Both the position numbers and the translations under genes were made by a program. Below the pieces are notes generated by a model. It saw nothing but the letters and a program-made list of their open reading frames with translations, ran no database searches and was not told where the DNA came from. This document shows positions 1 through 34,202 of a DNA stretch of 34,202 nucleotides, piece by piece; the stretch's first letter is position 1; each line of letters begins with the position of its first letter. The stretch comes from Clostridiales bacterium (GTDB taxonomy: Bacteria > Bacillota > Clostridia > Lachnospirales > CAG-274): positions 1-34,202 of the forward strand of contig JAJQFB010000074.1 in NCBI GenBank assembly GCA_021201395.1, in the 5' to 3' direction.

Positions 1-45
1 TAAATGGAAGAATTTGCTATTCATCTTGTTATGTTAACTAAATGA

Positions 46-621
46 CATTGGTTTGTATTTATTTACAATCTTATCTTTTCCGAAGCAGGCGGCTGCGTTA
101 TAGCTTCCGTTCCGGCTACAAACACATTCTCGACAAAGGTTACCCTTTTCGGCTCAATAGATACAGACGTAACCCTTTCAACCGACCTCTTCGGCGGAAG
201 CGGCTGCTCCAACACCGTTACTCTCAATGCCAATCCCTTTGTATGGATAGAGAGCAAGGCCGTAGCCCTTGCGGCGGATCTGGTTTACCCCTCCTGCTGT
301 TCAAACGGAGAGACTTCAACTGCAAGCGACAGCGACCCTGTAGCCGTAAAGGTTACCATAGGCCTTTTTGCAATTATAAAGCTGTTTAGACTCGTAAACC
401 TTATGGTAGAATCCAAAGGCTTCTGTATACCCGATGAAATGGAAGATGTTTCCGCAACAGACCCCTGCGACTTCTTTGAAAGCTTAGACTTCCCTATGGA
501 CAGCTTTGCTCCCCCTCAGAAGCCTGAATTTTTAGCCGGAATCTCCTCGAATATCCCCGCTTCGGAGAGCGTTTCCGACGAGAATGAATCAAACTCACGC
601 AGACACTGCTGCTGCGGCTGA
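46..621 (+). pseudogene. 5'-broken Cys-rich ORF, possible spore-coat-type protein
   Basis: One frame is open from 46 to the TGA at 619-621, about 191 codons, but contains no ATG before 403 and no GTG or TTG near its beginning. From about position 80 the codon use is like the neighbours. The predicted protein has alternating small and beta-branched residues (VTLFGS, VTLSTDLFGG), then a segment with CIPDEMED and CDFFESLDFP, and ends HCCCG. All three frames are stopped between 35 and 45, so the first ~80 bases look unrelated to the gene. Either the 5' end was deleted or replaced, or the window edge is a bad join. The C-F-F-x-x-L-x-F-P pattern near the end recalls poorly characterised clostridial spore-associated proteins, which would fit the spoIVA neighbour, but this is recollection only. 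An intact short gene starting at 403 (72 aa) is possible but less likely. Confidence 0.4.
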
Positions 622-717
622 AAGGGCAGTATCCTGCGGACATTAAATGAAGCATAATTTATTCTCCCGTTGAATATCTTAATCTAAAAGAAGCTGATAT
701 TTTTCGGGAGGAATTTT

Positions 718-2196
718 ATGGAAAAATATGAAATTTATAAAGACATAGAAAACCGCTGCGGCGGAAATATTTACATAGGGGTCGTAGGACCTGTCAGAAC
801 GGGAAAGTCAACTTTTATAAAAGCCTTTATGGAAAAGCTTGTTTTGCCCAACATAGCGGACGAAAACGAGAGAAAAAGAACAAAAGACGAGCTTCCCCAA
901 AGCGGAAACGGCAAAATAATTATGACAACCGAGCCTAAGTTTATACCCGGAGAAGCGGTCAAAATTAAGCTTAACGAAACGGCGGAGCTTGCAGTAAGAA
1001 TGATTGACTGCGTAGGCTATATGGCCGAGGGAGCTACAGGCCATATGGACGGGGACAGTCCCCGAATGGTAACGACCCCCTGGTCTGAGGAAAAAATTCC
1101 CTTTGAGGAAGCGGCGGAAACAGGAACAAAAAAGGTTATAAACGACCACTCTTCAATAGGCATTGTTGTAACAACAGACAGCTCAGTTACAGATCTGCCC
1201 CGTGAAGCCTATTTAAAAGCGGAAAAGAGAGTTGCCTCAGAGCTTAACGCTATAAACAAGCCCTTTGTTATCGTTCTTAACACCTCCGCCCCGAATTCCG
1301 AAAAAACAGTGGTTCTTCAAAAGCAGATGGAGGAGGAATACGGTGTAAGTGTTGTTCCCGTAGACTGTATGAATATGAACACGGGAGAAATAGAGGAAAT
1401 TTTGAGAAAGGTTTTGTATGAATTTCCCGTTGAGGAAATAAGCTTTAACCTGCCGGGCTGGGTTGAGGCTCTTCCCAACGACAACAGCTTAAAGGCAGGC
1501 CTTACAGACACGGTTCTCAATGTTTTTAAGGACGTAAACAGACTTAAGGACATAGAACCCTCGGCAAAAGGAATTTCAGAAAACGAAAATGTAAAGAAAT
1601 GCCGTATTGAGAAAATATCTCTTTCCGAGGGAACGGCTCTTATAGATATAGCCCTTCTCGAAAACCTTTTCTACGATGTTTTGACAGAAACCACAGGCAC
1701 TCCCATAGCCTCTGACAGTCAGCTTATATCCACAATAAAACAGCTTTCAGAGGATAAAAGGGAATTTGACAAAATCAAAAATGCCTTAAGAGAAGCCGAG
1801 GTCAAGGGCTACGGCACAGTCGTACCCGGTATAGAGGAAACCTCTCTTGAAGAGCCGAGCCTCATAAAACAAGGCGGCTCCTACGGTGTCAAAATGAAAG
1901 CAAGCGCCATAAGCTTCCACATTATAAAAGTCCCTGTTTTGACAGAGGTCTCCCCTATTGTGGGCTCAGAGGAACAGAGCCGGGAGCTTTTAAGCTATTT
2001 AAAATCCCGGCTTCAAAACGACAAAGACAAAATTTGGGACTACAACATTTTCGGCAAGACCTTAGCAGACCTTGTAAGCGACGGCTTTAACAATAAGCTT
2101 AATAATATGCCTGAGGACGCCCAACAAAAGCTCTGCCGCACTGTGGAAAAAATAATAAACCGGGGAAACGGCAGGCTTATCTGCATACTTTTATAA
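718..2196 (+). CDS. spoIVA: Stage IV sporulation protein A (SpoIVA), spore coat morphogenesis ATPase
   Basis: SpoIVA is made in the mother cell at engulfment. It hydrolyses ATP to polymerise on the forespore surface and forms the platform for coat assembly. The 492-residue length equals that of the Bacillus protein. The start is fixed by GGGAGG eight bases upstream. Residues 24-31 (GPVRTGKS) form the Walker A P-loop, and MIDCVGYM near residue 97 fits the Walker B/switch region. A long helical middle domain follows, and the C-terminus (GNGRLICILL) is the conserved hydrophobic tail. The gene stands alone on the + strand and converges on apt, sharing a terminator with it. A CATAATTT box at 653-660 resembles a SigE -10, but its -35 partner is poor. 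Identification is secure; the promoter is not. Confidence 0.96.
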   Translation: MEKYEIYKDIENRCGGNIYIGVVGPVRTGKSTFIKAFMEKLVLPNIADENERKRTKDELPQSGNGKIIMTTEPKFIPGEAVKIKLNETAELAVRMIDCVGYMAEGATGHMDGDSPRMVTTPWSEEKIPFEEAAETGTKKVINDHSSIGIVVTTDSSVTDLPREAYLKAEKRVASELNAINKPFVIVLNTSAPNSEKTVVLQKQMEEEYGVSVVPVDCMNMNTGEIEEILRKVLYEFPVEEISFNLPGWVEALPNDNSLKAGLTDTVLNVFKDVNRLKDIEPSAKGISENENVKKCRIEKISLSEGTALIDIALLENLFYDVLTETTGTPIASDSQLISTIKQLSEDKREFDKIKNALREAEVKGYGTVVPGIEETSLEEPSLIKQGGSYGVKMKASAISFHIIKVPVLTEVSPIVGSEEQSRELLSYLKSRLQNDKDKIWDYNIFGKTLADLVSDGFNNKLNNMPEDAQQKLCRTVEKIINRGNGRLICILL

Positions 2197-2217
2197 ATAA
2201 AACAGATATTTCCCACG

Positions 2218-2247
2218 AAAAAAGCCCGGTTAAATCCGGACTTTTTG
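2218..2247. terminator. Bidirectional intrinsic terminator between spoIVA and apt
   Basis: The arms AAAAAGCCCGG and CCGGACTTTTT pair around a TTAAAT loop with one C/A mismatch. A-runs and T-runs flank the stem, so both strands have a U-tract. The hairpin ends spoIVA on the + strand and the yebC-apt operon on the - strand. Confidence 0.85.
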
Positions 2248-2285
2248 CTGTATTGTTTCACTGTATTATTTTACTTTTTGCTCTG

Positions 2286-2810
2286 TCATTCACCCTCAAA
2301 GGCAACAACAGTCTGAACGTCATAGCCCTCAAGGAGCTTCCTGCCCCCTAAATCGAGCAGCTCTATGGCAAACCGCAGGGCGGCTACCGTTGCCCCCATT
2401 TCCTCAATAAGCTCGCAGATTGCCTTTGCCGTGCCGCCTGTTGCAAGGAGATCGTCTATAATTACCACCCTGTCTCCGGGGCTGATTGCGTCCTTATGTA
2501 TTTCCAGAACCTCAGTACCGTATTCAAGGTTATACTCCTTGCTTATAACCTCCGCAGGAAGCTTTCCCTTTTTGCGGACGGGAATAAAGCCCTTTTTAAG
2601 GTTGTAGGCAAGGGGCATACTGAAAATAAAGCCTCTGGATTCGGGGCCTGCCACTAAGTTGAAGTCATAGCCTACAAGGCTGTCCGCTATTTCGTCTATG
2701 GTGGCCGTCATAGCGATAGGATCCTTTAAAAGTGTTGTAATATCCCTGAACATAACTCCTTTAGCGGGAAAATCGGGGATTGTTCTTATGCTGTCTAAAA
2801 TTATACCCAT
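2286..2810 (-). CDS. apt: Adenine phosphoribosyltransferase
   Basis: Apt is a cytoplasmic purine-salvage enzyme that converts adenine and PRPP to AMP and pyrophosphate. The signature PRPP-binding loop VVIIDDLLATGGT lies near residue 120, and the N-terminal IRTIPDFPAKGVMFRDIT block is typical of APRT. The reading frame extends to a GTG at 2819, but the AAGAGAG ribosome site sits eight bases before the ATG at 2810 and almost touches the GTG. I therefore take the ATG, giving 174 aa, the normal length. It is the last gene of the operon, 24 bases after recJ. A recJ-apt pair is common in Firmicutes and is often followed by relA; here spoIVA lies convergently downstream instead. Confidence 0.96.
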   Translation of the reverse strand: MGIILDSIRTIPDFPAKGVMFRDITTLLKDPIAMTATIDEIADSLVGYDFNLVAGPESRGFIFSMPLAYNLKKGFIPVRKKGKLPAEVISKEYNLEYGTEVLEIHKDAISPGDRVVIIDDLLATGGTAKAICELIEEMGATVAALRFAIELLDLGGRKLLEGYDVQTVVAFEGE

Positions 2811-2834
2811 TTTATTCACTCTCTTTCGGTTGAT

Positions 2835-4586
2835 TTAAGATTTTCTGAAGTCGATTAATGATATTTGCACGCTGACCTTTCCGTTGTAAACATTTTTTTC
2901 AATTTGGAAAACAATGTCAGCAAAAAACTGCATTACACCGTTTCCCGAATATACCTCCTCCCATTTGTCAAGGCCGTATTCGGATATGACAAAGCTCTTA
3001 AGCTTGTCGAATATGCCGAAGCCGACGCCCCTCAACTCCCTTTTCTCGTGAAAAAAAACAAACTGCACAAAGTTCCTGTTTTTTCCTACGAATCTGATAC
3101 ACTTTATATAAACGCCCCTTGCAGCAAAGACAGGGGCAGAATTTCCCTCTCCGAAAGGCTTCATTTTCTCTAATTCGCTGCAAAGTTCCAAACTAATCTG
3201 TGAAAAACCCAGTTCTTTGTCAATATAGATTTTTTCCTCCATATCCTCCGTATTTAGAGAACAGCCCTCGTTAAGGCGGCGCCTAAGCTCCGCTATGTTT
3301 TCTTTTCTGAGGGTTAGGCCTACTGCCTGTCTGTGGCCGCCGAACCTTACAAGTAAATCACGGCACCCGTCCACTGCCTTAAACATATCGTAGACCTCTA
3401 CGGAACGGCCTGAACCTTTCACATACTCCTCTCCGTCGGTTAAAATTATAGCAGGTCTTGAAAAGCGTTCCTTTATTTTCCCTGCCGCCAGACCTGCTAT
3501 ACTTTCGTGTATATCGGGCTCATATGCCACAATAACCTTATCGGGATTTTCCTCGGAAACGGAGCCTAAAACTTTTTTACAGGCCTCCTCCGTAAGATTT
3601 TTTCGGCTTTCATTTAATATTTTAAGCCTATCCGCAAGCTCCCTTACCCTCGTCAGGTCATCGGAGAGAAAAATATCCATATAATCCGCCGCTTTTCCCA
3701 TTCTTCCGGCGGAATTTATAAAGGGGCCTATTATAAAGCCTACGGTATAGTCGGTTATTTTCTTCCCCAAAACACCCTGAATCGTGATAATCTCCCTTAT
3801 GCCCGGGTTTGTGTTCTTTTCGGAGTTTAAAAGTCTGAGCCCCATATGGGCTATGACCCTGTTTTCGCCCTTAAGCTCCACCATATCGCAGAGAGTGGCT
3901 ATTGCTGCAAATATGAACAGCTCCGCTTCCCTTTCGATTTGCTTATTTAAGCTGTCATACAGCCCTCTTATAAACCTGTAGCAAAGCCCTCCGGCACAAA
4001 ATTCCCTAAAGGAATAGCCGCAGCCGGATATTTTCATATCTATAAGAGCATCGGCTTCGGGGAGAAGCTCTTTATCTTCTGTTTTGTGGGGGGAGTGATG
4101 ATCCAGTATAACAAGCTTCATTCCCAAAGCCTTTATATATCCGCACTCCTCTGTAGCCGAGATACCGTTGTCGCAGCAGATTATTAAATCGGTTCCCCCG
4201 TCCTTAAGCTTTTTTACGGCTCTCATATTAAGGCCGTAGCCCTCTGAAAATCTGTCGGGAATGTAATATTCCGCCTTTGCCCCTAGACCTCTTAAGCCCT
4301 TTATGAGTATGGCCGTACTCATAACTCCGTCGGCGTCATAGTCGCCGTAAACGGTTATTTTTTCGTTATTATTAATGCTTATTCTTATTATTTCACAGGC
4401 TCTCTTAAACTCCTCAAGCTCTGAAATATTACCGAAGTCCTCCAATTTGGGATTTAGATAGGAAAGAGCCGCCCCTCTTGAGGTTATACCTCTGTTAAAG
4501 AGGAACGCCGCCGAAACAGGGGAAATTCCCAAATCCTCCGCCATAAGAGCCGAGCCTTTTTTACTGCCCCTTAATATCCATTTCAT
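2835..4586 (-). CDS. recJ: Single-stranded-DNA-specific exonuclease RecJ
   Basis: RecJ is a 5'-3' ssDNA exonuclease that works in RecF-pathway recombination, mismatch repair and base-excision repair. The 583-aa protein has the DHH phosphoesterase motifs: YGDYDADGVMS near residue 80 and the DHH of ILDHHSPH near 165 for metal binding. The DHHA1 motif GGHRQAVGL is near residue 413, and an OB-fold-like C-terminus follows. The segment HESIAGLAAGKIKERF stands where many homologs have EGVIGIVAxRLKE, a mild divergence. The ATG overlaps the upstream DUF1189 stop (ATGA), and AGGAG precedes it by five bases, which indicates translational coupling. Confidence 0.95.
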   Translation of the reverse strand: MKWILRGSKKGSALMAEDLGISPVSAAFLFNRGITSRGAALSYLNPKLEDFGNISELEEFKRACEIIRISINNNEKITVYGDYDADGVMSTAILIKGLRGLGAKAEYYIPDRFSEGYGLNMRAVKKLKDGGTDLIICCDNGISATEECGYIKALGMKLVILDHHSPHKTEDKELLPEADALIDMKISGCGYSFREFCAGGLCYRFIRGLYDSLNKQIEREAELFIFAAIATLCDMVELKGENRVIAHMGLRLLNSEKNTNPGIREIITIQGVLGKKITDYTVGFIIGPFINSAGRMGKAADYMDIFLSDDLTRVRELADRLKILNESRKNLTEEACKKVLGSVSEENPDKVIVAYEPDIHESIAGLAAGKIKERFSRPAIILTDGEEYVKGSGRSVEVYDMFKAVDGCRDLLVRFGGHRQAVGLTLRKENIAELRRRLNEGCSLNTEDMEEKIYIDKELGFSQISLELCSELEKMKPFGEGNSAPVFAARGVYIKCIRFVGKNRNFVQFVFFHEKRELRGVGFGIFDKLKSFVISEYGLDKWEEVYSGNGVMQFFADIVFQIEKNVYNGKVSVQISLIDFRKS

Positions 4587-5332
4587 AATGTCTCCTGCTG
4601 AAAGTCGTCTTTATGCTTTTTACAGCTGTCGAGGCCGAAATACATATAGGCCAAAATAATTCCGAAGAAAATGTAGTTGTGCATAGACAGGGAAAAAACC
4701 GTAAGAACAGCCTTTAAAATTGCCGCTGTTGTGGAAGCATATATGCCTAATTTAAAGGAATCCGTAAAGTTTAAGCCGCCCCTCAAAATGTTTGACATAA
4801 GCTTCCCCAAAAGCCATACAAAAAGCAGAAGCACAAGCTTCGAAAGTATAAAAAACAGTATCAGAATGCCATAGCTTACATATTTTATTATATTTATTAC
4901 GGCCGAAAGAGCATAATTGTCAAAGCCCTCAAATTCTTCAAGGCTTGTTCTGCTGTATATATCGGCAAGCTTGCTTTCCACGAGTATTTCGCTGCCGCTT
5001 ATGAATATGCCTTGGTCATAGTCCTCCTCGGAAGTAAGTTCTTCAACATCGTCAGCCGAAGCGTCCATCTTTATTATTGTTCCGCCGACGTCTATGTCTA
5101 TAACGTCCTCGGCTGTGAGCTTTCCGTCCTGTATTACAAATTCGGGGACATTTTCGGCTATCAGCCCGTAAACCTGAGACAAGGCCGGAACAACAGAAAA
5201 AGCCATAATTACTGTTGTCAGCAGGGAAATAAGAAAATAATACAACAGGGACGAGCCTGCGGTTGTCTTTATAAGCTCATAGTATTCATCAAATTTGTAA
5301 ATCGAAGTTAAAAATCTTTGCCGTAACTTCAT
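4583..5332 (-). CDS. DUF1189-family membrane protein
   Basis: This 249-aa protein has a hydrophobic segment near residues 28-50, then an acidic, probably extracytoplasmic domain (about 55-140). Three or four more membrane segments fill the C-terminal half. The order, a short N-terminal amphipathic stretch (FLTSIYKFDEYYEL), TM, soluble loop, TM cluster, is that of DUF1189 proteins. The molecular function of that family is not established. A GAGAGG ribosome site precedes the ATG. The gene ends inside the recJ start codon (4-base overlap), so the two are co-translated. I assign no function. Confidence 0.7.
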   Translation of the reverse strand: MKLRQRFLTSIYKFDEYYELIKTTAGSSLLYYFLISLLTTVIMAFSVVPALSQVYGLIAENVPEFVIQDGKLTAEDVIDIDVGGTIIKMDASADDVEELTSEEDYDQGIFISGSEILVESKLADIYSRTSLEEFEGFDNYALSAVINIIKYVSYGILILFFILSKLVLLLFVWLLGKLMSNILRGGLNFTDSFKLGIYASTTAAILKAVLTVFSLSMHNYIFFGIILAYMYFGLDSCKKHKDDFQQETL

Positions 5333-5348
5333 AACAAGCCTCTCTGTT

Positions 5349-5759
5349 TCACATTAAAAGATTTTTTATAAACAAAACCATACCTACCCCCACAACAAGA
5401 AGCCCTGCTGTCTGGAGGGTAAGCTCCGTCAGCTTTTCCTCGGCGAAAAGGGAAGGGTCCTTAAGGTCATACCTTATCCTTATTTTTTCCCCTACCTTTT
5501 GCTTCGTAGGCGAGGTCATTTTGGTATAGGTTTTTCTGTAGAGGGTTCCTGCGGCTCTGTATTGTATAACCGGGGAGTAATAGCTTGTTTCGCTTGTCTT
5601 TCCCGAATTTACAATCTCTTCCTTTACACCGATTATCTCGGCGTCGGTTCTGCCCCCGTAGGAACGAACCCCTAAAAGCTCCTTAAGTTTTATAAAGAAG
5701 CCTATAAACCCGGCAAGCCCTGCAAGACCGAAAGGAATAAGCAATATATTGTCAACCAT
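5349..5759 (-). CDS. DUF3592-like small membrane protein
   Basis: This 136-aa protein has a TM segment at residues 4-24 and a second at about 114-133. Between them is a soluble beta-rich domain containing SYYSPVIQYRAAGTLYRK and a KVGEKIRIRYDLKDPS turn. This layout, with a Y-x-P-V-I-x-Y core and a G-E-K-I-x-I-x-Y-D-P end, is characteristic of DUF3592. The family's role is unknown; its soluble part is thought to sit between two membrane helices. AAGGAG lies five bases before the ATG. The gene sits between yebC and the DUF1189 gene in a tightly spaced operon. Confidence 0.65.
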   Translation of the reverse strand: MVDNILLIPFGLAGLAGFIGFFIKLKELLGVRSYGGRTDAEIIGVKEEIVNSGKTSETSYYSPVIQYRAAGTLYRKTYTKMTSPTKQKVGEKIRIRYDLKDPSLFAEEKLTELTLQTAGLLVVGVGMVLFIKNLLM

Positions 5760-5788
5760 AATTTCTCCTTAATAAATAATTGGTATGA

Positions 5789-6520
5789 TTATTCGTCTAA
5801 ATTGTGGTATACGTTTTTAACATCGTCGTCCTCATCCAGCATATCGAGAAGCTTGTTCATTTTCTTTATGTCGTCCTCGTCCGTAAGCTCTGTGTATGTC
5901 TGGGGAATCATCGTTATTTCGGCTTCCTCCGGTTCATAGCCTGCGGCCTCTAAAGCCTCTCTTACGCTTGAAAAGTCGTCGGGATCCGTTATAATCTCGA
6001 AGCAGTCATCTTCGCTTAAAAAGTCCTCCGCTCCTGCGTCCAAAGCGGCCATCATAAGCTCTTCTTCGTCTATCTCTTCGTCCTCGTCTTTGGGAATTAT
6101 AATCTGACCCTTTTCGTCAAACATAAAGGAAACACAGCCTGTCGTGCCCATATTTCCGCCGCCCTTTGTAAAAGCCGCCCTTACGTTTGCGGCGGAGCGG
6201 TTTTTGTTGTCTGTCAGCACATCTACAATCACCGCAACTCCTCTGGGGCCGTAGCCTTCATATCTTATGGATTCGTAATTAACGGCACTTAGGTTTCCGG
6301 CCGCTTTTTTAATGCTTCTTTCTATGGTATCGTTGGGCATATTGTTGGACTTGGCCTTTGCAATAACATCTCTCAGCTTGGAATTTGAGTCCGGGTTGGC
6401 GCCTCCTGCTTTAACCGCAATGGCTATTTCCTTTCCTATAACAGTAAAAATTTTGCCCTTTGCGGCGTCGTTTTTCTCCTTTTTATGCTTTATGTTCGCA
6501 AACTTGGAATGTCCTGACAT
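5789..6520 (-). CDS. yebC: YebC/PmpR/TACO1-family protein
   Basis: The 243-aa protein starts [20 protein letters not shown], the invariant N-terminal signature of the family, and continues with [17 protein letters not shown]. The usual acidic C-terminal domains 2 and 3 follow. Members were first described as DNA-binding transcription regulators. More recent work links bacterial YebC to translation through proline-rich stretches. AGGAGG precedes the ATG by seven bases. It is the first gene of the five-gene operon and lies directly behind a consensus promoter. Confidence 0.95.
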
Positions 6521-6574
6521 ATCTTTTCCTCCTAAAATTAAAATCTCTGTATAATGTCATAACACATCATTTTA

Positions 6575-6603
6575 ATTGTACCACCTTAAAGCAAAAATTT
6601 CAA
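6575..6603 (-). promoter_or_regulatory. SigA-type promoter of the yebC-apt operon
   Basis: On the minus strand, TTGAAA (6603-6598), a 17-base spacer and TACAAT (6580-6575) form a near-consensus vegetative promoter about 55 bases upstream of yebC. Confidence 0.65.
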
Positions 6604-6607
6604 TAAC

Positions 6608-6645
6608 ATTTTAAAATGATTTTTGAGATTTTAAAATGATTTTGA
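6608..6645. repeat. Tandem ~18-bp AT-rich direct repeat between divergent promoters
   Basis: ATTTTAAAATGATTTT followed by GA occurs twice, at 6608 and 6628, with a 20-base pitch. Each copy contains the palindrome ATTTTAAAAT. The repeats lie between the yebC and GH28 promoters and could be an operator or a curved DNA element. Confidence 0.35.
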
Positions 6646-6696
6646 AAATTAAGAATGCAAAATGTAAAAGTTTTAAAATTTTTTGTAAAAAAACTA

Positions 6697-6725
6697 TTGT
6701 CAGAATTTAGTTTTTGTATTAAAAT
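6697..6725 (+). promoter_or_regulatory. Promoter for the GH28 gene
   Basis: TTGTCA (6697-6702), a 17-base spacer and TAAAAT (6720-6725) predict a transcript start near 6732, about 50 bases before the ATG. Confidence 0.55.
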
Positions 6726-6781
6726 AGAAATATCTATATTTTATTTAAAGCCAAATATTATATCATACGGAGGGTTGATAT

Positions 6782-8152
6782 ATGAAATATTTAGATTTTA
6801 CCGTTACTGAGCCCGAATTCAGAGACACAATATATTCCGTTAAGGATTTCGGAGCAAAGGGCGACGGCTTCACAAACAACACAGAGGCAATAAATGCAGC
6901 CATAAGCCGTGCTTCAAAGGCAGGCGGAGGCGTTGTTACCGTTCCCAGGGGAATTTTCTTTACAGGCCCTATAAGACTTCAAAACGACGTAAATCTTCAC
7001 CTTCAGGCAGGTGCAGTACTTTTGTTCTCCGCAAACGTAGACGACTATCCCCTTGATATGGTAAATTATGAGGGAAGTATGGCCTACCGCTGCACATCTC
7101 CCATCAGTGCAAAGGGCTGTACTAACATAGCCATAACGGGCAAGGGCGTTATAAACGGCTCCGGTGACCCATGGAGGCCTGTTAAAAAGTTCAAGGTTCC
7201 CGACAGAAGATGGAAAAAGCTTATTTCCTCAGGCGGCTCCATTAACGTTCTAAACGGCAGCGAAGAGACATGGTGGCCCACAGACAGAGCAAGAATAGGC
7301 CACGACCTTTTAAGTACATACGGCCCCAACCTTAAAGACTACGACATTTGCTATGACTGCCGTGATTTTTTGAGACCCTGTCTTATTTATCTTGAAAACT
7401 GCCACAATATTCTTATTAAAAACGTAACTCTTAAAAACTCCCCTGCATGGAGTATTCACCCCTTTATGTGCGACAATATTATGGTAAAGGACATTATAGT
7501 AAGCAACTCCGACACGGCTCAAAACTCCGACGGAATCGATATTGACTGCTGCCATAATGTTAAAATACTTGATTCCAGCTTTGACGTAGGCGACGACGGT
7601 ATCTGTATGAAATCCGGCAAGAACGAGGAAGGTTGGGCAAGAGGAATTTCCACCCATAATGTATATGTCTGCAACTGCACCGTTTTCCACGGCCACGGCG
7701 GCTTCGTTTTAGGCAGCGAAATGAGCGGGGGCCTGCGCAATATCGAAATAGAGGATTGCACCTTTATAACCACCGATGTGGGCATTAAATTCAAAAGCTG
7801 TGTAGGCAGAGGCGGCGTAATTGAGGACATCTATATACACGGCATAAATATGATGCACATTCCCAAAGAGGCCATTGTCTTTACAACAGGCTATGATATG
7901 GACTCCCACGAGGGTCAGCAGGTTTCCGAGGAAGAAATTCCCGAATTTAAAAATATAACAATAGAAAACATAACCTGTACCCACAGCGAATCGCCCATCC
8001 TGATAACAGGTCTTAAAAACAGGCCTATTCACGACGTCACCCTGAGAAATATCAGAATCGCCGCAAAGAAGCTCGACAAGAGATATAAATATGCCGAAAA
8101 CATTAAAGAAATCAACGTTGTAGTAACAGAGCTTTTAGACGAAAATTATTAA
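6782..8152 (+). CDS. Glycoside hydrolase family 28 (polygalacturonase-like), cytoplasmic
   Basis: This 456-aa right-handed beta-helix enzyme is predicted to hydrolyse alpha-1,4 galacturonosyl linkages. The GH28 catalytic set is visible: NSDG with Asp250, DD at 271-272, GHG with His305, and GIKFKS with Lys336 or Lys338. The N-terminal YSVKDFGAKGDG is the common lead-in of bacterial GH28 proteins. There is no signal peptide or membrane anchor, so it should act inside the cell on imported oligogalacturonides, probably as an exo-enzyme. CGGAGGG precedes the ATG. It is monocistronic, but its product, galacturonate, is the substrate of uxaC about 23 kb away. A specificity for another uronate or for rhamnogalacturonan cannot be excluded. 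Confidence 0.92.
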   Translation: MKYLDFTVTEPEFRDTIYSVKDFGAKGDGFTNNTEAINAAISRASKAGGGVVTVPRGIFFTGPIRLQNDVNLHLQAGAVLLFSANVDDYPLDMVNYEGSMAYRCTSPISAKGCTNIAITGKGVINGSGDPWRPVKKFKVPDRRWKKLISSGGSINVLNGSEETWWPTDRARIGHDLLSTYGPNLKDYDICYDCRDFLRPCLIYLENCHNILIKNVTLKNSPAWSIHPFMCDNIMVKDIIVSNSDTAQNSDGIDIDCCHNVKILDSSFDVGDDGICMKSGKNEEGWARGISTHNVYVCNCTVFHGHGGFVLGSEMSGGLRNIEIEDCTFITTDVGIKFKSCVGRGGVIEDIYIHGINMMHIPKEAIVFTTGYDMDSHEGQQVSEEEIPEFKNITIENITCTHSESPILITGLKNRPIHDVTLRNIRIAAKKLDKRYKYAENIKEINVVVTELLDENY

Positions 8153-8170
8153 AAAATCATTAAAAACAGC

Positions 8171-8204
8171 TTAAGCGGTCTGAAACATAATTCAGACCGC
8201 TTAA
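8171..8204. terminator. Perfect 14-bp hairpin, shared terminator
   Basis: TTAAGCGGTCTGAA and its exact complement flank a six-base loop (ACATAA). On the minus strand it is followed by GTTTTT and then TTTTTT, so it suits the rpn gene. On the plus strand the tract is weaker (ATATTCTC) but can end the GH28 message. Confidence 0.8.
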
Positions 8205-8254
8205 ATATTCTCAAAAACTCAGGCTTAATTATCAGCCGCTTCTACGTTCGGATA

Positions 8255-9121
8255 TTAGGTGTAAGCCTCTCTCAGCCGTTCTATTCTGTCAATAGGCAGA
8301 TTTGTAATTCGGTTTATAAAGGAAGCTTCCAACCCCGATTTTATCATTTCGACAATAACGGAATCTATACCCTTTTCCATGCCTTTTTCCATGCCTTCCT
8401 CTATGCCTCTTGCTCTGCCCTCTGCAAGGGCATCATTGCGAAGTTCGTTTTTGTATATTTCTTCAAACATATAGTTCACCCCCATTTCATGGTTTTTCTT
8501 AATTTTCTTTACGTTTTCATTTATCATTTTTACCAAAGTGCTTCCGCAGCCCTCGGCAAAATCGTTTGTCGTGTTTTCAATATATTTCAAAAAGGCCTTA
8601 AGGTCATCGCTGACCTCTCCCCTGCTCCCTCTTGTGTTTAAAAATATTTTGTATGCGCCGTCCTTAAGAGCAAGCTCTTTATCTTCCGTACAAAAGCTTT
8701 CAAAGGTATATTTATAGCGTTCAAGCTTAAAATTATCAAAACAACATATAAAAATAACATAATTATCTTTAAGGTTTCTGTAATCTTCGCCCTCTTTTAA
8801 CAAATGTACATCAAGACCGCTCTGATAATACCTCGCTCTTTTCTCCAAACCGCCCTTGTTGTCGGTCTGCATTTCAAGGTTGAAAACAGAACCGTCATCG
8901 TTATCCGCATATACATCAAGGCGTACGCCCTTACCCCTATATACGTTTTTTATATCCTTTTGTTCCTCAATATACTCAATTTTTCTTATTTTAATGTTCA
9001 AAACTTCCTCTATTACAAGCGTGCAAATCTCGGGATTTCTCATAACCATTCTGAAGAGAAAGTCATCGCTTAAATTCAAGGTTTGCAGCTTTGCAAAATA
9101 ATATTCCCGGTTGTGTTCCAT
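8255..9121 (-). CDS. Rpn-family / PD-(D/E)XK nuclease 'transposase-like' protein
   Basis: The 288-aa protein opens with LSDDFLFRMVMRNPEIC, the usual start of the PD-(D/E)XK-family transposase/Rpn group. It carries the nuclease residues RLDVYAD (Asp69) and NLEMQT (Glu83, Gln85), and then GLEKRARYYQSGLD. The C-terminus has the family's low-complexity GIEEGMEKGMEKG track, made by a tandem in-frame repeat. Rpn proteins are DNA endonucleases linked to RecA-independent recombination; many copies have been called transposases without proof of transposition. No terminal inverted repeats are seen at its edges. It has its own promoter and terminators on both sides. Confidence 0.85.
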   Translation of the reverse strand: MEHNREYYFAKLQTLNLSDDFLFRMVMRNPEICTLVIEEVLNIKIRKIEYIEEQKDIKNVYRGKGVRLDVYADNDDGSVFNLEMQTDNKGGLEKRARYYQSGLDVHLLKEGEDYRNLKDNYVIFICCFDNFKLERYKYTFESFCTEDKELALKDGAYKIFLNTRGSRGEVSDDLKAFLKYIENTTNDFAEGCGSTLVKMINENVKKIKKNHEMGVNYMFEEIYKNELRNDALAEGRARGIEEGMEKGMEKGIDSVIVEMIKSGLEASFINRITNLPIDRIERLREAYT

Positions 9122-9157
9122 AAAAATATCCTCTCAAAAAATATATCTCTTATATTT

Positions 9158-9185
9158 ATTTTACCACATATAAAATAAAAATCAA
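9158..9185 (-). promoter_or_regulatory. Promoter of the rpn gene
   Basis: On the minus strand, TTGATT, a 16-base spacer and TAAAAT lie about 37 bases upstream of the ATG in very AT-rich DNA. The AT-richness makes chance matches more likely. Confidence 0.45.
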
Positions 9186-9219
9186 GAAAAAACAAAAATA
9201 TAAATGTAAATATAAAAAC

Positions 9220-9265
9220 AAAAAGGGATACTGCCTTAGCTTTTCTTCGGCAATATCCCTTTTTT
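9220..9265. terminator. Intrinsic terminator at the end of the rnf operon
   Basis: AAAAAGGGATA-C-TGCC pairs with GGCA-A-TATCCCTTTTT around a 13-base loop with one mismatch. It lies 18 bases beyond the rnfB stop. T-runs on both strands suggest that it also insulates the divergently placed rpn promoter. Confidence 0.85.
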
Positions 9266-9282
9266 AATTCGGTTAGCGAAAT

Positions 9283-10086
9283 TTATACCTTTTTAATATA
9301 CTTTATAGCCTTTGTGGGACACATCTCCGTACAGGTTCCGCAGGTGGTACACTTGCTGTAGTCTACCTTTGCTAAGAACTTAGTAATTGCAACAGCCTTT
9401 TCGGGACAGTTTCTTGCGCAGAGCTGACAGCCCATACAAGCGTTGGAGCAGTTATCCTTAGATACCTTAGGCATATCGTTTGAGCTGCACTGAACCCTAA
9501 CCTGTGAAGCATAGGGAACAAGCTCGATTAAGTGCTTCGGACAAACTTTCGTGCAGGCGCCGCAGGCAACGCATTTTTCCTCGTCTACAACGGCGATTCC
9601 GTCAACAATGCTTAAAGCGCCGAAGTTACAGGCCCTTACGCAGTTTCCGTCGCCTAAACAGCCGTAGGAACAGAGCTTGCTGCCTCCTGCAAGGTTAGCT
9701 TCCATCTCGCAGTCCGTGATGCCGAAATAGTCATATTTACTCTTAGCGGCCTCGCAGTTTCCGTTACATTTAACAAAAGCAACCATTTTCTCGGAGCTTC
9801 CGGCCTCAACGCCCATAACGGCACTTATTTTTGCAGCCGCAGCCGCACCTCCTACAGGGCAGCCGTTTACGGGAGCCTCTCTCTTAACGATAGCGTCAGC
9901 CAAAGCGTCGCAGCCTGCATAGCCGCAGCCGCCGCAGTTAGCCCCGGGCAGACACTCTCTTACCTGAGGAACACGGGGGTCTGTTTCAACCCTGAATTTT
10001 ATAGCGGCAAAGCCCAAGAAAGCGCCAAATACAACACCCATACCGCCTATGCTTAATACGGGATAAAGAATACTTGTTATATCCAT
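9283..10086 (-). CDS. rnfB: Rnf complex subunit RnfB (ferredoxin-accepting iron-sulfur protein)
   Basis: RnfB takes electrons from reduced ferredoxin and feeds the membrane Rnf complex that pumps Na+ or H+. The 267-aa protein has one N-terminal TM helix (about 5-28). A four-Cys motif follows (C45, C51, C54, C59, in GANCGGCGYAGC), then a Cys-rich middle (C107, C111, C126, C139, C143, C149, C153). Three ferredoxin-type 4Fe-4S motifs come last: C172/175/178/182, C217/220/223/227 and C246/249/252/256. This multi-cluster type is usual in clostridia. It is the last gene of the operon, with rnfA 16 bases upstream. Confidence 0.95.
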   Translation of the reverse strand: MDITSILYPVLSIGGMGVVFGAFLGFAAIKFRVETDPRVPQVRECLPGANCGGCGYAGCDALADAIVKREAPVNGCPVGGAAAAAKISAVMGVEAGSSEKMVAFVKCNGNCEAAKSKYDYFGITDCEMEANLAGGSKLCSYGCLGDGNCVRACNFGALSIVDGIAVVDEEKCVACGACTKVCPKHLIELVPYASQVRVQCSSNDMPKVSKDNCSNACMGCQLCARNCPEKAVAITKFLAKVDYSKCTTCGTCTEMCPTKAIKYIKKV

Positions 10087-10102
10087 TTTTCTGCACCTCC
10101 CC

Positions 10103-10678
10103 TTATAATGACAGACCTGAGAAGCCCAGGAAAGCTATAGACATAAGACCTGCCGATATTAAAGCGATGGGGAAGCCTTCGATTGTGGGAAGCAGCTTGT
10201 TGCGTGCGATTCTCTCTCTGATACCCGCAAAGAGAACAATAGCAAGCAGGAAGCCCAAGGCTCCGCCGACGCCGTTTACTACTGATTCAATAAAGCTGTA
10301 GCCTGCCTGCATATTTGAAACCGCAACGCCCAAAACGGCGCAGTTTGTGGTTATAAGAGGCAGGAAAACGCCTAAAGCCTGATAAAGCGAGGGAGATGAT
10401 TTCTTAATAAACATCTCTACAAACTGAACAAGCGAAGCGATTATAAGAATGAAGGCTATGTTATAGAGATAGTCAAGTCCCAAAGGAACGAGAATATAGT
10501 TATAAGCAAGCCATGCAGCCGCAGACGCCAGTGCCATAACGAAGGTTACGGCTATACCCATACCGGCGGCGGTTTCAACCTTTTTGGAAACACCCATAAA
10601 GGGACAGATTCCGAGGAACTGGGACATTACATAGTTATTTATAAAAATTGCCGTAAAAAGAATTGCTATAAGCTTCAT
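10103..10678 (-). CDS. rnfA: Rnf complex membrane subunit RnfA
   Basis: The 191-aa integral membrane protein is hydrophobic throughout, with about six helices. The conserved NNYVMSQFLGICPFMGVSKK block near the start and the LPLITTNCAVLGVA motif in the middle each hold the Cys that, with RnfE, ligates an iron-sulfur cluster buried in the membrane. It is a paralog of RnfE with inverted topology. AGGGGG precedes the ATG, and rnfE ends 15 bases upstream. Confidence 0.95.
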   Translation of the reverse strand: MKLIAILFTAIFINNYVMSQFLGICPFMGVSKKVETAAGMGIAVTFVMALASAAAWLAYNYILVPLGLDYLYNIAFILIIASLVQFVEMFIKKSSPSLYQALGVFLPLITTNCAVLGVAVSNMQAGYSFIESVVNGVGGALGFLLAIVLFAGIRERIARNKLLPTIEGFPIALISAGLMSIAFLGFSGLSL

Positions 10679-10693
10679 AATTATCCCCCTCCC

Positions 10694-11311
10694 TTAAGCT
10701 TCGGCTTTTTCGGCTTTTGAAGCCTTAATTTTGTTTACTATTACCATAAGACCGGCCAGTGTGAAGAAAGCTCCCGGAGGAAGAATCATAGCGATTGTTT
10801 TGGGGAAAGCATCGGGGAGAATCGTAACTCCGAAAACAGCTCCCGTTCCGAGAATTTCTCTTACAATACCTATTGCCGTTAAGGCAACGGTAAAGCCCAG
10901 ACCCATTCCTATACCGTCAAAAACAGAGGAGATAGGGTCGTTCTTTGAAGCATAGGCCTCCGCTCTTGCGAGAATCAGACAGTTTACAACTATAAGAGGT
11001 ATGTAAAGACCCAAGGCTGCGTCAAGAGACGGAATATATGCTTTCAAAACAAGCTGTACTATTGTAACGAATGTAGCTATTACAACGATGAAAGAAGGTA
11101 TTCTTATTTCATCGGGAATAAACTTTCTTATTAAAGATATGAAAAGATTTGAACAGGTAAGTACGGCGGTAACCGACAGACCCATACCTAAACCGTTCAT
11201 AGCCCCGGTAGTTACGGCAAGAGTAGGACACATACCTATAACCTGCACGAAGGTGGGGTTTTCGTTCAAAAGACCGTTCATCAAAATTTTAGCGGGATTT
11301 TGTTTCATCAT
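10694..11311 (-). CDS. rnfE: Rnf complex membrane subunit RnfE
   Basis: This 205-aa polytopic membrane protein contains LLNENPTFVQVIGMCPTLAVT and YIPLIVVNCLILARAEA, the two Cys-bearing motifs of RnfE/NqrD. With RnfA it forms the core of the ion-translocating module. Its start overlaps the rnfG stop by four bases, which shows tight coupling. The Lys/Ala-rich tail (KIKASKAEKAEA) is a common but unconserved extension. Confidence 0.95.
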   Translation of the reverse strand: MMKQNPAKILMNGLLNENPTFVQVIGMCPTLAVTTGAMNGLGMGLSVTAVLTCSNLFISLIRKFIPDEIRIPSFIVVIATFVTIVQLVLKAYIPSLDAALGLYIPLIVVNCLILARAEAYASKNDPISSVFDGIGMGLGFTVALTAIGIVREILGTGAVFGVTILPDAFPKTIAMILPPGAFFTLAGLMVIVNKIKASKAEKAEA

Positions 11312-11904
11312 GCCGCACCTCCTTCCAAAAGTCCTTCAGTAAAGGCATAATAAACTGTGTTTACCCCTCTTGTAACCGCCTTTGAGGTGATTGTGGCGGA
11401 GGTAATTGCGTCTATTTCGCTGTCTCCCGCACTGCCTGTCTTAGTTACGTTTAAGGGAGCAGTCTTTCCGGCATACTGGTCAATCCAGTCTGTCTGACAG
11501 TTAGCGCCGAGACCTGCCGTTTCAGACATTGACGTAACGCTTACGCCCGTGATTCCGCCGTCCATATCTATACCGACCATCATAACAGCATCGCCGCCGT
11601 AGCCGTTTGTGGTTACGGTAACGGCATAGCCTGCTTCGGCTCCGTCAACCATACCTATGGCATAGCTTGAAATGTTTGCGTCGCTTAAATCGAAGTTGGG
11701 GTCGGAAAACTGTGAACCGTTTATTTCAACTTCAACCGCATCGCCGAACTCAGCCCCCGGAAGAACAACCGTCATAGCCTCAGCCGTGGTTTTGGCGTTC
11801 TGTTCCGCAATAGGCCCCTCGGTTGCGGAGTTTACGGCTCCGAGAAGAGCGCCTGCAACAGCGCAGATTATTAAAAGGATAATACCCGGTTTTAATATTT
11901 TCAT
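11308..11904 (-). CDS. rnfG: Rnf complex flavoprotein subunit RnfG
   Basis: The 198-aa protein has a single N-terminal TM helix (about 6-26) and an extracytoplasmic FMN-binding domain. FMN in this family is bound covalently through a phosphoester to the last Thr of an S/T-G-A-T-type motif. Here DAITSATITS gives TSAT at 168-171, so Thr171 is the expected attachment residue, with Ser in place of the usual Gly. The GLGANCQTDWIDQY segment is also typical. The gene overlaps rnfD and rnfE by four bases each. A flavin transferase (ApbE) would be needed and is not in the window. Confidence 0.93.
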   Translation of the reverse strand: MKILKPGIILLIICAVAGALLGAVNSATEGPIAEQNAKTTAEAMTVVLPGAEFGDAVEVEINGSQFSDPNFDLSDANISSYAIGMVDGAEAGYAVTVTTNGYGGDAVMMVGIDMDGGITGVSVTSMSETAGLGANCQTDWIDQYAGKTAPLNVTKTGSAGDSEIDAITSATITSKAVTRGVNTVYYAFTEGLLEGGAA

Positions 11905-12914
11905 TTCTTCTTCACCTCCCCGAAGATTTTAGGCTCGGTGAACCTGTCGATAAGAGGAACGCAAAGGTTCATAAGAAGAATTGAGTAGCTTACGCCCTCA
12001 GGGTAGCCGCCCCAAAGTCTTATAATTGAGGTTAAAATACCGCAGCCGAAGCCCATTATGATCTGTCCTAAGGGTGTTACGGGAGAAGAAGCGTAGTCTG
12101 TAGCCATGAAGAATGCGCCTAACATAAGGCCGCCTGCTACAAGCTCGTTAATTGCGCCCATAAAATCTCCTGCACCGTTTCTGCCGAATATAAGCATAAA
12201 TATAAACACTGTAGCTATGTAAACAACGGGGATTCTCCAACTTATAACCTTTCTTACCATAAGATAGATTCCGCCTAAGATAAGAAAGACTGCACAGGTT
12301 TCGCCTATGGTTCCGCCTACGTTTCCTATAAAGCCGTTTATAATGTCGCTTGATGTAATAGCTGCGCCGCCCTCTTTAAGTGTTGTAAGCGGAGTAGCAT
12401 AGGTTGCCGCATCTGCTGCAGCCGATGTGGCCGATGTGGCGGCGTCCCCTACGGCGCCCAAAAATCTGGGAGCGGTAAAGGCTGAGCTTCCCGTCATATT
12501 TGTGGGATAAGCCGCCAGCAGGAACGCACGTCCGGCAAGGGCAGGGTTAATAAAGTTTTGACCCAGACCGCCGAAAACCTGTTTGGCAACGATAATCGAG
12601 AAAAACGCACCTACAATAGGCATCCAGAAAGGCGATGTCTCCGGCAGGTTCATAGCCAAAAGCAAGCCCGTAACAACAGCGGATAAATCGCTTACGGCAA
12701 CAGTCTGCTTAGCAAGCTTCTGGAAGCCGGCTTCAAAAAGCACACAGGCAATAATCGAAATCGCCACTGTTATAAGTGCGTTTAAGCTGTGGTCATGTAA
12801 TATAATACCCGCAACGCAGGCCGGTGTAAGAGCGATTATAACGTCAAGCATAATCTTCTGTACACTGTCGTTTGAACGAATATGAGGAGTTGATGAAACA
12901 ACAAGCTTATTCAT
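11901..12914 (-). CDS. rnfD: Rnf complex membrane flavoprotein subunit RnfD
   Basis: The 337-aa polytopic membrane protein begins VSSTPHIRSNDSVQKIMLDVIIALTP in family style (shown here in part: SSTPHIRSND). It contains the conserved QNFINPALAGRAFL block near residue 119. The FMN-carrying Thr is expected in a GATP-type motif. The matching segment is TYATPLT, so Thr174 is the candidate. Just before it lies an Ala/Ser/Thr-rich stretch (about 153-173) that looks like a small expansion. The start overlaps the rnfC stop by eight bases. RnfD carries electrons across the membrane between RnfC/B and RnfG. Confidence 0.94.
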   Translation of the reverse strand: MNKLVVSSTPHIRSNDSVQKIMLDVIIALTPACVAGIILHDHSLNALITVAISIIACVLFEAGFQKLAKQTVAVSDLSAVVTGLLLAMNLPETSPFWMPIVGAFFSIIVAKQVFGGLGQNFINPALAGRAFLLAAYPTNMTGSSAFTAPRFLGAVGDAATSATSAAADAATYATPLTTLKEGGAAITSSDIINGFIGNVGGTIGETCAVFLILGGIYLMVRKVISWRIPVVYIATVFIFMLIFGRNGAGDFMGAINELVAGGLMLGAFFMATDYASSPVTPLGQIIMGFGCGILTSIIRLWGGYPEGVSYSILLMNLCVPLIDRFTEPKIFGEVKKK

Positions 12915-14256
12915 TTTTATTTACCCCCCCCTTTGCACGAAGCACCGCCATAGCGGCACGTTTGTTTACTCTTATTGACTGGGCAAGCTGCCTCTTAGCC
13001 GGGCAGATGAAGGAGCATGAGCCGCATTCTATGCAGTCTACACCGTGATGAGCGATGAAAGCGTCCATATCTCCGGCAAGTGTATCGGAATTTAAGTAAA
13101 GAGGCATAAGCCCCATAGGACAGTGTTCAACACATTTTCCGCAGCGGATACAGTTGCTCTCCGGCGGAATTTCAGCCGCCTTCTTTGTGATACAGAGAAT
13201 ACCCGATGTCGTCTTTGTAACGGGAACCTCTGTGTCGAAAAGGGCGATACCCATCATAGGGCCGCCTGAAATAACCTTTGCAGGATCCTCTTTGCAGCCT
13301 CCTGCGGCGTCTATAAGCCTCTGATAGGTCATTCCCAAAGGAACCTCGAAGTTAGAGGGCTTATTAACGGCGTCTCCCGTAACGGTAACAACACGCCTTG
13401 TGAGAGGCTTTCCGTCTATAACGGCGGCCTTAATTACCATAACCGTAGCCACGTTGTCAACGATACAGCCTACAGCGGCAGGAAGTGCCCCCGAGGGAAC
13501 CTGTCTGCCTGTTACGGCATCGATTAACTGTTTTTCGGAGCCCTGAGGGTATTTGCACTTAAGAGAAACAACTGAAATATCGCTTATGCCCGATGTAAGC
13601 TTTGTCATATTCTCGATAGCATCGGGCTTGTTGGCCTCTATGCCTATGTGTCCCTTTGAACCGGGGAAAAGCTTAAGCATAATTTTAAGACCCTCAACAA
13701 GCTCCTCTCCCCTTTCAACCATACACCTGTGGTCGCAGGTCAGATAAGGCTCACACTCAGCCGCATTAACGATAATGTCGGTTATCTTAGAGTCGGGGCC
13801 GGGGCTTAGCTTAACCTGAGTGGGGAAGCCTGCACCGCCCATACCTACAATACCGGCTGCTTTAACAAGCCCTATAATCTCTTCGTTTGACATATTCTTA
13901 TAGTCGCCGGAAGTCTCTAAGGGCGGAGCCGCTTCATATTCTCCGTCGTTTTCGATTGTTACGGAATTAACCATTGTTCCGCCGGGCGTAAGAGCGGCCT
14001 TAACGGCCGTAACCTTGCCCGAAACGGTAGCGTGTACAGGCGAGGACACAAAGGCGGAGCTTTCGCCTATTTTCTGCCCTACGAGAACTCTCTCATTAAC
14101 CTTTACAAGAGCGTCGCAGGGTGCGCCGATGTGCTGGCTCATGGGAATTGTAATGAGCTCTCCCACTTCGGGATTCAACACCTGTATGGCGGCCTTGTTG
14201 GAAAGCTCTTTCCCGTCGTGGGGATGTACACCTCTTTTGAAGGTTTTAAGTTCCAT
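12907..14256 (-). CDS. rnfC: Rnf complex NADH-binding subunit RnfC
   Basis: RnfC is the peripheral cytoplasmic subunit that binds NAD(H) and FMN and passes electrons between RnfB's ferredoxin branch and NAD. The 449-aa protein has the barrel-sandwich N-terminus (LTIPMSQHIGAP-like, residues 35-46), the nucleotide-binding GMGGAGFPT at 138-146, and two 4Fe-4S motifs (C369/372/375/379 and C408/411/414/418). AAGGAGG lies eight bases before the ATG and directly abuts a MITE-derived hairpin. As first gene it defines the clostridial order rnfCDGEAB; the operon promoter is at 14388-14416. Confidence 0.96.
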   Translation of the reverse strand: MELKTFKRGVHPHDGKELSNKAAIQVLNPEVGELITIPMSQHIGAPCDALVKVNERVLVGQKIGESSAFVSSPVHATVSGKVTAVKAALTPGGTMVNSVTIENDGEYEAAPPLETSGDYKNMSNEEIIGLVKAAGIVGMGGAGFPTQVKLSPGPDSKITDIIVNAAECEPYLTCDHRCMVERGEELVEGLKIMLKLFPGSKGHIGIEANKPDAIENMTKLTSGISDISVVSLKCKYPQGSEKQLIDAVTGRQVPSGALPAAVGCIVDNVATVMVIKAAVIDGKPLTRRVVTVTGDAVNKPSNFEVPLGMTYQRLIDAAGGCKEDPAKVISGGPMMGIALFDTEVPVTKTTSGILCITKKAAEIPPESNCIRCGKCVEHCPMGLMPLYLNSDTLAGDMDAFIAHHGVDCIECGSCSFICPAKRQLAQSIRVNKRAAMAVLRAKGGVNKNE

Positions 14257-14272
14257 AGATTTTACCTCCTTA

Positions 14273-14333
14273 TAAGGAACCGATGATTAATCAGCTCTTC
14301 GCATCTCAGGCGAATTAATCATCGCTTCCGTAA
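14273..14333. repeat. Deleted (61-bp) copy of the MITE-like repeat, in the rnfC leader
   Basis: AAGGAACCGATGATTAAT and its imperfect complement ATTAATCATCGCTTCC are brought together with only about 25 bases between them. They match the two ends of the full elements at 25844-26010 and 31559-31726. It therefore looks like an internally deleted copy. It is transcribed as part of the rnf leader and can fold into a long hairpin whose base touches the rnfC ribosome site. Confidence 0.75.
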
Positions 14334-14387
14334 ATTTTGTCTGATATTAGTGTGCTAAAACCAATCATACAATATCTACCACCCTTT

Positions 14388-14416
14388 ATAATAACTTATT
14401 TTTAAGAAAAGTACAA
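14388..14416 (-). promoter_or_regulatory. Promoter of the rnf operon
   Basis: On the minus strand, TTGTAC, a 17-base spacer and TATTAT predict a start near 14381. The leader is then about 125 bases and runs through the MITE remnant. The rest of the 14257-14853 gap is AT-rich DNA, the palindromic element and the carB terminator. Confidence 0.6.
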
Positions 14417-14565
14417 GCCCTTTTGTAATTTTTCCTCAAATTTTTTCATAATATCCTATTATTTTTGTCGGATTTCACTTGTCCCTTTTTTAATTTATGA
14501 ACCGAAAAATAAAAAAATTCGATTAAATTAAAAAGACAGTGAGGTTTGATCACATCCGTTGTTCA

Positions 14566-14751
14566 ATAAACTATTGTAAAAAGAGGTGTTTGCCTACGGC
14601 AAACGCAAAACCCTCTGAACAGCACAAACCGAGGGATATGTCAAGGGTCCTCCGGACTTGCGAAGCCCTTGACATATCCCTCGGTTTGTGCTACCCTACG
14701 GACGCTTTTCAGTACGGCAGGCAGCACCTCCCGGTTTAAAAAATCTTCCGT
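14566..14751. repeat. Palindromic structured repeat, copy A
   Basis: The element opens ATAAACTATTGT and contains a small stem (GTTTGCC/GGCAAAC inside AGAGG/CCTCT). A perfect 27-bp inverted repeat follows (arms 14621-14647 and 14666-14692, starting AGCACAAACCGAGGG) around an 18-base loop. A right part ends AAAAAATCTTCCG. Copy B at 31811-31995 is the same element in the opposite orientation, about 80% identical by eye. Short ORFs across it are by-products of the symmetry. Confidence 0.85.
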
Positions 14752-14771
14752 AAAGTCACCTATATATTCCG

Positions 14772-14829
14772 CAAAAGAAAAGGCTGCTCTGCTTTTGCCG
14801 AAGATTTATCGAGGCAAAAGTAAGGCAGC
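14772..14829 (-). terminator. Terminator at the end of the pyr operon
   Basis: CTTTTGCC/GGCAAAAG extends through a small internal loop to GCTGC/GCAGC. On the minus strand it is followed by CTTTTCTTTTGC, 24 bases or more past the carB stop. T6 on the other strand makes it partly bidirectional. An analogous GCTGC-closed hairpin follows copy B of the palindromic repeat. Confidence 0.7.
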
Positions 14830-14853
14830 ACATTTTTTCACATTTTTACAGTT

Positions 14854-17800
14854 TTATTTTTTCATATCTCTGTTTATATCAAAAATACTCAATTTATCTC
14901 TGTCTATCTGTTCCTCCATAACATCGCACATAGCCGCAACGGTATCCATAGCGGTTATAATTGTTATAGAGCTTTCAACGGCGGTTCTTCTTATCTTAAA
15001 GCCGTCGGAATTGACATTGTTGGCCTTTCTGGGAATATCTATAATAAGATCAATAACTCCGCTCCTTATTACGTCCAAAACATTGGGTACTCCCTCGCTT
15101 ATTTTCTTTACGTTCTGCACCCTTATGCCGTTTTCCGTAAGACACCTTGCCGTTCCTTTAGTGGCTATAAACCTACAGCCCATATCTGCGAACCTCTTTG
15201 CAATAGGCGCAAAATTAGGGTGTTCCTTGCTTGTTACCGTGGCAAGGATAGTGCTTCCGGGCTGAGGCACGGTCATTCCTGCGGCAATAAAACCCTTATA
15301 GAGGGCATTGTGGAGATTATATCCTACTCCCAAAACCTCTCCCGTAGACCTCATCTCAGGCCCTAATGAAACCTCAACCTTAGGCAGCTTCTCCGTAGAG
15401 AACACAGGCACCTTAACGGCCACAACCTTAGACTCGGGCGCTATAGCAGTACCGTAGCCCATACTCTTAAGCTTCTCGCCCAGCATAACCCTTGTGGCTA
15501 TGTCTATAACAGGCACTCCCGTAACCTTTGTAATATAGGGGACGGTTCTTGAAGAACGGGGATTGACCTCAATAATATTAAGCTCGCCCTTATACTCTAT
15601 AAACTGAATATTTATCATTCCTATAACGTCAAGAGCAACGGAAATCCTCTGTGTTTCGTCCATAATTGCCCGTTTGATTTCATCGGAAATATGCTGAGGA
15701 GGATATATTGATATACTGTCGCCGGAGTGAACCCCTGCTCTTTCCAAATGCTCCATTATACCGGGGATATAAACGTCCTCTCCGTCACATATGGTGTCAA
15801 CCTCAATCTCGCGTCCTCCCAGATAGCGGTCTATAAGCACGGGATTTTTGCTGTCCTTTATAAAGGCCTCCTCCAGATACTGAACAAGCTCTGTCTTATT
15901 GTGGGTAATCTCCATACCCTGACCGCCCAAAACGTAAGAGGGTCTTACAAGAACGGGATAACCCAAATTATCGGCAACTTCGATTCCCTCGTCAACAGAC
16001 CAGACTCCCTTTCCCTTAGGCCTCCTTATATTAAGGCTTTCCAAAACGGCGTCAAACTTTTCTCTGTCCTCGGCGGCGTCTATGTCCTTAGCTTTCGTTC
16101 CGAAAATGGGAATATTCATTTCGTCAAAGAATTTCGCCAACTTTATGGCCGTCTGTCCGCCGAACTGCAAGATTACGCCGTCGGGCTTTTCTCTTTCGAC
16201 TATATTCAAAACGTCCTCCTCCGTCAAAGGCTCAAAATAGAGCTTGTCGGAGGTATCAAAGTCCGTAGATACTGTTTCCGGATTATTATTTACGATTATA
16301 GTTTCTATTCCCGCCTTTTTAAGTGCCTTAACACAATGAACAGAGCAGTAGTCAAACTCAATTCCCTGTCCTATTCTTATGGGGCCGCTTCCTATAACCA
16401 TAACCTTACGCCTGTCGGAAACGATAACCTCGTCCTCCTCCTCATAGGCGGAATAATAATAGGGCGTTACGGCCTCAAATTCCCCTGCACAGGTATCAAC
16501 CATTTTAAACACGGGCATAATATTCCACTTTTTCCTCAGTGCATATATATCCGGAGGCTGACAGTTTAAAATTTTGGCAAGAGCCTTGTCTGAAAAGCCT
16601 GTTTTCTTATAGTGTGAAAGTGTTCTCTTATCAAGCTCTTCAAGAGTTATTGTCTTGAGATCCTCCTCCATTTCAACAAGCCTCTTTATCTTCTCCACAA
16701 AGAACAAGTCCATACCCGTAATCTGGCAAACCTTTTCAACCTTATAATTGCGTCTTAACATCTCCGCAAGGTCGAAAATTCTTTCATCATCAGGCGAAAC
16801 AACGCTCTTTTTAAGCTCCTCAAGGCTTTTCCTCTTTGAACTCAGTCTTTCAAGACCGTACTGGCCTATTTCAAGAGAACGTATACCCTTTAAAAGTGCA
16901 GCCTCAAAAGAGGAGCCTATAGACATAATCTCTCCCGTAGCCATCATCTTTGTACCCAGCGTCCTCTTAGCACCGAAAAACTTATCAAAGGGCCATCTGG
17001 GGAATTTAAGAACGCAGTAGTCTATTGTAGGCTCAAAACAGGCCGTGGTCTTTCCCGTTACGGCGTTTGGAATTTCGTCAAGATTATACCCTAAGGCAAT
17101 CTTCGCCGCAACCTTTGCTATAGGGTAGCCCGTAGCCTTGGAAGCAAGAGCCGAGGAACGGCTTACTCTGGGGTTAATCTCTATTACGGCATAGTTATAG
17201 CTGTTGGGGTCTAAGGCAAACTGAACGTTGCAGCCGCCCTTAATTTCTATTGAATTTATAATATTTATAGCCGCACTCCGAAGCATCTGATATTCCCTGT
17301 CGGAAAGTGTAAGTGCCGGTGCAACGACTATTGAGTCCCCTGTATGTACCCCTACAGGGTCTACATTTTCCATAGAACAGACGGTTATGCAGTTTCCGGC
17401 TCCGTCTCTCATTACCTCAAACTCAATTTCTTTCCAGCCGGCTATGCTCTTTTCAATAAGACACTGACCTACACGGCTTAAGTGAAGCCCCCGGGTCAAA
17501 ATTTCCCTAAGCTCTCCCTCGTCCTTACAGATTCCGCCGCCTGTTCCGCCTAAGGTATAGGCAGGCCTTACAATAACGGGGAAGCCTATTGAATAGGCAT
17601 AGCTTACGCCATCTTCAACGCTTGTTACAATATCCGATTCAACTATGGGCTGATTCGTTCTCTCCATAAGGCTTTTGAACCTGTCCCTGTCCTCCCCCTC
17701 TTTTATGGATTCAATGGAGGTTCCTATAACATTTACGTGATATTTATCCAAAATTCCGCTGTCGTAAAGCTCAACTGAAAGATTAAGCCCCGCCTGACCG

Positions 17801-18072
17801 CCCATCCCGGCAATTATGGAGTCCGGTCTTTCTTTGGCTATAACCTTTTCAACAAAATCTATAGTCAAAGGCTCAATATAGGTATAGTGTGCCATTCCTA
17901 TGTCGGTCATAATGGTAGCCGGGTTTGAATTTACCAAAACAACCTCAATGCCCTCCTCCTTTATGGATTCGCAGGCCTGAGTGCCGGAATAGTCAAACTC
18001 CGCAGCCTGTCCTATAACTATAGGGCCGGAGCCTATAACAAGAACCTTTTTAATGGAATTATCCCTTGACAT
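14854..18072 (-). CDS. carB: Carbamoyl-phosphate synthase large subunit
   Basis: CarB makes carbamoyl phosphate from bicarbonate, two ATP and the ammonia channelled from CarA, for pyrimidine and arginine synthesis. The 1072-aa protein has the duplicated architecture. Each half starts with a VIGSGPI-x-IGQ-x-x-EFDY motif (residues ~12 and ~560) and holds an ATP-grasp domain (GGTGGGIC in the first, [10 protein letters not shown] in the second). An allosteric MGS-like domain covers the last ~140 residues. The length is normal, and no frameshift is seen over 3.2 kb. The ATG lies inside the carA 3' end (14-base overlap) with GAGGGAG upstream. It is the last gene of the operon. Confidence 0.97.
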
Positions 18073-19156
18073 TGCTTCTCACTCCCTCTGTAATTTTTAT
18101 AAATCTGTCAAACAAAAATTGTACGTCAAGAGGGCCGGGAGACGCCTCCGGGTGGAACTGCACCGTATAAATGGGCTTTGTCTTGTGGCGTATGCCCTCT
18201 ATTGAATTGTCGTTTATATTTATAAAGGAAGCCTCAACGTCCTCCGGCAGGTCACAGACCACAAACTCGTGGTTCTGGCTTGTTATATAAACCCTGCCTG
18301 TCTGGGTGTCCTTTACAGGGTGGTTTCCGCCGTGATGGCCGAATTTAAGCCTCTTCGTCTTGCAGCCCAAAGCAAGGGAAACAACCTGGTTTCCGAGACA
18401 GATTCCCAAAATAGGCAGACCTGTTTCTATAATTTTCCTCACATTTTCAACAACCGTGGGAATATCCTCCGGGTCGCCGGGGCCGTTTGCCAAAAAGAGG
18501 GCGTCCGGCTTAACAGCCAAAATTTCCTCGGCAGAGGTAAAGGCCGGGAAAACCGTCAGCTTACAGCCTCTTTTGCTTAGCTCTCTCAAAATACCCTGTT
18601 TAATTCCGCAGTCGAGAACGGCGAAGTGGGTGCCTATGCCGTTTATAACATATTTTTCCTTTATGGTTACCTCTTCAACGGCGTGTTTGTTTGTATATGT
18701 GTTGAATTTCTGCTTAATCTGGCTTTGGGTTAAGTCATCGGCACGGGTGGTTATAATTCCTCTCATTGTGCCGTTGTCTCTTAAAACCCTTGTTAAGGCT
18801 CTTGTGTCTATACCCTCAAGTCCCATAATCTTGTTCTGCTTTAAAAAGCCGTCAATGTCCATTTCACAGCGCCAGTTATTGGGGGCTTCACACTTTTCCC
18901 TTACTATAAAGCCCTTAAGAAAAGGCTTTCTGCTTTCCATATCCTCAAGGTTTACACCGTAATTTCCTATGAGGGGAAAGGTCATAACTACAATCTGTCC
19001 TGCATAGGAGGGGTCTGTCAGGGTTTCCTGATAACCTGTCATATTTGTTGTAAAAACAACCTCCCCTACGGTTTCCTTAATATATCCAAAGGCTTTTCCT
19101 GTAAAGACCTTTCCGTTTTCAAGTATAAGAGAGGCTTTAACATTCTTTTTCAACAT
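18059..19156 (-). CDS. carA: Carbamoyl-phosphate synthase small (glutaminase) subunit
   Basis: CarA hydrolyses glutamine and hands ammonia to CarB. It has the N-terminal CPSase small domain ([22 protein letters not shown]) and a class I amidotransferase domain with the nucleophile in [15 protein letters not shown], and the catalytic His-Glu in FHPEASPGP. The longest frame begins at 19165, but there AGGAG directly abuts the ATG. The ATG at 19156 lies eight bases after AGGAG and shares its A with the pyrF stop (TGATG). I choose that start, giving 365 aa and translational coupling to pyrF. Confidence 0.96.
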
Positions 19157-20082
19157 CAGATACATCTCCTTAAGTCATTCTTCATATCTATACAGGCCTG
19201 TCTTGCGGCAAAGGCAAAATTCCTCTCGTCATTATAACAGGTCTTATATTCATCTTTCATATGGGCTGCAATTATTCCCCTTGAGGAATTGACTATTGCT
19301 CCGATTCCGTCCTTGAAGCAAACGGATAAATCCTCGGCTGTTCCACCCTGCGCTCCGTAGCCGGGAACGAGGAAGAAAGTATGGGGCATAACCTCTCTGA
19401 GTCTTGCGGCCTGCTCCTTATGGGTAGCCCCTACAACAGCCCCAACTGAGGAATAGCCGTATTTTCCCATAAGTCCCTCGCCCCATTTTTCAATAAGACC
19501 GCCTACGTGTTCATATATGGGCTTGCCGTCGCAGATTAAATCCTGAAGCTCGCCGCTTTTGGGGTTTGAAGTCTTTGCTAAAACAAACAGCCCCTTTTCA
19601 TATTTTTCACAGTCAGCCAAAAAGGGAGTTATGCTGTCGGAGCCTAAATAGGGATTCAGGGTTATAAAGTCGTGCTTAAAGCCCTCGGAAGCTTCTCCGT
19701 TTATGTCAGCTCTGCCTATATGTCCGTCGGAATAGGCCTCGGCGGTAGAGGCAATATCGCTTCTCTTAATGTCCCCTATAACAATAAGCCCCTTCATTTT
19801 AGCATATTCAACCGTCTTTTCATAGGCCTTAAGCCCCTCAATGCCGTACCTCTCATACATGGCAATCTGAGGCTTAACAGCCGGAACAATATCAAACACG
19901 GCATCAATTATCTTCTTATTAAACTTAAGCATAGACTTAGCCGCCGCCTTAGGCCTGTTCCCGTACTTAGCAAAATACTTTTCCGTAATATAAGACGGAA
20001 TATAAGAAAGTCTCGGGTCAAGCCCCACAACCGTAGGGTTCCCCGTTAAATTAATTTTTTCAATAAGTCTGTCAATAATCAT
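19156..20082 (-). CDS. pyrF: Orotidine 5'-phosphate decarboxylase (type 2)
   Basis: PyrF decarboxylates OMP to UMP, the last step of de novo synthesis. The protein is about 308 aa, the longer 'type 2' form, with TVVGLDPRL at the N-terminus. The active-site strand is GDIKRSDIAS, where the Lys and two Asp form the catalytic network. LVPGYGAQGG is the phosphate loop. The frame can be extended to a TTG at 20088, but AGGAGG is only two bases from it and eight from the ATG at 20082, so the ATG is taken. Its ribosome site touches the pyrC stop. Confidence 0.95.
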   Translation of the reverse strand: MIIDRLIEKINLTGNPTVVGLDPRLSYIPSYITEKYFAKYGNRPKAAAKSMLKFNKKIIDAVFDIVPAVKPQIAMYERYGIEGLKAYEKTVEYAKMKGLIVIGDIKRSDIASTAEAYSDGHIGRADINGEASEGFKHDFITLNPYLGSDSITPFLADCEKYEKGLFVLAKTSNPKSGELQDLICDGKPIYEHVGGLIEKWGEGLMGKYGYSSVGAVVGATHKEQAARLREVMPHTFFLVPGYGAQGGTAEDLSVCFKDGIGAIVNSSRGIIAAHMKDEYKTCYNDERNFAFAARQACIDMKNDLRRCI

Positions 20083-20097
20083 AATCAATTCCTCCTT

Positions 20098-21390
20098 TTA
20101 AAGCTTCACCAATACCCCATTTTCAACAACAATCTCTCCGCCGACAACAGTATAAAGAATCCTGCCCTTTACTTTCCTGCCTCCAAACGGCGTATTTTTA
20201 GCCTTTGAAACCATATCCTCAACATCAATAATATATTCCTCATTGGGGTCTGCTATGGTTATGTCAGCCGCAGCCCCTACGCTTAAGGTTCCCTTGCCGT
20301 TATGAAGTATTTTTCCGGGATTATAACTCATCTTTTCAACAAGGCCGCAGGGTGTCAAATATCCCCCCTCTACAAGCTCCGTATTTGCCAGCGGAAATGA
20401 GGTTTCAAGGCCTATAATACCGTTTAGGGCATTCTGAAACTCGCAGTTTTTCTCATCTATGTGATGGGGAGCATGGTCTGTTGAAATAACCTCTATTGTT
20501 CCGTCCTTTAAGGCTTGCCTTACGGCTTCTCTGTCCTCTTTTGAGCGGAGAGGCGGCGCCATCTTGAAGTTAGCGTCATAGTCGGTTATATCCTCATCAC
20601 AGAGTGTAAAGTGATGGGGCGTAGCCTCCGCCGTCACCTTAACTCCCCTTTCCTTAGCCTGTCTTATAAGCGTAACAGAGCCTTTGGTGCTTATGTGGCA
20701 CAGATGAATAGCCGTATTCGTACTTTCCGCAAGTATCATATCCCTTGCTACGATAACCTCCTCGCTGTCGTTTGAAATTCCGGCAAGACCCATATAGGCC
20801 GCCTGTGCCCCTGCGTTCATTTGACCCTTTCCCGTAAGAGAGGGGTCCTCGCAGTGGTCGAAAACAGGAAGATTAAACATTTTGGCATATCTCATAGCGT
20901 TCTTCATAAGGGCGCTGTTCAAAACGCTTTTTCCGTCCTCGGAAAGGGCGCAGATTCCTGCGGAAGCCATTCTGCCTATGTCGGAAAGCTCCTCACCTTT
21001 CATACCCTTTGAAATAGCCCCTATAGGCAGGACGTTCACAATACCGGCTCTTTCCGCCTTAAGCTTTACAAATTCCACAACAATGTCATTGTCAACAACA
21101 GGCTCCGTGTTGGGCATACAGCAAACCGTTGTAAAGCCCCCCATAGCCGCCGCTCTGGAGCCTGTTCTTATGGTTTCCTTTCTCTCAAAGCCCGGCTCCC
21201 TGAAATGAACGTGCAAATCTATAAGCCCCGGCATAACCCACTTTCCTTTTGTGTCAATAATTCTCTCGGCCTTATCCTCTATGTCTTTTTCAACCTTTAC
21301 AATCTCCCCATTGCAAACAAGCACGTCCCTAACCTCGTCTATGCTGTTTGCCGGGTCTATAACTCTTCCGCCTTTTATAAGTATGCTCAT
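20098..21390 (-). CDS. pyrC: Dihydroorotase (class I)
   Basis: PyrC cyclises N-carbamoyl-aspartate to dihydroorotate. The 430-aa amidohydrolase has DLHVHFREPG near residue 58 (metal-binding His pair), a metal-ligand region HCEDPSL, the CHIST motif, and ISTDHAPHH with the catalytic Asp near residue 304. The length is normal for the class I enzyme found in Firmicutes. AAGGAG lies seven bases before the ATG, and pyrB ends 25 bases upstream. Confidence 0.97.
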   Translation of the reverse strand: MSILIKGGRVIDPANSIDEVRDVLVCNGEIVKVEKDIEDKAERIIDTKGKWVMPGLIDLHVHFREPGFERKETIRTGSRAAAMGGFTTVCCMPNTEPVVDNDIVVEFVKLKAERAGIVNVLPIGAISKGMKGEELSDIGRMASAGICALSEDGKSVLNSALMKNAMRYAKMFNLPVFDHCEDPSLTGKGQMNAGAQAAYMGLAGISNDSEEVIVARDMILAESTNTAIHLCHISTKGSVTLIRQAKERGVKVTAEATPHHFTLCDEDITDYDANFKMAPPLRSKEDREAVRQALKDGTIEVISTDHAPHHIDEKNCEFQNALNGIIGLETSFPLANTELVEGGYLTPCGLVEKMSYNPGKILHNGKGTLSVGAAADITIADPNEEYIIDVEDMVSKAKNTPFGGRKVKGRILYTVVGGEIVVENGVLVKL

Positions 21391-21415
21391 AGAAATTCTC
21401 CTTTCCGCAAGTTAA

Positions 21416-22342
21416 TCAGTTTAAATCGGGATTAGCTTCATACAACAGCTTTAGTATTGCCATTCTTACGGCAACTCCATTCTTAACCTGTATATTTATA
21501 ACGGAATTTTTACCGTCTACAACATCGGTGGAAAACTCAACCCCTCTGTTTACGGGGCCGGGGTGCATAACAAGGGCGTCCTTTTTAGCATACTGCAAAA
21601 GACCGCTGTTTATGCCGTAGAGGGTGGAATATTCTCTTGTGTTGGGGAAAGGCATATTTTTCTGTCTTTCAAACTGTACTCTCAGCCCCATAACAACGTC
21701 GGCATCGGCAATAGCCCCCTTTATGTCGCTTGTCACCTTAACCCCCAAAGACTTCATACTGCCGGAGATAAGAGTCGAAGGGCCTGCCAGCGTTACCTCA
21801 GCCCCCAACTTAACAAGACCGAAAGCGTTGCTCCTTGCCACTCTCGAATGGCTTATATCCCCCAAAATGACAACCTTTAAGCCCTTAAAGCCCCCTAAAT
21901 AGTCGTAAATTGTGTACATATCCAAAAGTGCCTGTGTGGGGTGTTCGTTGGTTCCGTCTCCGGCGTTTATAACGCAGGCCTTTACATTCCTTGCCAAAAC
22001 CGCCGAAGCCCCCGTCATTTGGTGGCGCATAATCATAAACTTAACGCCCATTTTGTCAAGGTTAAGCCCTGTATCAATAAGGCTCTCCCCTTTGTTTACG
22101 CTGCTTGTGGCAACGCCCAGATCCTGAACTATTCCCCCTAAATATGCCCCCGCCAGCATAAAGGAGGTTTTCGTCCTCGTGGAATTTTCATAAAACATAG
22201 CTATAATACTTGACTTGTTGAGAGTGTTGTCCCGAAGACCCGGGTCGTCAATCTTCTTCTTCATCTCTCTTGCCGCCGTCAATATTTCCATAATTGTTTC
22301 GCCGCTTAAATCACGCAGCCCCAAAAGATCCTTGCCTAACAT
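21416..22342 (-). CDS. pyrB: Aspartate carbamoyltransferase catalytic subunit
   Basis: PyrB condenses carbamoyl phosphate with aspartate, the committed step. FYENSTRTKTSF holds the carbamoyl-phosphate loop, HPTQALLDMYT the aspartate-domain hinge, and MHPGPVNRG the C-terminal loop. No regulatory subunit (pyrI) is adjacent. The longest frame starts at a TTG (22390) that lies inside the terminator hairpin. The ATG at 22342 has AGGGGG nine bases upstream, comes just after the U-run, and gives 308 aa, the standard size. First structural gene of the operon, it sits directly behind the leader attenuator. Confidence 0.96.
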   Translation of the reverse strand: MLGKDLLGLRDLSGETIMEILTAAREMKKKIDDPGLRDNTLNKSSIIAMFYENSTRTKTSFMLAGAYLGGIVQDLGVATSSVNKGESLIDTGLNLDKMGVKFMIMRHQMTGASAVLARNVKACVINAGDGTNEHPTQALLDMYTIYDYLGGFKGLKVVILGDISHSRVARSNAFGLVKLGAEVTLAGPSTLISGSMKSLGVKVTSDIKGAIADADVVMGLRVQFERQKNMPFPNTREYSTLYGINSGLLQYAKKDALVMHPGPVNRGVEFSTDVVDGKNSVINIQVKNGVAVRMAILKLLYEANPDLN

Positions 22343-22366
22343 AAAACTCTGCCCCCTGTTCCGCAT

Positions 22367-22408
22367 AAAAAAAGACAATTCAACGAACAAAACGCCCGTC
22401 TGATTGTC
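22367..22408 (-). terminator. Leader terminator (attenuator) of the pyr operon
   Basis: On the minus strand GACAAT pairs with ATTGTC at the base, then GACGGG with the GTTCGT-side arm after a two-base internal loop. Seven U residues follow immediately (22373-22367). The hairpin lies between the leader peptide stop (20 bases before it) and the pyrB ribosome site, so it must be read through for the operon to be expressed. Confidence 0.75.
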
Positions 22409-22427
22409 TGAAATATTAAAAGAATTA

Positions 22428-22532
22428 TTAAAAGAAATGTTGTAAAAATTGTGAAATAAAAGAAATAGAAGAAGAAACAGAATGAAATAATTTAATAAGA
22501 AAAACCTTACTCATATAACTTAAGCATTCCAT
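22428..22532 (-). CDS. pyr operon leader peptide, 34 aa, U-rich codons
   Basis: A perfect ribosome site (AAGGAGG, 7-base spacing) precedes an ATG at 22532. The frame runs 34 codons to tandem TAA TAA. The peptide starts MECLSYMSKVFLIKLFHS and ends QFLQHFF, with nine Ile/Leu/Val and seven Phe residues. The message from about codon 10 to the terminator is about 60% U with only two G in roughly 97 bases. This copies the logic of enterobacterial pyrL. There, low UTP makes polymerase pause in U-runs, so the ribosome catches up and prevents hairpin formation; high UTP uncouples them and terminates. The function is inferred; the ORF, ribosome site and terminator are seen directly. Confidence 0.75.
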   Translation of the reverse strand: MECLSYMSKVFLIKLFHSVSSSISFISQFLQHFF

Positions 22533-22564
22533 ATAAGCTCCTCCTTCAAAATTTTATTACTACC

Positions 22565-22593
22565 ATAATATCAAATACAACATATTTTGTCAA
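22565..22593 (-). promoter_or_regulatory. Consensus promoter of the pyr operon
   Basis: On the minus strand, TTGACA (22593-22588), exactly 17 bases, then TATTAT (22570-22565). The predicted start is near 22558, 26 bases before the leader peptide ATG. This is one of the strongest promoters in the window, as expected for an operon controlled after initiation. Confidence 0.8.
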
Positions 22594-22657
22594 GCATTAC
22601 AATAAATATCTTTTCAAAAAAAATCATCAAAATATAACAGTCCGTATGAACCGCTTC

Positions 22658-23253
22658 TTATATCTCCCGGCGGATTATATCCCTTAGTGTCTGCATAGAC
22701 ATATCCACCGAAGCGATTTCGTCCGCACAGCGTTTAAGCTCGCTTCTTATCATTTTTTCGTTTTTAACCCGGTGCTTATATTTAATCTGGTGTTCGAGAG
22801 CCGCCCAAAAATCGGTGGCTATGGTTCTGACCTGAATCTCCGTCTGTATACCTTTCCCCACCCCCTCTTTCATAGAGAGAATAAGGTGGAGGCTGCGGTA
22901 GCCGTTGGGCTTGGGTCTTAATATGTAGTCCTTTTTTTCATAACCTCAAATTCATCTCTTTCACAAAGCCAATTTACAACATCGTAAACATCATCAACAA
23001 AGGGGCAGATTATCCTTATGCCTACAATATCGTGCATTTCTTTAAGGGCTGTGTCCAAATCGGTTGAAAGACCCTTAAGCTTAAGCTTTTCAATAAGGCT
23101 GTCGGGGGATTTTATTCTTGACTTGCAGTAAACAATAGGCTCCACCCCCTCAAGGGGCTTCTGACCCTCGAAGCCCTCTATTATATTTAAAAGATATGCC
23201 TCGGTCTGTTTTAATGCCTCAAGCCTATCTCCGTAGTATTCCTCATATGTCAT
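22658..23253 (-). pseudogene. Small alarmone synthetase (RelQ/YjbM-type), split by -1 frameshift at A7
   Basis: The product would be a 198-aa single-domain (p)ppGpp synthetase. Residues 1-107 run MTYEEYYGDR through HDIVGIRIICPFVDDVY to EFEVMKK. In the -1 frame the protein continues KDYILRPKPNGYRSLHLI, then EIQVRTIATDFWAALEHQ and a C-terminal helix. Both halves are well conserved in type, and together they give the whole synthetase fold. The break is at A7 (plus-strand T7, 22932-22938) just before the synthetase core. In the unshifted frame translation stops five codons later (RTTY-stop). It may be a real mutation, an assembly error, or slippage on the A-run. AAGGAG precedes the ATG, 16 bases after the kinase stop, so it belongs to the regulator-kinase operon. 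Confidence 0.85.
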
Positions 23254-23269
23254 ATATGCCTTCTCCTTT

Positions 23270-24501
23270 CTAAACGGGAAGCGTTACCGTAATAAGCAGG
23301 GACTTCTCGTCCTCCGTAGAGGCTGAAATTTTACCCTTATGAGCCTTTACCGTAGACGCCGCAATGGAAAGACCTAAGCCGTAGCCCCCTGTCCGGGAAT
23401 TTCTTGAGCTGTCTGTTCTGTAAAAGCGGTCGAAAAGGGAGCCTAAGCTTTCCTTTTTTATAGAGGCCGTGGTGTTGTATACGCTTAAGCGGACTGAGCG
23501 GCGGCCGCCCTTAAGGGAAAGGGAAATTTCCCCCTCTTCCTCCGAATATTTCACAGCGTTATCTAAAAGTATGCTTATAAGACGGCGGACTGCTTTTTCG
23601 TCTCCGTGAATAACAACATTTTCGTCAATATCGCTTTTAAGACTCTTGTTTTGTGCTTTTGCCACAGTGCCGTAGGAGCCTGCGGCCTCTCTTGTCATAT
23701 CCGTCAGAGAAAACTCGGTTATATCCGTAAGAATTCCGCTCTCCTCCGCACGGGACAGCACAATAAGATTGTTGGTAAGCTCCGCCATATGCTTTGTTTG
23801 ACTGTGTATGTCCTTAAGCCACTCGTTCTCCCCTATATCCATCTCCAAAACCTCTGCGTCTGCGTTTATAATAGCCAGAGGTGTCTTAAGCTCATGGCCT
23901 GCGTCGGTTATAAACCTTTTCTGCTTTTCATAGTTTTCCAAAAAAGGCTTTACTATCCGTCTTGAAATAAGTATAAGCAGAATCATAACCGCCCCAAGCC
24001 TATAAGAGAGGTTGTTATGCTTGCCAAAAGAAAGGTTTTGGCGGTGGACAGGCTTCGGCTGCAATCCAGAAAAATTATATAGGTATAGCCCCGTTTTTCA
24101 TTTTCCTCCACAATATATCTGTAGCCGTCTATAAAACCGCTTTCCCTGCCTCCCGATAAAATCTCCCCTGCATACTCCATAGCCGCAGCTTCATCAACCG
24201 CCGCAATTTTATCTATGTTCGTAAAAATTACATTCCCCGAATTGTCTGCGGCAATGTAAAAATACCTCGATTCATAGGGCAGCTCCGAAGATTCCAAAAA
24301 ATCCTCATTGCCCCACTTGATATATATCTCAACTCCCGGGAAAACTCCTTCGTTTTCCGCAAGCATAGAAAGAATAAGGTCAGAGCTTTTTATTATAGAA
24401 TGATAATTATATAAATTGGCAGCACCTACAATTACCGTTAAAACCACCAAAAGGGAAAGCATAGAGGCTCCTATAAGCTTAATCTGTAATTTCCTTATCA
24501 T
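23270..24501 (-). pseudogene. Sensor histidine kinase, split by -1 frameshift at G4
   Basis: Reading through one missing base gives a 410-aa kinase. TM1 is at 10-30, an extracytoplasmic sensor domain at about 31-153, TM2 at about 156-180, then a dimerisation helix with His203 in ITDAGHELKTPL. The N box is LISILLDNAVKYS, and the G box is TGGYGLGLSI. The first frame ends LIGLGRL-stop at 23983; the second frame enters as LGAVMILLILIS. They join at the G-run 23992-23995, where a fifth G would restore the frame. The break falls in TM2, so a truncated sensor without kinase would result. Its ATG overlaps the response regulator stop by four bases. Confidence 0.85.
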
Positions 24502-25160
24502 ATTGTCTGCTCCAATCCGTAGCCCTCTTCAGAGCTTATGTCAACGTCGGCACTTAAATAGGCCAGCTTCTTCCTTAAATAGGATATGTAAATATTAACT
24601 ATTCCCTCTTCCGCCTCGGGTTCGTCGCTCCAAAGCTTTTCCTTAAGCCTTTCGGCGGATATGCGGCTGTTGGGGCTGTTCATCAAAACCTCCAAAAGCT
24701 GAAATTCTCTGTTGGCAAGGCGAAGCCCTCCCGTAGGGGTGGAAAGCTCTAAAGTTTCCCTGTCTATGGTAACATTTCCGAAGCTGAGTTTGGGGTGCTT
24801 CCGAAAGGTTCCCGTCATAGCCTGTATTCTGGCTATAAGCTCCTTTGAGTTAAAGGGCTTTGTAAGGTAGTCGTTTGCCCCCGCTTCAAGCCCCGTCACC
24901 TTGTCCTCTACCTCAGACTTCGCCGTAAGCATAATAGCCGGCGTCAGATTTCCGCTCTCTCTTATATTCTTAAGAACGGTTATACCGTCAATCTTAGGCA
25001 TCATTATATCCAAAACAAAAGCGTCATAACTCTCGCTCTCCATTTTTTCAAGAGCCTCTTCTCCGTCAAAAACCGCATCCACACTGTAGCCGCTTCTCGT
25101 TAAAATAGCTGTCAAAGCCCTCGACAAAGATCTCTCGTCCTCCGCAAGCAAAATTTTCAA
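24498..25160 (-). CDS. OmpR/PhoB-family response regulator
   Basis: The 220-aa protein has a receiver domain with acidic pocket AEDE, phospho-acceptor Asp51 in LDIMMPKIDG, Thr/Ser79-type switch LTAKSE and Lys101 in LTKPF. A C-terminal winged helix follows (LANREFQLLEVLMNSPNSRIS, then VNIYISYLRKKL). The frame opens at an ATG at 25181, but GAGGAGGAG is inside that extension. It sits eight bases before a TTG at 25160, which gives the family-typical start (M)KILLAEDER, so the TTG is chosen. It forms an operon with the kinase and the alarmone synthetase. The target genes cannot be told. Confidence 0.93.
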   Translation of the reverse strand: MKILLAEDERSLSRALTAILTRSGYSVDAVFDGEEALEKMESESYDAFVLDIMMPKIDGITVLKNIRESGNLTPAIMLTAKSEVEDKVTGLEAGANDYLTKPFNSKELIARIQAMTGTFRKHPKLSFGNVTIDRETLELSTPTGGLRLANREFQLLEVLMNSPNSRISAERLKEKLWSDEPEAEEGIVNIYISYLRKKLAYLSADVDISSEEGYGLEQTI

Positions 25161-25195
25161 ATCCGTCTCCTCCTCAGTCATATAATCTGTATTTC

Positions 25196-25204
25196 ATTAT
25201 AACA
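25196..25204 (-). promoter_or_regulatory. Extended -10 promoter of the regulator-kinase operon
   Basis: TG-T-TATAAT on the minus strand, with no good -35, lies about 36 bases upstream of the TTG start. The 25182-25579 stretch otherwise holds AT-rich DNA, the hairpin at 25273-25305 and the toxin promoter and leader. Confidence 0.55.
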
Positions 25205-25272
25205 CACAATCCCCCGAAAATAAATAAAATTTTACGGATATGTATATTAATTATAAATTAACATTCTCTGTG

Positions 25273-25305
25273 AAAACAGACCGTTATAAACATTGTCTGT
25301 TTTTT
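25273..25305 (+). terminator. Intrinsic terminator upstream of the toxin promoter
   Basis: AAAACAGAC pairs with GTCTGTTTT (9 bp) around a 13-base loop and is followed by more T on the plus strand. No plus-strand gene ends here, so it may insulate the toxin gene from read-through or belong to a lost gene. Confidence 0.5.
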
Positions 25306-25389
25306 GCTGCGTAGTCAAAAATCTTTTTCGTAAATTCTCTTTTATTTTGTAAAAGCCTGAAAGTAGTTTTATCTTTGAAATTATTTTAT

Positions 25390-25418
25390 TGAAATATTTT
25401 GGCAAATATGTTATACTT
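25390..25418 (+). promoter_or_regulatory. Promoter of the type I toxin gene
   Basis: TTGAAA (25390-25395), exactly 17 bases, then TATACT (25413-25418). The predicted start near 25425 gives a leader of about 155 bases. That leader contains an anti-Shine-Dalgarno stretch (CATCACTTTCC) that can pair with GAAAGAGGTGATG about 30 bases further on. Confidence 0.65.
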
Positions 25419-25579
25419 TTTCTGAAAGATATTTTATCTTACAATTATTATATTGCCCTTGAGAGAATGAAGAGCGGTTTCCATCACTTTCCTTAAATAG
25501 CATATATGTATGAAAGAGGTGATGCTTATGATTTAAGCTGTCAGTCTTTGAGATTATGTATATGGAAAGAGGTGATTTT

Positions 25580-25693
25580 GTGATTGAAATTATCTATGAT
25601 GCAGACATATTGATTGTATTAATAGTTCTGATTTTCAAGATTATAAAATACATAATCGCAAAAAAAGATAACCGTTCCGATTCCCAGTCTTAA
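25580..25693 (+). CDS. Type I toxin-antitoxin system: small hydrophobic toxin, 37 aa
   Basis: AAAGAGGTGA lies six to seven bases before a GTG that opens a 37-codon frame. The peptide has an acidic start (residues 3-9 contain E, D, D), one hydrophobic helix (about residues 10-27, ILIVLIVLIFKIIKYIIA) and a charged polar tail (KKDNRSDSQS). This is the layout of membrane-acting type I toxins of Firmicutes (TxpA/BsrG/holin-like groups), although the sequence itself is not one I recognise. An in-frame ATG at 25562 would add six residues but lacks a ribosome site. The stop codon lies within the stem of the antisense RNA terminator. The 3' end converges on, and overlaps, a promoter-driven antisense RNA. 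Toxicity is inferred. Confidence 0.75.
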   Translation: MIEIIYDADILIVLIVLIFKIIKYIIAKKDNRSDSQS

Positions 25694-25749
25694 CGGTTAT
25701 CTAAGATAACGATAGATGAGGGAAAGCCGTTTCGGCTATTCTCTCTTGT
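25660..25749 (-). ncRNA. Antitoxin antisense RNA, ~90 nt
   Basis: The RNA is predicted from the promoter at 25756-25784 to a classic terminator: GATAACCGTT, 15-base loop, AACGGTTATC, then U7 (25666-25660). It is fully complementary to the last 10-11 codons and 3' untranslated part of the toxin message. A second stem-loop near its 5' end (AGCCGAAACGGCT core, 25718-25748) could be the loop that starts pairing. Convergent 3' overlap is the standard architecture of Firmicute type I systems. Confidence 0.75.
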
Positions 25750-25755
25750 GGCATT

Positions 25756-25784
25756 ATAATAACACATTTTAGGCACAATGTCAA
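25756..25784 (-). promoter_or_regulatory. Promoter of the antitoxin RNA
   Basis: On the minus strand, TTGACA (25784-25779), 17 bases, TATTAT (25761-25756), overlapping a further TATAAT three bases downstream. It is stronger than the toxin promoter, as expected for the unstable antitoxin RNA. Confidence 0.75.
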
Positions 25785-25843
25785 GACATCGGCAAAGATT
25801 TTAAAAATTATATGTATCGATGTTTAACTAAAAATTAATGCAC

Positions 25844-26010
25844 TTAGGGAACCGCTGATTAATTAGCTCTTCGCATCTTCACCGCCGATTTTCCCGATTG
25901 TTTCGTCATGCATTTTCAACATAGGCTCCGGCTATGCCCTCAAATGCATTCCTCGCACTCGAAAAAATCTGCGTCAAATCTGCTTCGGCGAATTAATCAT
26001 CGCTTCCTTA
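25844..26010. repeat. MITE-like element, full copy 1 (167 bp)
   Basis: It begins TTAGGGAACCGCTGATTAAT and ends ATTAATCATCGCTTCCTTA. The ends are imperfect inverted repeats of about 24 bp. The interior matches the copy at 31559-31726 in inverse orientation over its whole length (about 85% by eye). There is no ORF inside, so it would be non-autonomous. With the antitoxin promoter and the terminator at 26014 it accounts for the gap 25694-26050. Confidence 0.8.
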
Positions 26011-26013
26011 GTG

Positions 26014-26042
26014 AAAAAACAGACCGAGGCTCCATCGGTCTG
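26014..26042 (-). terminator. Terminator of the 143-aa gene
   Basis: CAGACCGA and TCGGTCTG form an 8-bp stem around GGCTCCA (plus strand). On the minus strand TTTTTT follows directly. It lies nine bases past the stop. Confidence 0.85.
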
Positions 26043-26050
26043 CTTCTTTT

Positions 26051-26482
26051 TTATAAAAATCTCTTTAATTCTTCAATGTTGCTTCTTTCGTTTTCGATTT
26101 CCCCCTGAGCAAAGGTAAGAACCGTTTTGTCCTCTCCGCCGTAGGAGTTTAAAAGCTTGGTAAGCTTCGTTATTCCCTTAGTCGAACCCTGTATAACCAT
26201 CTCCGCTATGTTGGACTCTGTTGGGTTTAGCACCTGCTTCATATCCAACATCATATTAGCCATAAAAACCGAGGTTGTCTTTGCGCAGTCTATGTCCTCG
26301 GCTCCTCTGTCTTTAAGCATCTCCTCCGCCAAATCATAGGTTGACTTATAGCCGTTTATCTGGTTCTTCAAAGCTTTTAAAAGCTCCTTGTTCTCGACAA
26401 GCTCCGTCAAGTGAAGAAGGCTCTGTCTGCCCATATCCGCCGTTTGATGAATGTGGTTTAAAATACTTATTTCCTTTTCCAT
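26051..26482 (-). CDS. Hypothetical helical protein, possibly ferritin-like (DUF2383-like)
   Basis: The 143-aa protein is predicted to be all helical with four long amphipathic helices: NHIHQTADMGRQSLLHLTELV, a Lys/Asn-rich second helix with Tyr and Glu, a Met-rich third helix (MANMMLDMKQVL), and AEMVIQGSTKGITKLTKLL. The pattern and length resemble small clostridial proteins with a ferritin-like four-helix fold (DUF2383-like). Possible metal ligands are His9, His12 and several Glu, but a complete di-iron set is not obvious. GGAGGGG is four bases before the ATG. It stands alone, with no operon partner, between a MITE and the orphan antitoxin copy. No function is assigned. Confidence 0.7.
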   Translation of the reverse strand: MEKEISILNHIHQTADMGRQSLLHLTELVENKELLKALKNQINGYKSTYDLAEEMLKDRGAEDIDCAKTTSVFMANMMLDMKQVLNPTESNIAEMVIQGSTKGITKLTKLLNSYGGEDKTVLTFAQGEIENERSNIEELKRFL

Positions 26483-26601
26483 ATAACCCCTCCGATTTTT
26501 TATATCTATTATTTATTCATTTTCAAAATTTTATTCACCGTACGAAAAAAAGATCTTTTGTAAAATCTCCGTCATTTTGCAAACAGCCGAAAAATAATCA
26601 C

Positions 26602-26691
26602 AAAAAAAGATAACCGTTCCGATTTCCGGTATTAACGATTATCCAAAATATCGGTAAATGAGGGAAAGCCGTTTCGGCTATTCTCTCTTGC
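26602..26691 (-). ncRNA. Orphan antitoxin-like RNA (second copy, toxin lost)
   Basis: The sequence 26596-26730 repeats the antitoxin half of the toxin locus at about 80% identity by eye. It keeps a promoter (TTGACA at 26726-26721, 17 bases, TTTTAT at 26703-26698). It also keeps the GAGGGAAAGCCGTTTCGGCT hairpin and the terminator stem, held by a G-U pair, with U7 at 26608-26602. No toxin frame precedes it: only the last few codons remain recognisable. Sequence just upstream (26537-26590) resembles 25308-25362, as if the toxin promoter and ORF were deleted. The remaining gap 26483-27018 holds the uxa promoter and leader. Confidence 0.6.
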
Positions 26692-26854
26692 GGCTTTATA
26701 AAAACACATTTCAGGCTCTATGTCAACTAATCAAAAAATTTCTCGGCAATTTTATCAAAATCAAAATATAAGCAGAAATTATCGGTCTGTCCGGTATATC
26801 CAAGCCGAAAATAAAATTTTTTTAAATATTTGTTGTAATAAAGCTAAAAAGTAA

Positions 26855-26883
26855 TTGATTTTATGGTGAAATAGTTGTATAAT
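26855..26883 (+). promoter_or_regulatory. Promoter of the uxaBAC operon
   Basis: TTGATT (26855-26860), 17 bases, TATAAT (26878-26883). The predicted start near 26890 gives a leader of about 130 bases before uxaB. Confidence 0.65.
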
Positions 26884-26958
26884 ATAGACAAGAATATTTA
26901 AGAGAGACGCTGATTTAGCTGAAATATTTTTTATCATTATGACGGCGGTTCTCTTATG

Positions 26959-26984
26959 CCCCTTAAGGGGAAAATTTTTGCCCC
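26959..26984 (+). promoter_or_regulatory. Two overlapping hairpins in the uxaB leader
   Basis: GGGG at 26967-26970 can pair with CCCC at 26959-26962 (TTAA loop) or with CCCC at 26981-26984 (AAAATTTTT between). The two structures exclude each other and lie about 20 bases before the CGGAGGG ribosome site. Regulation is a guess. Confidence 0.3.
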
Positions 26985-27018
26985 ATGGGAGCTTAATTAT
27001 AACGGAGGGAAAAACACA

Positions 27019-28551
27019 ATGGAAAAACTTAACAGAAGTCTTTTGACAAACAGCTTTAAATTCAACGATGACTTAGTGATAGGTACTAAGGAAAAATTGC
27101 CTGAGAAGGTAATTCAGTTCGGCGAAGGTAATTTTCTTCGTGCTTTCGTAGACTATATGTTCGACTGCTTAAACGCAGAGGGCAAATTTGACGGCGGAAT
27201 AACCCTTATTCAGCCCATCCCCGGCGGAGATATGCTCAGAGATTTCATAAATGAGCAGGAAGGTCTCTACACTCTTATTGCAAGAGGAAACGAAAACGGA
27301 AAAAAGGTAGTAAGCAAGCGTCTTATAACCTCCGTAAACAGATGTATCAACCCCTATGTTAACTTAGACATATACAACGAATGTGCAAAGAACCCCGATT
27401 TACGCTATGTGGTTTCTAACACAACGGAAGCAGGCATTACATACAAGCCCGAGCCCTATGTTTCCGACAAGCCTCAGGACACTTTCCCGGCCAAGGTTTG
27501 CAACTTCCTTAATTTAAGATTTAAGGCTTTCGGCGGCGACAAGAGTAAGGGTCTTGTTTTCATTCCCTGCGAGCTTATAGACGACAACGGCAAGGCTCTT
27601 AAGGAATGTGTTCTTAAACATGCAAATGACTGGGCTTTAGGTGCCGACTTTATCGACTGGGTAGAAACAGCCTGCATATTCATCTCAACTTTAGTTGACA
27701 GAATCGTAACCGGCTACCCCAGACCCGAGGTTGAAGCCCTTACAGAGGAATTCGGCTATGTTGACAACGTTATCGACACAAGCGAAATCTTCCACACCTG
27801 GGTAATCGAAGGCCCTGCTTCCCTTGCTGAGGAGCTTCCCTTTAACAAAATCGGCCTTAACGTAATCTTCACCGACAACGTTAAGCCCTATAAGAAGAGA
27901 AAGGTTCGTATTCTCAACGGTGCCCATACCTGCTCCGTTTTAGGCGCATACATAGCAGGCCACACAATCGTAAGAAAGATGATGGCCGACCCTGATATTA
28001 TAAAATATCTTGAAACAGCCCTTAACGATGAGGTTATACCGGCTCTTACAGACCTTGACTATGAGGACCTTAAGGCTTTCTCCGACGCCGTATTCGACAG
28101 ATTCAAGAATCCCTTTATCGACCACAAGATTCTCGACATCTCCCTTAACTCAACCTCTAAATTCAGAGCAAGAGTTCTGCCCACAATAAAGGAATATATT
28201 GACATCAAGGGCAAGCTGCCTAAGATTCTCACATTCTCCTTTGCGGCTTATGTAGCTTTCTACAACGGCACTGAAATAAAGGACGGCGCTCTCATAGGCA
28301 AGAGAAACGGCGACGAAGAATATCCCATCAAGGACGATGCAGCGGTTCTTGAAACCTATGCGGCTCTTAACTCGGCAAACGACAGAACAACCAAAGAAGG
28401 TAGCGCAGCCTTAATAAAGGCGGTTTGCGCAAACAAAGACTTCTGGGGTGAGGACTTAAACGCTATAGAGGGCTTTGCGGAAACCTGCGGCGAATATCTC
28501 CACAGACTTTCAACAGAAGCTCCGGCAGACGTTATAAAGAGTATTCTTTAA
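27019..28551 (+). CDS. uxaB: Tagaturonate reductase / altronate oxidoreductase
   Basis: UxaB reduces tagaturonate to altronate with NADH, the second step of galacturonate catabolism. The 510-aa protein belongs to the mannitol/altronate dehydrogenase family. EKVIQFGEGNFLRAFVDYMF near residue 30 is the N-terminal nucleotide-binding signature of UxaB, and KKRKVRILNGAHT near residue 293 holds the catalytic Lys-x-x-x-x-N-x-x-H set. The frame is open from 26956, but GGAGGG lies nine bases before the ATG at 27019, and the homologous part starts there. Very high AAC/CTT codon use, like the next two genes, suggests high expression when induced. Confidence 0.94.
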   Translation: MEKLNRSLLTNSFKFNDDLVIGTKEKLPEKVIQFGEGNFLRAFVDYMFDCLNAEGKFDGGITLIQPIPGGDMLRDFINEQEGLYTLIARGNENGKKVVSKRLITSVNRCINPYVNLDIYNECAKNPDLRYVVSNTTEAGITYKPEPYVSDKPQDTFPAKVCNFLNLRFKAFGGDKSKGLVFIPCELIDDNGKALKECVLKHANDWALGADFIDWVETACIFISTLVDRIVTGYPRPEVEALTEEFGYVDNVIDTSEIFHTWVIEGPASLAEELPFNKIGLNVIFTDNVKPYKKRKVRILNGAHTCSVLGAYIAGHTIVRKMMADPDIIKYLETALNDEVIPALTDLDYEDLKAFSDAVFDRFKNPFIDHKILDISLNSTSKFRARVLPTIKEYIDIKGKLPKILTFSFAAYVAFYNGTEIKDGALIGKRNGDEEYPIKDDAAVLETYAALNSANDRTTKEGSAALIKAVCANKDFWGEDLNAIEGFAETCGEYLHRLSTEAPADVIKSIL

Positions 28552-28575
28552 TGGTTGCTTAAAGAGGAGGAAACT

Positions 28576-30048
28576 ATGGAAAAATACATTAAGCTTAACA
28601 ATAATGACAATGTTGTTGTTGCCATAGCCGATATTAAAGCAGGAGAGGTTATCTGCGGCGTTACCGCTGCCGAGGATATTGCAAGGGGTCATAAAATGGC
28701 GCTTGTTGACATACCCGAGGGCGAGAACGTTATAAAATACGGCTATCCCATAGGCCACACAACAGAAAACGTAAGCAAGGGCAAGTGGATTCACTCCCAC
28801 AACTTAAAGACAAATTTAAGCTCCACCCTTGAATATACATACAACCCCAAGCTTAAGGACATTCCCGTTACAAGAAAGGACACCTTTATGGGCTATGTCC
28901 GCAAAAACGGCGAAGTTGGCATCCGCAACGAAATTTGGATTGTAAACACTGTAGGCTGTGTAAACGGTGTTTCAAACGCAATCACAGCCAAGGCCAACGA
29001 ACGCTTCGCAGGCAGAGTAGACGGAATCCACAATTTCGTTCACCCCTACGGCTGTTCACAGTTAGGCGAGGATCACGAAAACACACAGAAGCTTCTTGCG
29101 GGTATGGTAAGACACCCCAACGCAGCCGGTGTTTTGGTGCTTAGTTTAGGCTGTGAAAACAACAACGTAGACGAATTTAAAAAGGTTTTAGGCGACTACG
29201 ACCCTGAAAGAGTAAGATTTGTTATCGTTCAGGAACACGCAGACGAAATAGAATATGCCCTTTCGGAAATCGAAAAGCTTGTTGAATATGCAGAGCAGTT
29301 TAAACAGGAGGAGGTTCCCGTAAGCAAGCTTGTAATAGGCCTTAAGTGCGGCGGCTCCGACGGCCTTTCGGGCATAACCGCCAACCCCTTAATAGGAAGA
29401 ATCTCAGACATTATGGTAGCAAACGGCGGCAGGACAGTCCTCTCCGAGGTTCCGGAAATGTTCGGTGCAGAGACTATCCTTATGGACAGGTGTCAGACAC
29501 CTGAGCTTTTCGACCAAACCGTAAGCCTTGTAAACAACTTTAAGGAATATTTCTTAAGCCACGGCCAGCCCGTAGGCGAAAACCCCTCCCCCGGAAACAA
29601 AAAGGGCGGTATCACAACCCTTGAGGACAAGTCTTTAGGCTGTACCCAAAAGGGCGGAACCTCAAACGTTCAGGGCGTTCTCCTTTACGGCGACAAAGCC
29701 GTTAAGCCCGGCCTTAACCTTTTACAGGGTCCCGGCAACGACATCGTAGCCATAAGCGGTATGATGGCCAGCGGCTGTCACCTTATACTCTTCTCAACCG
29801 GCAGGGGCACCCCCGTTGGCTCACCCGTTCCCACGGTTAAAATAGCCACAAATTCCGACCTTGCAGGCAGAAAGCCCAACTGGATCGACTGGAACGCAGG
29901 CCGCCTTGTTGAGGATAAAGAGATGGACTCCTATGCCGAAGAATTTTTCAGCTTTATTCTTGACGTTGCTTCCCACAGAAAGGAAACAAAGAACGAAATC
30001 AACGGCTACAGGGAAATTGCTATTTTCAAAAACGGCGTAACACTGTAA
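28576..30048 (+). CDS. uxaA: Altronate dehydratase
   Basis: UxaA dehydrates altronate to 2-keto-3-deoxygluconate. The 490-aa protein has the short N-terminal SAF-like domain (DNVVVAIADIKAGEVI) and the main dehydratase domain. The latter includes GYVRKNGEVGIRNE, HPYGCSQLGEDHENTQ, LGCENNNV and GLKCGGSDGLSGITANP, the metal- and substrate-binding blocks of the UxaA/GarD family. GAGGAGG is five bases before the ATG at 28576. An upstream in-frame TTG (28555) has no room for a ribosome site. The uxaB stop is 24 bases upstream. Confidence 0.95.
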   Translation: MEKYIKLNNNDNVVVAIADIKAGEVICGVTAAEDIARGHKMALVDIPEGENVIKYGYPIGHTTENVSKGKWIHSHNLKTNLSSTLEYTYNPKLKDIPVTRKDTFMGYVRKNGEVGIRNEIWIVNTVGCVNGVSNAITAKANERFAGRVDGIHNFVHPYGCSQLGEDHENTQKLLAGMVRHPNAAGVLVLSLGCENNNVDEFKKVLGDYDPERVRFVIVQEHADEIEYALSEIEKLVEYAEQFKQEEVPVSKLVIGLKCGGSDGLSGITANPLIGRISDIMVANGGRTVLSEVPEMFGAETILMDRCQTPELFDQTVSLVNNFKEYFLSHGQPVGENPSPGNKKGGITTLEDKSLGCTQKGGTSNVQGVLLYGDKAVKPGLNLLQGPGNDIVAISGMMASGCHLILFSTGRGTPVGSPVPTVKIATNSDLAGRKPNWIDWNAGRLVEDKEMDSYAEEFFSFILDVASHRKETKNEINGYREIAIFKNGVTL

Positions 30049-30065
30049 TTATAAACCATTTTTAA

Positions 30066-30108
30066 GGAAGATAAGCCGCAGAAATCGGCGGTTTCTGCGG
30101 CGGCTTCC
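30066..30108 (+). promoter_or_regulatory. Intercistronic hairpin between uxaA and uxaC
   Basis: GCCGCAGAAA and TTTCTGCGGC form a perfect 10-bp stem, extended by GGAAG/CTTCC across a small internal loop. No U-run follows, so it is more likely a processing or mRNA-stability element than a terminator. Confidence 0.5.
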
Positions 30109-30148
30109 GAAATTATAAATAAAATAAATAAAGGAGGAATTAACAGAA

Positions 30149-31558
30149 ATGGCTTTTATTGATGAAAACTTTTTGTTAAAAACAGAAACAGCTAAGAAAC
30201 TTTTCCACGACTATGCAAAGGCAGAACCTATTTTCGACTTTCACTGTCACTTAAATCCTCAGGAAATCTATGAAAACAAGACCTATAAGTCAATTACCGA
30301 GGTTTGGCTCGGGGGAGATCACTATAAGTGGCGTGCTATGCGTTCTATGGGTATTCCCGAATCATACATCACGGGGAATGAAACCTCTGACTTTGAGAAG
30401 TTTGAAAAATGGGCGGAAACTCTCCAGTATGCTATAGGAAACCCCCTCTATCACTGGGCGCATCTTGAGCTTCAGAGATTTTTCGACATCCACGTACCCA
30501 TCACAAAGGCTAACGCTAAGGAAATCTTCGACGAGTGCAACGCTAAACTTGCCACTCCCGAATTTGCCTGCCGCAGGCTTGTTGAAAGATCAAACGTATC
30601 CGTTGTAAACACAACAGACGACCCGGCTGACAGTCTTGAATATCACAAGCTTATTAAAGCCGATGACACAATGAAGTTTAATGTATTCCCTGCTTTCCGT
30701 CCCGACAAGGCTTTAAACCTTACGGCTGAAATCTTCCCTCAGTATATCGTTGACTTAGGCAAGACGGAAAACACGGAAATTAAGACTTTCGCAGACCTTA
30801 CCTCCGTTCTCGAAAAGAGAATCAACTTCTTTGACGAAATGGGCTGTACAGCTTCAGACCACGCTTTCACATACGTTCCCTGTGCAAGAGCAACGGAAGC
30901 AGAGCTTGACGCTATCCTTGCAAAGGCTGTAAAGGGCGAAGCAATCTCAAAGGAAGAATCTGACAAATACAGAACAGAGCTTATGGTATTCCTCGGCACT
31001 CAGTATGCTAAGAGAGGCTGGGCTATGGAAATCCATATGAACATAAAGAGAGACAACAACGGCTTTATGTTTAAGAAGATGGGTCCCGATACGGGCTTCG
31101 ACTGTATAGGCGACTGGTCAACGGCAGAAGGCCTTACAAACCTGCTTGATGCCCTTAACGCAGACGGAAATCTTCCCAAAACTATCCTCTTCGCAGGCAA
31201 CCCTGCCGACAATCAGGTTATAGGCACAATTTTGGGCTGTTTCCAGGGCCCCGAAGCCGCTTCAAAGATTCAGTTCGGTACGGCTTGGTGGTTCAATGAC
31301 AACATCGACGGTATGGAAGCCCAGATTAAGTGTTTAGGAAACTTAGGCGTTTTAGGCAAGTTCATAGGTATGCTTACAGACAGCCGCTCTTTCCTTTCCT
31401 ACCCCCGTCACGAATATTTCCGCCGCATACTCTGCAACATTTTCGGCCAGTGGCTTGAGGACGGCTGGTATGCAGACGACATCGAATTTGTTGGCCAAAT
31501 GGTAAAGGATATTTGCTACGGCAACGCCCTGAAATATTTCAGCCCCAAGCTTAAATAA
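30149..31558 (+). CDS. uxaC: Uronate isomerase (glucuronate/galacturonate isomerase)
   Basis: UxaC interconverts galacturonate and tagaturonate (and glucuronate and fructuronate). The 469-aa amidohydrolase-fold enzyme has FDFHCHLNPQEI near residue 26 with the metal His pair and WLGGDHYKWRAMR. NTTDDPADSLEYH and MEIHMN follow in mid-protein, and LTDSRSFLSYPRHEYFRR near the C-terminus is strongly characteristic. AAGGAGG lies 11 bases before the ATG. It is the last gene of the uxa operon although its step comes first. The stop codon is immediately followed by a MITE-like element. The next enzymes (KdgK, KdgA), a transporter and a regulator are not in the window. Confidence 0.96.
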   Translation: MAFIDENFLLKTETAKKLFHDYAKAEPIFDFHCHLNPQEIYENKTYKSITEVWLGGDHYKWRAMRSMGIPESYITGNETSDFEKFEKWAETLQYAIGNPLYHWAHLELQRFFDIHVPITKANAKEIFDECNAKLATPEFACRRLVERSNVSVVNTTDDPADSLEYHKLIKADDTMKFNVFPAFRPDKALNLTAEIFPQYIVDLGKTENTEIKTFADLTSVLEKRINFFDEMGCTASDHAFTYVPCARATEAELDAILAKAVKGEAISKEESDKYRTELMVFLGTQYAKRGWAMEIHMNIKRDNNGFMFKKMGPDTGFDCIGDWSTAEGLTNLLDALNADGNLPKTILFAGNPADNQVIGTILGCFQGPEAASKIQFGTAWWFNDNIDGMEAQIKCLGNLGVLGKFIGMLTDSRSFLSYPRHEYFRRILCNIFGQWLEDGWYADDIEFVGQMVKDICYGNALKYFSPKLK

Positions 31559-31726
31559 TTAAGGAAACGATGATTAATTCGCCGAAGCAGATTTGACGAT
31601 GATTTTTTCGAGGGAAAGGAAAGCATTTGAGGGTGTAGCCGGAGCCCACGTTGAAAATGCTTGACGCTTCAATCGGGAAAATCAGCGTTAAAGATGCGAT
31701 GAGCTAATTAATCAGCGGTTCCTTAA
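31559..31726. repeat. MITE-like element, full copy 2 (168 bp), inverse orientation
   Basis: The ends are TTAAGGAAACGATGATTAAT and, on the other strand, TTAAGGAACCGCTGATTAAT. The ~24-bp terminal inverted repeats differ at about three positions. It starts one base after the uxaC stop codon. Confidence 0.85.
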
Positions 31727-31749
31727 AAAAATAAATAAAGTATATAAAA

Positions 31750-31795
31750 GGAGCTGCTGCAAAACAGGTAAGAAAAACTGTTTTACGGCAGCTCC
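31750..31795. terminator. Hairpin terminator between uxaC and the MATE gene
   Basis: GGAGCTGC/GCAGCTCC and AAAACAG/CTGTTTT form a long stem with a three-base internal loop and a 10-base loop. On the minus strand TTTTATATAC follows. It can serve both convergent transcripts; the + strand tract is weak. Confidence 0.65.
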
Positions 31796-31810
31796 GATTT
31801 GTTGCGGCTT

Positions 31811-31995
31811 GCGGCAGATTTTTTTAGCCGCGAGGCGCCGCCTGCCCTGCCGAAAGGCGCCCGAGGGATAGCACAAACCGAGGGAGATGTCAAGGGCTTC
31901 GCAAGTCCACGGACCCTTGACATCTCCCTCGGTTTGTGCTGTTTAGAGGGTTTTGCATTTGCGCAAAGCAAATGCCTCTTTTAACAATAGTTTAT
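31811..31995. repeat. Palindromic structured repeat, copy B
   Basis: This is the inverse-orientation copy of 14566-14751. Its 27-bp perfect inverted repeat occupies 31870-31896 and 31914-31940 around a 17-base loop. A T-A pair of copy A is G-C here, and the small side stem is CATTTGC/GCAAATG instead of GTTTGCC/GGCAAAC. Together with the MITE pieces and the terminator it fills the gap between uxaC and the MATE gene. Confidence 0.85.
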
Positions 31996-32049
31996 CCTCA
32001 GCCCCAAAGCTCTTTCACATATCACTTGTTAAACTGCGGCATAAGCTTT

Positions 32050-32078
32050 GAAGAGCTAATTATTCAGCGGTTCCTTAA
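32050..32078. repeat. Lone MITE end overlapping the MATE gene 3' end
   Basis: On the minus strand TTAAGGAACCGCTGAATAAT continues TAGCTCTTC. It matches one terminus of the MITE-like element with one substitution; the rest of the element is absent. Confidence 0.75.
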
Positions 32079-33438
32079 GCCTCCGTCTGTATTTTTCGTA
32101 AACACATATTGATATAAATGCCATTATGATGTCAGAAACAAGCTGTGACCATACAAGGCCGTACATACCGAATACAAAATTAAGCAAAAAAAGCGTTGGG
32201 ATATTTATAACGGCCCATCTCGTAACCCCTAAAAATAAAGCCGTTTTGCCCTCTCCGAAGCCGTTGAAAACATTTACCGTAAAAAAACACATAAACATAA
32301 GGGGCGTAGCCAAAATTCGTATTCTTATAAAATTTGTGCCCAATAAAACCGTGTTTGGGTCCGAAATAAAAAACCTCATTAAATACACAGCTCCTATTTC
32401 ATACATAACTATGCTTACAGCCCCTATTATAAGCCCGGACTTTCCGGCATAGCTTATTATATTTTTCATTCTGTTATAATTTTCAGAGGCAAAGTTATAG
32501 CCCACAAGGGGAACGATACCCTGACAGAGGCCTATGCCCACATTAAGGGGGAAACGCTCGGCTTTAAGGACAATACCCACAGCGGCAAGGGGTATGTCGC
32601 CGTAGCCTACCATAAGCTTGTCGAGAACGACATAGTCCAAATCGAACAAAAGAGTCGTCAGTGCACCGGGCACGCCTACGGTAAAAACAGAGACTATGCT
32701 TTTAAACTCAGGCAGACCCCTTTTTATATTTGCTGTTATAACGTGTTCTTTCCTCGTGCGGTAGATTGTTATGAAGAAATAAACACAGGCGCAGCAGTTT
32801 GAAATAAGGGTAGCTATGCCTACGCCCAAAACCTCATATCCTTTAGGCAAAAGCACAAACATAAACAGGGGGTCAAGAAAAATATTGAGTATGCCGCCCA
32901 TAGCCACGCCGAAGCCTGCTTTTTTGGAGTAGCCCACGCTTCTTATTAAGCTTGCAAGAACGTTTACAAGCACGGTTGGAACCGCCCCCAAAACAAGAAC
33001 GCAGAAAGTATACTGCCTTGCGTATGTAAAGGTATTTTCTCCTGCTCCCAAAGCCCTGAGAACGGGCTGCATAAACAATCCCATAAAGAGAGAAAATGCC
33101 GCAGCTATACAGACGGAGAAATATATGCTGAAAACGCTGACTTTTGCGGCTTCGTCCTCCCTGCTCTTTCCCAAAAGCCGTGAAATAAGGCTGCCGCCGC
33201 CTATGCCGGCAAGCCCTGCAAGGGATAGGGTAATGTTAAAAACAGGCAGCACCATAGAAATTCCGGCTACCATATAGGGGTTGTTCGTCCGCCCTACATA
33301 AAAGGTGTCGGCCATATTGTATATAAGCACTATGAGCATACTTATTATCATAGGCACAGACATCTGCCCCACAGCCGACGCCACGGGAACCGTCTCAAAT
33401 ATTTGTTTTTTACTTAAATCATTTTTATTTGTTTTCAT
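32056..33438 (-). CDS. MATE-family multidrug/cation efflux transporter
   Basis: The 460-aa protein has twelve predicted membrane helices in two six-helix halves. The MATE features include MSVPMIISMLIVLIYNMADTF at the start of the first half, GIGGGSLISRLLGKSREDEA, and GLCQGIVPLVGYNFASENYNR in the second half. It should export cationic compounds in exchange for Na+ or H+; the substrate is unknown. The last residues (KEPLNN) and the TAG stop are encoded by a MITE terminus, so the native C-terminus was probably replaced. The upstream ribosome site is weak. Confidence 0.92.
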   Translation of the reverse strand: MKTNKNDLSKKQIFETVPVASAVGQMSVPMIISMLIVLIYNMADTFYVGRTNNPYMVAGISMVLPVFNITLSLAGLAGIGGGSLISRLLGKSREDEAAKVSVFSIYFSVCIAAAFSLFMGLFMQPVLRALGAGENTFTYARQYTFCVLVLGAVPTVLVNVLASLIRSVGYSKKAGFGVAMGGILNIFLDPLFMFVLLPKGYEVLGVGIATLISNCCACVYFFITIYRTRKEHVITANIKRGLPEFKSIVSVFTVGVPGALTTLLFDLDYVVLDKLMVGYGDIPLAAVGIVLKAERFPLNVGIGLCQGIVPLVGYNFASENYNRMKNIISYAGKSGLIIGAVSIVMYEIGAVYLMRFFISDPNTVLLGTNFIRIRILATPLMFMCFFTVNVFNGFGEGKTALFLGVTRWAVINIPTLFLLNFVFGMYGLVWSQLVSDIIMAFISICVYEKYRRRLKEPLNN

Positions 33439-33521
33439 TTCTTCATAATCTCATATTTTGGAGTTGTCATAACAGATTCCATCATTAATAATATTTTATA
33501 AGATTTTGCTTTTTTCGGAGC

Positions 33522-34145
33522 TTAACGTATAAAATTCATAGGTGTTTTTTTATCCTTTTGGGGCAGGGGTATATCCTTTCCGTTTTCTAAAACCTTCAAA
33601 AGCCAAGCCATATCTCTTGCGGCGTGGCGCATTGTCTGCATACCCTCCAAATCCTCTGATACCTCTCCCGGCAGGCGGCCGTAGGCTGCACCCCAATATT
33701 GATAAGGGGGCATAATCATACCGGCATTAATTAAATAGCTGCAAAGCTGGTGAAAGGTATCGGAGCCGCCCGTTCTTCTGGCTACGGCAAAGGCCGCCCC
33801 AACCTTATATTTAAAATAGCCTGCGCTTGTATAGAAAGCCCTGTCTAAAAAAGCCTTCATTCCTCCGGCGATTCCGCTGTAATAAACAGGAGAGCCTATT
33901 ATAATGCCATCGGCCTCTCTCATTTTAAGAGCTGCCTCGTTTACAATATCATCATTAAAAATGCAGAGTCCCTTTTCTGTTTTTGAACAGCCGCCGCAGC
34001 CCGTACAGCCGTGTTTTACCAACGCTCCTATATGTAAAATCTCAAAATCTACCCCTGCCGCTTTAAGCTCCTCCCCCATAGCTTTAAGAACAGCCGACGT
34101 ATTTCCGTCTTTTTGGGGACTTCCGTTAATACCTATTACCTTCAT
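33522..34145 (-). CDS. Flavodoxin-family / NADPH-dependent FMN reductase-like protein
   Basis: The 207-aa protein starts MKVIGINGSPQKDGNTS, where GSPQKDGNTS is the FMN-phosphate loop. GCTGCGGCSKTEKGLCIFNDD follows (a Cys-rich motif of the iron-sulfur flavoprotein/multimeric flavodoxin group), then GSPVYYSGIAGGMKAFLDRAF at the isoalloxazine site. It probably moves electrons or reduces quinones or nitro compounds. The frame opens at 34169, but GGAG is six bases before the ATG at 34145, where similarity begins. The 83 bases between it and the MATE gene show no clear hairpin. The 57 bases to the window end hold no recognisable promoter. Confidence 0.9.
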   Translation of the reverse strand: MKVIGINGSPQKDGNTSAVLKAMGEELKAAGVDFEILHIGALVKHGCTGCGGCSKTEKGLCIFNDDIVNEAALKMREADGIIIGSPVYYSGIAGGMKAFLDRAFYTSAGYFKYKVGAAFAVARRTGGSDTFHQLCSYLINAGMIMPPYQYWGAAYGRLPGEVSEDLEGMQTMRHAARDMAWLLKVLENGKDIPLPQKDKKTPMNFIR

Positions 34146-34202
34146 TGTAATCTCCATTCCGCCGCACACGCCGGCACAAATAGTGATGAAAGTGCTGCTG
34201 CG

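Follow-up and report, generated by a model that had tools for sequence, protein, structure and literature searches.

A pyr operon with a translatable leader

In Firmicutes, control of the pyr operons is generally ascribed to PyrR. The operon studied here, pyrB-pyrC-pyrF-carA-carB of a Clostridiales bacterium from the gut, lies in a genome (97% complete) in which no pyrR gene was found. The DNA analysed was a stretch of 34,202 nt, all of which is called the window below. Reading along its minus strand, one meets a promoter, a ribosome site, a 34-codon leader ORF, a U-rich tract, and a terminator, followed by the operon itself (Table 1). An earlier reading made from the letters of the window without database searches (the sequence-only reading) had named and placed these parts, with the seven U residues of the terminator and a pyrB ribosome site, and all of them were confirmed; GGGGGC is found upstream of the pyrB ATG at 22342.

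Table 1. Features of the pyr leader and operon in the window. Profile confirmation applies to pyrB; the four genes after it were named from sequence.
Feature	Position	Strand	Basis
Promoter: TTGACA (22593-22588), 17-nt spacer, TATTAT (22570-22565) preceded by TG	22565..22593	−	promoter scan; kept in relatives
Leader ORF ribosome site, GAAGGAGGAGC	22537..22547	−	sequence
Leader ORF, 34 codons, ATG 22532 to TAA 22428	22428..22532	−	ORF reading
U-rich, G-poor tract; putative UTP-dependent pause region	22410..22506	−	base counts
Segment UGUUUCUUCUUCU, complementary to the ribosome site of the leader (duplex of −14.5 kcal/mol)	22467..22479	−	predicted pairing
12-nt tandem repeat, 2.4 copies; leader stop within the upstream copy	22410..22438	−	
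Intrinsic terminator: hairpin AGACAATCAGACGGGC..GTTGAATTGTCT (22409-22373, −15.5 kcal/mol) and 7-U run ending at 22367	22367..22409	−	sequence, folding
pyrB, aspartate carbamoyltransferase catalytic subunit	21416..22342	−	NCBIfam NF002032 profile
pyrC, dihydroorotase	20098..21390	−	named by eye from sequence
pyrF, OMP decarboxylase	19156..20088	−	named by eye from sequence
carA, carbamoyl phosphate synthase small subunit	18059..19165	−	named by eye from sequence
carB, carbamoyl phosphate synthase large subunit	14854..18072	−	named by eye from sequence

The leader promoter is the joint best promoter-like match between positions 15000 and 25000, agreeing at 11 of 12 positions. A generic scan of the region for promoters and terminators returned no more sites than shuffled sequences did, and the significance of the arrangement therefore rests on the combination of its parts and, above all, on their conservation in relatives. 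The tract in front of the terminator is the U-richest and G-poorest stretch of the window: among ~68,000 frames of 97 nt on both strands, only two, overlapping and both within the leader tract, reach 60% U or more with no more than two G. The sequence-only reading had described about 97 bases with ~60% U and two G; the U-richness stood, but the frame as counted comprises 58 U and three G.

PyrR was not found in the genome or its family

The best PyrR-like match in the window's own genome (E = 1e-13) was rejected, as it is Hpt, hypoxanthine phosphoribosyltransferase. A curated PyrR model detected PyrR in 9 of 31 genomes from other families of the same order, but not once in the 48 genomes examined from the window's family. 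In a wider draw, PyrR was present in 51 of 294 genomes of the order, none of which belonged to the window's family or to those genomes of a sister family, f17, whose leaders we studied. No PyrR binding loop was found in the window leader or in the leaders of its family, and Rfam gave no match above threshold in the window or in the leaders scanned; annotation can therefore easily overlook such leaders. The sequence-only reading had seen no PyrR-type antiterminator, and here the searches agree with it; it had also proposed that the genome be searched for pyrR.

The leader frame, and not its peptide, is conserved

Alignment of related pyrB leaders had also been proposed, and we gathered them from 79 close genomes, the 294-genome draw of the order, and 243 genomes of the class. 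The ORF, ribosome site, U-richness, and hairpin proved to be conserved; within the window's family these elements and the promoter are present in nearly all leaders. A frame was counted as open if its stop preceded the hairpin by 9 nt at most or lay farther downstream, and the expected number was taken from dinucleotide shuffles. By this measure, and with relatives that are not independent of one another, the leader frame stays open as far as the hairpin in 41 of the 43 leaders from the window's family (8.5 expected; two starts set by eye), in 12/12 leaders of f17 (1.8 expected; ten starts by eye), in 19/19 leaders with a PyrR loop (0.8 expected; four by eye), and in 8/8 and 6/6 leaders of families outside the order (1.1 and 0.2 expected; all starts by eye). 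The other two frames were open in 9 and 5 leaders of the family, in 2 and 2 of f17, and in none with a PyrR loop. Automatic starts were scored on the ribosome site and hairpin, not on openness. The family count excludes L005, which has an assembly gap, and L037, for which no terminator was found, and the 19 PyrR-loop leaders do not include L149, L151, and L155-L158, in which the ORF is degenerate or stops early, or L110, which is classical.

The leader stop falls mostly in the 5′ arm or the loop of the hairpin, and in some leaders (e.g., L052, L131, L184, and L203) the ORF passes the whole terminator, as it does in pyrL. Within groups of close leaders, substitutions are spread evenly over the three codon positions (311, 283, and 317) and indels are mostly multiples of three, while the leader peptides share no run of residues. 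Selection appears, from these alignments, to act on the leader being translated and not on the peptide, a pattern which fits translation-coupled antitermination of the kind known from pyrL.

Leader ORFs of this kind were also seen farther away. In family f30, from another order of the class (L185, L203, and L213-L218), the ORFs before pyrB end in or cross a AAATAGTAAGA..TCTTACTATTT terminator; these leaders have no PyrR loop, and four of their eight genomes have no PyrR gene. In families f70 and f90 (L179, L184, L202, and L210-L212), pyrR lies just upstream of pyrB with a leader ORF between the two; this ORF runs into or through the terminator, and no PyrR loop could be recognised at its ribosome site.

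The window's own leader is an outlier

The sequence-only reading had considered the distance between the leader stop and the hairpin, which it put at 20 bases, to be a weak point. The gap exists and measures 18 nt, and it is a peculiarity of the window and not a general one, given that the ORF of the family normally enters the hairpin, which is the arrangement that defines coupling of the pyrL type. In the close relative L006 the stop lies 6 nt before the hairpin, and in most of the family it lies inside. The distance in the window is due to the 12-bp tandem repeat, of which L006 carries one copy where the window carries 2.4 (22410-22438). With its stop beyond the 9-nt limit, the window itself fails the strict frame test.

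In E. coli constructs with gaps of 17-18 nt, termination was ~0.12 in one sequence and ~0.8 in another, and it was full at gaps beyond 30 nt; the boundary in pyrBI is described as steep (PMC4824070). By analogy, suppression of termination at the 18-nt gap of the window is possible but uncertain, and coupling at this leader may be partial. As neighbouring genes look frameshifted (see below), an assembly error or decay in the window is also conceivable.

U content and a segment complementary to the ribosome site

Leaders without a PyrR loop are richer in U than those with one: U/(A+U) is 0.61 as against 0.49 (p = 2e-8), and the 45 nt that precede the hairpin contain 56% U as against 44%, a contrast that is drawn over few independent lineages, in which PyrR may have been either lost or gained. 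The higher U content where PyrR is missing is in the direction to be expected if UTP-dependent pausing had taken over the sensing.

In many loop-less leaders, among them 22 of the 43 family leaders (p < 0.05), the leader ribosome site is complementary to a segment in the U/C-rich interior of the leader; the PyrR-loop leaders gave 0 of 21 (p = 5e-6 by Fisher over genus medians; difference between groups, p = 0.001). When the growing transcript of the window was folded, the probability of the ribosome site being unpaired fell from 0.91 to 0.00 once the complementary segment had been made; the median fell from 0.81 to 0.09 in the family, from 0.55 to 0.04 in f17, and from 0.45 to 0.02 in f30. In leaders without the loop, the site was predicted to be less open than with dinucleotide-shuffled interiors (p = 1e-6) and less open than pyrB's own site (p = 5e-13), although in the window pyrB's site is also predicted to be closed (0.06). 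Such closure was not shown by the PyrR-loop leaders or the f70 and f90 leaders when their growing transcripts were folded, and in genus g6 of the window's family it did not exceed that of shuffles. The predictions thus suggest that the leaders share one more conserved element, directed against the ribosome site, which the sequence-only reading had missed and which is not universal.

Relatives with PyrR place its loop on the same ribosome site

Among the leaders examined from PyrR-bearing genomes of the order, the start is as a rule immediately preceded by a PyrR loop, CCUUUAA..UGGUCCNGNGAGRCCA..AAAGG, whose lower stem takes in the leader ribosome site when folded. In the upper stem, two pairs show changes on both sides, and 91% of cells are paired (no more than 43% when slid); its covariation is only modestly above that of column shuffles, 42 of 500 of which reach it. 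Downstream of the loop, the leader ORF enters or crosses the terminator in 19 leaders. The combination of a PyrR loop with the ribosome site of a terminator-entering ORF, absent from the window, is seen for example in L106, L107, and L141. In such relatives, PyrR with UMP would hide the leader ribosome site and keep ribosomes off, whereupon the terminator would form.

The leader ORF is not universal in PyrR-bearing genomes, as is evident from its degenerate or early-stopping forms, and some leaders of family f2 have lost it. In L041 and part of f2, the 5′UTR can pair with the 5′ arm of the terminator, a possible classical antiterminator. Such pairing is suggested for L041, L051, L152, and L154, which may use both routes, the antiterminator and the leader ORF. 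In L110 (genome G060), two PyrR loops follow one another ahead of pyrB; the first precedes a terminator to which no obvious leader ORF belongs, and the second covers pyrB's own ribosome site.

In the pyr leader of Thermus strain ZO5, Van de Casteele et al. in 1997 reportedly proposed that PyrR acts together with the translating ribosome, with no antiterminator. The PyrR-loop leaders of the related families match that arrangement, whereas both PyrR and the loop are absent from the window and its family. The sequence-only reading had suggested convergent evolution. Since the same layout of an ORF running into a terminator is found in PyrR-bearing relatives, a PyrR-gated ancestor of the Thermus type is no less likely than a fresh invention.

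A proposed mechanism and its alternatives

In the window's family, termination is in our view very likely controlled by translation of the leader; we hold this with less assurance for the window's own, gap-lengthened copy. The fuller reading, which we regard as probable, is that of a translation-coupled attenuator of the pyrB-pyrC-pyrF-carAB operon for which UTP, as we infer, is the signal. A ribosome following RNA polymerase closely on the leader would mask the 5′ arm, no hairpin would form, and the operon would be read; with the ribosome lagging or absent, the hairpin would form and transcription would stop. At low UTP, polymerase would slow down in the U-rich tract, giving the ribosome time to load and to catch up. 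A further layer is predicted, in which the U/C-rich tract, once transcribed, would pair with the leader ribosome site and shut it. This would leave only a short time for ribosome loading, which low UTP would lengthen; in PyrR-bearing relatives, closure of that site would fall to the PyrR loop. We put forward only tentatively that one U/C-rich tract might serve as a protein-free switch that both slows polymerase at low UTP and ends ribosome loading, and that it replaced the PyrR loop closing the same site in related families. If so, a regulator protein was exchanged for a co-transcriptional timer while the output, ribosome against terminator, was kept. In Bacillus subtilis, transcription is described as running ahead of ribosomes, and coupling in Clostridia is therefore itself an assumption.

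Among the alternatives, the one that survives best, itself unlikely, keeps the coupled attenuator but gives it a signal other than UTP: ribosome availability, or a factor acting on the leader ribosome site or the helix that closes it, would make the operon follow translation capacity or growth rate. That predicted helix would be a control point which needs no UTP, and pausing at low UTP is itself a supposition. Against this, leaders are U-richer where PyrR is missing, as UTP sensing predicts, and a pyrimidine-sensing PyrR loop holds the same position in relatives.

It is rather improbable that, at least in the window, a fixed terminator merely follows an incidental U-rich ORF, any coupling having perhaps been lost with a stop 18 nt away. 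The window's failure in the strict frame test and the frameshifted appearance of its neighbours would agree with this, but conservation is family-wide and gaps of this length can still allow suppression in the E. coli constructs cited above.

Rho-dependent attenuation, in which the untranslated leader would load Rho and the hairpin would be secondary, seems very improbable to us. The usual Rho substrate is a pyrimidine-rich, G-poor RNA, which the leader RNA resembles. A report that a purine bias shields genes from being terminated prematurely when transcription runs ahead (PMC13323073) also counts in its favour. Yet nearly every relative has an intrinsic terminator with a U run, and the end of the ORF tracks the hairpin. 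Attenuation of the trp or his type, or by a stalling leader peptide, can point to a leader peptide and a terminator but is barely tenable and was rejected, since the peptides share no residue run, the evenness of substitutions over codon positions and the frame-keeping indels argue against it, neither regulatory codons nor an alternative antiterminator was found, the ORF itself covers the 5′ arm, and pairing of the 5′UTR with that arm is at chance level in PyrR-less leaders, for which a classical antiterminator made of these two segments was likewise rejected.

Relation to known pyr leaders

The translation-coupled, UTP-responsive attenuator that we favour would be a variant of translation-coupled pyr attenuation which works like pyrL, with no claim of descent from it. 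As in pyrL-pyrBI of Escherichia coli and Salmonella, a translatable U-rich ORF with its ribosome site lies directly before pyrB, the U-rich tract lies between its start and the terminator, the terminator normally falls within the ORF or where it ends, though 18 nt later in the window, and a ribosome would mask the hairpin with no need of an RNA-binding protein. The sequences are unrelated, however; pyrC, and not pyrI, comes next to pyrB; the Clostridial ORF usually ends inside the hairpin and not beyond it; and the Clostridial leaders have the predicted anti-ribosome-site helix, to which sister lineages add PyrR.

The PyrR attenuators of B. subtilis (RF00515) likewise have a terminator before the pyr genes, and their loop consensus recurs in the outgroup leaders; the window's family differs in having no PyrR, loop, or antiterminator pairing, and its control would act through translation. 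In Mycobacterium, PyrR represses translation by means of a PyrR loop over the ribosome site of a structural gene. The outgroup leaders also have the loop over a ribosome site, but that site belongs to a leader ORF ahead of a terminator.

The sequence-only reading knew of no described translation-coupled pyr attenuator in Clostridia, and our literature search, which took in only a minor part of the subscription titles, found no description of a Clostridial pyr leader ORF. The same layout recurs across many Clostridia, with and without PyrR. If the proposal is true, a widespread leader ORF translated in step with transcription shows that Clostridia regulate by coupling, and it offers a direct test of coupling; PyrR-gated and PyrR-less leaders would then be a natural experiment in which polymerase kinetics replace a regulator protein.

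Other pyrimidine genes and the neighbours of the leader

A second ATCase-like gene, 46% identical, is located at G000:C128:12996-13877. Its orthologues (e.g., L114-L117 and L120) sit behind an rluD-like pseudouridine synthase gene, and no attenuator was apparent before them, the relatives being where this was checked. The pyrK-pyrD genes come after argH and have no separate leader.

Immediately ahead of the leader (22658-23253, minus strand), two adjacent ORFs each encode half of a single RelA_SpoT domain (profile positions 1-57 and 82-111). The pair looks like a small alarmone synthetase gene that was frameshifted by decay or by an assembly error near a G-rich run. Beyond it, a histidine kinase gene (23270-24501, minus strand), which adjoins an OmpR-type regulator gene (24498-25181), is broken into two overlapping ORFs that do not share a frame, which suggests another frameshift.
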